64,000 nt of DNA from Psychrobacillus psychrodurans (GTDB taxonomy: Bacteria > Bacillota > Bacilli > Bacillales_A > Planococcaceae): NCBI GenBank assembly GCA_900114885.1, contig FOUN01000001.1, forward strand, positions 434,001-498,000, given 5' to 3'. Made by a program: the position numbers and the translations under genes. Below the pieces are notes generated by a model that ran no database searches, had not been told where the DNA came from, and was given only the letters and a program-made list of their open reading frames with translations. Positions 1-64,000 of this stretch are shown here, one piece after another. How positions within the stretch are numbered: position 1 is the stretch's first letter; each line of letters begins with the position of its first letter.

Positions 1-3000
1 GGATGTTGCAGGATCAATTAGCGTAGAAGGAGTGGAAACTGTTGCTCCAGTAAAAGAAGACTCAATTACAGAGCCTACAGTTGAAGAGCCAGTTTCAGAA
101 CCTGTTACAGAAGAGTCAAAAGAAGAAACTGATTCTGAGGAATTAAAGGAAGATGAGAAAGATGCTAAAGTAACATCTTTAAATTCGAATCCACTTATGG
201 CTGCTCAATCTATAAAAATAAATTCTATGAAATTTAGTTTAAAAATTGATGAAGAAGAACTCACTGCTGCATCAGCATTAACGATGGAGTTAGAGCAAAA
301 TCAGGTAGCAAAATACAATTTAGCTTTTGATGTTGACTTAACGGACAAGGAATATGTTGCTGGAGATTCTTTCATATTCGAACTTCCACCATCTGTATTA
401 AATTTCGGTAACTTCAGTGGAACTGTAGTTACAGAACCTGGTAATCCAGAATTTAATTATGAAACAGTAGGTCAAAAGGTTACAGTAATTTTAAAGAATG
501 ATATAACACCTGAACAAGCTCATTCTAATTACCCCATTGTTATGGAGTTCGAGTCAACATTCTCTCTTTCTGGGGATGAGTTATCTCAAGATATTATCAT
601 TCCGAAAGATAATAATCTAGACGAAACAGAAGTAATAGCTTTAACGTTTAAACCATCAACTAGCAATAAAACAACATCGAAGACAAACAAAGGTTTTAAA
701 ATAGTAGATGGAGAGCGAATAATTGACTGGGAAATTTGGGTTAACGAAGCTGGAAAGCAGTTATCGGCTGCAACTGTAGAGGATACTCCAGATAACAAGC
801 ATGAAATAGTGGCAGGATCCGTTCAGGTAGCAAAATATGATGTTGGTTTAAACGGTGTGATCAATAAAACAGGGGCTGGAATTTCTCATCTTACGAATTC
901 CAATTTTTCTGATATAAATTTGAATGGAAATAATGCCTACAAGATCACTTACAAAACAAAAGTAGTAGCAGAAAGTCTCGCAGGAAATCAATCATTTACT
1001 AATACTGCTACATTAACTAATGGCCCATCGACAGAGACTGCAAAAGGATCACAAAGTATTACTTATGGTGAAGTTCTTGCAAAGAATAAAATAACTGGTC
1101 AAGTTAATAATAACTATGAGACAAACTGGGAAATAAAGTACAATTATAATCTAGCGAAAATCCCAGCACCAACCGAATCAAACTACAATATTAAAGATAC
1201 TTTCCCAGGGCCACAAAATATCGATTTATCAACTATTAAAGTGTTTAAAATGGATGCGGTAAATGGATTAGTGACCGCTGGAAATGGAGAAGAAATTAGT
1301 AATTTATTATATGATATAGAGTCCGTTCCTGAAGGTTTCGAATTGAAATTCAAAAATGAGATTACGGATGCGTATAGAATTACTTATAAAGCTAAATACG
1401 ATGTTCTAAATCAGAAAGATTTCTATACAGGAAAAGATGGAAATCTTACGAACACTGTAACAAATGGAACGATTACAAAAACATCAGGACATCGCGTATA
1501 TCAAGGGATTTTAACTAAAGATTATTCACTAGATTTAAATGCCCAAAAACTAACATGGACAATTACAATTAAAGCGGATAATGAAGCAATTAGTAATCTA
1601 ACTTTTGAAGATTTGTTTAGTGAAGGCGCCCAAACGCTTACGAAGGGGCTTGATCAAACTGGTTTAACAGTTACTGGTATGACTGACCAGATTATATCCA
1701 TAACAGATGCATCTAAAGGGTTTGAGTTAACTGGTGGTAATATTGCAAAAGGTCAAACCGCAACGATTAAGTATACAACCGACTATGATATTGAAACAGC
1801 AGGAGTTGTTGCTAAAGCATATACAAACACTGCAAATGCTAGCTGGATATATAATGGAAACACGTATAAAGTTTCTGAATCAAAAACTTATACACCCTCA
1901 ACAACGACTGTTAATAACGGTAGTAAAGCAGGGAAATATGATTATATAAATCAACTATTTACTTGGGGTATTAAAGTTAACTTCAATAAACAGCCAATTG
2001 AAGGTGCTATCTTAAAGGATAATATTGGACCTGGTCATGAAATTATAGAAGATTCGTTCATTATATATGATTTCACTCCAGAGGGCGGAAATGATGAAAA
2101 CGGAACAATAGGGACTACAGAAGCTCTTGTAAAAAATACTGATTACACCGTATTAGTAAGCCCTGATAAGAAAAGTTTCACTTTAACTTTTGCTTCTGAT
2201 TTAGATAGCAGTAAAAACAAAAAAGCCTATTATGTTCAATACAAAACAAAAGACTCAGACAATATAATTGGTATTAGTAAAGAGCAATTAGATGCAGCAG
2301 GTGAGACTAATGAATCTAATTACCTGAACAGTGCAAGCTTTGAAACTAAAGGGATAACGCATAAATTACTATCTAACCCCGTAAAAGTAAATGATTCAAA
2401 TCATCTCGTTTCTAAAGGCATTAGTAACTCAAATTCAAGTGAGGGATCACTGACGTGGACGATAGATGTAAATAAATCACTTTCTAATATAGGGGAAGTC
2501 GTGTTAACAGATACACCTTCTAATAATTTAATGCTTATTTCAGATTCTATCGAAATTGCTGTTATGTCGATAAGCGAAACTAAAGGCGTAAGCGAAGGGA
2601 CTACTTGGGTTAAACCAACAAGTACAGAGTTAACTGTAAATAGTGATGGTAGCTTTAAATTGAACCTAGGAAATTTATCAAAAAAAGCAGTTCAAGTAAG
2701 GTATAAAACATTCGTTCTAGGTCTAAAAGGCGAGGCGTTTAATAATCTAGCGAAAATCTCATATAGTTTTTCCGAAGCTACGAGTGAAAACCAGAAAAAT
2801 GAAGATGAATTTAAAGATAATTTTGAATTTAGTAGATCAAATGCTTTTGCATCAGCTAATAAAGGAACAGTAAAACTTCAAAAAGTAGGGAAAGATACAC
2901 TCACTTCTTCTATAGAAGAACTTTCTGGAGTTAAGTTTCAGTTAATTAAAAAAATCGCGAATAAGGAATATATCATTAAGGAAGCAACTTCTGGTATAAA

Positions 3001-4627
3001 TGGTTATTTTGAATTTGCAAACGTTGGTTATGGAGACTATGTTATTAAAGAGGACACAACAACTACTCCTGCTGGATACGTTGGTTCTGCAAATATCCCA
3101 TTCACAATGAGTGCTGACACGGATATACTATTAACTGGAAATGAAGACATAGTTGTTGAAGTAATTAATGAAAAAGTTAATCAAGCTGTTAAACTAACAA
3201 AGGTCGATGTGAATGATGATAAACCATTAGCAGGTGCAGAATTTACATTATACGATCAACACGGAACTATTGTGAAAGATAAAGATAATAATGAGTTATC
3301 TAGTCTTACAACGAATCTCAATGGAGAAATAGCTGTGAATAATTTGGTTCCGGGTTCCTACTATTTCGAAGAAACAAAAGCACCAAACAATTATGTTTTT
3401 GGAGCAAGCAAAAAAACCGATATCTTTGAAATCAAGGAAAATCAAACAGTTTTCACTGAGGTAACAATGAAAAACGCACGTGGTAAAGGCGAAATTGTTA
3501 TCACTAAAGTGGATGCCTCTAATGATTCGATTCTTATAGACGGCGTTAAATTTGAGCTTTCTAACGAAGATGGTTCAATTAAAAACACAGCCACAACAAA
3601 GGATGGAATTGCAACATTTACTAATTTACCATATGATACGTACAAATTAGTAGAGGTAGAAGCGCATAAGGATTATCTTCTTGATCCTGTTGAAAAAACA
3701 ATTGTACTTGATTCGGAAACAGGAGTAAATGGAGCGATCCAAAAACTAACAGTTGAAAATAGTAAAACAAATCGCTCCGTTTTATTAACAAAATATAATT
3801 CAAATAAATCCTTAAAGCTTAAAGGAGCAATATTCGAATTAAGAAAAGCCACAACTGACGTAGATAAAGACGGAAATCCTTTGTTTGATATTGTTACTGG
3901 AATAGATTTGGAGAAGTTAACAACTGACGACAATGGTGAGATTAGTTTAAAAGACTTACCTGTTGGACAATATCAATTAATCGAAACAAAAGCACCAGCT
4001 GGATATAAGTTAGACAAAACACCAGTAGCATTTGAAATTATTGAGAAACAGGAAGAAACCATTACCCTTGAAAAAACAAATGCTAGAATTTCAACAGGTG
4101 GTGGGGGAACACCAGGAGATCCAGGTAACCCAGGCGAACCAGGTAACCCAGGTAACCCAGAAGATCCAGGAAAACCAGGCGAACCAGGTAACCCAGGCGA
4201 ACCAGGTAACCCAGGCGAACCAGGTAACCCAGGTGAACCAGGTAAACCAGGAGAACCAGGTAAACCAGGAGAACCAGGTAAACCAGGCGAACCAGGTAAA
4301 CCAGGTAACCCAGGCGAACCAGGAGATCCAAGCAACCCAAGCAACCCAAGCAACCCAGGCAACCCAGGCAACCCAGGCAACTCAGGTAACTCAGGTAACT
4401 CAGGAAATCCTAATAATACTGGTAACTCCAATGTTAATGGAGAACCAAGTACGCCAGAAAAAGCTGGAAATCTAAATGATTCAAATACGATAAATGAAAC
4501 TAGTGGAGGAAACTACCTTCCTCAAACAGGAGAAGCCTACCCAATAGGTACAATATTTGGTGGTATTGCATCCATCCTAGTTGGTCTTTGGATAGCATTC
4601 AATAGAAGAAAAACGTTTAAAGCATAA
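1..4627 (+). CDS. LPxTG cell-wall-anchored adhesin with SpaA/Cna_B domains, 5' end outside window
   Basis: The reading frame is open from position 2 with no stop, so the N-terminus and signal peptide lie outside the window; GTG at 32 is only the first in-frame start-like codon. Numbering from that codon (1531 residues), an acidic E/K-rich stretch (about 1-60) is followed by repeated Ig-like adhesion modules of the Cna collagen-binding-repeat kind (about 60-940). Four SpaA/Cna_B-type domains follow (about 950-1350), with recurring strands such as KLTKVD, ITKVD, LLTKY and end motifs ETKAPNNY and ETKAPAGY, typical of domains locked by intramolecular isopeptide bonds. A Pro/Gly-rich wall-spanning repeat (about 1360-1460) leads to the sortase signal LPQTG at 1496, a hydrophobic helix and an RRKTFKA tail. 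Role: covalently anchored surface protein, probably adhesive; ligand unknown. A strong hairpin terminator follows at 4641. Confidence 0.93.
4111..4410 (+). repeat. Gly-X-Pro coding repeat in the wall-spanning region
   Basis: A 9-nt periodic repeat, often paired into 18-nt units based on CCAGGTAACCCAGGCGAA, encodes a long run of Gly-X-Pro triplets with X = Asn, Glu or Lys, then degenerates to SNP and NSG triplets. The reverse strand stays open here only because of this periodicity. Such regions usually span peptidoglycan in LPxTG proteins; the strict Gly every third residue is also collagen-like. Copy number is likely variable between strains. Confidence 0.85.
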
Positions 4628-4640
4628 TATTAAATATTAA

Positions 4641-4686
4641 GAGAACTATTAGTAGTTTACGACAAACACTAATAGTTCTCTTTTTT
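4641..4686 (+). terminator. Rho-independent terminator of the LPxTG gene
   Basis: Perfect 13-bp stem GAGAACTATTAGT / ACTAATAGTTCTC (4641-4653 and 4668-4680) with a 14-nt loop, followed by six T. It begins 13 nt after the adhesin stop codon. A closely related hairpin stands at 43699-43752 without an obvious gene. Confidence 0.92.
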
Positions 4687-4846
4687 ATTTATGATTAGGT
4701 ATATATTCCTTATAATTAGTTATACATTAAAGATATTAGGACTTTCTCCTTTGAAATTATATTTTATAAATATTATTTTAGAACTATTTATGGATGATAG
4801 TTATAGTAATATTTAATATAATTAATTTAAAACTGGAGGGGTCAAG

Positions 4847-5971
4847 ATGAACCACATATTTAAGTTACTTATTGCTATCGTATTGCTATTAAGTATTACC
4901 CCAATGCATATTTTTGCAGCAGCACCCTCTTCCATGACTATCACAAAGTCCGAGGAACAAACGGCATATGACAATATCGTAAAAAGTTTGCTAAATGCTG
5001 AAACAAATACGACCTTTAATGCTAGTAAAATTAGTTATAAGGATATTGCAAAAATAGTAAATCAGGCAGTAGCAAATAATCCTTCTATCTCATACTACAA
5101 TGGGCTAACTGCTTCTTCAAACGGAACGATAAACTTTAAATACAAAGCTGACAGAAAAGTCATTTTAGAGAAAAACAAAAAGGTAAACATGGAAGTTGAT
5201 AGAATAATAAAAGAAAATATCAGAAAGGGCATGAGTGACCTTGAAAAAGTAAAGAGCATTCACGATTACCTCGTATTATCTGTTGCGTACGATTATGATA
5301 ACTTCTTAAAAAATAATGTTTCCGATGATTCCTATGAAGCTTATGGAGCCCTTATAAATAAAATCGCTGTTTGTGACGGTTATACAAAGTCAATGGCATT
5401 GATACTTAATAAGGTAGGGGTACAAACTATACAAGTAACAGGGATTGCGAATGGCGGAAATCACTCTTGGAATATGGTAAAGATAGATGGTCAATATTAT
5501 CATGTCGACACCACGTGGGATGATCCGGTCCCAAATAAGCCCGGAAGTGTTCATTATAATTACTTTTTAAAAAATACTAAGCAACTAAAAGTAAATCATC
5601 AATGGGATGAAACTACATATCCAGTAGCTACAAGCTCTAAATTCAATTACTTTCACAATATGAATAATATGGTAGAAAAAGATGGAATGTATTATTATTC
5701 CGATTCTAAAGACAACCTATTATATAAAATGGATAAAAAAACGTTAAAGAAAACAAAAGTTCTAGTAGATAAAGTTCCATACTTTGCTATTCAGGGCCAA
5801 TGGATATACTATAGCAACTATTCTAATGGGGGCTATTTATATAAGGTAAAGCTAACTGGAAAAGAAAAAAAGCAAATCAACTCAATCCATTCTGAAGTAA
5901 TGTTTATTAAAGACAATATTCTTTATTATCAAAATACTAAAACAAAAAAGAATCTCAAATTAGTTCTATAG
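4847..5971 (+). CDS. Secreted transglutaminase-like protein with C-terminal DUF5050-like region
   Basis: The 374-residue protein starts at an ATG preceded by GGAGGGG. It has a signal peptide (about 1-25, cleavage near FAAA). A transglutaminase-like fold covers about 130-260: the candidate Cys is C176 in VCDGYTK, the His is H206 in NHSWN and the Asp is D221 in HVDTTWDDP, so the Cys-His-Asp triad is complete. Residues about 270-370 have repeated YYY/WIYYSN/LYKV strands like the DUF5050 propeller family. Bacterial members of this fold are often proteases or cell-wall/protein crosslinkers; substrate unknown. It lies between two other surface or wall genes and has its own terminator. Confidence 0.88.
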   Translation: MNHIFKLLIAIVLLLSITPMHIFAAAPSSMTITKSEEQTAYDNIVKSLLNAETNTTFNASKISYKDIAKIVNQAVANNPSISYYNGLTASSNGTINFKYKADRKVILEKNKKVNMEVDRIIKENIRKGMSDLEKVKSIHDYLVLSVAYDYDNFLKNNVSDDSYEAYGALINKIAVCDGYTKSMALILNKVGVQTIQVTGIANGGNHSWNMVKIDGQYYHVDTTWDDPVPNKPGSVHYNYFLKNTKQLKVNHQWDETTYPVATSSKFNYFHNMNNMVEKDGMYYYSDSKDNLLYKMDKKTLKKTKVLVDKVPYFAIQGQWIYYSNYSNGGYLYKVKLTGKEKKQINSIHSEVMFIKDNILYYQNTKTKKNLKLVL

Positions 5972-5980
5972 ATTAACTTT

Positions 5981-6012
5981 GCTAGTATCTAAATGGATAC
6001 TAGCATTTTTTT
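5981..6012 (+). terminator. Terminator after the transglutaminase-like gene
   Basis: 9-bp stem GCTAGTATC / GATACTAGC (5981-5989, 5996-6004) with a 6-nt loop, then A and seven T. Confidence 0.9.
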
Positions 6013-6057
6013 GTCCCTGTGTAGGAAACAATTCAGAATCGTTTCCTACACAGGGAC
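6013..6057. repeat. Family-1 repeat, head-to-head palindromic pair
   Basis: GTCCCTGTGTAGGAAACAAT plus TC (6013-6034) is followed after one base by its reverse complement with a single difference (6036-6057). The 45-bp unit is therefore a near-perfect palindrome. It sits exactly between two convergent terminators (5981-6012 plus strand, 6058-6088 minus strand). Other copies of the same unit lie at 8441, 28593, 38784, 38945, 39147, 48401, 48484 and 48582. Confidence 0.88.
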
Positions 6058-6088
6058 AAAAAAACCACTCAAGTATTTACTTGAGTGG
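6058..6088 (-). terminator. Terminator of the glucosaminidase gene (minus strand)
   Basis: 10-bp perfect stem CCACTCAAGT / ACTTGAGTGG (6065-6074, 6079-6088) with an ATTT loop. On the minus strand it is followed by seven T (A run 6058-6064). It lies 9 nt past the stop codon. Confidence 0.92.
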
Positions 6089-6096
6089 ACTCAATG

Positions 6097-7779
6097 TTAT
6101 TTAACTGGAATTTCCTGTACATAGTCACGATGGATATATAGTTCCTCATAATCCACCGAATCCGACAGAATTTTAATCCACTCAGCTTCTGGTAGATTAT
6201 CATCTAAAATAGTGATTGGCATTCCAGCTTTTGTATATCTATACGCAGCTGTATATTCCGTTCCAGGTCCAGTTCGAACGTTTAAACCTGATGTGTTCGT
6301 AATTCCAAGCTTGTATTTTGTAATTGAATCTTTACCGCCCATCATTTGATCGATGCGATACATATGACCAGCTGCCTTTGCTCCCCAGTATGGATCAGAT
6401 GCATATTTCATATTGATACCAATTGCTTTATTACCAAAAACAGCACCGTTTGCGTAACCAGCGTTTGGTGGTAGATAGTTTTTATTTATAAAGGCATTAA
6501 TTAATTCATCAATATTGGATTCGACTGTTGGGAAATACTTAGCAAGTGGATTGTTATCGGATACATATAACCCAAATAAGTTATTATATTGTTGTGCTCT
6601 ATTACTTAATCCATAGGCACTCTCATGCTGTGCCAATGCTAGGATAAATAATGCATTGATATGTTGTGTTTCTTCTATCTGTTTAAGATAAGAACCAAGC
6701 CCAATAAGCTTACTTTTTTGAGAAGCTTGTTGATATAGCACATTATTTGGATAATCACTTTCTAGTTTTAGAAGCATAGCACTTATATACGCATCAATTT
6801 CTTCAGCTGTATAGGTTGTTTTACTCCGTGCGGATAGGTATTCGAAATAGGGATAGCTTGTCCCGATTTCTTGTCCCGATGTGTTTGTAAAATGTGTACC
6901 ATCAACACTATAATATTTTTGACCAGCTGTCATGAAATTAGGAGCAGCTCCGATTTGATAAGAAGAGTAGGTTTTGCTACTAGTCGAATAAATGGAATGA
7001 ACTAGCTCACTATTTGAAACGGAATAATAGGATCTTCCTGTTAAAGCATTCTGGGGAATTAATTTACTATTTTCTTGACTTATAAACATGTTTTTACCGG
7101 CCACATTAACTTCCACGTAAGTATCAGTGGAACTTATATACGGTAGTTCCGTATTTGAAATGACATATGTAACTGGTTTAGAAAGCTGTTTGTCCGAATA
7201 TATATTCGTTAATACATTAGATGCGTGAGCTCTAGTCACCACCATTCCACTTGGAATCTTAACAAGCGAATCCTTATATTGGATTCCTTGGCTAGATTTC
7301 AAGTTAGTTAAAGCATTTTCGTATGAATCATATGAATTAACAAAACTTGTTGTTCCATCGGAAGCGATATTCACAATATCATATGTACCGTGAGTTTCAA
7401 TGGTAAATTTCTTTTGTTTGTTTGATGACAGGGGTTTACCACTTTCATCTTTAATGCTATTCGTAATATGTAATGTATACGCATTGGAAAAATTATAACC
7501 TTCCACGGGTGGTGCAATTGTTACACTCTTCCGATCTGGTGAAATGGTAATTGTACCATTATTTTTAACACCAAACTGATCCAAAACATAAACTGAGTTG
7601 AGATTAACGCTAGTAGGATCTACCGCCTTATTAAAAGTAATAGTCCAAGTTTTGTTAGTACTTACGTTTGTAGCTTCATCAGTTGGAGCGGCAGCTACCC
7701 ATGCAGGTAGTATCAACATCATTAATAGCGTAAGAAAACTAATGATAATATTCTTGTTTGAATGGTTTCTTTGTACCAA
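6097..7779 (-). CDS. Secreted N-acetylglucosaminidase (autolysin) with Ig-like N-terminus and SH3b C-terminus
   Basis: 560 residues from a TTG start preceded by AAGGGGGAA at good spacing. A signal peptide (about 1-30, ending AWVAAA) is followed by a bacterial Ig-like/SbsA-type domain (about 35-130, with ITFNKAVDPTSV and SPDRKSVTIAPP). A linker of unclear fold leads to a glucosaminidase/GH73-type domain (about 360-480) with AQHESAYG, carrying the probable catalytic Glu, and NNLFGLY. A C-terminal SH3b domain (about 490-555) contains LNVRTGPGTEY, a wall-binding signature. It resembles LytG/LytD-type autolysins acting on peptidoglycan glycan strands. It is transcribed alone, convergent to the transglutaminase-like gene. 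Confidence 0.9.
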   Translation of the reverse strand: MVQRNHSNKNIIISFLTLLMMLILPAWVAAAPTDEATNVSTNKTWTITFNKAVDPTSVNLNSVYVLDQFGVKNNGTITISPDRKSVTIAPPVEGYNFSNAYTLHITNSIKDESGKPLSSNKQKKFTIETHGTYDIVNIASDGTTSFVNSYDSYENALTNLKSSQGIQYKDSLVKIPSGMVVTRAHASNVLTNIYSDKQLSKPVTYVISNTELPYISSTDTYVEVNVAGKNMFISQENSKLIPQNALTGRSYYSVSNSELVHSIYSTSSKTYSSYQIGAAPNFMTAGQKYYSVDGTHFTNTSGQEIGTSYPYFEYLSARSKTTYTAEEIDAYISAMLLKLESDYPNNVLYQQASQKSKLIGLGSYLKQIEETQHINALFILALAQHESAYGLSNRAQQYNNLFGLYVSDNNPLAKYFPTVESNIDELINAFINKNYLPPNAGYANGAVFGNKAIGINMKYASDPYWGAKAAGHMYRIDQMMGGKDSITKYKLGITNTSGLNVRTGPGTEYTAAYRYTKAGMPITILDDNLPEAEWIKILSDSVDYEELYIHRDYVQEIPVK

Positions 7780-7942
7780 TTAAACTTCCCCCTTTATTTC
7801 AATCTTTCACCCTACCATACTACCAGTTTATGTACTAAAGTTCTATGTCGTTTTGGATTATTTTAGAAATTGATAACATAATTATAAAATATCTATTACA
7901 ATAGTAGTTGAAATCAATTATCGAAACTTGGAGGAGATATTC

Positions 7943-8359
7943 ATGATTACTAAACTAACAAAAACAGCATTATCAATTTTATTAGTGTTTGGACTTTTTA
8001 TGGCATTCTCTACAGACACACTAGCTGCAACGAAAGTAATGTGGGGAAAAACAGAGCTTAAGTTAGGACAAATCGGGAAAGTAACAGTTCTAGCAGATAC
8101 ACCTCTCGTGAAAGTGGAAAGCAATGGTACACTGTCGACTGTTCGTATACTGAAAAAAGGCGATGAATACCGGGTGTATAGCTACAAAGGTCAACATAAC
8201 GGGTTATACGGTGTTGGTGGAGGCAGTTTCGTTCAAAAGAACACAACGAAAGTAAAATACGAAACACCTTCAAAGAAAAAATTAGCGCTCGTAACTCTTA
8301 AACCAATCATTACGACACCAGTCGACCCGCCAGCATTGGAAGTTGTAGATATACAATAG
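7943..8359 (+). CDS. Small secreted protein of unknown function
   Basis: I chose the ATG at 7943 because GGAGGAG lies 6 nt upstream; a TTG at 7928 would put the ribosome site inside the gene. The product has 138 residues with a clear signal peptide (about 1-27, ending TLAA). The mature part is compact and Lys-rich with the motifs VMWGKTELK, GQIGKVTVLA, YGVGGGSFVQ and KVKYETPSKKK; I recall a similar unit in secreted Bacillales wall proteins, probably an SH3-like or beta-strand module, without a known function. A Pro-rich tail ends the protein. It stands alone between a divergent autolysin gene and its own terminator. Confidence 0.8.
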   Translation: MITKLTKTALSILLVFGLFMAFSTDTLAATKVMWGKTELKLGQIGKVTVLADTPLVKVESNGTLSTVRILKKGDEYRVYSYKGQHNGLYGVGGGSFVQKNTTKVKYETPSKKKLALVTLKPIITTPVDPPALEVVDIQ

Positions 8360-8385
8360 AATATGTCCTGAAAATCAATACAATA

Positions 8386-8436
8386 AATAGAAGTCCTTTC
8401 ATCCTATTGTCGGTGGAAAGACTTCTATTTATTTTT
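8386..8436 (+). terminator. Terminator after the small secreted protein gene
   Basis: Stem AATAGAAGTCcTTTC / GAAAGACTTCTATT (8386-8400, 8416-8429) with one bulged C and a 15-nt loop, followed by a T-rich run. Confidence 0.85.
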
Positions 8437-8440
8437 GTGT

Positions 8441-8462
8441 GCCCCTGTGTAGGAAACAATTT
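8441..8462 (+). repeat. Family-1 repeat copy
   Basis: GCCCCTGTGTAGGAAACAAT follows the terminator of the small secreted protein gene directly and has the same orientation as that gene. It differs from the consensus at one position. Confidence 0.75.
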
Positions 8463-8511
8463 CTCCGAATTAGAATAATGGTAATTAGAACTATTATTTC
8501 TTCTTTCGGCT

Positions 8512-8724
8512 ATGCAGAAATTCCCAAAAGGACTAAGTAGCTTTGGGGATTTCATTGCTCTCTGGACATACCTTTATCTTAGGGGAGCTATTACTGATAT
8601 AAAAACAGTTTTCACCACAAAGTATTCAAAAACATTAGTAGATTTAAAAGGAAAAGCCTTTACATTTCCTATTACCATTAAAAATAATATGGATCTGACT
8701 GTAAACTTCACGTTGAAATTCTAA
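8512..8724 (+). pseudogene. Decayed 3' fragment of a paralogue of the 9379-10509 gene
   Basis: A 70-codon open stretch without a ribosome-binding site. Its last 30 residues (LVDLKGKAFTFPITIKNN, then LTVNFTLKF) align with the C-terminus of the 9379-10509 protein (INEMKGKSVVVPLTVNNG, then LNVDFTIHF), including the position of the stop. The upstream part does not match convincingly. A good terminator follows at 8750, as expected for the tail of a former gene. I read this as the relic of a duplicated wall-protein gene; the exact 5' limit is uncertain. Confidence 0.6.
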
Positions 8725-8749
8725 TCACAAGGAAATTAATACTGGCGAT

Positions 8750-8786
8750 AAAAGTCATTGGGATGGAAAAATTCCGATGGCTTTTT
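8750..8786 (+). terminator. Terminator of the decayed paralogue
   Basis: 12-bp stem AAAAGTCATTGG / CCGATGGCTTTT with two G-T pairs (8750-8761, 8774-8785), 12-nt loop and T run. Confidence 0.78.
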
Positions 8787-8844
8787 CTATTCTTAAAAAT
8801 CTATAGCTTAGTTTTTTATCATTATAGAAGCTAATACTATTACT

Positions 8845-9107
8845 TGAGTCAATTTCATAATTACCTGTTTCAATTAAAAACGCGGATATTCACGTCATTT
8901 CACATTTTTTTATTCGACTTTTAAAAAGTCAATCTTGTTGATTGGAGTGGAAGGTGGCGACTCCAGCGGGAACAGCACGAGCTGAAAGCCCCGCAGGAAC
9001 GTAGTGACGAGGAGATTGAAGCCGTGCCCGCGGAAAGCGTCCGCCTGGAACGGAAATCCACGTTGTTCGGATTTCACTATTTAATATGCTTTTATGAAAT
9101 CGATTCA
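8845..9107. repeat. Family-2 MITE-like element, best preserved copy (263 bp)
   Basis: Left terminus TGAGTCAATTTCATAA (8845-8860) is an inverted repeat of right terminus TTATGAAATCGATTCA (9092-9107), 14 of 16 positions matching. Inside is a GC-rich core (about 8938-9070) in an AT-rich surrounding, starting TTGATTGGAGTGGAAGG and containing CCAGCGGGAACAGC, GAGCTGAAAGCCCCGCAGG, CGTAGTGACGAGGAG and GCGTCCGCCTGGAACGG. The core ends can pair (GATTGGAGTGGAAGG with CCTGGAACGGAAATC, imperfect). No ORF or transposase is present. The rest of the 8725-9378 gap is AT-rich; I see nothing else in it except the terminator at 8750. Confidence 0.85.
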
Positions 9108-9378
9108 CTTAACAAAAATCTCCTAAAAATATCTATTGTATTGGTTATTTAACAGGAAATATAAAGTTAAATAATACCATTTAGCTAGACACAGTGATTC
9201 TCGAAAATTGTAGAAAAGTAATGTGGATGAATTAACTAAAGTAGGTTATTAGAACGAAAATTGAAAAAATTTAAATTATTTTGTCTAGCAATCTAAAAAG
9301 TGGGTAATTAGATAATATTCTGATAGTTGTTGAGATAGCTCTATCTTCAATTACTAATCACCTAAAAGGAGGAGCAAA

Positions 9379-10509
9379 ATGAGAGGAACAATCTTGAAGC
9401 AAGCAGCAGTAGCGGTATTGTTATCATCTTCAGTTTTATCATTTTCTGCAAGTGCCTATGGGAACACATCATTAGATCAATCTATCAACAAAGTGAAATC
9501 AGAACTAAATAGGGGAACAACCCACTATGTGTACCCTTCACTTGATGGAAAACTTGTTTCAAGTGGCGCATTATATCCAGCATTGAATAGTGCCAAGAAA
9601 AACTATGAGAGGACAAGAAACCTTATAAACTCGTCCTCGCTTTCTAATGTACAAAAACAAGCAAAGGTTGGTGAAATTGATAGCCTCTATAACGAAAAAA
9701 TTTCAGGAGGATTGGTTCCTTATATAGATGCATATAACTATGCGTTAAGATATTTGGTTCCAATTATGAGCAGAATTCAAGATGCCCAGAATAGAAATGA
9801 CTTTGCAACTGTTGAAAAAGAATATCACAAACTTTCCTATCAACTAAAAGGTAGATCCGCAATCTTATATCGTTTTTCCGGTAAAGCGGCTCGAGACTTA
9901 TTGTTAGAAAAATACAAAAAAACAGCAGATGCAAAACGTGATGAGTTAATGGTACCTGTAACTATTTATATGGAAATAATTAAAATTAATGACTATATAT
10001 CTAAGGGTAATAATGCAGGTGCTATTTCATCATATGCTGAAATTGCGGCCCTTTTACCTAGTCTTCCGAATGCGTCTTCGAATAAATTTGTTGCAGCATT
10101 ATTAGTAGAAGTTGCTAAAGTTAAATCTGCAGTTGATGGTCTACAAATTTCACAACAGGAGATTCTAGACTCCAAAGTGGACAACCTAGCAACATTTTTA
10201 AATAATACACAAAGTCCATATTTTACAGTATCAACAAACGCATCGAATTCCGTTGTTGTTAACGTAAAGGAGAATACTAGTATTGTTGAGTTTCTGGATA
10301 AAGGATTTTACTCCGCATTTACTAGCCAGCTAGGGGTAACTAAAGTAAATGGGAATGCACCTACATCACCACAGGCTTTAACGTATCTAGCTAGTCTATT
10401 CCCAGGAGTGACTACTATAAATGAAATGAAAGGCAAATCAGTAGTTGTTCCATTAACTGTAAACAATGGTTCGGAACTAAATGTCGATTTTACTATTCAT
10501 TTTCAATAA
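9379..10509 (+). CDS. Secreted protein with SbsC-like cell-wall-polymer-binding region
   Basis: 376 residues from ATG with AAAGGAGGAG upstream. A signal peptide (about 1-27, ending SASA) precedes an all-helical region (about 30-250) that matches the N-terminal part of S-layer protein SbsC, which binds secondary cell wall polymer: note YPALNSAKKNY, YIDAYNYALRYL, YHKLSYQLKGR and SGKAARDLLLEKYK. The last 100 residues are a beta-rich module of unknown role. No catalytic domain is present, so it may be a structural or S-layer-associated protein. The same helical region heads the nucleotidase at 45803, and a relic of the C-terminal module is at 8512. Confidence 0.83.
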   Translation: MRGTILKQAAVAVLLSSSVLSFSASAYGNTSLDQSINKVKSELNRGTTHYVYPSLDGKLVSSGALYPALNSAKKNYERTRNLINSSSLSNVQKQAKVGEIDSLYNEKISGGLVPYIDAYNYALRYLVPIMSRIQDAQNRNDFATVEKEYHKLSYQLKGRSAILYRFSGKAARDLLLEKYKKTADAKRDELMVPVTIYMEIIKINDYISKGNNAGAISSYAEIAALLPSLPNASSNKFVAALLVEVAKVKSAVDGLQISQQEILDSKVDNLATFLNNTQSPYFTVSTNASNSVVVNVKENTSIVEFLDKGFYSAFTSQLGVTKVNGNAPTSPQALTYLASLFPGVTTINEMKGKSVVVPLTVNNGSELNVDFTIHFQ

Positions 10510-10526
10510 TAACTAATGTGTGTCTA

Positions 10527-10583
10527 CTAAATCCCGAATATCAATCACTTTACATAGTAAAAGATATTCGGGATTTAGCTTTT
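10527..10583 (+). terminator. Long-stem terminator after the SbsC-like gene
   Basis: A perfect 16-bp inverted repeat CTAAATCCCGAATATC / GATATTCGGGATTTAG (about 10527-10542 and 10563-10578) with a 20-nt loop, followed by CTTTT. The frame running through it from a GTG at 10520 is therefore not used as the start of the next gene. Confidence 0.88.
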
Positions 10584-10618
10584 ATGGAGGGTATTTTCGA
10601 ATTGGGAGGGGGAACGGT

Positions 10619-11308
10619 ATGAAGAAGAAGCTTAAAGTTTTTTTAATAGCTGGACTAGTAATTGTGATAGGAATAGGAAGTTATTTACTTTATACGTTTA
10701 AATTTAAAGAATATGATACCGCCGATGAGCACGTGGAAGAAATAATAGAAGCAGACTATAAAGTCGAATTACCAGATGGAAATATTTTTGTCATAGACGA
10801 CTCTTTAGAAGAAAGTAATGGAACTTCTATAGCAAAAGAAACAGCAACTACCAATACAAGTTCCCAAACCCCAACATCCGAAGAGAAATCTAGCACTGTA
10901 GTAGAAGCAAAGGTAAATGAAACTGCTAATACAAACAGCTCTAAAACAAAACCATCATCAGCTGAAGTAATAATTGAAAAATATGAACCAACATTAGCTG
11001 GACTCGAGGGACAAGCAGACACTAAAATCGATGCACTCATTGGGCGGGCAATGGGAGAATATCAAGAAAAGAAAAACAGTGGAGAAAAAGTAGACTTTGG
11101 ATACTTTTACAATAAGTATATGTCCGCAGCTAATAATCTCGAAGCAAATACAGATAAGGTTTTTTATTCTGTTATAAGAGTAATTGAAAAAGATTTAACA
11201 GCAAATGAATTTGATAAGTCTCGTGTGCAAACATTGAAGGATGAATATGAAGCTAAGAAAAAAGCAAGAAGAGATAGTTTGATAAGTAAGGCTCTTGAAA
11301 ACCGTTAG
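10619..11308 (+). CDS. Membrane-anchored protein of unknown function, first gene before the EPS cluster
   Basis: The ATG at 10619 has a strong GGGAGGGGGAA upstream and begins right before a membrane helix; an upstream in-frame GTG lies inside the preceding terminator. The product has 229 residues: short basic N-terminus, one transmembrane helix (about 6-27), an acidic segment, a Ser/Thr/Asn/Lys-rich linker (about 70-120) and a charged helical C-terminal domain (about 125-229) with coiled-coil character. Topology suggests the helical domain is outside the membrane. I do not recognise the family. Its position directly ahead of the polysaccharide genes suggests, but does not prove, a link to envelope assembly. 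Confidence 0.72.
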   Translation: MKKKLKVFLIAGLVIVIGIGSYLLYTFKFKEYDTADEHVEEIIEADYKVELPDGNIFVIDDSLEESNGTSIAKETATTNTSSQTPTSEEKSSTVVEAKVNETANTNSSKTKPSSAEVIIEKYEPTLAGLEGQADTKIDALIGRAMGEYQEKKNSGEKVDFGYFYNKYMSAANNLEANTDKVFYSVIRVIEKDLTANEFDKSRVQTLKDEYEAKKKARRDSLISKALENR

Positions 11309-11331
11309 AGCAGCAGGTTTATGCTCTTTTT
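11307..11331 (+). terminator. Short terminator overlapping the stop codon
   Basis: 6-bp stem AGAGCA / TGCTCT (11307-11312, 11322-11327) followed by TTTTT. It is short and could be leaky. Confidence 0.5.
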
Positions 11332-11435
11332 AAAAATTTAATTTCAGCTCTATTTATAACTGAAAAATGGTCATAGCATTCCAATCTAAACTATTTTATA
11401 GAGAAGAAATTAACATTAAAGGGGTTAAGAACTTA

Positions 11436-12161
11436 ATGGAAGAGACAATCAGCCTTCAGGATATTTTTAAAACGATTAAAAAAAGATTCTTTTTAATAGT
11501 ATGTACAACAATAGCAGCAATTGTAATTAGTGGAATCATTAGCTTTATTTTTCTAACACCTATTTATCAATCTTCTACACAAATATTAGTCAATCAAGAA
11601 AAAGTAGATATTACAACATTAAACGCACAGGATATCCAAACTAATTTACAGCTCATTAATACATATAACGTCATTATCAAAAGCCCAGCAATATTATCAA
11701 AAGTAATTGACGATTTGGGTTTAGATACTACACCTACAGCTTTAAATAGCAAAATTACAGTCAATAACGAACAAAACTCACAAGTCGTAAATATTACCGT
11801 TCAGGATCCAGATCCAAAGAATGCAGTAGATATTGCCAATAAAACAGCTTCCGTTTTTCAAACAGAGATAAAAAAGCTAATGAAAGTAGATAATGTGAGC
11901 ATTCTAACACCAGCATTTTTACCGGATAATCCGACTCCAGTAAAACCTGACCCATGGCTAAATATGGCTATTGCAGCTGTTGTAGGTTTAATGATAGGAA
12001 TCGGTTTAGCTTTTTTAATAGAGTATTTTGATACTACGATAAAGACAGAGCAGGATGTAGAAGATTTTATAAACTTACCAATACTTGGGCTCATCAGTCC
12101 TATTTCCGATAAGGATATAAAAAATACTATGGCGGAAGTGACAATTCGTAGAAAGAGGTAG
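11436..12161 (+). CDS. Wzz/YwqC-type chain-length determinant and tyrosine kinase modulator
   Basis: Start ATG 11436 is preceded by AAAGGGG; a longer frame from 11367 lacks a ribosome site. The product has 241 residues with two transmembrane helices (about 20-43 and 173-197) flanking an extracytoplasmic domain with the Wzz-type opening SLQDIFKTIKKRFF and the Pro-rich segment TPAFLPDNPTPVKPDPWLNM before the second helix. Family role: controls polymer chain length and activates the cytoplasmic BY-kinase through its C-terminal tail. The kinase follows after 4 nt, the classic CapA/CapB (YwqC/YwqD) order. Confidence 0.9.
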   Translation: MEETISLQDIFKTIKKRFFLIVCTTIAAIVISGIISFIFLTPIYQSSTQILVNQEKVDITTLNAQDIQTNLQLINTYNVIIKSPAILSKVIDDLGLDTTPTALNSKITVNNEQNSQVVNITVQDPDPKNAVDIANKTASVFQTEIKKLMKVDNVSILTPAFLPDNPTPVKPDPWLNMAIAAVVGLMIGIGLAFLIEYFDTTIKTEQDVEDFINLPILGLISPISDKDIKNTMAEVTIRRKR

Positions 12162-12165
12162 CTAA

Positions 12166-12882
12166 ATGGTTAGAAAAAAAATAGAAAAAAAGAAAAAATC
12201 TTTTCAAACTGCAGCAAGAAAACTAGTTACAGGATTGCTTTCTAAATCTATAGTCTCGGAACAGTTCCGTACACTTCGTACAAACATAAACTTTTCAATG
12301 CCAGATAAAGAACTTAAAACACTTCTTTTTACATCATCATCTCCTGGAGAAGGGAAATCTACGGTAGCGGCAAATATGGCAGTAGTATTTTCTCAGGAAG
12401 GAAAAAGAGTCCTTTTAGTTGATGCAGACATGAGAAAACCTACTGTTCATCATACCTTTCACATTACTAATACAGAGGGTATTTCCGATCTCCTATCAAG
12501 AAAATCTGTATTAGAAGATGTAGTAAAGACTTGTGAAATTGATAATCTATCTATTATTACATGTGGGCCTATTCCACCTAATCCAGCTGAGTTACTTAGC
12601 TCTCAAACAATGCAGAAGCTTTTGGAGGAAATGACAGATAAATATGATCTCATTATTTTCGATGCCCCACCTGTTTTATCTGTAACAGATGCACAAATTC
12701 TTTCCAACAAATGTGAAGGTACCGTTTTAATATTAAATTCAGGGAATACGGAAAAAAATGCACTTTTAAAAGCGAAAGAAGCTTTAAATTCTTCAAAAGC
12801 TAATATATTGGGTGTTGTGTTAAATAATTTTAAGCTTCAAAAGAACCACTATTACTACCAATATTACGGAAATGTAGAGTGA
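12166..12882 (+). CDS. Bacterial tyrosine kinase (CpsD/CapB, YwqD-like)
   Basis: 238 residues. The P-loop kinase motifs are complete: Walker A SSSPGEGKST (57-66), Walker A' VLLVDADMRKPT (82-93) and Walker B LIIFDAPPV (162-170). The C-terminus carries a tyrosine cluster HYYYQYYG, the autophosphorylation sites of BY-kinases. A basic N-terminal stretch (KKIEKKKK) may contact the membrane. It phosphorylates itself and envelope enzymes to set polymer export, with the modulator upstream and the phosphatase downstream. Confidence 0.94.
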   Translation: MVRKKIEKKKKSFQTAARKLVTGLLSKSIVSEQFRTLRTNINFSMPDKELKTLLFTSSSPGEGKSTVAANMAVVFSQEGKRVLLVDADMRKPTVHHTFHITNTEGISDLLSRKSVLEDVVKTCEIDNLSIITCGPIPPNPAELLSSQTMQKLLEEMTDKYDLIIFDAPPVLSVTDAQILSNKCEGTVLILNSGNTEKNALLKAKEALNSSKANILGVVLNNFKLQKNHYYYQYYGNVE

Positions 12883-12944
12883 ATGGGTATATTTACCTAA
12901 ACATTCTTTTTTTAGTTAAACTCTAGGAAACAGAGGTATTGAAA

Positions 12945-13712
12945 ATGATTGATATACATGCCCATATTCTCCCGGGAGTAGATGATGGTCCAAATACAAT
13001 AGAAGAATCTATGGAAATTATCAAACTAGCTATTGAGGAAGGAATTACTGACATTATAGCAACACCGCACGTTTATAACCCACACTATAATGTACCAGCT
13101 GAACTTGTATATGAAAAAATTAACTTATTAACATTAGAAATAAATAAATATGAACTACCAATTACTATTCATGCTGGGCAGGAAATAAGAATACAACATT
13201 CAACAGTCGAGAAATTGTCAGATGGTGAGATCCTTGCTCTAGCAAAATCCAGATATGTACTGATTGAGCTTCCAAATGATGGTATTCCATTATACACAGA
13301 ACAAGTGATTCAGAGAATAATTCAATTAGATAAAATTCCAGTAATAGCTCATCCCGAAAGGAACCGTATAATTGCCAATAACCCGCAGCACCTTATGAAA
13401 TTGATAAATAATGGTGCTATAGCACAAATTACTGCTGGTAGTGTCGCCGGACACTTTGGGAAGAATGTACAAAAAACATCACTACAATTAGTGGATAACA
13501 ATTTAGTACATGCTTATGGATCGGATGTTCATAGTTTAAAAAATCGTCCATTACTATTTGATGAGGGCTTAAGCTACTTAGAAAAACATAAAAGGTTGGA
13601 TGCTGTAGACATCTTTTTAGAGAACAATTTTAGAATACTAAACAATAGGGAAGCTATTATTTTAGAATTAGGGGAAATCCCATCATCAAAATGGTGGAAA
13701 ATATTTCATTAA
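12945..13712 (+). CDS. PHP-type protein tyrosine phosphatase (CpsB/CapC, YwqE-like)
   Basis: The ATG at 12945 lies 8 nt after AGAGG and gives the canonical N-terminus MIDIHAHILPGVDDGP; 255 residues. Metal-binding PHP motifs are all present: DIHAH, ATPHVYNPHY, HAGQEI, IAHPERN and YGSDVHS. It removes phosphate from the BY-kinase and its targets, completing the modulator/kinase/phosphatase switch of polymer synthesis. Confidence 0.93.
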   Translation: MIDIHAHILPGVDDGPNTIEESMEIIKLAIEEGITDIIATPHVYNPHYNVPAELVYEKINLLTLEINKYELPITIHAGQEIRIQHSTVEKLSDGEILALAKSRYVLIELPNDGIPLYTEQVIQRIIQLDKIPVIAHPERNRIIANNPQHLMKLINNGAIAQITAGSVAGHFGKNVQKTSLQLVDNNLVHAYGSDVHSLKNRPLLFDEGLSYLEKHKRLDAVDIFLENNFRILNNREAIILELGEIPSSKWWKIFH

Positions 13713-13746
13713 AAGAAATGCTTTAGAAGAAAGGACTGAAGAAGAA

Positions 13747-15579
13747 ATGTCTCTTAGAAAAAGAATATCATTATTGATTTTTGTGGATTCCTGTATCGTG
13801 TTCTTTTCCATTTATATAGGATATTTTGTACTTCATCCTATAGAAAATCCTTTTAATAATACTTTTCTATTGATAAGTGCACTAACTATTTTTATAGCAC
13901 ACCATTTTTTTGCTATGTACTATGGTCTCTATCGAAAAGTATGGGAGTATGCATCTATCAGAGAGTTAGTATCAATTGCTAAAGCAGTTTCACTTACAAT
14001 CTTGACTGTTGCCTTGATACAATTTCTTGTTGCTGGAGATGTACTAACTAGAGCACTCTCAATTACATGGATGCTACATATGTTACTAATCGGAGGGTCA
14101 AGGCTTTCTTGGAGAGTTTTTAGGGATTCGTATTTGTCCGGAGAAAAAAATCTGAATAAAACTGAAAAGCGAACGTTAATAATCGGAGCAGGTTCAGCGG
14201 GCTCGATGATAGCACGCCAGTTATTAAATAATGCGGATTCACCATTAAAGCCAGTTGCTTTTTTAGATGATGATTGTACAAAAACAGGGTTAGAAATATT
14301 TAATATAAAAGTTATGGGGCCAACAAAAGTTATTGAGGACGCCGTGAAGGACTTAGATATTGAGCATATCATCATTGCCATTCCTTCCCTAGACAAACAT
14401 ACAAGTTCTAATCTAATGCAAAAGTGTCTTGATACTGGTATTCATACACAAACGATGCCGCTTATCGAAGATTTACTCACCGGCAAAGTATCCGTTAATG
14501 AGTTTAGGGATGTCAGAATTGAAGATTTACTAGGACGTGAAGAAGTAGCACTAGACGTAGATTCTATATCAATGAAGCTGACAAACAAAAAAATTCTAAT
14601 TACTGGAGCAGGTGGATCTATCGGATCGGAAATCTGCAGACAAGTAGCTAAGTTTGAGCCAAGGGAAATTATTTTACTAGGACATGGAGAAAACTCTATT
14701 TACACGATTGACATGGAGTTAAGACAAAAGGCTTCCTCCATGATTAAAGTTATTCCGATTATTGCGGACATCCAAGACAGACCGAGAATTTTTGATATTG
14801 TGTCTACTCATAGACCCGATGTTATCTATCATGCTGCTGCCCATAAACATGTACCTTTAATGGAATATAACCCAATGGAAGCAGTGAAAAATAATATTTT
14901 CGGAACAAAAAATATTGCTGAAGCAGCAGACACCTTTGGTATAAAACACTTTGTCATGATCTCGACAGACAAGGCAGTAAATCCCCCTAACATAATGGGG
15001 GCAACAAAACGTTTTGCCGAGATGATAGTTCAGAATCTCGCGAAGAAAAGTAATACAAAATTTGCAGCTGTTCGATTTGGGAACGTACTTGGATCTCGAG
15101 GCAGTGTAGTTCCACTATTTAAAAAGCAAATTGCAATGGGTGGTCCAATAACAGTAACAGACCCAAATATGACCCGCTACTTCATGACAATTCCGGAGGC
15201 TTCGAGATTAGTTCTCCAAGCAGGTACCCTAGCAAATGGAGGCGAAATCTTTGTCCTTGATATGGGTGAGCCTGTGAAAATAGTAGACTTAGCCAAAAAT
15301 CTCATTAAGTTATCCGGATACACTGAAGATGAGATCGACATCTACTACACTGGTTCTCGTCCGGGAGAAAAATTATATGAAGAACTATTAAGTGAAGATG
15401 AGATTCAGGATAAATTTATCTTTCCTAAAATACATGTTGGAAGAGCAAGTCCAATAAGTGAAGTGGAGTTGGAATATGTATTGGACAAGTTGAAAAGTAT
15501 GAAGGCCGATGATATGAAAGATACATTAATTGGGTTAGCGAATAAAAAAAATATTCATTCTCCGATGAAGTCATACTAA
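13747..15579 (+). CDS. Membrane nucleotide-sugar 4,6-dehydratase (CapD/EpsC/PglF-like)
   Basis: 610 residues. Four N-terminal transmembrane helices (about 1-125) precede two Rossmann domains: a CoA-binding-like one with GAGSAG (about 147) and a catalytic extended SDR with TGAGGSIG (about 285). The active-site stretch STDKAVNPPNIMGATKR (about 405-421) matches WbpM/PglF enzymes, in which the usual Tyr is replaced by Met. Predicted reaction: UDP-GlcNAc to the 4-keto-6-deoxy sugar. With the aminotransferase at 22934 and the acetyltransferase at 22296 it would make UDP-diacetylbacillosamine or a close relative. Confidence 0.92.
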   Translation: MSLRKRISLLIFVDSCIVFFSIYIGYFVLHPIENPFNNTFLLISALTIFIAHHFFAMYYGLYRKVWEYASIRELVSIAKAVSLTILTVALIQFLVAGDVLTRALSITWMLHMLLIGGSRLSWRVFRDSYLSGEKNLNKTEKRTLIIGAGSAGSMIARQLLNNADSPLKPVAFLDDDCTKTGLEIFNIKVMGPTKVIEDAVKDLDIEHIIIAIPSLDKHTSSNLMQKCLDTGIHTQTMPLIEDLLTGKVSVNEFRDVRIEDLLGREEVALDVDSISMKLTNKKILITGAGGSIGSEICRQVAKFEPREIILLGHGENSIYTIDMELRQKASSMIKVIPIIADIQDRPRIFDIVSTHRPDVIYHAAAHKHVPLMEYNPMEAVKNNIFGTKNIAEAADTFGIKHFVMISTDKAVNPPNIMGATKRFAEMIVQNLAKKSNTKFAAVRFGNVLGSRGSVVPLFKKQIAMGGPITVTDPNMTRYFMTIPEASRLVLQAGTLANGGEIFVLDMGEPVKIVDLAKNLIKLSGYTEDEIDIYYTGSRPGEKLYEELLSEDEIQDKFIFPKIHVGRASPISEVELEYVLDKLKSMKADDMKDTLIGLANKKNIHSPMKSY

Positions 15580-15631
15580 TAGTTTAGTTAACACATTAGA
15601 AAAAACTAAATTAAGAAAAAGAGAAGATAAA

Positions 15632-16858
15632 ATGAAAAAAAAAATATTTAAAGATGTATATATCAATCTACTAAGTTCTTTTATTTTTTTATTTGCTATA
15701 CAAATATTATATTATCCAGAAGTTTCTAAACAATTTAGTGAGCATTTTTTTGGAGAATTTATATACATCATTACCATTATTAATTTAGTAGGTTCCCTAA
15801 TTGGAGGAACAATAAGTAATGTATTCTTAAAAAATTATTCAACTTGGAAAATGAATAATACACACTTTCAAAAATTTAGTAGCTTGCTTTATATTTCTAT
15901 TGTTATATTTCTAGTTTTTTTACTTGGTTGTTTAATTTTCAATAAGCAACAATTACTCGGAATAACTTTTTCTAATCAAGATGTTTTATATATATTCTTA
16001 ATCACACTTTTCAATCAAATGAGAGTAATTTTAACAACCTGGCTTAGAGCAAAATTAGATTATAAAGTAATATTTTTACTTAATATAGTCGTATCAGGAA
16101 TTTATTGTTTAGGTTGGATGTTGCTGAGAATGAATATTCCGTTGAATGTATTTCAAATTTTGTTCTTTGCGGAGTTTTCATTTTTTGTTGTTTTCTTGTT
16201 AGTTGATAAAAGTCATATTAGGATATTTCACGTATTTAATAAAATATATGAAAAAAAACTATATTATTCCGTAGTTTTACTACTATTTTCATCCATTTTT
16301 TATACTCTATACAAATATGTAGATCGTGTATTAATCGGACATTTTATGAGTCTGGAATTTATACCTATTTTTTATGTTGCTAATATAACAGGTTTAATAT
16401 TTGCTGTGCCATTTAATGTCCTTTCAAATGTAGTATTCAGTTATATTGCACAAAAAAATACTATTGAGAAAAATCAATTGAAACTTCTATTATATATACC
16501 ATTTCTTCTATTTATATTTCTCTTTGTTATTAGTTCTTTTTTAGGACCAGTGCTGATCGAGCATTTATATCCTGAGTATTACGTTGAAGCTATGAGTATA
16601 TTTAAGATTTTGAACCTAGGGAATGCATTATTAGTATTGGATTACTTAATAAGGGGATTTATTATCAAATACTATTCTGAAGGCTATAAAGTTATATCAG
16701 ATTTTATAGCTCTCTCGTTTTTCATTGGTGTATCTGTAGTGTTTTTTGAAAGTTCATTAGTTTCGTTTGCATACGGTTATACGGTAGGGATTATTGTTAA
16801 GTGTTTATATAATTATTCTTTACTTATTGTTTATTTTAGAAAGGTTATAAAGAGTTAA
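15632..16858 (+). CDS. Wzx-like polysaccharide flippase
   Basis: 408 residues, almost wholly hydrophobic with about 12 predicted transmembrane helices and few conserved motifs, as usual for Wzx. The context (between dehydratase and polymerase, with glycosyltransferases after it) supports a lipid-linked repeat-unit flippase. The ribosome site is AGAAAAAGAGAAG, weaker than in its neighbours, and base composition is more AT-rich than upstream, common for EPS serotype cassettes. Confidence 0.8.
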   Translation: MKKKIFKDVYINLLSSFIFLFAIQILYYPEVSKQFSEHFFGEFIYIITIINLVGSLIGGTISNVFLKNYSTWKMNNTHFQKFSSLLYISIVIFLVFLLGCLIFNKQQLLGITFSNQDVLYIFLITLFNQMRVILTTWLRAKLDYKVIFLLNIVVSGIYCLGWMLLRMNIPLNVFQILFFAEFSFFVVFLLVDKSHIRIFHVFNKIYEKKLYYSVVLLLFSSIFYTLYKYVDRVLIGHFMSLEFIPIFYVANITGLIFAVPFNVLSNVVFSYIAQKNTIEKNQLKLLLYIPFLLFIFLFVISSFLGPVLIEHLYPEYYVEAMSIFKILNLGNALLVLDYLIRGFIIKYYSEGYKVISDFIALSFFIGVSVVFFESSLVSFAYGYTVGIIVKCLYNYSLLIVYFRKVIKS

Positions 16859-16897
16859 TAGTTTACTTTATTAAGGCAGAAATCGAGAGGATAAAAC

Positions 16898-18205
16898 ATG
16901 CTACTTCTTATACATTGTGTAATACCAATAATAAGTATGATGATTATTAAAATTAGTTACGGTCGGATTTTAAGTTTTTCATTTGTTCATATCTTTCTGT
17001 ATTCCTTTTTGTTTTTGATCTATATCAGAGCACTGGAGGTATATAAATTTTTTGGGAATATCCATTTTATTATTGCTGTATGGATAATTCCTTTAATAGT
17101 AGTTTTAATAGCCTCATATGTAAAAGTTGTAGTTTTAAAGTCTACATACGCATTTAATCTAAAGGTGAATAATCTCCATTTCAATAATTTAGATGAATTC
17201 CTATATAGAAGAATTCCATTTTTTTCGTTAATTTTTCTTTTAATAGTAGGAACTTTTATTGTAGATATTGGATTTTCAAATATCGCATTATTCACTCTTT
17301 TCACCAATACAAGTAACAGTGTAGAGGTGATGAATCAAAGAATTTCTGGATTAACATCCAATATAAACCCTTTACTAACTTATATTTATTCTTATTCAAG
17401 AGCTTTAATGTTTCCTTTATATTTTTCTTTTCTATCTATCTTATTTGCACAGAAGAAAATAAGTAAATGGCATTACTTAATAATAATGCTTGCAGGAATA
17501 TTCTTCTGCTTATCCACTACCGCAAAATCACCAGTCGTAATTTATATGATAAGTGGTCTTTTAGGATATAACTTTGCGATTGGAGGAAGGTTAAAGGTAA
17601 ATAAAATAGGCGGAAGAATTATTGCTGTTTTATTAATTCCGGCTGCTATATATCCGCTGTTGTATGGTACATCTGGACTCAACGGCTTGGTAGTCCTTGT
17701 TGAGAGTCTATGGAGAAGACTTACATGGGTTCCATCCTATGCAAGTGGAGTGTATTTTGATTATTTCAGTAACCATAACTTGATAGTAGGCTTTTCATCA
17801 AACAAGGTACTATCTTTTTTAACAAATCAAGAATATATAAATATACCAAGTTATATATATGAAAACTATTTTGAAACTACTATTCAGGGGGGGCTTGTAA
17901 ATGCATCTTATTTTGCTTCCTTTTACGCTGATTGGGGCCTTTATGGAGTCATTTTTTCTACAATATTTATAAGTATCCTCTTAGTCACATTTGATTATTT
18001 TTTTAAGTTGAATAACACTTTTTTTTATACAGCTGGAAAAGTAATTGTGATTTTAGGAATGATTCACTTAATGCTTTCAAATTTTTACTCTGTATCTCTC
18101 GGAAGAGGGTTCTTATCAATCCCATTGTTATTGCTATTTTTAAAAGGAATATCTAAACAGAGTTATTTACCGATTATCGGAAATTTTTATGTAAGGAGTA
18201 AATAA
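16898..18205 (+). CDS. Wzy-like repeat-unit polymerase
   Basis: 435 residues, about 12 transmembrane helices with a large loop before the last helices (about residues 270-330), the organisation of O-antigen/EPS polymerases of the oligosaccharide repeat unit polymerase family. Start ATG has GAGAGGAT upstream. Assignment rests on topology and position, because Wzy proteins share little sequence. The stop codon overlaps the next start by one base (TAATG). Confidence 0.75.
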   Translation: MLLLIHCVIPIISMMIIKISYGRILSFSFVHIFLYSFLFLIYIRALEVYKFFGNIHFIIAVWIIPLIVVLIASYVKVVVLKSTYAFNLKVNNLHFNNLDEFLYRRIPFFSLIFLLIVGTFIVDIGFSNIALFTLFTNTSNSVEVMNQRISGLTSNINPLLTYIYSYSRALMFPLYFSFLSILFAQKKISKWHYLIIMLAGIFFCLSTTAKSPVVIYMISGLLGYNFAIGGRLKVNKIGGRIIAVLLIPAAIYPLLYGTSGLNGLVVLVESLWRRLTWVPSYASGVYFDYFSNHNLIVGFSSNKVLSFLTNQEYINIPSYIYENYFETTIQGGLVNASYFASFYADWGLYGVIFSTIFISILLVTFDYFFKLNNTFFYTAGKVIVILGMIHLMLSNFYSVSLGRGFLSIPLLLLFLKGISKQSYLPIIGNFYVRSK

Positions 18206-19164
18206 TGAGAATAAAAAAATTCAGTAAGGACATTCTAGAGTTTTTAATAATAAAGAAAAAATACAATTTAAAGATTGACGAGAGCAAAGCATTATATCCG
18301 GTCGATTTAGATTTCACTCTAGATGATGAAGTTAATTATTACCATCCGTTCGATGAACATGGTATTCCCATGAAAGTCTATGTATCAAAAGGAAAACAAT
18401 ATAATCCTACTAGAATAGCCTCATATGGCTTTGCGCATTGGGGAAGATATCAAAATAATAGTAAAGAAATACACAAACAAGAATTCATGAAAGTACTCTT
18501 TTGGTTTTATCAAAATAACCATAGAGGTCTATGGTTTTATAAGTTTGAGTGGAACACTTTAGAAAAAAATTGGATATCATGTATGGCTCAAGGAGAAGGG
18601 ATAAGTATTTTAGTAAGGGGATATCTTCTAACATTAGAGGATAAATATATCGATCTTGCCATTAAAGCAATTGAACCATTCAAGAAATTGGTTAGAGACA
18701 AGGGGGTGGCTTCCTATTTAAATGATAATTCAATTTTCTTTGAAGAATATCCTACGGATGATCCAGTGCATGTTTTAAATGGTTTTTTATATTCTTTAAT
18801 TGGTTTGATAGAGCTTAAGGAAATACTTGAAAATTCTGCAGAAAGAGAAAGCGAAGCAGTCGATTTAAGTACTTTAATTGATAGTGCAATAACATCATTA
18901 GAAAAAAATATTGAAAGATGGGATTCGGGATTCTGGTCCTATTATGATTTACATCTTGAAGGAAAAAACATTAGAAACATTTCAACGATAATCTATCATA
19001 TGCTGCATGTTACTCAATTAAAATATATTGCGACTAAAACTAATAATAACTATTTGTTGGGAGTATCTAGTAGGTGGGAAAAGTACTTGAATAATACTAA
19101 TTATAGGATGAAGGCATTGATCATAAAAGTTCTATATCGATTAAAAAATCACGCACAAAGGTAG
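18205..19164 (+). CDS. D-glucuronyl C5-epimerase-like protein
   Basis: 319 residues, translationally coupled to the polymerase gene. The C-terminal half matches the glucuronyl C5-epimerase family (Glce_C): SCMAQGEGISILVRGYLLT, FFEEYPTDDPVHVLNGFLYSL and a terminal MLHVTQLKYI stretch, with an N-terminal strand-rich part containing YHPFDEHGIPMKVYV. Family members epimerise D-glucuronate to L-iduronate in glycosaminoglycan-type polymers. There is no signal peptide, so if active it would act on a cytoplasmic lipid-linked intermediate, or it could be a divergent relative. Its presence suggests a uronate in the exported polymer. Confidence 0.8.
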   Translation: MRIKKFSKDILEFLIIKKKYNLKIDESKALYPVDLDFTLDDEVNYYHPFDEHGIPMKVYVSKGKQYNPTRIASYGFAHWGRYQNNSKEIHKQEFMKVLFWFYQNNHRGLWFYKFEWNTLEKNWISCMAQGEGISILVRGYLLTLEDKYIDLAIKAIEPFKKLVRDKGVASYLNDNSIFFEEYPTDDPVHVLNGFLYSLIGLIELKEILENSAERESEAVDLSTLIDSAITSLEKNIERWDSGFWSYYDLHLEGKNIRNISTIIYHMLHVTQLKYIATKTNNNYLLGVSSRWEKYLNNTNYRMKALIIKVLYRLKNHAQR

Positions 19165-19173
19165 TGAGAAAAA

Positions 19174-20265
19174 ATTAAAATCTGTCATTTAACTTCTGTT
19201 CATACTGTAACTGATACGAGAATTTATTTAAAAGAATGCCTGACTTTAGTCAACTCAGGATTTGAAGTAAGTTATGTAGTTCCGGGAGTTGAAAATTCAA
19301 TTAATAATGGAGTAAATGTGATAGGCGTTAGGAAAGGAAAAGGAAATCGGCTTCATAGAATGACACAAACGGTGTTAGAGGTTTTTAATAAGGCAAAAGA
19401 GGTAGATGCGGATATATATCATTTCCATGATCCAGAATTATTACCAGTAGGGTTAGCCTTGAAAAAAAGAGGGAAAATAGTAATTTATGATATCCATGAA
19501 GATTTACCTCGTGCAATACTATCGAAACCATGGATCTCTTCTTTCATAAGAAAGCCTATAGCAAATATTATCGAGTTTTTTGAGAATTATTGTGCTCGTA
19601 AATTAGATTACTTGATGACTGCTACACCTTATATTACAAAACGATTTAATCAAATAAACAAAAATACGGTTAATATTAATAATTTCCCACTGCTCGAGGA
19701 GTTAATTACGGACCCCGGTAGTTTGTTTAACTCACATGGACAAGTTTGTTATATTGGTGGATTGGTTCCTATAAGAGGAATGTATCAACTCATAAAAGCT
19801 GCAGATTTAATTGAGGGGAAAATGATATTCGCTGGTCCCGTGCATCCAAAGGAGATGGAATTAACTTTAAGTAATCATAGAAATATAGAATACGTTGGAG
19901 TCCTAAAACGTCCTGAAGTTAGAGAGTTGTTACATTTATCAGTAGCTGGAATTGTTACATTTTTACCTGAGCCAAATAACGTTAATGCACAACCAAATAA
20001 AATGTTTGAATATATGTCTGCTGGAATCCCGGTGATTTGTTCAGATTTTCCATTGTGGCGTAGCATAATAGAAAAATATAAATGTGGAATATGTGTAAAC
20101 CCAGAAAGTCCAGAAGCTATTGCTGATGCCATAAATTATCTTTTAAATAATCATGACGTTGCTCAAAAAATGGGTATGAATGGAAGATTAGCTATAGAGA
20201 GTGAATTTAACTGGGAAGAAGAGAGTAAGAAAATGATAGAAGTATATAAGAGCTTTGGCAAATAA
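19174..20265 (+). CDS. Glycosyltransferase (GT4-like), apparently starting at an ATT codon
   Basis: The first canonical start codon in frame is GTG 19318, but the frame is open for 48 more codons upstream and encodes the conserved N-terminus of this family: KICHLTSVHTVTDTRIYLKE. The codon where Met is expected is ATT at 19174; AAAGG of the upstream gene end lies about 12 nt before it, and the frame is closed by TGA at 19165. With that start the protein has 363 residues. GT-B features include FHDPELLPVG, YDIHED, PLVPIRG-like GGLVPIRGMYQL and a C-terminal FEYMSAGIPVICSDFP nucleotide-sugar site. It adds a sugar to the lipid-linked repeat unit in the cytoplasm. If ATT is not used, the gene is N-terminally truncated. 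Confidence 0.85.
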   Translation: MKICHLTSVHTVTDTRIYLKECLTLVNSGFEVSYVVPGVENSINNGVNVIGVRKGKGNRLHRMTQTVLEVFNKAKEVDADIYHFHDPELLPVGLALKKRGKIVIYDIHEDLPRAILSKPWISSFIRKPIANIIEFFENYCARKLDYLMTATPYITKRFNQINKNTVNINNFPLLEELITDPGSLFNSHGQVCYIGGLVPIRGMYQLIKAADLIEGKMIFAGPVHPKEMELTLSNHRNIEYVGVLKRPEVRELLHLSVAGIVTFLPEPNNVNAQPNKMFEYMSAGIPVICSDFPLWRSIIEKYKCGICVNPESPEAIADAINYLLNNHDVAQKMGMNGRLAIESEFNWEEESKKMIEVYKSFGK

Positions 20266-20421
20266 ATTCATCTTTCTTTTGAAATAATAAAAATAATTCC
20301 TTCTAATTATATGGGGAATACTGTTAATGATAGGTGTTTTTTTATTAGGATCTTTAAGTTCTTAGATTGTAATAAGAGAATTCTAAAAAATACAATTTAA
20401 TGTAGTTGAGAGGTTTTTAAA

Positions 20422-21651
20422 ATGAATATTTGGATTTTTAATCATTATGCATCAGGACCTAATTCCAGTGGTGGAACACGGCATTACGATTTAGGGAAAC
20501 AACTAGTAAAGTTGGGACATTCAGTTACAATTTATGCTTCATCCTTCAATCACCAATTATTAGTAGAAGAACATTTATTAGAAAGTAAGAGTTTCTATAA
20601 AGAGAAAATGTGTGATGGTGTCAAATTTATTTGGGTAAAAACAACTCCATACTCTAAAAATAATTATAAAAGAGTCTTGAATATGCTCTCCTATACGAGG
20701 CGTGCTTATAAAATTGCAAGAATACAGAGTAATCGACCAGATATAGTAATCGGATCTCTAGTACATCCATTTGCTGCAATAATAGGCTATCTCATAGCAA
20801 AAAAATACAATAGTATTTACTATTTTGAAGAAAGGGATTTGTGGCCACAGACATTAATAGATTTAGGAAAGATGTCTCCAAAGAACCCAGTTATTTATAT
20901 ACTCTCTAAAATAGAGCATTTTTTATTCAAAAAAGCTAAACGTATTATAGTTTTATTTGATAAGGCAGTTGATTATGTAGAATCCAAAGGAATTGCAAAA
21001 GAAAAAGTTCTATATATTCCTAACGGATTTGATACGGATAGAACTTTAAATTCTGCTGAGCTTTCTGCAGACATAAAGCAAGCACTAGATAAAATAGAAA
21101 AACAAACGATTGCCATATACACAGGTGCACATGGAAAGGCTAATAATTTAGATGTCATATTAAATAGTGCAACTAAAATCTGGAAACAAAAAGCTGATGT
21201 TCATTTTTTATTGATAGGGGATGGACCAGAGAAAAAACGGTTAGTAAATCGTATAAAATCTGAAAAAATAACTAATGTTACAATGCTTTCTCCAGTAAAA
21301 AAAGAAATGATTCCAGAAATATTGAAATATGCAGATGTAGGTTTATTGCCATTAGTGAATTCTCCAGTTTTTAAATGGGGAATAAGTCCAAATAAATTAT
21401 TCGATTATATGGGTGCTTCTTTGCCAGTAATAATATTATGTGATGTAGAAGGAACTCCAGTGGAATTAGCAAATGGAGGTCAAGTTATTAAAGGGAATTT
21501 TGAAGAAGAACTAGTAAACTATTTAAGTGATATTGATAAATCTGAGTTAGTGACATTTGGTAATAATTCTAGAAGCTACGTTGAGAAAAATCATTCCTGG
21601 GAGAGGTTGGCAAATAAGCTCGAAGCTCAAATGAGTATTGATTTAAATTAA
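20422..21651 (+). CDS. Glycosyltransferase (GT4, WbuB-like)
   Basis: 409 residues with GAGAGG upstream of ATG. The N-terminal domain begins with IWIFNHYA, then SGGTRHYDLGKQLVKLGHSVTIYASSF, split here as SGGTRHYDLG and LGHSVTIYAS, typical of WbuB-type aminosugar transferases. The C-terminal domain has YTGAHG, LLIGDGPEKKRL and SPNKLFDYMGASLPVI. Cytoplasmic transfer of a sugar to the growing repeat unit; donor unknown. The 156-bp gap before it is AT-rich and shows no clear terminator. Confidence 0.9.
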   Translation: MNIWIFNHYASGPNSSGGTRHYDLGKQLVKLGHSVTIYASSFNHQLLVEEHLLESKSFYKEKMCDGVKFIWVKTTPYSKNNYKRVLNMLSYTRRAYKIARIQSNRPDIVIGSLVHPFAAIIGYLIAKKYNSIYYFEERDLWPQTLIDLGKMSPKNPVIYILSKIEHFLFKKAKRIIVLFDKAVDYVESKGIAKEKVLYIPNGFDTDRTLNSAELSADIKQALDKIEKQTIAIYTGAHGKANNLDVILNSATKIWKQKADVHFLLIGDGPEKKRLVNRIKSEKITNVTMLSPVKKEMIPEILKYADVGLLPLVNSPVFKWGISPNKLFDYMGASLPVIILCDVEGTPVELANGGQVIKGNFEEELVNYLSDIDKSELVTFGNNSRSYVEKNHSWERLANKLEAQMSIDLN

Positions 21652-21692
21652 TTCAATTCAATTCAAAATAATATATGTAAAGAGTGATTTAT

Positions 21693-22289
21693 ATGAAAAG
21701 AACATTTGATTTTATTATCAGTTTCATAGCTTTGATTTTATTGTCTCCATTTATGGGTGTAATTTCTATATTGATATATTTTAAAATTGGATCTCCGGTA
21801 CTGTTCAAACAGGAAAGACCCGGATTAAATGATCGTTCATTTATCGTTTATAAATTTAGAACTATGACCGATGAGCGGGATGAAACAGGAGAGATGCTAC
21901 CAGATCATGCTCGCATAACTACTTTTGGTATATTTCTGAGAAAGTTAAGTATAGATGAACTTCCTCAGCTGTGGAATGTGTTTAAAGGAGATATGAGTTT
22001 TGTTGGTCCTAGGCCGTTATTAGTAGAATATTTATCTTTATATAACGAGAGGCAGGCAAAACGGCATGAGGCTCGTCCGGGTATTACTGGTTGGGCTCAA
22101 GTTAATGGAAGAAATGCAATCTCATGGGGTGAAAAGTTTGAATTAGATATATGGTATGTTGAAAATCAGTCTTTTTTGTTAGATTTGAAAATTTTACTTT
22201 TGACAGTGAAGAAAGTTTTTATAAAGGAAGGAATTACTGAGGAAGGACAAGCAACTATTACTAAATTTCAAGGAAATAAAATTGAATGA
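21693..22289 (+). CDS. Initiating phosphoglycosyl transferase (PglC/EpsL-like)
   Basis: ATG 21693 follows AAAGAGTGA at good spacing; a GTG at 21684 overlaps that site. 198 residues: one N-terminal re-entrant hydrophobic segment (about 5-27) and the monotopic PGT core with [33 protein letters not shown] and [15 protein letters not shown]. Lacks the four-helix domain of WbaP enzymes, so it is the small PglC type. It would move a phospho-sugar, here likely diacetylbacillosamine phosphate, onto undecaprenyl phosphate. Confidence 0.93.
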
Positions 22290-22295
22290 GAGTAG

Positions 22296-22937
22296 GTGGG
22301 CATCCTGGAGAGAATTATCCTTATTGGCGACAGTGGACATTCAAAGGTAATTGAAGATTCTATCAGATCTCAAAATAGAGTAATTATAGCTAAGTTAGAT
22401 GACAAATATAATAAGAATACGTATGAACATCAAGTTTTCAAGGGGCCCATACATCTAATAAAAGAAATTCTTGAAGATGATGTAATGGTTGTAATTGCTA
22501 TCGGCTCAAACTCTGTTCGAAAACAGATAGTGGAAAGATTAGCTCTTCCAAAGGAAAAATACGCAAAGGTCATACATAACAGTGCAATAATAAGTAATTC
22601 TTCAAATATAGGTTTCGGAACTGTTGTAATGCCAGGGGCAGTAGTGAATGCAGATGTCTCTATTGGTAATCATACAATAATTAATACTAACAGTGTAATT
22701 GAGCATGACTGTGTAATAGAGGATTTTGCTCATGTTTCGCCTGCGACTATCTTAACGGGTAATGTGAAAGTTGGCGAAGGTAGCCATATTGGAGCAGGTG
22801 CAACTGTAATTCCGGGAATTGAAATTGGAGCTTGGACAAACATAGGAGCAGGGAGTGCAGTCATTTCGAATATTGAATCTAATACTACCGTTGTTGGTGT
22901 ACCGGCTAGGTTAATAGAGAAAGAGGGTTTAGCATGA
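22296..22937 (+). CDS. PglD-like sugar N-acetyltransferase
   Basis: 213 residues from GTG 22296. The N-terminal Rossmann-like part (LIGDSGHSKVIEDSI) binds the UDP-sugar, and the C-terminal left-handed beta-helix has hexapeptide repeats (IGNHTIIN, VIEHDCVIEDFAHVSP, VKVGEGSHIGAGATV). The IEHDC His is the family's catalytic base. Predicted reaction: acetylation of the 4-amino group of the UDP-amino sugar made by the next gene's product. Its stop overlaps the next start (ATGA). Confidence 0.92.
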   Translation: MGILERIILIGDSGHSKVIEDSIRSQNRVIIAKLDDKYNKNTYEHQVFKGPIHLIKEILEDDVMVVIAIGSNSVRKQIVERLALPKEKYAKVIHNSAIISNSSNIGFGTVVMPGAVVNADVSIGNHTIINTNSVIEHDCVIEDFAHVSPATILTGNVKVGEGSHIGAGATVIPGIEIGAWTNIGAGSAVISNIESNTTVVGVPARLIEKEGLA

Positions 22938-24073
22938 ACAATCGAATCTTACTGTCTTCGCCGCATATGAGTGGAAATGAACAAAAATATATAAATGATG
23001 CATTTGAAACGAATTGGATTGCACCACTAGGACCAAATGTAGATAAGTTTGAACAGGAACTAGCAAGTTATGTTGGGATTGCTGATGCTGCCGCTGTAAG
23101 TTCTGGTACTGCAGCGATTGATTTAGCTTTAAATATACTTGGTGTAGGTGTAGGGGATACTGTGTTTTGCTCTAGTTTAACATTTGTTGCAAGTGCAAAC
23201 CCGATAATTTATCGGGGGGCAACTCCAGTTTTTATCGACTCAGAATTTGATACATGGAATATGTCACCTCAAGCGTTAGAAAAAGCTTTAATAGTTGCTA
23301 AGGCCAAGAAAGATCTTCCACGAGCAGTTATAATCGTCAATTTATACGGACAAAGTGCAAAAATGGATGAATTACTAAAGATATGTAACCAGTATGATGT
23401 CCCAATTATAGAGGATGCGGCAGAGTCACTTGGATCTATGTATAAAGGTCAAAAAAGTGGGACGTTTGGTGAATTTGGTATTTATTCGTTCAATGGCAAT
23501 AAAATTATTACTACTTCGGGTGGGGGAATGCTTGTTTCAAATGATGTAGAAGCTTTGAAACATGCCCGTTTTTTAGCTACTCAAGCCCGTGATGATGCAA
23601 AGCATTATCAACATAGTACGATTGGTTATAATTATCGTTTAAGTAATGTGCTTGCAGGAATTGGACTAGGGCAATTGGAAGTTTTAGATGAACGTGTAGC
23701 ACAAAAGCGTGCAATTTTCGCAAAATATGAGAATAGTTTAAGCTTAATCGATGGTATTTCTTTCAGTCCAGAGTTGACAAATACCTTTTCTAATAGATGG
23801 TTGAGTGTAATGCTCTTAAATCCAGAAAAGATTAGGATTACTACCTATGATCTTATTAATGCACTAAACGCTGAAAATATTGAAGCACGTCCAGTGTGGA
23901 AACCACTTCATCTCCAACCAATTTTCCAGGAATGCGAATTTTTCACATATGATGAAGAAAAAGTAGTGAGTGAGATATTATTCGCTAATGGACTTTGCTT
24001 ACCTTCGGATACAAAGATGACCGCTGCTGAACAGATGAGGGTTATTGATGTAATTGTAAATACGATATTGTGA
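22934..24073 (+). CDS. DegT/DnrJ/EryC1-family sugar aminotransferase (PglE-like)
   Basis: 379 residues, overlapping the acetyltransferase gene by 4 nt. PLP-enzyme motifs: SSGTAAIDLAL, EDAAESLGS and the Schiff-base Lys K190 in SFNGNKIITT. The N-terminus LSSPHMSGNEQKYI and NWIAPLGP are typical of PglE-type enzymes. It would aminate the 4-keto sugar from the 13747 dehydratase. Dehydratase, aminotransferase, acetyltransferase and PGT together form a complete diacetylbacillosamine-type initiation route. A family-2 repeat starts 7 nt after the stop codon. Confidence 0.93.
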   Translation: MNNRILLSSPHMSGNEQKYINDAFETNWIAPLGPNVDKFEQELASYVGIADAAAVSSGTAAIDLALNILGVGVGDTVFCSSLTFVASANPIIYRGATPVFIDSEFDTWNMSPQALEKALIVAKAKKDLPRAVIIVNLYGQSAKMDELLKICNQYDVPIIEDAAESLGSMYKGQKSGTFGEFGIYSFNGNKIITTSGGGMLVSNDVEALKHARFLATQARDDAKHYQHSTIGYNYRLSNVLAGIGLGQLEVLDERVAQKRAIFAKYENSLSLIDGISFSPELTNTFSNRWLSVMLLNPEKIRITTYDLINALNAENIEARPVWKPLHLQPIFQECEFFTYDEEKVVSEILFANGLCLPSDTKMTAAEQMRVIDVIVNTIL

Positions 24074-24079
24074 GGTACT

Positions 24080-24275
24080 TGAGTGACTTTCATAATTACT
24101 TGTTTTAATTAAAACACAAATACTTATTGATATTTTTTGTTCGCTTTTTACAAACTTGATCTCGTAGATTGGAGCAGAAGGCGGAGACTCAAGCGGGAAC
24201 AGCGCTAGCTGAAAGACCCACGGTTAACGAGGACAGCTTCCGCTTGAAGAAGTCTAGAAAATATTTTGGAACTCA
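24080..24275. repeat. Family-2 MITE-like element, 3' half lost
   Basis: The left end TGAGTGACTTTCATAA (24080-24095) and following ATTACTTGTTTTAATTAAAA match the 8845 copy, as does the core start GATTGGAGCAGAAGGCGG and CAAGCGGGAACAGCGC with GAGACTC. The second half is diverged or deleted and I cannot place the right terminus with confidence. It begins 7 nt after the aminotransferase stop codon. Confidence 0.75.
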
Positions 24276-24361
24276 ACACTCGCTGTAATCTGTGATGTGA
24301 AAAGGCAAGAGAACCAGCTTTAAGTGGAAATAATACTTTGTAAAAAAAAGGAACCTTTTAA

Positions 24362-24808
24362 ATGAAAAAATACTATTTGTTTGGCTTTGTCTTGTTTTGG
24401 ATGATTTTAATCTATTATTTTTCACAACAAACTGTATATGAGTCTATTAGGTTAAGTAGAGTCGTTACTATGGTATTTACAAATATATTAGATACATTTT
24501 TTCCCTACTTCGTATTTGAAGTAGAGTACATTCATCATATTGTTAGGAAGCTTGCTCATTTTACCATCTATTTAATATTAGGTGTTCTGGTTTCATATCT
24601 ATTAAATATAGGTAAGGTAAAAGAGTGGAAGATTATTATCTTAGCTGTTATTTGTTGTCTTCTCTTTGCTATATCAGATGAAACGCTTCAGTTATTTATA
24701 TATGGTAGGGGAGCACAGTTGACAGATGTCCTAATTGATATTGCGGGAGCAAGTTTGGGAATTATTATAGTATACATTTCAAGGAAAACTTTTAATAAAT
24801 CTGGATAG
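24362..24808 (+). CDS. VanZ-like membrane protein
   Basis: 148 residues with four predicted transmembrane helices. The VanZ family signatures are HHIVRKLAHFTIY (about 61-73), and SDETLQLFIYGRGAQLTDVLID (about 105-126), read as SDETLQLF and GRGAQLTDVL. VanZ-like proteins occur next to envelope polymer genes and are linked to teicoplanin resistance and wall biology; the biochemical role is not settled. It may be the last gene of the EPS locus, separated from it by a repeat element. Confidence 0.88.
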   Translation: MKKYYLFGFVLFWMILIYYFSQQTVYESIRLSRVVTMVFTNILDTFFPYFVFEVEYIHHIVRKLAHFTIYLILGVLVSYLLNIGKVKEWKIIILAVICCLLFAISDETLQLFIYGRGAQLTDVLIDIAGASLGIIIVYISRKTFNKSG

Positions 24809-24849
24809 GAAACGATTGATGTAGGTTTAATGGAAAGGGAGGTTGTCGA

Positions 24850-25509
24850 ATGATTGAGCTAAAGGATGTTCGAAAACATTATCGTTCAGGAAACCTAAAA
24901 TCAGAAGTTTTACGTGGAGTTAATCTACAGGTAAAAAAGGGTGAATATGTAGCAATTATGGGAAAGTCCGGATCTGGAAAAAGTACGATGTTAAATCTCC
25001 TGGGTACCTTAGATGTGCTAGATGCTGGAGAGTATAAATTAGCTGGAAAGTCAGTACATAAAATGAGACGTGGTAAACGTGTTCGATTAAGGAATGAAGA
25101 AATTGGTTTTGTATTTCAGCATTTTCAATTGATTCCTAATTTATCGGTGTTTCAGAATGTGCTTCTACCTTTAACGTATGGAAGAAAGCGTTTAGGAAAG
25201 AAAAAAGGGAGAGTGCTTACTTTACTGGATGAGATGGGTTTGTTGGATAAAAGGAACCAAAAACCAGATCGCTTATCAGGTGGAGAAAAGCAACGTGTGG
25301 CTATAGCTAGAGCCCTAGTGAATGAGCCAGGATTGATATTAGCGGATGAACCCACCGGTAGTCTGGATGAAGAAACAACTGAAAGTATTTTAAGTGTTTT
25401 TGACCGAGTACATGAACAAGGTGCGACTATTGTTGTTATAACTCATGATCTAGAAGTAGCGGAGCGAGCAGACCGAATCTTACGTTTACATAATGGGGTG
25501 CTTGTATGA
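24850..25509 (+). CDS. ABC transporter ATP-binding protein (MacB/LolD class)
   Basis: 219 residues with GGGAGG upstream. Walker [10 protein letters not shown] (about 38-46), Q-loop in [10 protein letters not shown], signature LSGGEKQR, Walker [13 protein letters not shown] and H-loop TH are complete. The short single-domain form with the [11 protein letters not shown] stretch is typical of type VII mechanotransmission ABC systems. It overlaps the permease gene by 4 nt, so the two are coupled. Confidence 0.95.
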
Positions 25510-26828
25510 AGTTATTCACTGCATTCAAATTGGCTTGCTTTGGACTATGGTCGAATCGTTACCGGGTACTTTCTGCAATGACGGGAGTAGTTATCGGAAT
25601 GTTCGCTGTCATTGTACTTACCGCCATTGCGATTGGCGTAAAGGATACTTTGATGAAACAGATGGGAAGTCTTGGAGCAGAGCAGATTTTAGTAATGCCT
25701 GGTAGAGTACTTGATACAGCTAATGGACAAAAGGATATACTAAGTGGATTGACGAGTGTGCCAAGCACACTTACATATGAGGATGCTCTAGCACTTAAGG
25801 ATGTTCCAAATGTTAAAACTGTAACACCTCAATTAGAGACCGTAAATTTTGTAAACTATGGGGATAAAACTATACAGTCAGCAATAGTAGGGACTACTGA
25901 TCAATATAGTAGAGTTCAGCATGCAAAACTTGCAGAAGGTAGATTCTTTACAAAAGAAGAGCAGTTTGCTGAAGCGAAGGTTGTAGTAGTCGGTAATAAT
26001 ATACATGATTCTCTTCTAGGTAAAAATGGGGTACCTGAGCCCGAAGTTAATGGTTCGGCAGATGTAGAAGAGACGAAGACATGGTGGAAACGTATTTTAG
26101 ACAAACTTCTAGGTGACAATGTTTCTGCACAGGAGAATTCCTTAGTAGGACAGATGATTACTATAAATAAGGAGTCTTTTGAGGTGATTGGCGTACTTGC
26201 ACCAAATGCCACTTTAGGGTCAAGTACAGATAATAATGTGGTTATGCCTATTGAAACTGCGCTAGTTACAACGGAAATGAAGAATTTAACGAAAATGATT
26301 GTGGAAACTTCAAGTTTGGAAGTCGTAGATGAAGTAGATGGGGCTGTGTTTAATTCGCTAGCAGCTAATCATTCAGAGATTGACTTTAGTGTTGTAAAGC
26401 AGGATCAAATGTTAGGTGCACTTGGTAAAGTTACCTCTATATTACAGGTTATGTTAGTTGGAATAACTGTCACCGCATTATTTATAAGTGGAACAGGAAT
26501 TATGAATGTAATGGTTATGTCAGTTCGTGAGCGGACTCGAGAGATCGGTATTCGTAAAGCCCTCGGTGCCACAACCTTTGAAATAATGATGCAGTTCTTC
26601 TTCGAAACACTATTACTTTGTATAATTGGAGGAGCTATAGGAATTGGTCTAGGGTATGCAATTATTGAAGTTTGGAATAGTAATATAGAGATTTTCGCGC
26701 TTGTGTTACCGATGTGGGCAGTGAAGCTTGCTTTGTATACTTCTGTTGCAATTGGAAGTTTAGTCGGAATCTATCCAGCTTTAAAAGCCGCAAGTATGAA
26801 ACCAAGTAAGGCTTTGAGGTTTGAATAA
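25506..26828 (+). CDS. MacB-like ABC transporter permease
   Basis: 440 residues with four transmembrane helices: one near the N-terminus (about 18-45) and three at the C-terminus (from about 310), separated by a large extracytoplasmic MacB_PCD domain. The FtsX-fold signature VMVMSVRERTREIGIRKALG is present before the last two helices. An acidic, Trp-containing insert (about 180-215) lies within the outer domain. Function in Gram-positives is export or extrusion of peptides, antibiotics or lipoproteins, or signalling; the substrate is unknown. No accessory HlyD-like gene or two-component system is adjacent. Confidence 0.93.
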   Translation: MKLFTAFKLACFGLWSNRYRVLSAMTGVVIGMFAVIVLTAIAIGVKDTLMKQMGSLGAEQILVMPGRVLDTANGQKDILSGLTSVPSTLTYEDALALKDVPNVKTVTPQLETVNFVNYGDKTIQSAIVGTTDQYSRVQHAKLAEGRFFTKEEQFAEAKVVVVGNNIHDSLLGKNGVPEPEVNGSADVEETKTWWKRILDKLLGDNVSAQENSLVGQMITINKESFEVIGVLAPNATLGSSTDNNVVMPIETALVTTEMKNLTKMIVETSSLEVVDEVDGAVFNSLAANHSEIDFSVVKQDQMLGALGKVTSILQVMLVGITVTALFISGTGIMNVMVMSVRERTREIGIRKALGATTFEIMMQFFFETLLLCIIGGAIGIGLGYAIIEVWNSNIEIFALVLPMWAVKLALYTSVAIGSLVGIYPALKAASMKPSKALRFE

Positions 26829-27018
26829 TACCATTGTATTTTGGAATATACTTCACCCTCAATCTATCTGTCCAAGATTGCAAATTATTTCACATGAAGA
26901 AGAAGAAGAAATAGTGACTGAGGTATGTTGTTACTAGTAGATTGAGTTGCAACCAGACTTCAGAGACATCGATGACTGCAGCAAATCAAACATAATGGAT
27001 TTGAAGGATGGATTATAC

Positions 27019-27195
27019 TCAAAGATCGATTTTTTTTATGTAGTTACATCCTTCGCAGGCTACACCTATTTGTTTATTTGTTTCAGGATCTTTGAAGTAA
27101 ATTTCATCATATCCACAAATTTCACACTCCATGATATGAAAAATTTTACGAGTTCCAAGAATCTTATCTAGTTCTTTATCAAAATTTGACTGCAC
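27019..27195 (-). CDS. Tiny zinc-ribbon-like protein (58 aa)
   Basis: I chose GTG at 27195 because TTAGGAGG lies 9 nt upstream; a longer open frame to 27357 has no ribosome site. The 58 residues contain two CxxC pairs, C24-C27 in ECEICGYD and C47-C50 in ACEGCNYI, about 20 residues apart, the spacing of a small zinc ribbon. The N-terminal part is charged and helical. I do not recognise a named family. The upstream 27196-27464 stretch looks like AT-rich promoter DNA without other features. Confidence 0.65.
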   Translation of the reverse strand: MQSNFDKELDKILGTRKIFHIMECEICGYDEIYFKDPETNKQIGVACEGCNYIKKIDL

Positions 27196-27464
27196 GAATA
27201 CACGCCTCCTAAGTTCAAAACAGGTTAAGTTCTTACTTAAAAGTCGTTGTATCATGGAAAAGAGGCATTTCCTCAAATGTAGATATGGACAAGCATCTAA
27301 GATGTTGAACTTAAATTTACCAAAAATGTATATTGGATTTCTACTAAATAATATCATATAACTTGTAAATTTATAAGTAACATTTTCTAAAATTATAATA
27401 ATGTGAAGTTCTATTGAACTAAAAATTTTACACTAATAAGGTTCAAAAGGTTTACATAGTTTAA
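27196..27464. other. Intergenic region between two minus-strand genes
   Basis: AT-rich DNA upstream of the zinc-ribbon gene, up to the hairpin at 27465. The open frame of the small gene continues into it but lacks a start signal. I see no repeat copy or RNA gene; the promoter of the small gene is presumably here. Confidence 0.4.
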
Positions 27465-27514
27465 ATCAAATAAAACGGCAGCAGACAAATTAATCTGCTG
27501 CTGTTTTATTTGAT
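27465..27514. terminator. Bidirectional terminator before the DUF2599 gene end
   Basis: A long stem ATCAAATAAAAC-g-GCAGCAGA / TCTGCTGC-t-GTTTTATTTGAT with one mismatch and an 8-nt loop. It lies 15 nt beyond the DUF2599 stop codon, with A/T tracts on both sides suitable for either strand. Confidence 0.88.
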
Positions 27515-27528
27515 AAAAAGAATGTTTA

Positions 27529-28356
27529 TTAAGGATTACATGATGCTAACACAGTAGAGAAGTAGTCTAAATCAGGTCGATGAGGCTCTAAGTTCCAAAG
27601 GTCTTTCTTCTTTGCAAAATCAAAGTGACAATCAAATTGATCCTGCATACCTTTGGGGTTGTACCATTTGGTATCGCTTGTGTAAATAGACTTTATTTTA
27701 TCCCAAGCATCTAATTTTATTACTCTATTTAAATCGGAATTTTTTGAACTAGTAATATCCGGTTTTTGTGACAGACTTAATGAAGTAATTCCACTTCTAT
27801 GTATCCATTCACTATTAGTGAAGTAAGTAGAAAAAGAGGTTGCATTCATCTTCACCTGAATTTGTAGCGATTTCGAAACTGTTTTTGTTTTCAAGTTAAG
27901 CTGTAAAATACTGTTGCTTTTAACAGTTGACGATAGTTGTACCTTTCCATCGTTATTGACTACTTCTGCGTTAAAAGTTCCTATCGAATGATTCTCCTTA
28001 TTATACAAATTACCTGAGTTGAAGATTCTTCCGAATTCATTTTTGTATAAAACGGCAATTTCCCCTTTATTAAGTTCCAAAGGTACCTCAATTGTAGTAC
28101 TTTCTACCGATGGAACAAGTGTAATGTTCAAAATCTCGGTATTTCCCTCTATGAACTTACTATATGAGGTTACTTTCGAATTTTCTTTTTTAGCATTAGA
28201 AGTAATGGTATGTAAGCCAATTCTAACTTTTTTGTTCTCTTCTGTTGTTAAATAAGTAGGTTTTTCAAGTGCCTTAGCTGATGTTGTTTGTCCAGAACCA
28301 CAAAGTATTGAAAGTACAATCAGTCCAGTGATAATTATCTTGCAAATTCTCTTCAT
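27529..28356 (-). CDS. Secreted DUF2599-family protein
   Basis: 275 residues with a signal peptide (about 1-27, ending TTSA). The C-terminal 65 residues carry the DUF2599 hallmark: WYNPKGMQDQFDCHFDFA, WNLEPHRPDLDY and a final LASCNP, with two conserved Cys likely forming a disulfide. The middle is a beta-rich domain (about 50-190). The function of DUF2599 proteins is unknown; they are secreted by many Bacillales and actinobacteria. Transcribed alone. Confidence 0.87.
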   Translation of the reverse strand: MKRICKIIITGLIVLSILCGSGQTTSAKALEKPTYLTTEENKKVRIGLHTITSNAKKENSKVTSYSKFIEGNTEILNITLVPSVESTTIEVPLELNKGEIAVLYKNEFGRIFNSGNLYNKENHSIGTFNAEVVNNDGKVQLSSTVKSNSILQLNLKTKTVSKSLQIQVKMNATSFSTYFTNSEWIHRSGITSLSLSQKPDITSSKNSDLNRVIKLDAWDKIKSIYTSDTKWYNPKGMQDQFDCHFDFAKKKDLWNLEPHRPDLDYFSTVLASCNP

Positions 28357-28592
28357 TATTGTTGATTTCCCCTAACACAAATTTTACTTGTTCTCTATAT
28401 ATCCAATGGCAAGGTTCTAAGTCTTTCTTTTAAGGTAACCTAGATTTTCATGAAATAGAAAAATTTTAAGTTACAAAATACCTAATCTATACTGAGCACT
28501 CCTAACTATGATGTAGAACTTTAGTATCGTTTTGTTTGGTCGGAATAATAATAACATTTTCCTATTACCTTGTCATCATAAATTTATCATTC

Positions 28593-28645
28593 GTCCCTGT
28601 GGCAGAAACAATTATGCACTATTCTGATAATTTACTGCAATTTAG
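28593..28645 (+). repeat. Family-1 repeat copy (long form)
   Basis: GTCCCTGTGGCAGAAACAAT followed by TATGCACTATTCTGATAATT and ACTGCAATTTAG. This is the 53-nt form shared with the copies at 38784 and 38945. The 28357-28781 gap otherwise holds the promoter side of the DUF2599 gene and the terminator at 28691. Confidence 0.8.
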
Positions 28646-28690
28646 TTTTATGTTAAGTACAAGGTTATATTGAAATTCAAAAAGGAAATT

Positions 28691-28725
28691 AAAAAGTGGC
28701 TGAAATCATATTTCAGCCACTTTTT
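28691..28725. terminator. Terminator of the IclR gene (bidirectional hairpin)
   Basis: Perfect 16-bp stem AAAAAGTGGCTGAAAT / ATTTCAGCCACTTTTT with a CAT loop. A and T tracts are part of the stem, so it can work on both strands. Confidence 0.9.
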
Positions 28726-28781
28726 GCGTGTTAAGCTATTCTATTTCAATTTATATCATAGTGCTTATATCTAAAAAATAA

Positions 28782-29549
28782 CTAAACTCCTGGACGATAG
28801 CCATATTGTTGGGAGATGTTCAATGCTGTTTCTTTAACCTTATCAATCAGTTCATCATTTACGCGCTCCATCGTCATTCTACTGGTTGGTCCCGATATGC
28901 TGAAGCTTGCAATGATACGACCTTGGAAATCCCTAATGGGTGCAGCAATACAGCGAATTCCTTCTTCATTTTCTATATTGTCTAAAGCATATCCATGTTT
29001 TTTAACAAGTTTTATCTCTTCATCTAGTTGTTGTTTAGACTGGATAGTTTTAGCAGTTTTAGAAGTATAAATAGTATTTTGAGCAATTTTATTGTATTTA
29101 TCCTCGGACATTCCAGACAGTAGTATTTTTCCTACCCCAGTACAATACATAGGAGATCTGTGACCGATGCGGGAAAACATGCGTATGGTCTGATTACTTT
29201 CAATTTTATCTACATAAAGTACTTCTCCATTATCTTCAATACATAGATGGACTGTTTCATTTACATTACTAGAGAGCTGCTCTAGGTGAATCTTAGAAAT
29301 GTTAATGATATCTAAATTATTTATCATATTTCGTGATAGATAAACAACTTGATAACCTAATTTATACTTATCGGTTTCCTCTACCTTAGCTACATAATTC
29401 ATATTTAGGAGCGTAGAAAGTAAACGATGAATAGTACTTTTTGATAGCCCTACTTTTTCTGAGAGACGAGCAATCTGTATTCCATCTGGATACTCAGATA
29501 TTGTGTTCAATAACATTAATGCTCTTTCTAGCGATTGTACATTTGTCAT
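28782..29549 (-). CDS. IclR-family transcriptional regulator (KdgR-like)
   Basis: Start ATG 29549 has AGGGGTG 6 nt upstream; a GTG 9 nt earlier overlaps that site. 255 residues: an IclR winged-helix domain (about 1-65, VGLSKSTIHRLLSTL as recognition helix) and a C-terminal effector domain (about 80-250) with SPMYCTGVGKILLS and GIRCIAAPIRDFQG. It diverges from the uronate operon, with two overlapping palindromes of IclR type in the shared intergenic region, so it is most likely the operon's repressor, responding to a keto-deoxy sugar acid such as KDG. Confidence 0.92.
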   Translation of the reverse strand: MTNVQSLERALMLLNTISEYPDGIQIARLSEKVGLSKSTIHRLLSTLLNMNYVAKVEETDKYKLGYQVVYLSRNMINNLDIINISKIHLEQLSSNVNETVHLCIEDNGEVLYVDKIESNQTIRMFSRIGHRSPMYCTGVGKILLSGMSEDKYNKIAQNTIYTSKTAKTIQSKQQLDEEIKLVKKHGYALDNIENEEGIRCIAAPIRDFQGRIIASFSISGPTSRMTMERVNDELIDKVKETALNISQQYGYRPGV

Positions 29550-29674
29550 GAATTGCACCCCTAAATTATATCTACTTGAAGCAGCGTTCTCTTTTCAATC
29601 TTAAGATATTAAAAATGATTTGTAAATGACAGGACCGTAAATGATAAAAAATTTAGATATTTGTAAAATATGTA

Positions 29675-29735
29675 TTGTAAGTATTCTGAAAGTATATTAT
29701 GATTAATTATGGAATAGCGTTCCACTAGGTGGAAC
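29675..29735 (+). promoter_or_regulatory. Sigma-A-like promoter and overlapping IclR-type operators of the uronate operon
   Basis: The -35 TTGTAA (29675-29680) and -10 TATGAT (29698-29703) are 17 bp apart. The expected transcription start falls at the first palindrome TGGAATAGCGTTCCA (29710-29724), which overlaps a second, GTTCCACTAGGTGGAAC (29719-29735, perfect 7-bp arms). The TGGAA-N5-TTCCA form is what IclR-family repressors often bind. Binding here would block initiation. Confidence 0.75.
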
Positions 29736-29760
29736 AATATTATTTGGAGGAGTGTTTGAA

Positions 29761-30591
29761 GTGAAAATAATGTACTCGCATCATCCAGAAGATGTAAAAG
29801 GTTATACAACTGATAAGCTAAGAGATCAATTTTTAATGGAATCTGTATTTTTGGAAGACTCTATTGAACTAACTTACAGTCATGTAGATCGTATTATTTA
29901 CGGTGGGGCTATGCCTAAAGAGAAAGCGCTTACACTTAGTGCTGAAAAAGAGCTTGCAGCATCTTATTTCTTAGAAAGACGTGAAATGGGTGTTATTAAT
30001 ATTGGTGGAGACGGCGTTATTATGTTAGACGGAGAGAAAATGGAACTTAATAGTAAAGAAGGTATTTATATTGGTCGAGGGACGAAAGAAGTAATCTTTC
30101 AGTCAAATGACCCGAACAATCCAGCTAAGTTCTACATAAACTCATGTCCTGCCCATAAAAAGTATCCGACAGTAAAAGTTAGCCAGGACCAAGCTATTGC
30201 ACGACCATTAGGTGATATTAAATCGATGAATAAACGGACAATCTATCAATTCATCCATCCAGACGTACTGGAAACTTGTCAACTAAGTATGGGGATGACC
30301 GTTTTGGAAGAGGGAAGTGGTTGGAACACTATGCCATGTCACACTCATGAAAGACGAATGGAAGTCTATTTGTATTTTAATATGCAAGAGGATACGAGAG
30401 TCTTTCATCTTATGGGGCAACCTACTGAAACGCGTCACATTGTAATGGCAAATGAACAGGCAGTTCTATCACCAAGCTGGTCTATTCATTCAGGAATCGG
30501 TACTAGCAACTATACATTCATTTGGGGAATGTGTGGGGAAAATCAGGATTTTGACGATATGGATTTCGTTGATATGAAAGAAATTAGATAA
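29761..30591 (+). CDS. kduI: 5-dehydro-4-deoxy-D-glucuronate isomerase
   Basis: GTG 29761 lies 8 nt after GGAGGAG and gives 276 residues, the usual KduI length. Family features: YTTDKLRDQFLMESVF, YSHVDRIIYGG and the metal-binding cupin stretch MPCHTHERRMEVYLYF (about 195-210), with a later His in SWSIHSGIGT. Reaction: 4-deoxy-L-threo-5-hexosulose uronate (the product of unsaturated uronate ring opening) to 3-deoxy-D-glycero-2,5-hexodiulosonate. First gene of the uronate operon. Confidence 0.96.
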   Translation: MKIMYSHHPEDVKGYTTDKLRDQFLMESVFLEDSIELTYSHVDRIIYGGAMPKEKALTLSAEKELAASYFLERREMGVINIGGDGVIMLDGEKMELNSKEGIYIGRGTKEVIFQSNDPNNPAKFYINSCPAHKKYPTVKVSQDQAIARPLGDIKSMNKRTIYQFIHPDVLETCQLSMGMTVLEEGSGWNTMPCHTHERRMEVYLYFNMQEDTRVFHLMGQPTETRHIVMANEQAVLSPSWSIHSGIGTSNYTFIWGMCGENQDFDDMDFVDMKEIR

Positions 30592-30624
30592 CCATTTTTA
30601 GTTTATAAAAATTGAGGTGGAATT

Positions 30625-31593
30625 GTGGCTAATAACGCTGTGATTATTACAGATTGTGATCATTACGACATTGAAATTGAGACAGAGATTCTAAGTAAGA
30701 GCGCCATTAAGTTCCAAAAGAAACAATGTAAGACGGAACAGGATTTGATTGAACAATGCCATGATGCCACTGTTTGGATCAACCAATACGCGCCTATTAC
30801 GGAGAATGTTCTGGCAAATAGTCCGAATTTAAAACTGGTCATCCGATATGGTGTAGGTGTAAACAATGTAGACGTCCAAGCTGCTACTAAGTATGGTGTG
30901 CAAGTTTGTAATGTACCAGACTATGGCACACAAGAAGTTGCAGATCACGCGCTGGCTTGTCTACTTACGCTAACCCGTAAAGTATCCCAAATGAGTTCAC
31001 TGGTTAAACAAGGAGTTTGGGATTACCAAAAGAGTATTCCTGTTTATCGGCATTCAGAGCAGAAGGTGGGAATAATAGGGATCGGACGAATAGGCACTGC
31101 TTTCGCCAATCGCGTGCATGCGCTAAATAGTCAAGTTTTAGCTTATGATCCCAAGATGACGGAAGAAAGAATAAACCGTGCACCTGAATTCGTTCAATTT
31201 GTAGATTTAGAAACTCTATTAAAAGAATCTGATATTGTGTCTATCCATTGCCCACTTGACTCAGCGTATCACTTAATAGGAGAAGAAGAATTACAAAAGA
31301 TGAAACGTTCTTCTTATTTAATAAATGTATCTCGTGGTGGGATTATCAATGAAAATGCTCTAGACAAGGCATTAACAGAAGGATGGATAGCAGGTGCTGC
31401 ACTGGATGTTTCGGAGATTGAACCGATTCCTTTGGACTCACCTCTGCTAAGACTTGAGAATTTATATTGTACACCGCATATGGGATGGTATTCCGAGGAA
31501 TCAGCTAAAGAGTTAAAAAGAAAAGTTGCTGAAGAAGCGGTTAGGTTTTTACAAGGGGAACAAGTGCATTATCCAATAAATAATTTAACTTGA
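30625..31593 (+). CDS. D-isomer-specific 2-hydroxyacid dehydrogenase (CtBP-like)
   Basis: 322 residues from GTG with GAGGTGG upstream. The NAD site is VGIIGIGRIGTAFA (about 150-163). Substrate-binding Arg lies in IRYGVGVNNVD, and the catalytic His in CTPHMGWYSEES. Active-site layout is that of the C-terminal-binding-protein/phosphoglycerate dehydrogenase group. In a uronate operon it could reduce or oxidise a keto acid such as a hexulosonate; the substrate cannot be read from sequence. Confidence 0.88.
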   Translation: MANNAVIITDCDHYDIEIETEILSKSAIKFQKKQCKTEQDLIEQCHDATVWINQYAPITENVLANSPNLKLVIRYGVGVNNVDVQAATKYGVQVCNVPDYGTQEVADHALACLLTLTRKVSQMSSLVKQGVWDYQKSIPVYRHSEQKVGIIGIGRIGTAFANRVHALNSQVLAYDPKMTEERINRAPEFVQFVDLETLLKESDIVSIHCPLDSAYHLIGEEELQKMKRSSYLINVSRGGIINENALDKALTEGWIAGAALDVSEIEPIPLDSPLLRLENLYCTPHMGWYSEESAKELKRKVAEEAVRFLQGEQVHYPINNLT

Positions 31594-31611
31594 AAATGAG
31601 GGGTGTAGAGA

Positions 31612-32640
31612 ATGAAAAAAAGATTAAAAGCTATAGTAGGTTTTGGAATCGCTTTCACAATGGCGGCATTTTTAACTGGTTGTAGTGAAGACGAAACTGT
31701 GGCAGTAAATGGTGAATCATCTCAAAAAACACAAGTGCTGAAGGTCGCTTTCAATCAACCAGATACTCATCCACAATATAAAGCAATGGAGCAGTTCGGT
31801 GAAGAGTTAAAAGAAAAAACAAACGGTGCCTATGAAATTGAAATGTATCCTAATGAATTGTTGGGTGCCCAACGCGAAACAATTGAACTTGTTCAATCAG
31901 GAACAATTTCGATGTCCATTGTAGCAGGTAGTTTAATGGAAAACTTTAACGATGAATTCGTTGTATTCAATCTACCATATGTTTTCGATTCAAAAGATCA
32001 TCAATTATCCGTATTTAACAATTCAGATATCATAGGGAATCTATATAGTTCTGTTGAAGACCAAGGGATGTCTGTAGTTGGTGCATTCCACGGAGGTATC
32101 CGTAATGTATACAATAATGTTAAGCCGATTGAAACACCAGAAGATTTAAAAGGACTTAAAGTACGAATCATTGACAGTGATACAAATATTAAAATGATGG
32201 AAAAAATGGGTGGCGTCGGTACACCGATGGGTCAAGGGGAAGTTTATACTGCTCTACAATCAGGAGTACTTGAGGGTGGAGAAAACAATGAGTTAATCTA
32301 TGCGAACTTAAAGCATAGTGAGATTGCTAAATACTACTCTTATACACAGCATTTGATGATTCCCGACTATTTAATAATAAATAATGATCTATTAAAAGGA
32401 ATGTCAGAAGAGCATAGAAAGATATTTGAAGAAGGATTTGCGAAAGCGGTTGATAATGCTGTTAATCTTTGGGATACGGAAGTAGAGAAAGCGATTACGG
32501 ACGCTGAAACAGATGGTGCAGAGTTCAATAAGCCAGATATCAAGGTATTCCAAGATGCAGTGCAACCGTTACTAGAAGAGAAATTATCATCTGAAGGTGC
32601 AAAAGCTCTTTACGACAAAGTAAGAGAAGCTGCTAAATAG
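31612..32640 (+). CDS. TRAP transporter substrate-binding lipoprotein (DctP)
   Basis: 342 residues. A lipoprotein signal peptide with lipobox LTGC (Cys 24) anchors it outside the membrane. DctP features: RETIELVQSGTI, LPYVF, GLKVRI with the carboxylate-binding Arg, and VYTALQSGVLEGGENN. In this operon the ligand is probably a uronate or a keto-deoxy sugar acid. The two membrane subunits follow directly. Confidence 0.94.
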   Translation: MKKRLKAIVGFGIAFTMAAFLTGCSEDETVAVNGESSQKTQVLKVAFNQPDTHPQYKAMEQFGEELKEKTNGAYEIEMYPNELLGAQRETIELVQSGTISMSIVAGSLMENFNDEFVVFNLPYVFDSKDHQLSVFNNSDIIGNLYSSVEDQGMSVVGAFHGGIRNVYNNVKPIETPEDLKGLKVRIIDSDTNIKMMEKMGGVGTPMGQGEVYTALQSGVLEGGENNELIYANLKHSEIAKYYSYTQHLMIPDYLIINNDLLKGMSEEHRKIFEEGFAKAVDNAVNLWDTEVEKAITDAETDGAEFNKPDIKVFQDAVQPLLEEKLSSEGAKALYDKVREAAK

Positions 32641-32654
32641 GTCGGAGTGATTTT

Positions 32655-33188
32655 ATGAATACAGTAAAAAAGGTTTTAGACAAAATATTAGCGGTTGTTT
32701 GTATAGCGCTATTTAGTTTTCTAGTGTTACTTGTCACATGGCAAGTCGTGACCCGATTTGTATTTAATAGCCCAAGTGTATTCTCAGAGGAATTGGCGAA
32801 ATATTGTTTTGTATGGCTAACTTTGTTTGGTTCTGCATTTGTCTTTGGAGAAAATGGTCATATGGCAATCGATTTTGTCCGTGAAAAGTTTCCAGACAAG
32901 ATGAGAATGGGAGTGGAAGTATTTATCGAGTTAGTAGTAATTGTATTTGCTGTATTAGTTCTTATTATGGGCGGATATAGTGCGACTAGCCTTGCTTGGA
33001 ATCAAATGAATGCTACGCTACATGTTCCCGTTGGCTATTTATATGCAGCCATTCCTTTAAGCGGAATATTTATTGTTTACTATTGTATAAATAGTATTTA
33101 CTTGATTGTAACAAAGAAAAAATCTTTAGAAGAAATTGATCTGTCAACAACACCAAAAGCTAAGAGCGACTTGCAAGGAGGAATGTAA
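32655..33188 (+). CDS. TRAP transporter small permease (DctQ)
   Basis: 177 residues with four transmembrane helices and the DctQ signature WQVVTRFVFNSPSVFSEELAK, read as WQVVTRFVFN and FSEELAKYCFVWLTLFGSA. It starts 14 nt after the binding-protein gene and ends one nucleotide before the large permease start. Confidence 0.93.
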   Translation: MNTVKKVLDKILAVVCIALFSFLVLLVTWQVVTRFVFNSPSVFSEELAKYCFVWLTLFGSAFVFGENGHMAIDFVREKFPDKMRMGVEVFIELVVIVFAVLVLIMGGYSATSLAWNQMNATLHVPVGYLYAAIPLSGIFIVYYCINSIYLIVTKKKSLEEIDLSTTPKAKSDLQGGM

Positions 33189-33189
33189 A

Positions 33190-34497
33190 ATGGATGTAGC
33201 TTTGCAAGCCGCGCTTATTCTATTAATCTGTGTAGCATTTTTATTGATCATCGGTGCTCCAATTGCTGTAAGTTTGGGGATTGCTTCTGTCTTAGCGATG
33301 ATTTCTATTATGGATTTCAACAACTCTCTTTTGACATCAGCGCAACGAATGTTTGCTGGTACCAATTCATTTACGTTACTAGCAATACCATTCTTTGTAC
33401 TGGCTGGTGTAATCATGAACAACGGCGGTATAGCGTTAAGACTAATAAATTGTGCGAAAGTATTAAGTGGTAGATTACCTGGCTCTCTAGCGCATACGAA
33501 TATTGTAGCCAATATGATGTTTGGATCAATCAGTGGTTCAGCAGTTGCAGCTGCAGCTGCTGTAGGTAGTACGATGGGCCCTTTGCAAGCAAAAGAAGGA
33601 TATGACAGAAACTTCAATGCAGCAGTAAACATCGCATCTGCACCAACTGGTATGCTTATCCCACCTAGTAATACGTTAATTGTTTATTCCTTGGTAAGTG
33701 GAGGTACATCAATTGCTGCATTATTTATGGCTGGATATATTCCAGGAATCATGTGGGGTCTAGGTTGCATGATTGTTGCTTACTTTATGGCTAAAAAACG
33801 TGGCTATAAAAGTGATGAAAGAGTGTCATTACGTGTAGCATTGCGTGTATTTCTGGATGCAATTCCAAGTTTGTTCTTAATCATTATCGTAATCGGTGGA
33901 ATTATTTATGGTGTCTTCACTGCAACAGAAGGTTCTGCAATTGCAGTTGTGTATTCGTTATTACTTTCCTTTGTCTATAAGACAATTAAGGTAAAGGATT
34001 TACCGAGGATTCTGTTAGATTCTACTCGAACAACATCGATTGTAATCTTTTTAATCGGCGTATCTTCCATCATGTCATGGGTTATGGCTTTTACTAATAT
34101 ACCAGGCATAATAGCTGATACATTACTAGCTTTGACAGACAACATTTATATTATTCTATTGATTATGAACTTAGTCTTGTTAATTGTTGGGACGTTTATG
34201 GATCCAACTCCAGCTGTATTAATTTTCACACCTATCTTTTTACCGATTGCTGTGAGCTTTGGTGTGGATCCAGTTCATTTTGGAATTATGCTTATATTTA
34301 ACTTGTCCATTGGAACTATCACACCACCAGTAGGGCCAGTGTTATTTGTTGGAGCCAAGGTCGCTAATTTGAAGATAGAAAGTATCATTAAACCATTGAT
34401 ACCGTTCTTTGTAGTAACAGTTGCTATATTGATAATTGTTACATACATTCCTTCTATTTCACTATTTATCCCTGAGCTTTTTGGATTAGTGAAGTAA
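33190..34497 (+). CDS. TRAP transporter large permease (DctM)
   Basis: I place the start at ATG 33190, 7 nt after AAGGAGG; a longer frame from 33136 overlaps the DctQ gene and is not needed. 435 residues with about 12 hydrophobic segments. DctM signatures: FFVLAGVIMNNGGIA, GSISGSAVAAAAAVG and IPPSNTLIVYSL, plus ITPPVGPVLFVG near the C-terminus. Sodium-coupled uptake with the DctP and DctQ subunits. Confidence 0.95.
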   Translation: MDVALQAALILLICVAFLLIIGAPIAVSLGIASVLAMISIMDFNNSLLTSAQRMFAGTNSFTLLAIPFFVLAGVIMNNGGIALRLINCAKVLSGRLPGSLAHTNIVANMMFGSISGSAVAAAAAVGSTMGPLQAKEGYDRNFNAAVNIASAPTGMLIPPSNTLIVYSLVSGGTSIAALFMAGYIPGIMWGLGCMIVAYFMAKKRGYKSDERVSLRVALRVFLDAIPSLFLIIIVIGGIIYGVFTATEGSAIAVVYSLLLSFVYKTIKVKDLPRILLDSTRTTSIVIFLIGVSSIMSWVMAFTNIPGIIADTLLALTDNIYIILLIMNLVLLIVGTFMDPTPAVLIFTPIFLPIAVSFGVDPVHFGIMLIFNLSIGTITPPVGPVLFVGAKVANLKIESIIKPLIPFFVVTVAILIIVTYIPSISLFIPELFGLVK

Positions 34498-34526
34498 GGC
34501 CGATAATGATAAATCATTAGTCAAGG

Positions 34527-34570
34527 TAAATCGGTCATTTCGATAATTCGTTATCGGTATGGCCGATTTA
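34527..34570 (+). terminator. Intergenic hairpin with TTCG tetraloop
   Basis: Outer arms TAAATCGG / CCGATTTA (34527-34534, 34563-34570) enclose an inner stem CGATAA-TTCG-TTATCG with a very stable UUCG loop in RNA. A smaller palindrome AATGATAAATCATT lies just before. No long T tract follows, so it may attenuate transcription or protect mRNA ends rather than fully terminate the operon. Confidence 0.6.
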
Positions 34571-34598
34571 TGTTTACTAACGAAGTGGGGGAAGTAAT

Positions 34599-35636
34599 TT
34601 GAAAGCTATTGTCTATACGGGACCTAACGATGTCTCTTTTAGGGAAGTATCAAAACCAGATCTAAAGGAAAATTATTCACTGATAAAAACTTCCCACGTG
34701 GGGATTTGTGGAACCGATCTAAATATATTTGCGGGAACCCATCCACGTGCAAAATCACCATTAATCATGGGGCATGAATTCTCAGGAACCATCGCTAGTG
34801 AGCACCCGACAATTGGAGTTGGAGAAAAAGTGACGGTCAATCCATTGTTGTCATGTGGAAAATGTCATCCTTGTAATACAGGAAATCCTCACGTTTGTGA
34901 AGACTTAAAATTGATAGGAATAGATATAGATGGTGGAATGGCTGAGTATGTAGCTGTGCCTAATCATTGTATTGTGCCATTACCGAAAGATGTTTCTTTA
35001 AAAACTGGAGCATTGGTTGAACCAATTTCAGTTGCTGTACATGCGATTCGACAAGGTGGGTATAAAGCGGGAGACCGTGCAGTGGTTTTTGGAGCAGGTA
35101 CGATTGGACTTTGTGTTGCGTTGACGTTACGTCATTACGGAGCTTCACAAGTTACAGTTATTGAAACAAACGATGACCGTCTGAAGATGGCAAAAGAGTT
35201 AGGTTTTCATACACTTAATCCAATCAAGGATGATATTCAAAGAGAAGTGAGAGCACTTACGTCTAATTTAGGTGCAGATATAGTATTCGATTGTGCAGGA
35301 CATCCAAGCGTACTGGATTTAGTGACCGATATAGTAAAAGTAAAAGGAAAGATTGTTATTGTTGCGGCTTATAAAAAACCAGCAGAATTTCAATTGCTTC
35401 AAGGGATGTTCAAAGAGCTGACTGTTCGGTTTGTTCGCGTCTATACACCTACAGATGTTGACCTTGCGATGCAGATTTTAGTGAATAATTTAGACTTCGA
35501 ACAATTGATAACACATGTGTTTCCACCAGAGAAAGCAAAAGAAGGCTTCGATTTACTGGTGACACCTTCTGAAGCGATTAAAGTACTTTATCAATTTGAT
35601 CATGTAGGAGATGAGAACAACGAATCCATTATTTGA
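34599..35636 (+). CDS. Zinc-dependent medium-chain alcohol dehydrogenase
   Basis: 345 residues from TTG preceded by GGGGGAAG. Catalytic zinc ligands C37 (GICGTD) and H59-E60 (MGHEF), structural zinc cysteines C86, C89, C92 and C100 (CGKCHPCNTGNPHVC) and the nucleotide site VFGAGTIGLCVAL are all present. The L-threonine/L-iditol/galactitol dehydrogenase branch fits best. It likely oxidises or reduces a sugar acid or polyol intermediate of the operon. Its last 26 nt overlap the next gene. Confidence 0.9.
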   Translation: MKAIVYTGPNDVSFREVSKPDLKENYSLIKTSHVGICGTDLNIFAGTHPRAKSPLIMGHEFSGTIASEHPTIGVGEKVTVNPLLSCGKCHPCNTGNPHVCEDLKLIGIDIDGGMAEYVAVPNHCIVPLPKDVSLKTGALVEPISVAVHAIRQGGYKAGDRAVVFGAGTIGLCVALTLRHYGASQVTVIETNDDRLKMAKELGFHTLNPIKDDIQREVRALTSNLGADIVFDCAGHPSVLDLVTDIVKVKGKIVIVAAYKKPAEFQLLQGMFKELTVRFVRVYTPTDVDLAMQILVNNLDFEQLITHVFPPEKAKEGFDLLVTPSEAIKVLYQFDHVGDENNESII

Positions 35637-36375
35637 TTTATCAGGAAAAGTAGCAGTGGTAACTGGAGGAAATAAAGGAATAGGAAAAGCAATTTCTTTA
35701 GGTCTTGCACAGGCTGGTGCAAATATCGTTGTCATTGCCAGGGATATCCAAGAAGAATATCTCGAGAGTATTAGGGCAGTTGGAGTGAAAGCAATTGGAA
35801 TATCATTTGACCTTCAACAAATAGAAAAGTTTGATGAATTGGTGGAAGAAATCATTGGGAAGATGGGTAAAATTGATATTCTAATCAATAATGCAGGAGT
35901 TCAGCGTAGATCCCCAGCAGTTGACTTTGACAAGGCGGATTGGGATTACGTTATGAATGTCAATGCTAATGCAGTATACTTCCTAGCACAAAAAGTTGGA
36001 CAGCATATGATTGAAAAAGGATCAGGTAAAATTATAAACCTAGCCTCATTATTATCTTTCCAAGGTGGTTTAACGGTTCCAGCGTATGCGGCAAGTAAAG
36101 GTGCGGTTATGCAATTTACTAAATCATTGGCAAATGAGTGGGCAGGATTAGGCGTCAATGTTAACTGCATTGCACCAGGATATATGGACACGGAAATGAA
36201 TACAGCACTCGTTGCTGATGAAGTACGTAATAAACAAATACTAGATCGCATACCGGCAGGACGATGGGGCAAAGCAGAGGATATCGCTGGGACAGCAATT
36301 TTTTTATCATCAAATGCCTCAGATTATTTACACGGATTCACAATTGCCGTTGATGGCGGTTGGCTAGGGAGATAA
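35611..36375 (+). CDS. SDR-family oxidoreductase (gluconate 5-dehydrogenase / KduD paralogue)
   Basis: 254 residues. NAD site TGGNKGIG, NNAGVQ, catalytic Ser in LASLLSFQGG and YxxxK as YAASK (Tyr about 156). Overlaps the upstream dehydrogenase gene by 26 nt, with TAGGAG touching the ATG, so translation is probably coupled. It is close to the next gene's product (shared SLLSFQGG, RIPAGRWG, ED IAG and VDGGW), yet less like KduD of Bacillus subtilis. Probable substrates are hexulosonates; the exact one is unknown. Confidence 0.88.
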   Translation: MRTTNPLFDLSGKVAVVTGGNKGIGKAISLGLAQAGANIVVIARDIQEEYLESIRAVGVKAIGISFDLQQIEKFDELVEEIIGKMGKIDILINNAGVQRRSPAVDFDKADWDYVMNVNANAVYFLAQKVGQHMIEKGSGKIINLASLLSFQGGLTVPAYAASKGAVMQFTKSLANEWAGLGVNVNCIAPGYMDTEMNTALVADEVRNKQILDRIPAGRWGKAEDIAGTAIFLSSNASDYLHGFTIAVDGGWLGR

Positions 36376-36391
36376 TAATAAAGGAGTTGGA

Positions 36392-37162
36392 ATGGTAATG
36401 ACTAATCATCAAAATATTTTTTCATTAACGGGAAAGACAGCTCTTGTGACTGGTGCTCGCACTGGTATTGGGCAAGGTATTTCAGTAGGTCTAGCTAGAG
36501 CAGGTGCCCATGTACTTTTACTCGGACATCAGGACAACTTGTCGGAAACAAAAGCAAAAATCGATGAGGTTGGAGGTACATATGAAACGATCCTAATGGA
36601 CCTAAGTAAAGTTGAGACAATTCGAGAACAGCTACAGCCTGTACTAGCTGACCACCATGTAGATATCTTAGTCAACAATGCAGGAGTTATTTATCGTGAA
36701 CCAGCAGCTGAGTACGATGAGCAAGAGTGGATGAGAGTCATGAATGTAAACATTAATTCTATCTTTATCCTATCTCAAGAAATAGGCAGAAGAATGATAG
36801 AAAAGGGTGAAGGGAAAATCATTAATATTGCGTCTCTGTTATCATTCCAAGGCGGTGTTAATGTTCCTGCCTATACAGCGAGTAAACATGCAGTTGCAGG
36901 ACTTACCAAATCACTCGCAAACGAATGGGCTTCCAAAGGAATTCAAGTTAATGCAATTGCTCCGGGATATATTGAAACTAACAACACAGAAGCACTTCGC
37001 AATGATAAAGAAAGAAGTAAATCTATATTGGAACGAATTCCAGCGGGTAGATGGGGAGCACCAGAAGATATCGCTGGAGCCGCTGTATTCTTAAGTTCAT
37101 CTGCTTCCAATTATGTCAACGGTCATGTTTTAGTCGTTGATGGCGGTTGGATGGGTAGATGA
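36392..37162 (+). CDS. kduD: 2-dehydro-3-deoxy-D-gluconate 5-dehydrogenase
   Basis: 256 residues with AAGGAG 5 nt before ATG. It keeps the KduD pattern FSLTGKTALVTGARTGIGQG, NNAGVIYRE, IASLLSFQGG, YTASKHAVAGLTKS and NAIAPGYIET, closely matching the Bacillus subtilis enzyme as I remember it. It reduces 3-deoxy-D-glycero-2,5-hexodiulosonate (KduI product) to 2-keto-3-deoxygluconate. Second of two tandem SDR genes, 16 nt after the first. Confidence 0.93.
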   Translation: MVMTNHQNIFSLTGKTALVTGARTGIGQGISVGLARAGAHVLLLGHQDNLSETKAKIDEVGGTYETILMDLSKVETIREQLQPVLADHHVDILVNNAGVIYREPAAEYDEQEWMRVMNVNINSIFILSQEIGRRMIEKGEGKIINIASLLSFQGGVNVPAYTASKHAVAGLTKSLANEWASKGIQVNAIAPGYIETNNTEALRNDKERSKSILERIPAGRWGAPEDIAGAAVFLSSSASNYVNGHVLVVDGGWMGR

Positions 37163-37191
37163 TGATTGTTTTTGGGAGAGGAAGATTGTAA

Positions 37192-38139
37192 ATGGATATT
37201 ATTTCTATCGGAGATGGTCTAATCACTTTCGATCCGGTTTCAAAAGGCCCATTACGTTTCGTCAATCAATTTGAAAGAAAAATTGGTGGAGCGGAGTTAA
37301 ATGTGCTTATCGGTTGTGCTCGTCTTGGTTTGAAAACAGGTTGGATTAGTCGTCTAGGGAAAGACGAATTTGGAAGACATATCGTCAATACTGTACGAGG
37401 TGAAGGGATAGATGTAGGAGAAGTGATTTTAGAGGAAGGTTACCCGACTTCACTTAACTTTAAAGAAGTACAAGAATCTGGGACTGGGAAGACCTTTTAC
37501 TATCGTCATAAATCACCTACGGAAACGATTACACCTGATCTTCTTCCTGTAGGTTACATAAAAAGCTCGAAAATATTGCACGTAACAGGTGTTTATCCAG
37601 CCATCAATCAAAATAATCGGGATGTCATTCTAAAAGCTATACAAATAGCAAAAGTAAATGGCGTTAAAGTGTCGTTCGATCCAAATATTCGTCTTCGTTT
37701 ATGGACAGAGGAAGAAGCACGAGAAACCATCATATCCTTTTTACCTTATGTCGACTATTTACTGGCAGGAAAGGAAGAGCTAGAACTGATTTTTCAGACT
37801 ACTAAGACGGAAGAGATTATACAAGAACTTAGCCACTACTCATTTGAAAAAATCGTGATGAAGGATGGGGAGAACGGGGCTTCTGTATTATTGGATGGAA
37901 AATGGTTTCACTCGAAAGCTCCGAAGGTTGTAAAAGTAGTGGATACAGTTGGTGCTGGAGATGGCTTTGATGCAGGTTTTTTATATGGAGTGCTTCAAAA
38001 CTGGCCGATTGAAAAAACTTTAGAATTTGCTAATACAATAGGATCTATGGTCGTTCAAGTTTCAGGAGATAATGAAGGGCTTCCCTATCTAGAAGAAGTT
38101 CAGGCAAAGTTAGGACTATTAAATGTGATTGAGAGATAG
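37192..38139 (+). CDS. kdgK: 2-keto-3-deoxygluconate kinase (PfkB family)
   Basis: 315 residues. PfkB-type sugar kinase with GGAELNVLIGCARLG near the N-terminus and the signature DTVGAGDGFDAGF (about 251-263), whose last Asp is the catalytic base. The position between kduD and kdgA fixes the substrate as KDG, giving KDPG. Ribosome site is AGAGGAAG. Confidence 0.94.
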   Translation: MDIISIGDGLITFDPVSKGPLRFVNQFERKIGGAELNVLIGCARLGLKTGWISRLGKDEFGRHIVNTVRGEGIDVGEVILEEGYPTSLNFKEVQESGTGKTFYYRHKSPTETITPDLLPVGYIKSSKILHVTGVYPAINQNNRDVILKAIQIAKVNGVKVSFDPNIRLRLWTEEEARETIISFLPYVDYLLAGKEELELIFQTTKTEEIIQELSHYSFEKIVMKDGENGASVLLDGKWFHSKAPKVVKVVDTVGAGDGFDAGFLYGVLQNWPIEKTLEFANTIGSMVVQVSGDNEGLPYLEEVQAKLGLLNVIER

Positions 38140-38171
38140 TATAAAAACATCTTTGAAAGGAACGTGATTTG

Positions 38172-38795
38172 ATGAAAATCGAACAATTAACGCAGGTTCC
38201 GATCATCCCCGTCTTAAGGAAGATTCCTTATGAAAAAAGTGATTACATTATAAATGCCTTACTCGAAGGTGGCATACGTTCTATTGAAATTACAATGGAT
38301 ACAGAACGAGCAGCCGATATTATAAATGCAGCACGTACCAAATACAGTTCCGATATTTCTATAGGTGCGGGAACTGTACTAACAGTGGGAAAAGCGAAAG
38401 AAGCAATAGCAGCTGGAGCTGAGTTTATCGTTGCTCCGAATTTTGATGAAGCTGTAGCCAAGTATGCACAAGAACAGAAAATATTCTTTGTACCTGGTGT
38501 ATTCACACCAAGTGAGATGGTCTCTGCGATTCAAGCAGGGGCTGAGATGGTAAAACTATTCCCGGCTTCTGTGTTAGGACCTCAGTTTATCAAAGATGTG
38601 AAAGGTCCCCTTAGTCACATACCAGTCATGTGTACTGGAGGTATTGACTTATCGACTGTAAAAAGCTATTTTGAAGTCGGAGCAGATGCAGTTGGAGCTG
38701 GAAGTTCTCTCGTGAAGAAAAAGTTCATTGAGGAAAACGATTGGGTTGGACTTCAAAATGAAACCAAAGAGTGGGTACAATGTGTCCCTGTGTAG
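38172..38795 (+). CDS. kdgA: KDPG/KHG aldolase, C-terminus and stop codon supplied by a repeat
   Basis: ATG 38172 is preferred over TTG 38169 by spacing to AAAGGAA. 207 residues; Schiff-base Lys K128 in VKLFPAS and catalytic Glu E40 in SIEITMD are present. It splits KDPG into pyruvate and glyceraldehyde-3-phosphate, the last step of the pathway. The final codons GTC CCT GTG TAG (V-P-V-stop) are the start of a family-1 repeat (38784-38836), so the natural C-terminus was probably replaced or shortened by the repeat. Confidence 0.94.
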   Translation: MKIEQLTQVPIIPVLRKIPYEKSDYIINALLEGGIRSIEITMDTERAADIINAARTKYSSDISIGAGTVLTVGKAKEAIAAGAEFIVAPNFDEAVAKYAQEQKIFFVPGVFTPSEMVSAIQAGAEMVKLFPASVLGPQFIKDVKGPLSHIPVMCTGGIDLSTVKSYFEVGADAVGAGSSLVKKKFIEENDWVGLQNETKEWVQCVPV

Positions 38796-38836
38796 GAAAC
38801 AATTCTACACTATTCTGATAATTGACTTCAATTCAG
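38784..38836 (+). repeat. Family-1 repeat copy overlapping the kdgA stop codon
   Basis: GTCCCTGTGTAGGAAACAAT followed by TCTACACTATTCTGATAATT and GACTTCAATTCAG. TAG at 38793-38795 inside the repeat ends kdgA. Nearly identical to the 38945 copy over 53 nt. Confidence 0.9.
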
Positions 38837-38900
38837 TATTAAATAAGATTAGCATAGACATTATAAAAAAGTTAATGTTCAAAAAGCTCAAAGATTTAAA

Positions 38901-38946
38901 AATAACTCCACTCAAGTAAATAATCTTGGGTGGAGTTATTATTTGT
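38901..38946. terminator. Terminator of the uronate operon
   Basis: Stem AATAACTCCACtCAAG / CTTGgGTGGAGTTATT (38901-38916, 38925-38940) with one T-G pair and an 8-nt loop. It lies about 105 nt beyond kdgA, between two repeat copies. Confidence 0.83.
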
Positions 38947-38997
38947 CCCTGTGTAAGAAACAATTCTACACTATTCTGATAATAGACTACAATTCTG
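38945..38997 (+). repeat. Family-1 repeat copy downstream of the uronate operon terminator
   Basis: GTCCCTGTGTAAGAAACAAT followed by TCTACACTATTCTGATAATA and GACTACAATTCTG; same orientation as kdgA. Together with the copies at 38784 and 39147 it fills much of the 38796-39181 gap, in which I see no gene. Confidence 0.88.
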
Positions 38998-39146
38998 TGT
39001 GTTATGTGTCTGGCTCATTTCGAACTAAATTGATGTGATAGAGAACAGGGAAGTTAGCACTATGGCATTAATATATATTTAATAGTACTTATTGATGAAA
39101 GTGAAGCAAAATCCCTGCGCAACGAATTGAATAATGCTAATTGTGT

Positions 39147-39179
39147 CTTACACAGGGACAGTTTACAGGGACAGTTTAC
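39147..39179 (-). repeat. Family-1 repeat copy, inverted, at the 3' end of the CMD gene
   Basis: Read on the minus strand it contains two short tandem copies of ACTGTCCCTGT, the second continuing into GTAAGACAC. It starts 2 nt after the stop codon of the minus-strand CMD gene, so its orientation follows that gene. Confidence 0.78.
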
Positions 39180-39181
39180 TC

Positions 39182-39553
39182 CTATGCCCCATCGAAAATC
39201 TCCCCAGCAATTCCCATTGCGTGAACAGCTTTTGGAAAACCAACATATCCGGCACAGTGAATGATAATCTCAATAATTTCTTCTTTTGACAGACCTACAT
39301 TTAATGCTGCTTGCAAGTGAACTCTGAGCTGATCGAATGCACCCTGGGTGATAAGCGTTGTGAGTGTAATGATTTCTCTTTGTGAGTAGGAAAGCGTATT
39401 TCTAGAGTAGAGATCTCCAAAGCCAAAGGACACAATCATCTCCCAAAGGTCAGGTGATATATTTTTGATTCCTTCCATACCATTTCGGACATCTTGTGAA
39501 AATAATTCTTCCATTGCATCTAAACCGGCTTCGTAACGCTTGTTATTTTCCAT
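39182..39553 (-). CDS. Carboxymuconolactone decarboxylase (CMD) family protein
   Basis: ATG 39553 has GGGGAGG 7 nt upstream; 123 residues. The CMD core is present (RNTLSYSQREIITLTTL, then IIHCAGYVGFPKAVHAM); the single Cys in IHCAGY and the following His positions fit the family, but the CxxC of AhpD-type peroxidases is absent. It directly follows the TPP-enzyme gene (1 nt apart). Possible role: decarboxylase or redox partner for the TPP enzyme's product; not determinable from sequence. Confidence 0.88.
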   Translation of the reverse strand: MENNKRYEAGLDAMEELFSQDVRNGMEGIKNISPDLWEMIVSFGFGDLYSRNTLSYSQREIITLTTLITQGAFDQLRVHLQAALNVGLSKEEIIEIIIHCAGYVGFPKAVHAMGIAGEIFDGA

Positions 39554-39554
39554 A

Positions 39555-41189
39555 TTATTGCCTCCCCATAGTTGGTGGAATTTCATGTTCATCTACTAAT
39601 ACTTCAATCACTATCGGTTTGTTCGTTACTTCTATCTTATGTAACGCCTCTTTTATACTATCGGTTAATTCAGTAGAGTTATAACATGTAAATGCTTCTA
39701 ATCCCATAGACTCAGCAAATTTAGTAACATTGAGCGGAGTTTCATACACACCGCCAATAGATGAGCCAATCATTTTTTGCATTCCTTTTTCCACCATATC
39801 CAATCGTCCATTATTCAAAACAATAAATAGGACTGGGGAGTTATAATTATATGCCGTAGAAAGCTCCGTACCATGCATAAACATGCAACCATCCCCAACT
39901 AAACACACAATTGTTTCTTCTGGGGCTGCTAGCTTAGCACCTATGGAATAGCCAATACCATTACCCATTGCACCAAAAATATCATCAAAAAAGAAAGTTC
40001 CGGGTTTATAAATGTCAAAGTACTTAATCCCGTAAAAAGAGTGGCTGCCATCATCTCCGAAAATAATCGCATCCTCTGGAAGTGCATACCGCATTGCCCT
40101 TAATACTTGGACTGCAGAGATTCGCTCGCCTGGATTATTATCCTGAAGTGGGATCACCTCGATTGGCGCTAAAAATGCTGAACTATCTGTTTTAGGTATA
40201 TCCTTTAAGATAACTTTCAGATTCCCTTTTATATCACCAAGAACTGGAGTAGTTGGAACTGGAATCGATTTCCCGATAAACGTTGGATCATAGTCGAAGT
40301 GTATGATGTGTTCGGGATACATCCCTTCAGATAATCCGGCAATGGACATATCACTTAATCTTGAACCAATTACAAGGAGTAGGTCAACATTCTCCTGAAA
40401 GTATGCGGTCGCTTCGTCTGTACCACCCAATCCGAATGCTCCTAATGAAAGTATATGACTGGAAGGAAATACTCCTTTTCCTCCTGGAGTTGTAATGACA
40501 GGGATGTTCCAATGTTCCGCAAGATGCTGTACTTCATCATAGGCTTTACTTGAATGAACACCTTTTCCTAAAAATAGAAGAGGACGTTTTGCCAGGTTTA
40601 ATCTATCGATTACTTCGTTTGTTATAGGTGATATCATTTCATAAGACAATGGTAAATCTAGTTGGAATGGTTCAATCTGTTCCAACAAAATATCAAATGG
40701 AATAGACAGATGCACAGGTCCTTTTACACCGGACATAGCTTTTTCTAGCGAATGCTGAAGAAATGGTTGTAGCATATCGCCTCGTTCTACTCTTGCACTA
40801 AACTTTGTAACAGATCTGAACATATCTACAAGATCAGCTCCGAATAGACTGGAGTCCTGACCCATTGCTTTACCAGTATCTTCCATCGAGGGATGTCCTG
40901 TGATAATTAATAGTGGTAGATTAGAGGCCTTTGCTTGACCGGCTGCAGTGATCAGGTTAGTACCACCAGGTCCAGAAGTACCAACTGCGACCCCGATTTT
41001 CTGATTCATTAGGGCATAACCGGTAGCTTCAAAACCTGCTGCTGCTTCATGTTTACTTAATACAAATTCTAAATCATGGTGTAATATCTCGAATAATATA
41101 GGTGATACTGCCTTTCCCGGAATGCCAAAAATATGATGAATTCCCCAGTGTTTAAAATTCGCTACTAATACGGCAGAAGTCGTCTGCAT
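39555..41189 (-). CDS. Thiamine-pyrophosphate enzyme, acetolactate synthase-like
   Basis: 544 residues with AGGAGAG 8 nt upstream. Three-domain TPP-enzyme architecture: PYR domain (about 1-165) with the TPP-activating Glu E48 in SKHEAAAGFEA, central domain (about 190-330) and PP domain (about 360-540) with GDGCMFMHGTEL ending in LNNGRLDM, the GDG-to-NN cofactor motif. It is in the acetolactate synthase/benzoylformate decarboxylase group, but lacks a small regulatory subunit nearby. Co-transcription with the GGDEF-EAL gene upstream and the CMD gene downstream is likely. Confidence 0.87.
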   Translation of the reverse strand: MQTTSAVLVANFKHWGIHHIFGIPGKAVSPILFEILHHDLEFVLSKHEAAAGFEATGYALMNQKIGVAVGTSGPGGTNLITAAGQAKASNLPLLIITGHPSMEDTGKAMGQDSSLFGADLVDMFRSVTKFSARVERGDMLQPFLQHSLEKAMSGVKGPVHLSIPFDILLEQIEPFQLDLPLSYEMISPITNEVIDRLNLAKRPLLFLGKGVHSSKAYDEVQHLAEHWNIPVITTPGGKGVFPSSHILSLGAFGLGGTDEATAYFQENVDLLLVIGSRLSDMSIAGLSEGMYPEHIIHFDYDPTFIGKSIPVPTTPVLGDIKGNLKVILKDIPKTDSSAFLAPIEVIPLQDNNPGERISAVQVLRAMRYALPEDAIIFGDDGSHSFYGIKYFDIYKPGTFFFDDIFGAMGNGIGYSIGAKLAAPEETIVCLVGDGCMFMHGTELSTAYNYNSPVLFIVLNNGRLDMVEKGMQKMIGSSIGGVYETPLNVTKFAESMGLEAFTCYNSTELTDSIKEALHKIEVTNKPIVIEVLVDEHEIPPTMGRQ

Positions 41190-41208
41190 GCTGTCATCTC
41201 TCCTATGA

Positions 41209-43434
41209 TCAATGTTGTTCTAGATAAATTTTCTCAATTTCATATGCAGGAAGTGGTTTACTAAAGTAATAACCCTGTGAAATATCACAATGATGACTTT
41301 TTAGGAAATCAAGCTGTTCCTGTGTTTCCACTCCTTCTGCAATTACCTCCTTACGAAGATTGTGAGCTAACGTAATGATTGCATTTACAATGATGGCATC
41401 CTTTTCATTGTTCATAATTTCACTTACGAAGGATTTGTCAATTTTAATATAGTCAATCGGAAAATTTTTAAGATAATTGAGCGAGCTATATCCCGTTCCA
41501 AAATCATCAATACTGATACCAATGCCAAGTGCTTTTAGCTGTTCTAATACTTGAATGGAGTATTCGTATTCCATTGCCATATACTCGGTAATTTCAACGA
41601 CAACATAAGCTGGATCAATAGCTGTACGTTCCAACATTTCTTCCATAAATGCTAAAAGATCTCTTGTAAGAAATTGTTGTGTGGAAAGATTAACGGACAT
41701 TTTTACTGGGGTCATACCATTATCTTGCCATTTTTTGTTTTGAGAACAGGCCTCATTGATGACCCACTCACCAATTTGGGTGATTAATCCATTTTCTTCT
41801 GCCAGTTTTATAAACTTTCCAGGAGGTATTAGACCTAGTGTAGGGTGCTGCCAGCGTATCAATGCCTCAAAACCAACTAATTTACCAGTATCGTTATTAA
41901 TTTGGGGCTGATAATGCAGTACAAATTCATCATTATCCAATGCTCTTCTTAAATCGACCTCTAGCATATATTCGTCCATCATTACATCCAATAATTCTGA
42001 TGAATGAACGACGTAGCGATTTTTACCCTCTGATTTTGCTTGATACATCGCATTATCAGCGTAGACCATGAGTTGTTCCATTGAAATTGGAGAGTCGGGA
42101 TAAATAGCCACCCCAATACTGGCTGTTGTATGTAACTCTTTTCCACTAACATAAAAAGGTTGCTGAAACAGCTGAATTATCTCTTCTGCTTTTTTCATGA
42201 CATAATCAATATCAACAAAATCCTTCAGTAGAAAGACGAATTCATCCCCACCCATTCGAGCAAGTATATCGTTCTCACCAAGAGAACTACATAAACGTTT
42301 GCTTACCTCGATTAAGAATTTATCTCCATAAGAATGACTAAAGTTATCATTAATGATTTTAAAGCGATCCAAATCTATGAATAAAACAGCCAAGGTACGT
42401 TGCTGACCATCGTGTATTTGTTGGATAATGGCTTCTAATTCTTTTTTTATATGTCTCCTGTTCGATAGATTCGTTAAATCATCATGATAAGCCAAATAAT
42501 TATATTTTTCCTGTAGCAAGTAGCGATCAGTGATGTCTCTGAACTGACCAAAGGCACCAATCATTTTATCTTCTTCATAAATTGGCTGTGCGTCAAAGAG
42601 ACAAACAATGAGGTTACCCGTGTCACCTTTAAACTTTATTTCCTCATTTTTAACTATTTCCCCTTGTTCCAGTACCTTTTTAAAATATTCTCCCGTTAAA
42701 TGAGATTCACGAATATTTCTACCCACAACATCTTCTCTGCTGTTATTCGAAATTTGTTCGGCGAAACTATTAAACTCGGTCGTGATTCCTTTCTCATCCG
42801 TAATAACAATGCCATTTCTTGTTCTACTTAACATAATCTGATTCATAATGTTAAGCTTCTTATTTTGTTTTCTTAATAATAGTTCCCTTTCAATTGAATC
42901 AATCACCTGAGCTAACATTGTTAAGAAAAGTGTATTTTGAAATTGAATAGGCATCATGATAGATACGCTACCGAGCAAGTTATTGTTATCCGTATAGTGA
43001 AATGCTGTTCCGTAACAAGCAATCTCATGAAGAAATGTGTGATAATGTTGTTCACCAATCAAGCTAATTGGGTGTCTTTGCTGCAATGATAAACTTACAA
43101 CATTTGTACCTGTATCTTCTTGAACAAACAGGCTGCCAGGTTTGATTCCGAATTGTTCAATGGTAGACTTGATGGTTTCATCCCCTTCGATTTCCAGAAG
43201 GTAACCAGTCGCATCCGAGACTACAACTAGAATGGGTGTGCCTTTTAAGGAATCTAGTAGCTTATTTGAGAAAAAACGCACAACTGATAGTATTTCACTA
43301 TAATACTTTCTCTTTGCTGCAAACTGTTCTTCATCTAAAAACCTCTTTGGTCTCGATATCTCATTCGGATCCATTCCGGCATCTATGCATGCTCTCTTAG
43401 ACTCTGTAATGTAGTATGGTTCCGTTGTATCCAT
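41209..43434 (-). CDS. GAF-like/PAS/GGDEF/EAL cyclic-di-GMP signalling protein
   Basis: 741 residues, no membrane helix. The N-terminal sensor (about 1-200) resembles the GAF-type input of AcoR-like activators (VVVSDATGYLLEIEGDE). A PAS domain (about 205-320) follows. The GGDEF domain (about 335-490) has an intact RMGGDEF (near 395), but the inhibitory I-site is lost: the expected RxxD reads GEND. The EAL domain (about 505-740) has FEALIRW (near 522), DDFGTGYSSL and IAEGVET, so phosphodiesterase residues look intact. It may make or break c-di-GMP depending on the sensed signal. It heads an operon with the TPP enzyme 19 nt downstream. Confidence 0.93.
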   Translation of the reverse strand: MDTTEPYYITESKRACIDAGMDPNEISRPKRFLDEEQFAAKRKYYSEILSVVRFFSNKLLDSLKGTPILVVVSDATGYLLEIEGDETIKSTIEQFGIKPGSLFVQEDTGTNVVSLSLQQRHPISLIGEQHYHTFLHEIACYGTAFHYTDNNNLLGSVSIMMPIQFQNTLFLTMLAQVIDSIERELLLRKQNKKLNIMNQIMLSRTRNGIVITDEKGITTEFNSFAEQISNNSREDVVGRNIRESHLTGEYFKKVLEQGEIVKNEEIKFKGDTGNLIVCLFDAQPIYEEDKMIGAFGQFRDITDRYLLQEKYNYLAYHDDLTNLSNRRHIKKELEAIIQQIHDGQQRTLAVLFIDLDRFKIINDNFSHSYGDKFLIEVSKRLCSSLGENDILARMGGDEFVFLLKDFVDIDYVMKKAEEIIQLFQQPFYVSGKELHTTASIGVAIYPDSPISMEQLMVYADNAMYQAKSEGKNRYVVHSSELLDVMMDEYMLEVDLRRALDNDEFVLHYQPQINNDTGKLVGFEALIRWQHPTLGLIPPGKFIKLAEENGLITQIGEWVINEACSQNKKWQDNGMTPVKMSVNLSTQQFLTRDLLAFMEEMLERTAIDPAYVVVEITEYMAMEYEYSIQVLEQLKALGIGISIDDFGTGYSSLNYLKNFPIDYIKIDKSFVSEIMNNEKDAIIVNAIITLAHNLRKEVIAEGVETQEQLDFLKSHHCDISQGYYFSKPLPAYEIEKIYLEQH

Positions 43435-43926
43435 GTTCTCCTCCTAAAAAGTTTATATTATATATATCCTAATTTATTTGGGTCAAATTATTAATAAATT
43501 GATAAATGAAAAAATATATGCTTATGCTTTTCTTATAAAAAAGCGAAAAAAAAGAATCCGTTTCTGCTAAGGTTAAGTCTTTACAAATTAACCAGTAGAA
43601 AGAATTCCAACATACTAATTTTACAGCAAATTGTTGTTAATTTCAAACTAATAGACTGTTATCTATTTGTCGAAAAGCCATAACCTTATTTGCAAGCATA
43701 ATAAAGAGAACTATTGGGAGTTTATTATAAACACTAATAGTTCTCTTTATTACTCGTATAGTAGGTAAATATATACCGTGTTCTTAAAATAATTCGAAAT
43801 TAGACTGAAACCAGACATCCTTAAAACTTTGGTCAGTTTTAACTGTATTTCCCCACAATACGTAACGTTCCAGAGACTAAAGCATAACGTTTACTCCGCT
43901 ACAATCTTTTAAGTAGTCATTAGATT
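43435..43926. other. 492-bp intergenic region between divergent genes
   Basis: AT-rich DNA carrying the start side of the GGDEF-EAL gene, a strong hairpin at 43699-43752, and the upstream region of the sigma-like gene. I find no ORF with a ribosome site. Confidence 0.5.
43699..43752. terminator. Orphan hairpin related to the 4641 terminator
   Basis: Perfect 17-bp stem (43699-43715 with 43736-43752) including GAGAACTATT / AATAGTTCTC. Arms and loop (GGGAGTTTATTATAAACACT) resemble the adhesin terminator at 4641-4680 (AGTAGTTTACGACAAACACT). No gene ends just before it on either strand, so it may be the tail of a lost gene copy. Confidence 0.7.
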
Positions 43927-44004
43927 TTGCATAAGAAGTTAATTATTCTTAGGCTACCTAGGAATAAACGAATCGTGCATGACTCAAAAAGGAACTTAGC
44001 GTTG

Positions 44005-44484
44005 ATGGAATTTGAATATGTATTGGAGCAATTTGAGCCGATGATTTCTGCTTGCATTCGGAAGCTAAGCATATATAAAAACCATGAGTTATATAGACAG
44101 GCAGGTAGAATTGCTTTATGGAAGGCATGGGTGAGGTTCGATGTGGAAAAGGGAGATTTTGCACCTTATGCGTACCGCTCGATTTACGGTGGAATGCTCG
44201 ATGAATTAAAACGAGAAAAACGTCAGGAAGAGCAAGTCGACACTGTGGAGGATGAAAAATTGGCATTTTTACTTGAACAATCTCTTGAAACAAGCTTATT
44301 TCGGGAGGATTTGGAAATAGCAATTGAATCATTGTATGCAAAAGAGCGAGAGCTTTTGATGTGGATTTTCGTGGAAGGGATCTCGCTGCAGCAGGCCGCA
44401 ACGAGAGCTGGCATAACAATACCAGGTATTAAAAAGAGACGAGAAAGAATGCTTGCAAAATTGAGAGTACGTATTGAAAAATAG
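44005..44484 (+). CDS. Small sigma-70-like RNA polymerase sigma factor
   Basis: I place the start at ATG 44005 (MEFEYVLEQFEPMI), with AAGGAAC about 10 nt upstream; a TTG at 43927 would add 26 residues without a ribosome site. 159 residues: region 2 (about 10-75) with HELYRQAGRIALWKAWVRFD and YAYRSIYGGMLDELKRE, read as LYRQAGRIALWKAW and AYRSIYGGMLDELKR, and region 4 (about 110-155) with an HTH around ISLQQAATRAGITIPGIKKR. It resembles competence-type small sigma factors such as SigH of Staphylococcus or ComX. comK is the next gene, which strengthens that reading. Confidence 0.85.
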   Translation: MEFEYVLEQFEPMISACIRKLSIYKNHELYRQAGRIALWKAWVRFDVEKGDFAPYAYRSIYGGMLDELKREKRQEEQVDTVEDEKLAFLLEQSLETSLFREDLEIAIESLYAKERELLMWIFVEGISLQQAATRAGITIPGIKKRRERMLAKLRVRIEK

Positions 44485-44497
44485 GATTTAAAGTTTT

Positions 44498-44537
44498 TAC
44501 CGGGAGAGTGATCTTCGACACTTCTCGGTATTTTTTT
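44498..44537 (+). terminator. Terminator of the sigma-factor gene
   Basis: Stem TACCGGGAGAGTG / CACTTCTCGGTA with a small bulge, 7-nt loop and seven T. Confidence 0.85.
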
Positions 44538-44731
44538 CAGTTACTTTATACCAAACGGACAGAAAATGTTTTTCTAATATAGGACCAAATTCTAAATAAT
44601 ATTTTACTAAAAGGGGTAATTAGGAATTATTTTTAAAATATTGCATATATTTAGGAAATTTAGACTAGTATGTTATATTGTAATTTGATAGGATGTACTT
44701 ACAGGGAGGGGACAAAAAAGGGGGATATACG

Positions 44732-45199
44732 GTGAAAGATATTAAAAATAGTTCTGGATTGATTGATAACCAAACATTAATAATTGAGCCTGTTTTTAAA
44801 GATAAGGTGAAGACGCGAATCGTGACGACCCATGGAACTTATTATTCAGAAGAGAGTACATTGAACTTACTTGAAGGTGCATGTAATCGATTTGCATCTA
44901 CATTGGAGGGACGTTTGAAAGCAACGAAAAAGTTAATGAATTATTCGGTAAAGACACCGTTGCTCATAGAGCCAAATGATTTCGGTGCTTTTCCAACGAT
45001 GTCCTATAGGAATCCGGAGTGTGTTTGGATATTTAATCACCCTTTTTATGTGGTTGAGTTAAGCAAAGGGATGTCAGTCATCCATTTTCTTAATGGAATC
45101 TCTGTCACTGTAAATGCTTCCAAGCATGTATTGTTAAAACAACATCAAAGACTACACACCTCGTTAAATATATATGGTATGTACCATCGAAAAAAATAG
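44732..45199 (+). CDS. comK: Competence transcription factor ComK
   Basis: I choose GTG 44732, 6 nt after AAGGGGGAT; an in-frame ATG at 44693 would add 13 residues (MYLQGGDKKGGYT) that read like translated ribosome-site sequence. 155 residues matching ComK along its length: NQTLIIEPVF, SSLEGR-like STLEGRLKATKKLM, PLLIEPN, FPTMSYRNPECVWIFNH and FLNGISVTVNAS. The C-terminal degradation/MecA-binding tail of the Bacillus subtilis protein appears short here. ComK activates DNA-uptake genes by binding AT-rich K-boxes. Own terminator at 45313. Confidence 0.9.
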   Translation: MKDIKNSSGLIDNQTLIIEPVFKDKVKTRIVTTHGTYYSEESTLNLLEGACNRFASTLEGRLKATKKLMNYSVKTPLLIEPNDFGAFPTMSYRNPECVWIFNHPFYVVELSKGMSVIHFLNGISVTVNASKHVLLKQHQRLHTSLNIYGMYHRKK

Positions 45200-45312
45200 G
45201 TACATAGGGAACATATTGTATAAGGTTTCTTTTGTTTATGTAACTTGAAACTAGTTAATTGGCATTGAAGTGTACAAAAATATTGTCTCCTAACTAAATA
45301 TTTAATAGTGTG

Positions 45313-45344
45313 GCGTCTGAAGATACTTTTCAGATGCTTTTTTT
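45313..45344 (+). terminator. Terminator of comK
   Basis: 9-bp stem GCGTCTGAA / TTCAGATGC with one G-T pair, 7-nt loop and seven T (45313-45344), about 115 nt after the comK stop. Confidence 0.88.
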
Positions 45345-45802
45345 GAGTGATAGGAAATTATATAAAAATTTCCTGAGAAATCTGAGTAAAATGCATTAAC
45401 CTGTTTCTTAAAGTTGTAGTAGGGAGAAGGACAGACAAATGCCATAAGATTACCGAGAAAAGACCAGTTGCACTAAAAACGATCGGGATCTTATAGGATA
45501 AGCCTTTCCAGAGCCAGAGCACTTCGAAAACGTTAGATACAAGTTTTGAATTATAAGGATCGGGCGTCTATTTACCCAGTTTTTCTTTGACAGCTCTCTT
45601 ATATGAACTATCTAAAGATTTTTACAAATCTCGTTCCATTTAATAACGGAAGGGATTTTAAGTGTGTCGCTTAAACTTAACCTTATTTACGAAATTATTA
45701 CAATATTCTTGTTGTAATAGGCTGTTTTTTCCATTATCTTTAAGGAAGGGGCTTATGAAAATTAAGCTGGGAGAATATAATCTATCAAACGGGAGTGACA
45801 GG
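45345..45802. other. Long leader/intergenic region before the nucleotidase gene
   Basis: About 450 bp without a supported gene. It holds an 8-bp hairpin AGGAAATT / AATTTCCT (45352-45374) and a somewhat GC-richer stretch (45420-45570) with short self-complementary pieces such as GATCTTATA and TATAAGGATC. I compared it by eye with common riboswitch consensus elements and found no match. Confidence 0.4.
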
Positions 45803-48403
45803 ATGAAGAAGAATACGTTCAAGAAATCTGTAGTAGCTGCAGCATTAGCAACATCTTTATTGGCAAGTACGAATGCAAGTTTTGCGAGTAGTTCAATGCA
45901 GGATGTTGTGGATCAAGCGAGAAAAGATATGAAGAATGCAGCTTATGCATATGTAGTTCCTGCTCAAAGTGGCAAGCTTGCTACAAGCAAAGAGTTGTAT
46001 CCGGCACTTAATAAAGCAAAAGATAATTATGTGAAAGCAAAGGCTGCTATTACGAAGTCTAATGCGAAAAATAAAGCCGTTTTACTCAAAGATTTAAACG
46101 CTCTTTATAATGAACGTGTTACAAAAGGAATCATTCCTTATATCGATGCTTATAACTATGCAGACAAATACTTAACTCCTATTATGAATGACATTAAAAA
46201 AGCTGAATCTGCAAAAGATTGGGCGAAGGTTGAGACTTTATATCATAAACTATCTGTTCAGTTGAAGAGTCGTACAACAATTCTCTATCGTTTTAGTGGT
46301 AAAGCTGCGAGAGATTTATTGTTAGACCAATATAAAGAACCAGCAAATACGAAACGAGATCAGTTGATGGTTCCTGTCACTGTTTATATGAAGGTTGTTC
46401 AAGCTGAAAAGTTATTAGCAGCTGGCAATAAAACCGAAGCTAAAAAGGTAATCGATACGATAGCACCTTTACTAGATAAACTTCCAACCGCTAGTTCATA
46501 TCCAATGGTAGAAGATTTATTGAAAAAATTAGAAGCTGTTATTAAAGCATCAGGAGCAGAAGTGGAATCAGGCTCTAAAGATGCAGTGTCATTACGTATT
46601 TTAGGTACATCTGATATTCATACGAATATTGTGAACTATGATTACTACAAAGATACAGAGTCTAATAGTTTAGGTCTTGCAAAAACTGCAACACTTATTA
46701 AAACAGCGCGCACTGAAAATAGCAACTCTTTATTATTCGATAACGGCGATGCTATTCAAGGAACTCCACTAGGTTCATACAAGCAAGCTATAGATAAATT
46801 AGTAGATGGGGAAGAGCATCCATCTGTAACTGCAATGGAATTGTTGGGTTATGACGGAGCAACTTTTGGTAACCATGAATTTAACTACGGTCTTGATTAT
46901 TTAGATGAAGTAATGGATGATGCAAACTTCCCTTATGTGAATGCGAATGTTCAAGACGCAACAACTGGTAAATTATTATATAAACCGTATGTGTTAATTG
47001 ACCAAGAGGTGGTTGATGCAGAAGGTGACAAATCAACGATCAAAGTTGGAGTAACTGGAATTGTTCCTCCGCAAATCCTGAAATGGGATAAATCTCATCT
47101 AGAAGGAAAAGTAAAAGTGCAAGATTCTGTGCAAGCTGTGGAAGCTGTTATACCTCAAATGAAAAAAGCTGGAGCAGATGTAGTTGTCGTTCTTTCTCAC
47201 TCAGGTCTTGGAGATACAAAGCATGAGGTTGGCGAAGAAGATGTAACATATTTACTAACGAAGGTTGAAGGTGTTGATGCAATTATTACAGGACATGCTC
47301 ACCAAGTATTCCCTGGTAAAGTTGATGCTTCTTTAACGAATGTAAATATCGATAAAGGTACGATCAACGGTGTTCCAGTTGTAATGCCAGGTAAATTTGG
47401 TAGTCATTTAGGTGTAATTGACTTAACGTTAGAGAAAAAGGGCAACGAATGGGCTGTAACAAATTCTAAAGCAGAAGTACGTACAATTGCAAAAGATGCA
47501 ACGGATGTAGACAAAACTATAGTGAACGCTGTAAAAGAAGCACATGAAGGAACGATTAAATACGTACGCCAAGCAGTTGGAACAACAACAGCTGACATTC
47601 ATAGCTACTTTTCACAAGTACAAGATGATCCATCTATCCAAATCGTAACAAATGCTCAAACTGAGTACGTAAAAGCAAAACTAAAAGGTACAGAAAATGA
47701 AAAACTTCCAGTACTTTCTGCTGGAGCACCATTTAAAGCTGGAACAAGAAGTGACCCTGAATATTATACGTATGTTCCAAAAGGCGAGTTAGCAATTAAA
47801 AACGTAGCTGATTTATATTTATACGACAACACAGTAGCAATTGTTAAAGTTACTGGAGCTGACGTAAAAGAATGGTTAGAAATGTCTGCAGGTCAATTCA
47901 ACCAAATCGATGCAACAAAAACTGGCGATCAACAACTTATTAATACAGACTTCCGCTCATACAATTATGACGTAATTGATGGTGTAACATATGAAATTGA
48001 TGTGACGAAACCAGCCAAATACGATGCAGACGGAAATCTAGTAAATGATAAATCATCTCGTATTACAAATTTACAATTCGATGGTAAGCCAATCGACTTA
48101 AAACAAGAGTTTATCGTAGCAACAAACAACTATCGTGCAAATGGAACATTCCCAGGAGTACGTAATGCAACAGCAATTGAAATCTATCCAGATGAAAACC
48201 GTCAAACAATTATTGATTATATTCTTGCTGAGAAAACGATCGATCCATCTGCTGACGGCAACTGGAAATTTGCAGCACTTCCTGCAAACACAACAATCGT
48301 ATTTGAATCTTCCAAACAAGCAGAAAAAGTAATCCCTGCAGACGGCAACATTAAATATGTTGGCGAAGGTACGGATGGGTTTGGGAAGTATTCTATAAAG
48401 TGA
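45803..48403 (+). CDS. Secreted 2',3'-cyclic-nucleotide phosphodiesterase/3'-nucleotidase with SbsC-like wall-binding region
   Basis: ATG 45803 has GGGAG 7 nt upstream and begins a standard signal peptide (MKKNTFKKSVVAAALATSLL to FASS); an ATG at 45755 with AAGGAAGGGG is possible but adds an unusual hydrophilic N-terminus. 866 residues. Residues about 30-250 are the SbsC-like helical region also seen at 9379 (SGKAARDLLLDQYK, MVPVTVYM). The metallophosphatase follows: GTSDIHTN (near 268), DNGDAIQGTPLG, GNHEFNYG (near 356), LSHSG and GHAHQVFPG (near 496). A 5'-nucleotidase C-terminal domain covers about 590-810. It likely releases nucleosides and phosphate from extracellular nucleotides while held at the wall. 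The stop codon TGA overlaps a family-1 repeat. Confidence 0.93.
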   Translation: MKKNTFKKSVVAAALATSLLASTNASFASSSMQDVVDQARKDMKNAAYAYVVPAQSGKLATSKELYPALNKAKDNYVKAKAAITKSNAKNKAVLLKDLNALYNERVTKGIIPYIDAYNYADKYLTPIMNDIKKAESAKDWAKVETLYHKLSVQLKSRTTILYRFSGKAARDLLLDQYKEPANTKRDQLMVPVTVYMKVVQAEKLLAAGNKTEAKKVIDTIAPLLDKLPTASSYPMVEDLLKKLEAVIKASGAEVESGSKDAVSLRILGTSDIHTNIVNYDYYKDTESNSLGLAKTATLIKTARTENSNSLLFDNGDAIQGTPLGSYKQAIDKLVDGEEHPSVTAMELLGYDGATFGNHEFNYGLDYLDEVMDDANFPYVNANVQDATTGKLLYKPYVLIDQEVVDAEGDKSTIKVGVTGIVPPQILKWDKSHLEGKVKVQDSVQAVEAVIPQMKKAGADVVVVLSHSGLGDTKHEVGEEDVTYLLTKVEGVDAIITGHAHQVFPGKVDASLTNVNIDKGTINGVPVVMPGKFGSHLGVIDLTLEKKGNEWAVTNSKAEVRTIAKDATDVDKTIVNAVKEAHEGTIKYVRQAVGTTTADIHSYFSQVQDDPSIQIVTNAQTEYVKAKLKGTENEKLPVLSAGAPFKAGTRSDPEYYTYVPKGELAIKNVADLYLYDNTVAIVKVTGADVKEWLEMSAGQFNQIDATKTGDQQLINTDFRSYNYDVIDGVTYEIDVTKPAKYDADGNLVNDKSSRITNLQFDGKPIDLKQEFIVATNNYRANGTFPGVRNATAIEIYPDENRQTIIDYILAEKTIDPSADGNWKFAALPANTTIVFESSKQAEKVIPADGNIKYVGEGTDGFGKYSIK

Positions 48404-48443
48404 CCCTGTGTAACAAACGATTCTGATATTTAACTACAATTCG
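48401..48443 (+). repeat. Family-1 repeat copy at the nucleotidase stop codon
   Basis: TGACCCTGTGTAACAAACGA then TTCTGATATTTAACTACAAT. The TGA stop (48401-48403) of the upstream gene coincides with the first bases of the repeat (consensus GTCCCTGTG). A terminator hairpin follows directly. Confidence 0.82.
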
Positions 48444-48481
48444 CACACTCTCTAGGCTTCTGCTGGAGGGTGTGTTTTTTT
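48444..48481 (+). terminator. Terminator of the nucleotidase gene
   Basis: 12-bp stem CACACTCTCTAG / CTGGAGGGTGTG with two G-T pairs, 7-nt loop and seven T. Confidence 0.9.
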
Positions 48482-48483
48482 AT

Positions 48484-48510
48484 GTCCCTGTGTATCATAC
48501 AATTCTAATA
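48484..48510 (+). repeat. Family-1 repeat copy, diverged
   Basis: GTCCCTGTGTATCATACAAT then TCTAATA, just after the previous terminator and ahead of another hairpin. Confidence 0.75.
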
Positions 48511-48527
48511 CTGCCAATCACCTATAA

Positions 48528-48560
48528 CCCCCTTCTGCCCAAGAGCGGAAGGGGGGATTT
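48528..48560 (+). terminator. Second hairpin in the repeat cluster
   Basis: CCCCCTTC / GAAGGGGG (48528-48535, 48548-48555), with a GC-rich loop, followed by GATTTT. Could back up the terminator at 48444. Confidence 0.65.
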
Positions 48561-48581
48561 TAATGTGAACTAATCAAAAGG

Positions 48582-48610
48582 GTCCCTGTGTAACAAACAA
48601 TTCTGATATT
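48582..48610 (+). repeat. Family-1 repeat copy
   Basis: GTCCCTGTGTAACAAACAAT then TCTGATATT, the third copy in 200 bp; a short CTCCC/GGGAG hairpin follows at about 48632-48653. Confidence 0.82.
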
Positions 48611-48707
48611 TCCCGATTATTAACACCCCCTCCCGTATAATTAGTAGGGAGCAAGAGAGGACTGGTCTAAAAAAGGGAGTATGAAATATAAAGAATTAAA
48701 TAAAACA

Positions 48708-48766
48708 TTGATTTTTCAGAAAACTATACATATAATTGTTTTAAATACATGTTATATACAGGTGTT
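48708..48766 (+). promoter_or_regulatory. Sigma-A-like promoter and palindromic operator 1 of the polysaccharide locus
   Basis: The -35 TTGATT (48708-48713) and consensus -10 TATAAT (48731-48736) are 17 bp apart. A 23-bp site (48744-48766: AATACATGT, TAT, ATACAGGTGTT) covers the expected start point. It matches operator 3 at 60037 in 20 of 23 positions. A second TATAAT occurs at 48770. Best guess for the binder is the GntR-SBP protein at 55358. Confidence 0.72.
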
Positions 48767-48845
48767 TCATATAATGCAAATAGTTTTACTATTAATTACA
48801 TCATATCAATAAAAATAATATAAATATGAAAATTATATAAATTTA

Positions 48846-48868
48846 TATACATGTAATTTACTTGTATA
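48846..48868 (+). promoter_or_regulatory. Palindromic operator 2 in the leader of the polysaccharide locus
   Basis: TATACATGTAA-T-TTACTTGTATA, arms of 11 bp with one mismatch, matching operator 3 in 19 of 23 positions. It lies about 100 bp downstream of operator 1 and 12 bp before the ribosome site of the first gene, suited to looping or roadblock repression. Confidence 0.68.
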
Positions 48869-48896
48869 TTAATATATTTCGAAGGGTGATAGAAAT

Positions 48897-50579
48897 ATGA
48901 AAATGGCTAAAATTGGTGTTGTTTTTGATGATATGGATGCGGAGTTAGAGTGGTCTAAGAAGAAAAACCTTTTCGAGTATTTTATATTTGAAATTCTTGA
49001 TCATTTTAGAATCCCATATGAAAAACTAGATGTAACGGATAAGTATAATTCATTTGACGTGTTGATTGTGAGTCACATCCGAGATAGTGAAGAAGCGGGC
49101 AGCAAAATATTAGAATATATACACGCTGGTGGGACTGTCGTTTCTTATGGGGGATTGGACTCTATACGAAAGAAACTAGGTTTTTCAAACAAGCTTGCGT
49201 CTCAAAAGGGTTATGCAGATTTATCTGCCTTTTTAAACCAACATACCCCTTTACGTTTCCTAGATGCCGAGCCTTGGACGCATGAAACTGATTTAGACGT
49301 AACAGAATTTGGTGCTGTAGCTGATGAGGCAAAAACATGGCAGGGAGTATCTGCATTACAGCAAATAAAGTATGGTTCTGGAACACTTGAACGCTGGTCA
49401 GTACCGATTCCTCAAACGATCGTTGGTTTGCAACAGGGAACGAAGCCTGTTATAGAGGATGGAATACCAGCCCCGGATGGTACGGCGAATTTAGATGAGG
49501 AAATTTTAAAGGCAGAGGATGGCTTTGAACTGGATTGGGTTCAAGATCGTGCATTTACAGAAACTGGAATGCCTTATTTCCCTCACCCATATGCTGACTT
49601 ATGGAAAGAAGTAATAATGGAACATTTATTAAAAATAGTGCTAGGAAAAGGTTTAACACTTCCCTTCTTAGACTATTGGCCAGCAAACGTACAACATGTT
49701 GCGATGATTTCCCATGATAGTGATTTAAATGTGGATGAATCAGCTCAAATGACACTAGATACGCTGAAAGCAGAAAATGTTCAATCTACCTGGTGCATGA
49801 TTGCACCCGGCTACAGTTCCTCGATATATGACCAAATAAAAAAGGATGGTCATGAAGTTGCCCTTCATTACAATGCCCTAGAGCAGGATGAAGGGGTTTG
49901 GTCAGCGGAAGCTTTTCAAACACAATTAGACTGGCTAGAAAAAACGACAAATACAAACCATACTGTATCTAATAAAAATCACTATACACGCTTTGAGGGC
50001 TGGGGAGAGTTATACACTTGGTGTGAAAACAATGGAATCCAAGTGGATCAGTCGAGAGGTCCAAGTAAAAAAGGGAATATTGGTTTTTTATTTGGCACAT
50101 GTCATCCTTATTTTCCAATTGCTTGGGCAGATGAAAAGAATAGACTATATGACGTTTTAGAAATTGGGTTTTTAACACAAGATCTAAATCACAATACATT
50201 ATCAGATGTTAGTGTCATTCAGCCATTTTTAGATGGAGTGAAGCGGGTTAATGGTGTAGCACATTTTCTGTTCCATCAATACCATATTTACCATCAGCCA
50301 AAAGTGCGAGAGGCCATTGTTCAATTAATAACAACTGCTAGAACTCAAGGATTTACCTTCTGGACTAGTAAGCAAATTAATGATTGGGAGCGTTCACGTC
50401 GTGGGCTTACAATTAATGGAATTAGTTATTCAGGAGACATTAAAGTAACTAGCCGGGATGGCGAAAATGATTTTATGCTTCTCATACCAATAGCTGAGGA
50501 TTATGCATCAGCAGATGATGAAGTAATAGTGCAACGATTTGGTGTTAATTGTAAACAAGTTCAAATGAAAAGAACCTAA
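48897..50579 (+). CDS. Two-domain protein with amidotransferase-like N-terminus and CE4-like polysaccharide deacetylase
   Basis: 560 residues from ATG with GAAGGGTGAT upstream; no signal peptide, so cytoplasmic. The N-terminal part (about 1-110) has a flavodoxin/class-I-amidotransferase-like opening (IGVVFDD, VLIVSHI, GGTVVSYGG), probably non-catalytic. The region about 255-510 looks like a NodB/CE4 barrel: MISHDSDLN in place of the usual TFDDG, then GHEVALHYNALE and later HFLFHQYHIY, which could supply metal-binding His residues. A small C-terminal domain ends the protein. Likely role: removal of acetyl or similar groups from imported saccharides. Substrate unknown; first gene of the locus. 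Confidence 0.75.
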   Translation: MKMAKIGVVFDDMDAELEWSKKKNLFEYFIFEILDHFRIPYEKLDVTDKYNSFDVLIVSHIRDSEEAGSKILEYIHAGGTVVSYGGLDSIRKKLGFSNKLASQKGYADLSAFLNQHTPLRFLDAEPWTHETDLDVTEFGAVADEAKTWQGVSALQQIKYGSGTLERWSVPIPQTIVGLQQGTKPVIEDGIPAPDGTANLDEEILKAEDGFELDWVQDRAFTETGMPYFPHPYADLWKEVIMEHLLKIVLGKGLTLPFLDYWPANVQHVAMISHDSDLNVDESAQMTLDTLKAENVQSTWCMIAPGYSSSIYDQIKKDGHEVALHYNALEQDEGVWSAEAFQTQLDWLEKTTNTNHTVSNKNHYTRFEGWGELYTWCENNGIQVDQSRGPSKKGNIGFLFGTCHPYFPIAWADEKNRLYDVLEIGFLTQDLNHNTLSDVSVIQPFLDGVKRVNGVAHFLFHQYHIYHQPKVREAIVQLITTARTQGFTFWTSKQINDWERSRRGLTINGISYSGDIKVTSRDGENDFMLLIPIAEDYASADDEVIVQRFGVNCKQVQMKRT

Positions 50580-50594
50580 TATGGGGGACTTATA

Positions 50595-51839
50595 ATGGAA
50601 GGAAATATATTAGCATTAAATGGTGGAGAAAAGGTGAAGACGACACCATTTGGTACAGGGCAACGCTTTGGGTTAGAAGAGGCAAAGGAATTACTGGAGG
50701 CACTAGAGCAAAATACATTATTTTACCATTTTGGTCATAAAGTAAAGCAGTTTTTACAGGATTTCAATAATCTTTATCAAGTAAAATACAGTGTTGCTAC
50801 TTCTTCTGGAACTGCTGCACTTCATGTCGCACTTGGAGCAGCTGGAGTTACTGCTGGAGATGAGGTTATTACAAGTCCTATTACAGACCAAGGTACAGTG
50901 GTAGGTATTCTCTACCAAAATGCCATCCCAGTCTTCGCTGATTTGGATCCTCATAGCTATACAATGACTGCTACATCAATCAAAGAAAAAATAACAGCAA
51001 AGACGAAGGCAATAATTGTTGTTCATCTTGCAGGTAACCCTTGCGATATGGACCCAATTATGGAACTTGCCAAAAAATATAACATCAAGATCGTGGAGGA
51101 TTGTGCTCAAAGTTATTTAACGACTTACAAAGGTCGATTAACAGGTACCATAGGGGATTATGGCTGCTTTAGTACTAATGATTTTAAGCATATTTCTACT
51201 GGTGACGGTGGACTGGTGACTGTAAACTCAGGAAATGAATCTGATTATTTTACAACGCATGCATTTGCAGATAAAAATTATCGAAGACAAGAAGATGCTG
51301 TTATGAAGGATATAGAATATTTAGCTCCGAATTATCGAATGACAGAGCTGCAGGGTGCGGTTGGAATTGCACAATTGAAAAAGCTTAACTGGATTTGTAC
51401 AAGACGCAATGAGTTAGGGGAAAGATTAAAGCAAGGAATCGATACTATTAAAGGAATCAATCCGATGAAAATTACCAACGAAGGCTGGTGCAGCTATTGG
51501 TTTTATATGCTCACTCTGAATCTGGAACAGTTAACGTGCTCAAGAGAGGAATTTTCAGAAGCTTTAGCAGAAGAAGGAATTCCAAACCAACCGGGTTATA
51601 TTCCAAAGGTGTTATATGCGCAGCCAATATTTCAAAAGAAACAGGCATATTTGAATAACCATTATCCATTTAATCTAGGAACCTATGACTACTCCGTAGG
51701 AAGCTGTCCAAACGCAGAGAATATTTTAGAAACGGCCATTCGATTAAATATAAGTGAGTTCTATACAGATCAAGACGTAGAAGATATGATTGTCGCGATT
51801 AATAAAGTTGCTTCATTTTATAGCAAATCAATTTCATAA
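50595..51839 (+). CDS. DegT/DnrJ/EryC1-family PLP-dependent sugar aminotransferase
   Basis: 414 residues, 15 nt after the deacetylase-like gene, GGGGGA upstream. PLP motifs: TSSGTAALHVAL (about 69-80), EDCAQSYL and Schiff-base Lys K198 in STNDFKHISTGDGG. It is distant from the PglE-like enzyme at 22934. Placement in a catabolic locus is unusual for this mostly biosynthetic family; it may remove or exchange an amino group of an imported amino sugar. The last codons TCA ATT TCA TAA (S-I-S-stop) belong to the terminal repeat of a family-2 element. Confidence 0.88.
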   Translation: MEGNILALNGGEKVKTTPFGTGQRFGLEEAKELLEALEQNTLFYHFGHKVKQFLQDFNNLYQVKYSVATSSGTAALHVALGAAGVTAGDEVITSPITDQGTVVGILYQNAIPVFADLDPHSYTMTATSIKEKITAKTKAIIVVHLAGNPCDMDPIMELAKKYNIKIVEDCAQSYLTTYKGRLTGTIGDYGCFSTNDFKHISTGDGGLVTVNSGNESDYFTTHAFADKNYRRQEDAVMKDIEYLAPNYRMTELQGAVGIAQLKKLNWICTRRNELGERLKQGIDTIKGINPMKITNEGWCSYWFYMLTLNLEQLTCSREEFSEALAEEGIPNQPGYIPKVLYAQPIFQKKQAYLNNHYPFNLGTYDYSVGSCPNAENILETAIRLNISEFYTDQDVEDMIVAINKVASFYSKSIS

Positions 51840-52177
51840 TTACTTGATTATTAAGGCAATATCAGAATTACTTGTTTCAATTAAAAATACGAATGTTTAC
51901 TTAATATCGCAATATATTATTCGTTTTTATAAAAAGCGATTCCGTTGATTGGAGTGGCAGGCGGCGACTCCAGCGGGAACAGCGCGAGCTGAAAGCCCCG
52001 CAGGAAAGAAATTGGTCGAGCTTTGTTTGACCAATGTCTTTGCGACGAGTAACCGCAGGAGCATATGTTTTCGTAGTGACGAGGAGATTAAGCCGTGCCC
52101 ACGGAAAGCATCCGCCTAGAGCGGAAATCAGCGTTGTTCGGATTTAACTATATAATATTCTTTATGAAATTGATTCA
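51825..52177. repeat. Family-2 MITE-like element with internal insertion (353 bp)
   Basis: Left end AAATCAATTTCATAATTACT (from 51825) overlaps the stop codon of the aminotransferase gene; right end TTATGAAATTGATTCA is at 52162-52177. The core follows the 8845 copy (TTGATTGGAGTGGCAGG, CCAGCGGGAACAGCGC, GAAAGCCCCGCAGG) until an extra stretch of about 65 bp (about 52007-52072) that carries a hairpin ATTGGTC / GACCAAT and is flanked by CCGCAGGA on both sides. The left part also has a duplicated AATTACTTG segment. Confidence 0.85.
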
Positions 52178-52195
52178 ATTACAAAAGCAAATATT

Positions 52196-52361
52196 GATTT
52201 TATATAATAATTTTTGTTCGTTTTTTTATAAAGTCGATTTCGTTGATTGGAGTGGAAAGTGTCCACCTGTTTCTGCATCGCTGAGCTAGCTATGAAGCGT
52301 TGGAGCAGAAATCAACGTTGTTGAGATTTCACTATTAAATATGTTTTTTGAAATTGATTTA
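52196..52361. repeat. Family-2 element, internally deleted, in tandem with the previous copy
   Basis: Shares the pre-core TTTTTGTTCG, GTTGATTGGAGTGGAAAG, the right core GGAGCAGAAATCAACGTTGT and the tail ATTTCACTATTAAATATG; the GC-rich middle is replaced by an unrelated 50 bp. The right terminus TTTTGAAATTGATTTAG is eroded. With the 51825 copy it fills nearly all of the 51840-52392 gap. Confidence 0.72.
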
Positions 52362-52392
52362 GATAGTAAATAATTCTGGAAGGAGGGTTACA

Positions 52393-54210
52393 GTGCATAA
52401 AAACCTATTTACAGACTATGGAATTCCAGTTTCCGCAGAGGAAGAAAGAACAGCTGCTTTATGTAGAAATGAGAAGGGTGACTGCAGGTTTGTTATTGCT
52501 GCCAAAGGATTTGTTGTTATTGTTAATCTTGAAAATGGTCATATAAAACAAGTGTTTTTTCCTGATAATAACGATGAATATCCTTATTCCTCGTTTAGTA
52601 GCGATGGATTATTCTACACTGGTGCTGCAAATATGTTCATGGTATTGGACCCTTTTTTAGAGCAATTCATTTATTACAAGATGATTGAAAACGGGGAAGA
52701 AATTGTAGGATTTAGCTTTGCGGAAGATAGAGCGCGTAATATCTATTTCACCTCGTATCCACATTGTCATTTACTCTGTTATTCGCCTCTCTCAAAAGAA
52801 ATCATCGATTATGGCAGGGTGGACTATAGCGAAAAGTATCCAGGGAGTGTGGCAGTGGATCAATCAGGTTGGGCATATATAGGAATTGGAACGGAAAGTA
52901 AAAATATAGTAGCCTTTCATCTAGAAAGAGGTTTGAAAAAAGACCTTATAATAAAATCTCAAAGACAAAAAGGCACTGGCTATATCCACTTAGGAGAAGA
53001 CGGGTTTGTATATGGACATATAGGAGAAACTAGTTCTCCACAATGGATGAAGTTTTCAAATGGAGACTTCGAATCTATAAATGTTGAAAAGGTATCTCCC
53101 TCTTTTTATACTGGTACAGGATTTCAAAGGATTCATAGGTATCAGGATGGAAATTATCATATAGAGAGATACAGCTTATCTGAGGGGCTTATTGAACTAG
53201 TTAACAGAGAAACTGCACAAACAAAAACTATACATTTTAGTTATACTTCGGACGGAGCGAAATTGTCTACTATTTATCTCGGACCAGATGATTATATTTA
53301 TGGTACATCTATGCACCCACTACAATTTTTTAGCTTTGATAGCTCCACGAAAAAAATGACTAATTTTGGTGGAGAGGTTATTGAAAAAGGAGGAGGCGGA
53401 AATATTGCTGCCTATGCCTCCTATGGGAATTTACTTATAGGCGCAGCATACGCAGGAGGGAAATTATTAGTTTTTGATACGACTAAGAAATTTAGGAGGA
53501 GCGTAAATCCGAAATTGGTTGCACAGGAAGAGAGTATTCATAGACCTCGCTGTGCAATTGCTTTAAAGGATCATGAGCATATTGTATGGGGAGGGTTTCC
53601 TGGGTATGGAATGATTGGCGGATCATTAGGTATTTATCGTATTGAAACGGAAGAAAACCATCTATTCACTCATGAAAAATTAGTTGAAAATCAAAGTACG
53701 ATTAGCCTTGGAGAATTGAGCTCCGGAGATATCCTTGGCGGAACGAGTATCGAGACACCTGGTGGAGCAGAATCACGAGAAAAAGAAGCTCGTTTATATA
53801 TATTAAATTGGGAGACCAAAAAAGTTAAAAATAGTTTTGTTCCGATAGAGGGTGCACGTGAAATTACTCAACTATTTATTGACAAGTATGACTGTGCCCA
53901 CTGTCTTACCGATCAAAGTACTTACTTCGTTTGCGATCCATATACGGAACAGATACTATTCCAAATAGATTTATCCAACTGGGGCCAAACTGTTCGAAAT
54001 TGTTTTAGTTATGATTTACAAACTAACACGCTCTACTGTCTTCTTAGTCATACTTTACTCAGTGTAGAGATACAAGGGAAACTTTACGTAGAACCTAAGG
54101 TAGTTCATACACTACCAATTGACGCTACCAGTGGTATTGTTCAGAAGGATAGCCGAATTTACTATGGTAGTGGAAGTCATTTATTCAGTATTCAAATTGG
54201 GGAGGGATGA
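52393..54210 (+). CDS. Large propeller-like cytoplasmic protein of unknown function
   Basis: 605 residues from GTG with AAGGAGGG upstream; no signal peptide or membrane helix. About a dozen repeating strand blocks of the type AVDQSGWAYIGIG, LGEDGFVYGHIG, LGPDDYIYGTS and FDSSTKKMTNFGG suggest one or two beta-propellers of the NHL/YncE/PQQ-like kind. Family unclear to me. It is coupled to the next gene by a 4-nt or near overlap. In this context it may be a sugar lyase, epimerase or carbohydrate-binding scaffold; I cannot choose from sequence. Confidence 0.75.
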   Translation: MHKNLFTDYGIPVSAEEERTAALCRNEKGDCRFVIAAKGFVVIVNLENGHIKQVFFPDNNDEYPYSSFSSDGLFYTGAANMFMVLDPFLEQFIYYKMIENGEEIVGFSFAEDRARNIYFTSYPHCHLLCYSPLSKEIIDYGRVDYSEKYPGSVAVDQSGWAYIGIGTESKNIVAFHLERGLKKDLIIKSQRQKGTGYIHLGEDGFVYGHIGETSSPQWMKFSNGDFESINVEKVSPSFYTGTGFQRIHRYQDGNYHIERYSLSEGLIELVNRETAQTKTIHFSYTSDGAKLSTIYLGPDDYIYGTSMHPLQFFSFDSSTKKMTNFGGEVIEKGGGGNIAAYASYGNLLIGAAYAGGKLLVFDTTKKFRRSVNPKLVAQEESIHRPRCAIALKDHEHIVWGGFPGYGMIGGSLGIYRIETEENHLFTHEKLVENQSTISLGELSSGDILGGTSIETPGGAESREKEARLYILNWETKKVKNSFVPIEGAREITQLFIDKYDCAHCLTDQSTYFVCDPYTEQILFQIDLSNWGQTVRNCFSYDLQTNTLYCLLSHTLLSVEIQGKLYVEPKVVHTLPIDATSGIVQKDSRIYYGSGSHLFSIQIGEG

Positions 54211-54215
54211 AGACC

Positions 54216-55277
54216 ATGTATATATTAAAAGAAATCGAAAAAAATGGACCTCCACCATTGTTGCATAATGTAAGCGATATGAAAGAATGGCATGAGAAAA
54301 GATCTACGATTATGCAGAACTGGCTAGATTGTATAGGTGGTCTTCCTCCACTAGTTAAAACGAGTATGAAGATAAACTACTGGGAAATTCATACCGGTTA
54401 TTACCTGATCAACATCTGTTATTCCACGGTTTACAAGGACTGGGTACCAGCGAACCTTTTAGTTCCTAAAGTTAGTGGAGAAGAAAACATTGCATCCAAA
54501 AGTGATGTACTTCGACTATTGAACTCAGCTAATCGGGAGCAATTTCGGGCAGTTCTTGCTCTCCATCCAACTAGTGATAGTGGAAAGGAAGACATAAGTA
54601 CAGCAACAGGTAGGAAAAATAGACAATACGGATTGGAGCTTGTTAATAGAGGATATGTTGTTTTAGCTCCAGATACGATAACTGCAGGAGATCGAGTATT
54701 AAAGAATGAACAGCCATTTCAAACAGCAGCATTTTATAAAAGTCACCCAAATTGGTCAGCAGTTGCTAAGATGATTGTTGATCACAGGCAGGGGATTAGC
54801 TTGTTGGAGGACCTAAGTATAGTAGACACCTCCAAAATTGGAGCAATTGGACATTCGTTAGGCGGGTATAATAGCTTCTTTCTAGCAGGAGTCGACAGTA
54901 GGGTTAAAGCGGTAGTTTGTAGTTGTGGATTTTCACTTTTTGCTCAAGATCCTGAGAAACATCGCTGGGGCAGAAGAGATTGGTTCAGTCATATACCTAA
55001 GATTAGTGATTATATCAATGAAGGTATCGTCCCGTTTGAGTTCACTGAAATTGCTGCTCTAGTTGCTCCAACGCCTTTATTCATGTGGATGGGGCAAAAT
55101 GACAGCATATTTCCTCATTGGGAACCGGCAGCAAAAGGCTTTTCTGAACTTAACTCCTTATATGAATGGCTGGAACAAGAGGGGAAATTTCAATCTTTAA
55201 TAGGGAACTCTGGACATGACTTTCCATCTGAAATTCGCCAAAACGCCTATACTTTTCTAGATAAATGGTTGAGCTAA
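54216..55277 (+). CDS. Alpha/beta hydrolase (acetyl-esterase/dienelactone hydrolase-like)
   Basis: ATG 54216 lies 9 nt after GGGGAGGG; ATG 54207 touches that site and is less likely. 353 residues, no signal peptide. Nucleophile elbow GAIGHSLGGYNSFF, acid WMGQNDSIF and His in GNSGHDFP form the Ser-Asp-His triad. Similar proteins (AXE1-like, abhydrolase_7) remove acetyl or other acyl esters from saccharides. Together with the CE4-like protein it points to a heavily acylated substrate, handled inside the cell. Confidence 0.86.
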   Translation: MYILKEIEKNGPPPLLHNVSDMKEWHEKRSTIMQNWLDCIGGLPPLVKTSMKINYWEIHTGYYLINICYSTVYKDWVPANLLVPKVSGEENIASKSDVLRLLNSANREQFRAVLALHPTSDSGKEDISTATGRKNRQYGLELVNRGYVVLAPDTITAGDRVLKNEQPFQTAAFYKSHPNWSAVAKMIVDHRQGISLLEDLSIVDTSKIGAIGHSLGGYNSFFLAGVDSRVKAVVCSCGFSLFAQDPEKHRWGRRDWFSHIPKISDYINEGIVPFEFTEIAALVAPTPLFMWMGQNDSIFPHWEPAAKGFSELNSLYEWLEQEGKFQSLIGNSGHDFPSEIRQNAYTFLDKWLS

Positions 55278-55357
55278 AGTAGTCCTTCAAGTTTACATTG
55301 CAAAATATGCTATTCTAATTAAAAGTAGAGCAATCATTTAGTAGGGAGTTGTGACAA

Positions 55358-56788
55358 TTGCTAAAACGCAAAAGTGTATTTGAAAATCGCTATAACAAGT
55401 TTATTCATGAATTAAAAGAAGAAATTATCTCAGGGAAGATAAAACCTGGTGAATTCATTCTTCCAGAAAACACATTAAGTAAAGTGTATGAATTAAGCAG
55501 GGTTTCCATTAGGAAGGCATTGGCAGAGCTCGTAGAGGAAGGTCTAATTGAGAAGATACCTGGAAAAGGTAATCGAGTAACTATTCCAAATGATACACAA
55601 AAACAAACTATTACACTTGGTTGGTTTTCAAATTCTTATGAGATTGAAATTATACGAAAAATTATCAAACGTTTCGAGCAACTCAACCCGTTCACAAAGG
55701 TAAATCTACAAATACTACCTAATAGTCAGTATATATATAATCTGACACAATCCTTAAAGCATGATAATGGACCAGATGTATTTATCGTATCTGATTATCA
55801 TTTTCGAGAGTTAATGGAGTCGAATTCTTTAGATATGCTAGAACCATTCTTACCAGAACATGTTGACATAGAAAAGGATAGCTATAAGCAAGTGTTTGAT
55901 ATGTTCACATATAATCAGACGGTACCTGTTACGCCATTTGTATTTTCACCAGTGATGATCTGCTATAATCGACGAATGTTTGAAGAAGCAGGAATTTCAA
56001 AGAACTTCAAAATGGAAAACTGGGATGACTTGTTAGAGTTATCAGCACGTACAACAAAGGGATTACAAAGTGACAGTATTATTAAAGAATATGGCTTTTG
56101 TTTTTCATCTTCTACGAATCGGTGGCCGGTGTTTCTGTTGCAAAACAAAGGATTGTTTATGGCAGAGGACCGCTCTAAATCAGTAATGAACAGAAAAGAG
56201 AATATAGAAGCATTGAATTACTGTGGTGATTTAATGTATAAGCATCAAGTATCGCCTATCTTCTCTCACGGGAGTAATGAGTTAGCAGAAAATCTTTTTA
56301 TGCGAGAAGGGGCAGCAATGATTTTGACTACCTATTATTTTATGAATGAATTTAGAGATCATAAGATTAAATGGGACGTCTTACCGCCTCCTCAAAATGA
56401 AACGCCGGGAACACTACTCTTGGGTGGTGCTTTAGGTATTAGTGCAAATAGCAAAATTAAAGAGGCAGCACAAGCACTTGTTAGCTTTATGGTAAGTACT
56501 GAAGCACAAACATTGCTCAAGCAAAATGGATGTACTATTCCGATGCTTCGCATAGTTGCAGAGGATAATAATCTTCTGCAGCCAGGAGTTCATCCGGAAC
56601 AATATAATGCTTTTAAAGAAGTAATGGGAACATCCAAGACGATTAGGGATCTTGATCTGACAATAGAGGAGTTTGAACTAATCGAACGAGAGATGCAATT
56701 TTTCTGGGCCAATATGGAAAAAGCAGAGGATACATGTAAACGAATAGAAGAGCTTCTTAATTTAAAACAAGCAACATATAACGTTTAA
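55358..56788 (+). CDS. GntR-type regulator fused to an extracellular-solute-binding-protein domain
   Basis: 476 residues from TTG with GGGAG 9 nt upstream. Residues about 8-78 are a GntR winged helix: GKIKPGEFILPENTLSKVYELSR is read as KPGEFILPENTL, then VSIRKALAELVEEGLIEKIPGKGNRV as VSIRKALAEL and EKIPGKGNRV. From about 85 to 460 the protein is a family-1 sugar-binding protein like those of ABC importers (FEQLNPFTKVNLQI, DVFIVSDYHF, PVMICYNRRMFEEAGI, LLLGGALGISANSKIKEAAQALVSFM in part). There is no signal peptide or lipobox, so the binding domain is cytoplasmic and probably acts as the ligand sensor. It sits amid the genes it likely controls; three related palindromes lie upstream of them. 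Confidence 0.93.
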   Translation: MLKRKSVFENRYNKFIHELKEEIISGKIKPGEFILPENTLSKVYELSRVSIRKALAELVEEGLIEKIPGKGNRVTIPNDTQKQTITLGWFSNSYEIEIIRKIIKRFEQLNPFTKVNLQILPNSQYIYNLTQSLKHDNGPDVFIVSDYHFRELMESNSLDMLEPFLPEHVDIEKDSYKQVFDMFTYNQTVPVTPFVFSPVMICYNRRMFEEAGISKNFKMENWDDLLELSARTTKGLQSDSIIKEYGFCFSSSTNRWPVFLLQNKGLFMAEDRSKSVMNRKENIEALNYCGDLMYKHQVSPIFSHGSNELAENLFMREGAAMILTTYYFMNEFRDHKIKWDVLPPPQNETPGTLLLGGALGISANSKIKEAAQALVSFMVSTEAQTLLKQNGCTIPMLRIVAEDNNLLQPGVHPEQYNAFKEVMGTSKTIRDLDLTIEEFELIEREMQFFWANMEKAEDTCKRIEELLNLKQATYNV

Positions 56789-56814
56789 AACGTTATTCAA
56801 GGGGTGTACTTGTG

Positions 56815-59085
56815 ATGAAATTTGCTCAACATCTTAAGGGATTAAAGCCACATCCTCGAATTTTATTTAATGACGAGGAACTAAAAGAAATGAAAACAAG
56901 AGTGGCAGATAAGAAACTGGAAAGCAGCATTGATTTTAACAATTTGTGGTATGAAATACTGGAATTAGCAGAATCATACATAGCCGAAAAAGAGTTTACG
57001 GTCGTCTATCCAAGTTGCTCTGTTCAACTAACTATTCCTTTGCCATTAATACAATTAGAGCCTGTTGGAGATCCACCAGGATATATAGATTATCCTTTTT
57101 GGACGATGTATTCTCGAGCTATTGAAGAAAGAATCCGTGTTTTATCCTTTGCTTATGGAATAACAAAGGATAAAAGGTTTGCTGAAAAAGTAAAGGAGTA
57201 CCTCCTTGCACTATCTTCGTTTACAAGATGGTTTGAATTTCCGCTACGAGGTGCGGAAGGTAATTTAAGTAATGCGCATTTTACAATAGGTGCAGCTATT
57301 GGATATGATGCAATTTTACATACTTTATCCAGCACCGAGAAAGATATGATTAAACATGCTATTTTGACAAAAGGTTTACAGCCTTTCCGTATAGATTTTA
57401 ATAATCATGATAGTCATAATATTATTGCATCGAAGCAAGTAGCGATGCTTATCGGATCCCTAGCCATCTTAGATAGTGATTGTAAGGACGAAGTGGAACC
57501 ATTCATCTTCAACTCCTGTATTTATATAAGCAATTACTTAAATAGTAGGCTAATGGATCCGGACATTGAAGGGCTATTGTATTTAAATGTTGCTGCAAGG
57601 CATATTTTAATGGCAGTAGATACGTACCATCGTTCAACAGGAAATAATGAATTTCTCCAGCATTCATATTTTAGTTTTCTTCCTGATCTATTCATCTACT
57701 CACTTGGGACTGGTGGAAAGGTGAGCTTTGTAAACTTTTCAGATTCATTTTATAGCTTGGATATTTCTTATCTTATGTCGATACTTGCATCTAAAAACCA
57801 AAATCGTATTGCAAGCTGGTATATGAATAAATTCTCTGGAAGTCATTTGGAAACGTTGCTTCATACGAATAATCTACCTGCGCCTTTAGATCCAGAAAAA
57901 TACTATGGAAATAGGTGCGCCAATATTTTTTCTACGATAGGTTGGGCTTCATTAAGAAGTGGGTGGAAGGATAATGATCATCTATTAGCTTTCAATTCAA
58001 GCCAGTCCGCAAAGAATCATAATCATTTTGATCAAAACAATTTTATATTACATGTTGCAGGAGAATGGCTAATATCCAATCCAGGTTATCAGGATTATGT
58101 AGAAGGGCCAAGGAGAGATTTTACGATTGGGACAATAGGGCATAACAGTATGCTTGTTAACAATAAAGGACAATCTCAATTAGGAAAAAGTAAATTTGTA
58201 GACTGGTATTCATCTGAATACTATTCTTTTGTTAGCGGAGAAGCAGCTGGTGCTTATGGCAAGAGTATTTCACAATGGGAGCGAAAGATAGTACATATCG
58301 ATAATAGCTATTATCTTGTTATAGATAAAGTTGTTAAAGAGGATAAGGCTACCGTACTTAGCTTTCTTTTCCATACAACAGCACAAATATATGCAGGAGA
58401 TAAAAATTTACTGCCAGGAGAGAAGATAGAAGAAACGCATATCACATTCGTTGGAAACAACGTTTCTGCTTCCATTTACAATTGCTATCCAAAAGATATA
58501 AAGATAAGTGTAGAACAACATAAGGGAGCAGAGGAGTATGGCTCATATCTACAGATAGTGCCACAGGAAAAAGAACAGCTGCAATATTTAATAACAATGC
58601 TTGTTCCTGAAGCTTCAATAAACGAATTTGCTTATACAGTAAATAGAGTAGAGTCACAATTTCATATAGAGATAGCTCGTCAAGGCATTACGGATCATAT
58701 TCTTGTTAATGAAAATAGAGATTCTGTGTGGCAAACATCCTCTAATGGAGAAATTGGTCTTCAAGGAGAACAGAGCTGGATTTCATTTCAGAACGATGAC
58801 CGCAAGCTAAGTAAGTTTTCTGTAGTAAATGGGAGCTGTTTGAAAGTACAAAGTGATTATATCTTTCAATCGTCTGAGGAAATGAATATCTCTGCTCAAT
58901 TTAACGACATAGGAGCCAAAATACAACTTGAACTTCAAAAGAATACTCAGATTTCACTGAAAACTGCTCAACCGACAATTCTATTAGTTAATAGTGAAAA
59001 GCATTTGATAAACTATCAAATTGCCCAGGAAATGCTTGAATTATATTTGGAGCAAGGATTATATGAAATCGAACTATTCATTTAA
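56815..59085 (+). CDS. Intracellular heparinase II/III-type polysaccharide lyase
   Basis: ATG 56815 is favoured over GTG 56812 by spacing to AAGGGGTG. 756 residues, no signal peptide. N-terminal alpha/alpha toroid (about 1-370) starts with HPRILFNDEELKEMK and has the conserved NNHDSHNIIASKQ region; the beta-sheet heparinase II/III domain (about 380-750) has LRSGWKDND, NHNHFDQNNF (near 401) and IGHNSM. These match PL12/15/17/21-type lyases. It would cleave imported uronate-containing oligosaccharides by beta-elimination, giving unsaturated uronate for KduI/KduD. Substrate could be a GAG-like, alginate-like or other polyuronide. Confidence 0.88.
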   Translation: MKFAQHLKGLKPHPRILFNDEELKEMKTRVADKKLESSIDFNNLWYEILELAESYIAEKEFTVVYPSCSVQLTIPLPLIQLEPVGDPPGYIDYPFWTMYSRAIEERIRVLSFAYGITKDKRFAEKVKEYLLALSSFTRWFEFPLRGAEGNLSNAHFTIGAAIGYDAILHTLSSTEKDMIKHAILTKGLQPFRIDFNNHDSHNIIASKQVAMLIGSLAILDSDCKDEVEPFIFNSCIYISNYLNSRLMDPDIEGLLYLNVAARHILMAVDTYHRSTGNNEFLQHSYFSFLPDLFIYSLGTGGKVSFVNFSDSFYSLDISYLMSILASKNQNRIASWYMNKFSGSHLETLLHTNNLPAPLDPEKYYGNRCANIFSTIGWASLRSGWKDNDHLLAFNSSQSAKNHNHFDQNNFILHVAGEWLISNPGYQDYVEGPRRDFTIGTIGHNSMLVNNKGQSQLGKSKFVDWYSSEYYSFVSGEAAGAYGKSISQWERKIVHIDNSYYLVIDKVVKEDKATVLSFLFHTTAQIYAGDKNLLPGEKIEETHITFVGNNVSASIYNCYPKDIKISVEQHKGAEEYGSYLQIVPQEKEQLQYLITMLVPEASINEFAYTVNRVESQFHIEIARQGITDHILVNENRDSVWQTSSNGEIGLQGEQSWISFQNDDRKLSKFSVVNGSCLKVQSDYIFQSSEEMNISAQFNDIGAKIQLELQKNTQISLKTAQPTILLVNSEKHLINYQIAQEMLELYLEQGLYEIELFI

Positions 59086-59152
59086 AGTAGTGAAAATTTG
59101 TATTTAAATAACTGAATTTTCAATAAAAAATGCATTTAAAGAGGTGGTTTAC

Positions 59153-59794
59153 ATGGAACTTACCGGATGGAGAGGTTCATTATATCATTATATGGATTGG
59201 GCATTAAAGCTTGCATATTTAAATATTCTTTGGTTGATAGGAATAGTAATTGGTGCTGGAATTGCAGGTTTTTTTCCATCAACCGTAGCAATGTTCTCTG
59301 TACTCAGAAAGTGGGCACAAGATGAAGGTGATGAACTTAAGGTATTCGCTCATTTTAAAAACGAATATAAAAGGGAATTCTTAAAGTCTAATAAATACGG
59401 CTATTCATGGGCGCTACTTGGATTAATATTGTACGTGGATTTACAGTTTTTTCGTGGTATTCCTACTATCTGGGCATTAATAGTTTCTTTATTCTTTTTT
59501 ATACTTGGTGCTATTTATATAGTTGCTTTACTTTATGCATTTCCAGTTTATGTTCAATATAAACTGACCTTAAAGCAGTATTTTAGAAACTGCTTACTCA
59601 TTGTTCTTTCTAATCCCTTGTTTTCTGTCCTAATGGTTTTAGGATTCTATTTTCCATATTATTTAATGATTAAAATTCCGGGATTACTACCGTTTTTCGG
59701 AGGCAGCCTTATAAGCCTAGTGTTAATGATGATTTCTAACAAAATGTTTACGAACTTAGAGAAAAATAAAAAGGCACATGAGTCAATTTCATAA
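59153..59794 (+). CDS. YesL-like DUF624 membrane protein
   Basis: ATG 59153 lies 5 nt after AAGAGGTGG; 213 residues with five or six transmembrane helices. DUF624 hallmarks: LAYLNILWLIG, GFFPSTVAMFSVLRKW and FKNEYKREFLKSN. YesL homologues accompany rhamnogalacturonan and other Lpl/Yte-type sugar importers and are thought to assist them; the mechanism is unknown. The final codons GAG TCA ATT TCA TAA lie in the terminal repeat of a family-2 element. Confidence 0.9.
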   Translation: MELTGWRGSLYHYMDWALKLAYLNILWLIGIVIGAGIAGFFPSTVAMFSVLRKWAQDEGDELKVFAHFKNEYKREFLKSNKYGYSWALLGLILYVDLQFFRGIPTIWALIVSLFFFILGAIYIVALLYAFPVYVQYKLTLKQYFRNCLLIVLSNPLFSVLMVLGFYFPYYLMIKIPGLLPFFGGSLISLVLMMISNKMFTNLEKNKKAHESIS

Positions 59795-59967
59795 CTATTT
59801 ATTTATTTAAATAGATTAATAATTAAGAAGTATCCCAATTTTTTATTCTGTTGTTAAGAAAGCTGAACTTGTTGATTGGTGCGCAAGGTGGTGTACACTC
59901 GGAAAGTGTCCGCCTTAGCGTATATCAAAATGGTTCAAAGTCACTATTTAATATACTTTTATGAAAG
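59779..59967. repeat. Family-2 element, degenerate copy (about 190 bp)
   Basis: Left terminus TGAGTCAATTTCATAA (59779-59794) is identical to that of the 8845 copy and ends with the TAA stop of the DUF624 gene. Inside are GTTGATTGG, GGAAAGTGTCCGCCT and TCACTATTTAATATACTTTT ATGAAA; most of the core is lost. Confidence 0.76.
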
Positions 59968-60005
59968 TAAGGCAGAAGATAACAGAATATAATTTCAGAA
60001 AAATA

Positions 60006-60059
60006 TTGAATTATTGTAAAATTTAAATTATTATTAAATACATGTAATATACATGTATT
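60006..60059 (+). promoter_or_regulatory. Sigma-A-like promoter and palindromic operator 3 of the importer genes
   Basis: The -35 TTGAAT (60006-60011) and -10 TATTAT (60029-60034) are 17 bp apart. Operator AATACATGTA-ATA-TACATGTATT (60037-60059) has perfect 10-bp arms and covers the expected start point, the same geometry as operator 1 at 48744. The importer genes therefore look like a separate transcript under the same regulator. Confidence 0.77.
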
Positions 60060-60108
60060 GAAAGAGTTTAATAGGCAATAAAGTATTTGGAGAAAGGGGA
60101 GATTTGTT

Positions 60109-61092
60109 ATTGAAACTAAAAACAAAAAAATTGATACGTTGGATTCAACATTAGCCGTATCAAATAATATCCCGACTAAAAGAAAAAAGAAGTCATTAAA
60201 AAATAAATTATGGCGAGATCGCTATTTGTTACTACTAATCTTACCAGGAATTTTATATTTTCTTATATATCGCTATATACCAATGGCAGGAATTCTTCTA
60301 GCATTTAAGGATTATAGCCCGTTTCGAGGGTTTGCAGATAGTCCATGGGTCGGATTAAAATACTTTAAGTTAATTTTTGAAGATGCTGAAGTTATTCAAG
60401 TTATTTGGAATACACTACAAATCTCAATGTTACAAATCTTTTTTGCCTTCCCTATCTCTATTGTACTTGCCTTAATGCTTAATGAAATTAGAAACCAAGT
60501 ATATAAGAAATTTCTTCAATCTATTGTTTATTTACCTCATTTCTTATCCTGGGTAGTCGTGGTTGGGATAACTGTTATTTTTCTTAGAAGTGAAGGCTTA
60601 ATCAACAATGTTCTAGTGAATTTTTTAGAAATCAATCCAATCCCATTTTTAACTGATCCAGCTTTGTTTAAGCCAATAGTTATTATCCAAGTTATCTGGA
60701 AGGAATCGGGCTGGGGCACAATTCTTTTTTTAGCGGCATTGTCTGGAATTAGTCCGCATTTATATGAGGCGGCTGTAATAGACGGAGCTAGTCGTTTGAG
60801 ACAGATGTGGCATATAACTTTACCAGCACTAAAGAGTACGATTGTTATCTTATTAATCCTTCGTTTAGGTAATGTAATGGATAGTGGTTTCGAGCAAATC
60901 TTTTTAATGTTGAATCCTTTCAATATGGAAACAGGAAATGTCTTAGACACCTATGTGTACTTTAAAGGGATTCAGCAGGCTAATTTTAGTTTCGCTACAG
61001 CTGTAGGACTTTTTAAAGGAATTATTGGTTTAATACTTGTCGTTCTTGCCAATAGACTTGCGAAAAAATTTGGAGAAGATGGCTTATATTAA
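60109..61092 (+). CDS. ABC sugar transporter permease (LplB/YteP-like), possible ATT start
   Basis: The strong ribosome site AAAGGGGAG (60093-60101) lies 7 nt before an in-frame ATT (60109); the first canonical in-frame codon is TTG 60139, 37 nt from that site with no site of its own. From ATT the protein has 327 residues. It has a basic cytoplasmic N-terminus and six transmembrane helices, with the Lpl-type opening RYLLLLILPGILYFLIYRYIPM, read as LLILPGILYFLIYRYIPM, and the EAA loop YEAAVIDGASRLRQMWHITLP. No ATPase gene is nearby; such importers usually share an MsmX-type ATPase encoded elsewhere. Confidence 0.9.
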   Translation: METKNKKIDTLDSTLAVSNNIPTKRKKKSLKNKLWRDRYLLLLILPGILYFLIYRYIPMAGILLAFKDYSPFRGFADSPWVGLKYFKLIFEDAEVIQVIWNTLQISMLQIFFAFPISIVLALMLNEIRNQVYKKFLQSIVYLPHFLSWVVVVGITVIFLRSEGLINNVLVNFLEINPIPFLTDPALFKPIVIIQVIWKESGWGTILFLAALSGISPHLYEAAVIDGASRLRQMWHITLPALKSTIVILLILRLGNVMDSGFEQIFLMLNPFNMETGNVLDTYVYFKGIQQANFSFATAVGLFKGIIGLILVVLANRLAKKFGEDGLY

Positions 61093-61121
61093 TGAATCAT
61101 ATTTCATCTTTATCTGTCTAT

Positions 61122-61286
61122 CTAGCGCAAAGCAACTCGATTCGCTTTAGGATTACGGTAAAGGCAAAGAACGCCTTTACTCGAAATCCTTCCTGCGTTA
61201 GTCGGAGGCCCACACGATGTGGGTCATACAGTCGTTGCGACACGATGTCACGAACTTAGACTGTGACATAGGCACTTGTGCTTTTC
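61122..61286. repeat. Dense cluster of hairpins between two permease genes
   Basis: A GC-richer 165-bp block in an otherwise AT-rich operon. It contains an outer stem CTAGCGCA / TGCGTTAG (61122-61129, 61193-61200) enclosing AAAGC / GCTTT and AAAGGC / GCCTTT hairpins, then CCCACA-CGA-TGTGGG (about 61209-61223), then ACAGTC / GACTGT around TTGCGACA / TGTCACGAA (about 61228-61264), then GCAC-TT-GTGC. No ORF is present. It resembles a mosaic intergenic repeat or structured RNA; a copy elsewhere in the genome is likely but none is in this window. Confidence 0.7.
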
Positions 61287-61309
61287 TTATTATGTAAGGA
61301 GGTAAGGTT

Positions 61310-62185
61310 ATGTTTAAAGCTACTGGTGGCGAAAGGGTAATGGAAATCTTTAATAACATATTCTTGTTATTAATAGCTGTTACGATGCTATTTCCCTTTT
61401 TATACATTTTTTCCGTTTCATTTTCAAGTGTGAGCGATGTACTCAATAGTGATTTCCTTTTATGGCCAAAGGAATGGGTGACAGATGCCTATACGTATAT
61501 TTTAGGGTCCGATCAATTTATTCGTTCTCTATGGGTGACAGTTTATATCACTGTGGTAGGGACATTTGTTAATCTAGTTTTTACATCCACGATGGCTTAC
61601 TCTTTAACAAGAAATATTATTGGGCAACGGTTAATCTTGTTTTTAGTGTTATTTACTGTTCTATTTTCAGCTGGAATGATTCCGACTTATATTATTGTAA
61701 AAGAAACTGGTTTATTGAATTCGTTGTGGGCACTAATCATACCTGTGGCAATCAGTCCATTTAATTTAATCATCATGACTCAATTTTTTAAAGGGATCCC
61801 TGAGGAACTAACAGAGGCTGCTATTATTGATGGAGCCAATGATATCCAAATTTTTTCTAAAGTGATCTTACCTTTATCAAAGCCAGCGTTGGCAGCATTT
61901 GGTCTGTTTTATGCAGTGGGCCATTGGAATAGCTATTTCTCAGGAGTTCTCTACTTGAATGACCCCTCAAAGTGGCCGATACAAGTTATTTTGCGACAAA
62001 TTGTCATTGTAAATGAACCAAATGCAGCGTTAGGTGGTCATGCAGCAATGGTAGAAGCATTACCGCCTCCAGAAACGGTTCAGATGGCTGCTATTTTATT
62101 GGCAACCTTACCAATACTTATTGTTTATCCGTTCTTACAAAAACATTTTGCAAAAGGAGTGATGCTTGGATCTGTAAAAGGATAG
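61310..62185 (+). CDS. ABC sugar transporter permease (LplC/YtcP-like)
   Basis: 291 residues from ATG with TAAGGAGG upstream. Six transmembrane helices; family features are LFPFLYIFSVSFSSVSDVL, the loop LTEAAIIDGANDIQIFSKVILPL (EAA motif; read as EAAIIDGAND) and the C-terminal HFAKGVMLGSVKG typical of LplC. Pairs with the permease at 60109 across a 217-bp structured gap. Confidence 0.93.
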   Translation: MFKATGGERVMEIFNNIFLLLIAVTMLFPFLYIFSVSFSSVSDVLNSDFLLWPKEWVTDAYTYILGSDQFIRSLWVTVYITVVGTFVNLVFTSTMAYSLTRNIIGQRLILFLVLFTVLFSAGMIPTYIIVKETGLLNSLWALIIPVAISPFNLIIMTQFFKGIPEELTEAAIIDGANDIQIFSKVILPLSKPALAAFGLFYAVGHWNSYFSGVLYLNDPSKWPIQVILRQIVIVNEPNAALGGHAAMVEALPPPETVQMAAILLATLPILIVYPFLQKHFAKGVMLGSVKG

Positions 62186-62249
62186 TATTTAGAAAATTGT
62201 CGGTACTGCTGTTAAAGAAGCCTTACAAAAGATAAATGGAGGGGTTAAT

Positions 62250-63869
62250 GTGAAAAATAAGCACCTAATGATTAGCTTTCTACTTCTTTTCCTTAGTTTT
62301 ATGTTAGTAGCTTGTACGGATGAAAATACAGATGAGAAAGATACAACCGACAAAGATAATGAAACTGCAGGAGAAAAAGCTCCAAATGCACAGGTTGATC
62401 CATTTGATCATAGTGAGAAATATACAATCACGGGGATGACATTCCGTTTCGGTGATCCACCTCCATTAAAAAGTCCTGGTCTAGATATGATAAATGAGCG
62501 ATTTAACGTAGATTATAAACCAGAGATTATACCTCAAGGTGATTATGTTGAAAAATCTTCTGCCATTGTAGCATCAGGTTCTATGCCAGATTTAGTTGGA
62601 TTCCAAGCTGGCGATACGCGTTTTTATCAATGGGCAGAAGATGGAGCATTTCTACCCCTAGATGACTATTTATCACATTACGAAACATTAGGGAATATTC
62701 CAGACTATATTTACAATTCTTTTAAAGTAGACGGAAAGGTATATGGAATTCCGCGTTATTCCAATCCATATCCTGTAACACCAATTATTCGTAAGGATTG
62801 GCTCGATAAATTAGGATTGGAAGTACCAACAAACTACGAAGAGTTAGAGAAAGTTGCTATTGCATTTACAAAAGAAGATCCAGATGGGAATGGAAAGGCA
62901 GATACGTATGGAGTAGCTATTGGAGAAAATATTAACCCAAGCTTTAACATGGGAACATATTGGGACTTCAATGCTTGGTATCACCAAAATGATGATGGAG
63001 ATTTTATTCCAGGTATCATTTCTGATGGAAGAAAAGACTTAGTTCAATTTTTTGCTAATTTGTATAAAGAAGGCGCTATGACAAAAGACTTTGCCGTTCT
63101 TGATTGGGCGAGTACTAATAATGAGTTTTACTCCGGTAAAGCTGGAATTTTCGTAGGCGGTGTCTCCGGGATGTCACAGGAGTATTTCGATGGATTATTA
63201 TCTATTAATCCAGAAGCGAAGCTAGTAGCAATTCCTCCATTTGAAGCACCAGACAAATCGAAAGGATTCACAATGGGTTCAGGTAACTCAGGTATTCTTG
63301 CTTTAAATGCTAATCTTGCAGAAGACGAAGGGAAATTATATCGAGCATTAGAGTTAGTAGACTTTGGGAAAACTTATTTCCCGGCTGAGGAAAAAAATCC
63401 TCAAAATGCGGACTTTGACTTCTATTTAGGTAAAGAAGGAACTGGTTATAATATGGAAAATGGATTACCTGTCCAAATTCCAACGTTCTCTTCTGAAGGA
63501 CTTGCGCCATCAACCTATTTCTTGGATAACAGAGAACAGGTTCCAGAGGATGCAAATATTACGTATGCGGATAGCTATACACTACCAGAGTTGAAAGAAA
63601 TGACTGCATCATTACAAGAAATGTTTGAAACGAGCGAGTTATATGTCGATCCTTCTCATGGTGTTCTATCACAAACAAACCAAGAAAAAGGTACAGATTT
63701 ATTTCAATTCTTAATCAACGAACAATCGAAAATGATCGCTGGTCAAAGACCAATATCTGACTGGGACGCACTAGTTGAAGAGTACCTTGCAAAAGGTGGC
63801 GAAGCGATTATTAAAGAAACAAACGAAGGAATCAAATCTAAAGGATATACAGAAAGAGAATGGAAGTAA
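62250..63869 (+). CDS. ABC sugar transporter substrate-binding lipoprotein (LplA/YtcQ-like)
   Basis: 539 residues from GTG with GGAGGGG upstream. Lipobox LVAC gives Cys 22 as the lipidated residue, followed by an acidic linker (to about 50). The large two-lobed binding domain has FRFGDPPPL, SGSMPDLVGFQAGDT, YGIPRYSNPYPVTPIIRKDWL in part and DPDGNGKADTYG, the calcium-binding-like loop common in LplA proteins. The size of about 540 residues fits importers of oligosaccharides. The domain is related to the sensor half of the GntR fusion at 55358. Confidence 0.94.
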   Translation: MKNKHLMISFLLLFLSFMLVACTDENTDEKDTTDKDNETAGEKAPNAQVDPFDHSEKYTITGMTFRFGDPPPLKSPGLDMINERFNVDYKPEIIPQGDYVEKSSAIVASGSMPDLVGFQAGDTRFYQWAEDGAFLPLDDYLSHYETLGNIPDYIYNSFKVDGKVYGIPRYSNPYPVTPIIRKDWLDKLGLEVPTNYEELEKVAIAFTKEDPDGNGKADTYGVAIGENINPSFNMGTYWDFNAWYHQNDDGDFIPGIISDGRKDLVQFFANLYKEGAMTKDFAVLDWASTNNEFYSGKAGIFVGGVSGMSQEYFDGLLSINPEAKLVAIPPFEAPDKSKGFTMGSGNSGILALNANLAEDEGKLYRALELVDFGKTYFPAEEKNPQNADFDFYLGKEGTGYNMENGLPVQIPTFSSEGLAPSTYFLDNREQVPEDANITYADSYTLPELKEMTASLQEMFETSELYVDPSHGVLSQTNQEKGTDLFQFLINEQSKMIAGQRPISDWDALVEEYLAKGGEAIIKETNEGIKSKGYTEREWK

Positions 63870-63874
63870 TATAA

Positions 63875-63910
63875 AAATGACCTGTTCGCTAATGCGAGCA
63901 GGTCATTTTT
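63875..63910 (+). terminator. Terminator of the importer operon
   Basis: Stem AAATGACCTG-t-TCGC / GCGA-g-CAGGTCATTT (63875-63889, 63894-63908), one G-T pair, TAAT loop and T run. Confidence 0.92.
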
Positions 63911-64000
63911 CTAAAAAATTTTGCAAAACTGCTGACGCTTTTTGTTCGGGCGTATAGGGTTTTGCCCCGGTCGCATAGGACTAAATGATGGGGGGATAGA
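63911..64000. other. Window end, no complete feature
   Basis: AT-rich DNA followed by a short GC-richer stretch with GGGGGGATAGA at the edge, which could be the start of a further gene's ribosome site. Nothing else can be supported. Confidence 0.3.

Follow-up and report, generated by a model that had tools for sequence, protein, structure and literature searches.

A GntR regulator with a family-1 solute-binding protein as predicted sensor, and its candidate operator in a Psychrobacillus gene cluster

The FadR, HutC, MocR and YtrA subfamilies make up nearly 95% of the GntR regulators (PMC4333415), in agreement with the sequence-only reading of the locus described here, which had held that most members of the family carry other effector domains. 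The HutC subfamily, with NagR/YvoA, DasR and TreR, has the GntR head in common with our protein; NagR blocks sugar-use genes, is released by sugar effectors and moves its DNA-binding heads upon effector binding (PMC4333415). AraR, from a minor GntR subfamily (PMC4333415), likewise combines a GntR head with a sugar sensor of the periplasmic-binding-protein type. The gamma-proteobacterial SgrR and DsvR also consist of an N-terminal DNA-binding domain and a C-terminal solute-binding domain and are linked to sugar metabolism (PMC13060122, a preprint). In DsvR and, by homology, in SgrR, the latter is an SBP_bac_5 domain (PMC13060122), whereas the fusion studied here joins a GntR head to SBP_bac_1. 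Btr/YbbB of Bacillus bears a putative importer-type (FeuA-like) binding domain as well and is encoded beside feuA (PMC3896406). Cytoplasmic sensors of the solute-binding type on DNA-binding heads are already known from SgrR and Btr. Btr/YbbB is an activator that senses bacillibactin inside the cell, and is built of an AraC head and a siderophore-type binding domain, in contrast to the GntR head and family-1 solute-binding protein (SBP) of the present fusion. The sensor of AraR is of type I (LacI), whereas that of the fusion is a family-1 SBP. No description of a GntR head fused to a family-1 SBP was found in searches of the open-access literature, and the available parts of the surveys PMC5882156 and PMC4494728 make no mention of a solute-binding domain on a GntR regulator; the former counts 76 companion domains for GntR, among which the fusion may be included.

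We analysed a 64,000-nucleotide stretch of the Psychrobacillus psychrodurans genome, hereafter the window, in which all the features discussed lie on the + strand. The GntR-SBP fusion regulator is encoded at 55358..56788 in one frame of 476 aa with a TTG start, and a ribosome-binding site, GGGAG (55344..55348), is found 9 nt before the TTG, with similar leaders in six relatives. When the seven genus loci in coding orientation were compared, the window's own and six others, the start position was kept in all six others (five TTG and one ATG). Residues 12–74 (55391..55579) form the GntR winged-helix domain, matched by Pfam PF00392 at 46.2 bits against a cut-off of 27. Residues from about 84 to 476 (55607..56785) form the family-1 solute-binding domain, the predicted sensor, identified by Pfam PF01547 (SBP_bac_1), an AlphaFold2 model and Foldseek; the Pfam match scores 91.7 bits against a cut-off of 26 and runs over residues 95–384, covering profile positions 4–306 of 307. 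After the head, only SBP_bac_1, SBP_bac_8 and SBP_bac_11 were matched by Pfam up to an E-value of 0.001. Within the same limit there was no SBP_bac_5, FCD, UTRA, aminotransferase, short YtrA or LacI-type C-terminal domain, the absence of UTRA setting the protein apart from the HutC subfamily, which has that effector domain. Among the NCBIfam models, those for the trehalose repressor and HutC lead on the GntR head, all below their curated cut-offs. Judged by eye, the protein has neither export signal nor lipobox: its N-terminus is the DNA-binding head and, since the protein opens directly with it, there is no room for the export signal that takes importer binding proteins out of the cell. PADLOC gave no defence match up to E 0.001. 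The layout proposed earlier, with about 75 N-terminal residues of GntR and some 390 of SBP without a lipobox, proved right to within some ten residues, and both domains lie above the Pfam cut-offs.

The row of genes starts with a conserved cluster protein of 560 residues encoded by the first enzyme gene (48897..50579), which shows a sub-cut-off polysaccharide-deacetylase match and no PDB match up to E 0.01. It continues with a DegT/DnrJ/EryC1 aminotransferase-family protein (50595..51839), a second conserved cluster protein that was called a “propeller” by eye and has a sub-cut-off DUF6923 repeat match (52393..54210), and an alpha/beta hydrolase of the DLH / Peptidase_S9 type (54207..55277). 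The fusion gene is followed by a heparinase II/III-like protein (56812..59085; Hepar_II_III_C, with DUF4962 just below the cut-off), which weakly matches heparinase II/III-like, alginate-lyase and chondroitinase chains in the PDB, and by a DUF624 membrane protein (59144..59794). Finally, there are the ABC importer permeases 1 (60139..61092) and 2 (61310..62185) and the importer solute-binding protein (62250..63869), which is AlgQ-like and not close to the sensor domain by Pfam and sequence, and whose hydrophobic N-terminal stretch ends, by eye, in a lipobox-like LVAC. The Pfam matches of these neighbours agree with the earlier statement that the fusion gene adjoins a sugar importer. The neighbouring enzymes were also searched for a hint at the ligand, and the 48897 and 56812 proteins gave sub-cut-off and weak matches, respectively.

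The order 48897–DegT–propeller–hydrolase–regulator is kept in all eight other Bacillaceae loci (L044-L050, L063) and in 10 of the 16 orthologous loci of Paenibacillus/Cohnella (L051-L062, L064-L067), and in 18 of the 24 orthologous loci a relative of the 48897 protein has the DegT-family protein beside it. The importer is found 3' of the regulator gene row in the Bacillaceae loci and precedes it in 13 of the 16 Paenibacillus/Cohnella loci, and two permeases are present in 23/24 orthologous loci. For the more distant relatives, the DNA around each gene, which is short for some loci, contains permeases of the same type in 22 of 56 loci; in the remaining 34 an importer permease of this type was undetected with a profile that can miss other transporter types, as at L110, where the neighbours are an SBP_bac_3 protein and an ABC ATPase, a transporter type that the profile missed. 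An ordinary binding-protein frame occurs in 16 of the 34 loci without a detected permease (among them L081, L089, L092, L094, L100, L105, L112 and L113), and 21 of 25 such frames carry a lipobox-like motif, so that orphan binding proteins near GntR-SBP genes are possible. At one locus (L089:11642-14818), a hybrid histidine kinase is encoded directly downstream of the GntR-SBP gene.

The palindrome AATACATGTNNNNNACATGTATT came to light in the leaders of the first enzyme gene, which share it in the nine loci inspected. Pattern searches place three predicted operators in the window: operator 1, AATACATGTTATATACAGGTGTT, at 48744..48766; operator 2, TATACATGTAATTTACTTGTATA, at 48846..48868; and operator 3, AATACATGTAATATACATGTATT, at 60037..60059. 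With up to one mismatch, the short pattern ACATGT-N5-ACATGT occurs three times in the window, at 48747, 48849 and 60040, and two further window sites with two mismatches are both outside the cluster. In the 4.0 Mb genome the site at 60040, in operator 3, is the sole exact match and there are 10 one-mismatch sites, two of them at the first enzyme gene; at up to two mismatches the pattern is no commoner genome-wide than the control (166 vs 199). A longer pattern with up to three mismatches has three matches in the window, all of them the predicted operators, vs 0.65 expected, and 2 of 100 shuffles of the window also reach three. The core TGT-N5-ACA fits the GT...AC form taken by GntR sites, with a spacing of 5 nt here as against the 4 nt that mostly separate GT and AC in HutC sites (PMC4494728).

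A dyad search run afterwards on five orthologous loci returned TACATGT-N5-ACATGTA as the top dyad in all five. With the window included, all nine Bacillaceae loci have the site upstream of the first enzyme gene at up to one mismatch; upstream of permease 1 it is present in 9/9 at up to two mismatches and in 7/9 at up to one. Among 3000 random stretches of 370 nt, drawn from all 24 loci examined with the true sites included, 43 contain a site at up to one mismatch and 73 at up to two. In four of the loci (L044, L046, L048 and L049) a third unit, a gene whose large product is probably secreted, carries the palindrome with 0 to 2 mismatches; a related large-protein gene at L063 has no palindrome there. 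Such proteins, their secretion judged by eye, are encoded at L044:782-3643, L046:680-3607 and L049:862-3732, and none was seen beside the cluster of the window. At genus scale, ATACATGTN5ACATGTAT with up to one mismatch gives 18 sites in 19 genomes, none more than 10 kb from the regulator gene; seven of the 10 genomes that carry the regulator have such sites, and none of the nine that lack it does. The three regulator-bearing genomes that lack a site at up to one mismatch are G096, G104 and G087; L047 and L050, whose coordinates are those of G096 and G104, have ACAGGT variants at the same places. At two mismatches the pattern is background in nearly all genus genomes, the control pattern being as frequent.

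Regarding more remote relatives, the site, with up to two mismatches allowed, precedes permease 1 in only 4 of 15 Paenibacillus/Cohnella orthologous loci and the first enzyme gene in only 1 of 11. Another 72, more distant, loci yielded six one-mismatch sites, while nine control patterns gave 0 to 5 matches, exact ones included. Four of the six are no more than 250 nt upstream of a fused gene: those at L083 and L084, which are near relatives, at L030, of the same tree branch, and at L033, which is outside the tree. Dyad searches in eight other groups of paralogues found shared dyads in some, for example far upstream in all four L079-group loci, and no shared dyad in others; among the eight, only the L083/L084 pair has a related dyad just upstream of the (second) fused gene. 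The idea that fused genes are generally preceded by a TGTA-N3-TACA core was rejected: just 3 of the 106 stretches upstream of such genes contain it, two being from near relatives, which amounts to no family-wide rule. The palindrome AATACATGTNNNNNACATGTATT is probably the operator of the GntR-SBP regulator, judging from its sequence and distribution, and it is in this proposed operator that the novelty of the present work lies. The earlier proposal that the protein is a regulator is strengthened by a promoter-associated palindrome that co-occurs with the fusion gene in the genus.

A promoter for the enzyme-regulator operon is predicted at 48708..48736 (TTGATT-17-TATAAT), ending 7 nt before operator 1, and one for the importer at 60006..60034 (TTGAAT-17-TATTAT), ending 2 nt before operator 3; operator 2, at 48846, is further downstream of the promoter than operator 1. 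Promoter-like matches number 2 vs 2.9 expected by chance in the enzyme-operon stretch and 4 vs 2.8 in the importer stretch and, since they are about as frequent in shuffles, the argument rests on repeated placement: by eye, in the window and the relatives inspected, the sites either overlap the −10 element or lie 0 to about 20 nt past it. Such a location at or shortly beyond the start point speaks for repression. We consider it likely that the fusion is a ligand-released transcriptional repressor of a polysaccharide-use cluster, a reading in which binding, dimerisation, repression and ligand are all inferred, and in which our confidence is slightly lowered by the fact that most Paenibacillus orthologues have no clear site. 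The GntR head would bind the palindrome AATACATGTNNNNNACATGTATT as a dimer, at sites that overlap or directly follow the starts of the presumed operons from 48897 and 60139. An oligosaccharide, the putative ligand, would enter the cytoplasm via the cluster's own importer and bind the cleft of the C-terminal solute-binding domain. Closure of the lobes may then move the DNA-binding heads and free the promoters, a coupling proposed by likeness to NagR. The regulator gene is within the row that its product would control, so the regulator would also limit itself.

The same palindromes, which are well supported in themselves, could serve an activator, the sugar-bound protein recruiting or positioning RNA polymerase there. 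Some GntR-family proteins are dual regulators, such as NagR of B. thuringiensis (PMC6141813); however, sites on the −10 element or within some 20 nt after it, as placed by eye, are in a position typical of repression, and we regard activation as unlikely. The palindrome could also be owned by another regulator, encoded elsewhere, with the GntR-SBP protein acting elsewhere or via protein contacts, since the association is one of sequence only and most Paenibacillus orthologues have no clear site. Against this, a Pfam scan of nine neighbouring proteins found no second regulator, sites at up to one mismatch are confined to the genus genomes with the regulator, and related sites are directly upstream of the fused genes in L030, L083, L084 and L033, which together make such a division of roles improbable. 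Repression by the GntR-SBP protein is thus the reading that we retain.

AlphaFold2, run on a 60-row alignment (the window and 59 of the 80 relatives described below), gave a model with a mean pLDDT of 91.2 and a pTM of 0.87. The best solved match in Foldseek is Lmo0181 with cycloalternan (5f7v; TM by target 0.85), followed by AbnE with arabinobiose (6rjy; 0.81) and MalE3 with maltose (1eu8; 0.83). These family-1 importer proteins share the fold over nearly the whole SBP domain, the two-lobe fold is complete at high model confidence, and Lmo0181 and AbnE are the nearest solved relatives of the sensor half. The model and its Foldseek matches to importer SBPs, together with PF01547, uphold the view that a GntR head here carries a complete SBP fold in the cytoplasm as its probable sensor.

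To this was added a maximum-likelihood tree of 104 SBP halves (62 fusions and 42 labelled SBP), obtained from 185 SBP-type frames of a profile search, of which 169 passed the length filters and 104 were left after removal of near-copies (75% identity or more); among those outside the tree are the broken pieces L019, L066 and L067 and the short L033. All fusions group in a single clade (support 100/100), where L065, a frameshifted fusion with its head in another frame, is the sole row labelled SBP. A single fusion event explains the sampled proteins, as far as their sequences go; the fused query served to collect fusions and SBPs alike, and broader sampling could alter the single-clade result. 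Regarding the origin of the sensor, the profile of the fused SBP halves does not pick up the 62250 importer protein at E 1e-5, and by sequence AlgQ2 and AlgQ1 are the solved proteins closest to it, which indicates that the sensor was not derived from the present binding protein of the neighbouring importer. The idea that the cell reused an importer's protein therefore holds in that an importer-type protein became a sensor and fails as to the source, since the 62250 protein is AlgQ-like and without a profile match; the tree, in which the fused halves keep to a clade of their own, speaks against reuse from the neighbour too.

Compared with 41 ordinary SBPs, the 63 fusions share a signature of N254, R255, W256, P257, F259-Q262, Y326 and N330, each at 90% or more. 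R255 is present in 63/63 fusions and in about 12% of the ordinary SBPs; Q262 is also found in 61% of the latter. By comparison with maltose-binding protein, we take two stretches of the signature to line the sugar cleft. The signature fits a working but specialised cleft, and R255 might read an acidic group of the ligand. Conserved residues that belong to the family itself and, Q262 excepted, are mostly missing in ordinary SBPs would also agree with a changed role of the cleft, in which the domain has ceased to bind a ligand and serves only dimerisation or structure. Such a loss is very improbable given the complete two-lobe fold predicted with high confidence, the two importer permeases at 23 of the 24 orthologous loci and the location of the conserved residues, presumably at the sugar cleft as in maltose-binding protein. 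We thus keep the SBP domain as the predicted sensor.

Of the 19 genus genomes, 10 carry the fusion at 73–100% identity, counting that of the window. Whole-genome protein and profile searches scored the best 8 or the best 4 candidates per genome, so that their counts are lower bounds, as are those of the class and phylum samples, for which four were scored. In the class sample, at least 87 of 398 genomes have any match at E 1e-18 and for at least 22 the match extends over the GntR head; G403 and G251, both among the 22, have the fusion split over two frames. In the phylum sample, at least 28 of 398 genomes match at E 1e-40 and at least three match the near-full profile including the head, all three of the same class and with at least 590 bits; none of the remaining matches begins before profile position 48 or exceeds 182 bits. 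Among named genomes 226 relatives were found, and the best 80 of the 226, which occur in Bacillaceae and Paenibacillaceae, were examined (28–92% identity): in 80/80 the alignment begins no later than query residue 15 and extends at least to residue 455, and the hosts are mostly Paenibacillus, together with Bacillus, Psychrobacillus, Ornithinibacillus, Priestia, Cohnella and a few MAGs. Some genomes have several copies, P. mesophilus and P. ginsengarvi each contributing five of these 80 loci. The GntR winged helix is N-terminal in 60/60 aligned members, which were picked as fusions. Three of the 80 (L065, L066 and L067) are copies broken by a frameshift or stop. Nothing else was found that might favour an assembly error or a recent chance fusion of two genes, which has next to no probability in view of the single frame, the 10/19 genus genomes, the 80/80 relatives from many species aligned over both domains and the single clade with 100/100 support. 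The fusion is one intact protein of a widespread family and not an artefact, which also answers the worry about a frameshift raised with the first reading.

A relative on a plasmid record (NZ_CP033045.1, L141:3196-4614) is annotated as “extracellular solute-binding protein” though it aligns over both domains; it is 25.8% identical over 99% of the query and has an importer beside its gene. Regulators of the GntR-SBP family may be hidden under this name. Tentatively, and with more doubt than for the repressor, the GntR-SBP proteins could be regarded as a separate subfamily of one origin, in which an importer-type SBP became an intracellular sensor, with several copies per Paenibacillaceae genome, an ACATGT-N5-ACATGT code in some distant branches, and members concealed by their annotation as extracellular proteins. 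The invariant R255 by the expected cleft would perhaps be for acidic sugars, and an intact oligosaccharide, not a breakdown product, would be sensed.

For annotators, one GntR-SBP relative publicly named an extracellular protein is a warning. The proposed operator renders the regulator idea directly testable. A complete family-1 solute-binding protein inside the cell would add a type of sensor to a large family of regulators and, since this fold binds many different oligosaccharides, gene switches that respond to sugars could readily be drawn from the GntR-SBP family.
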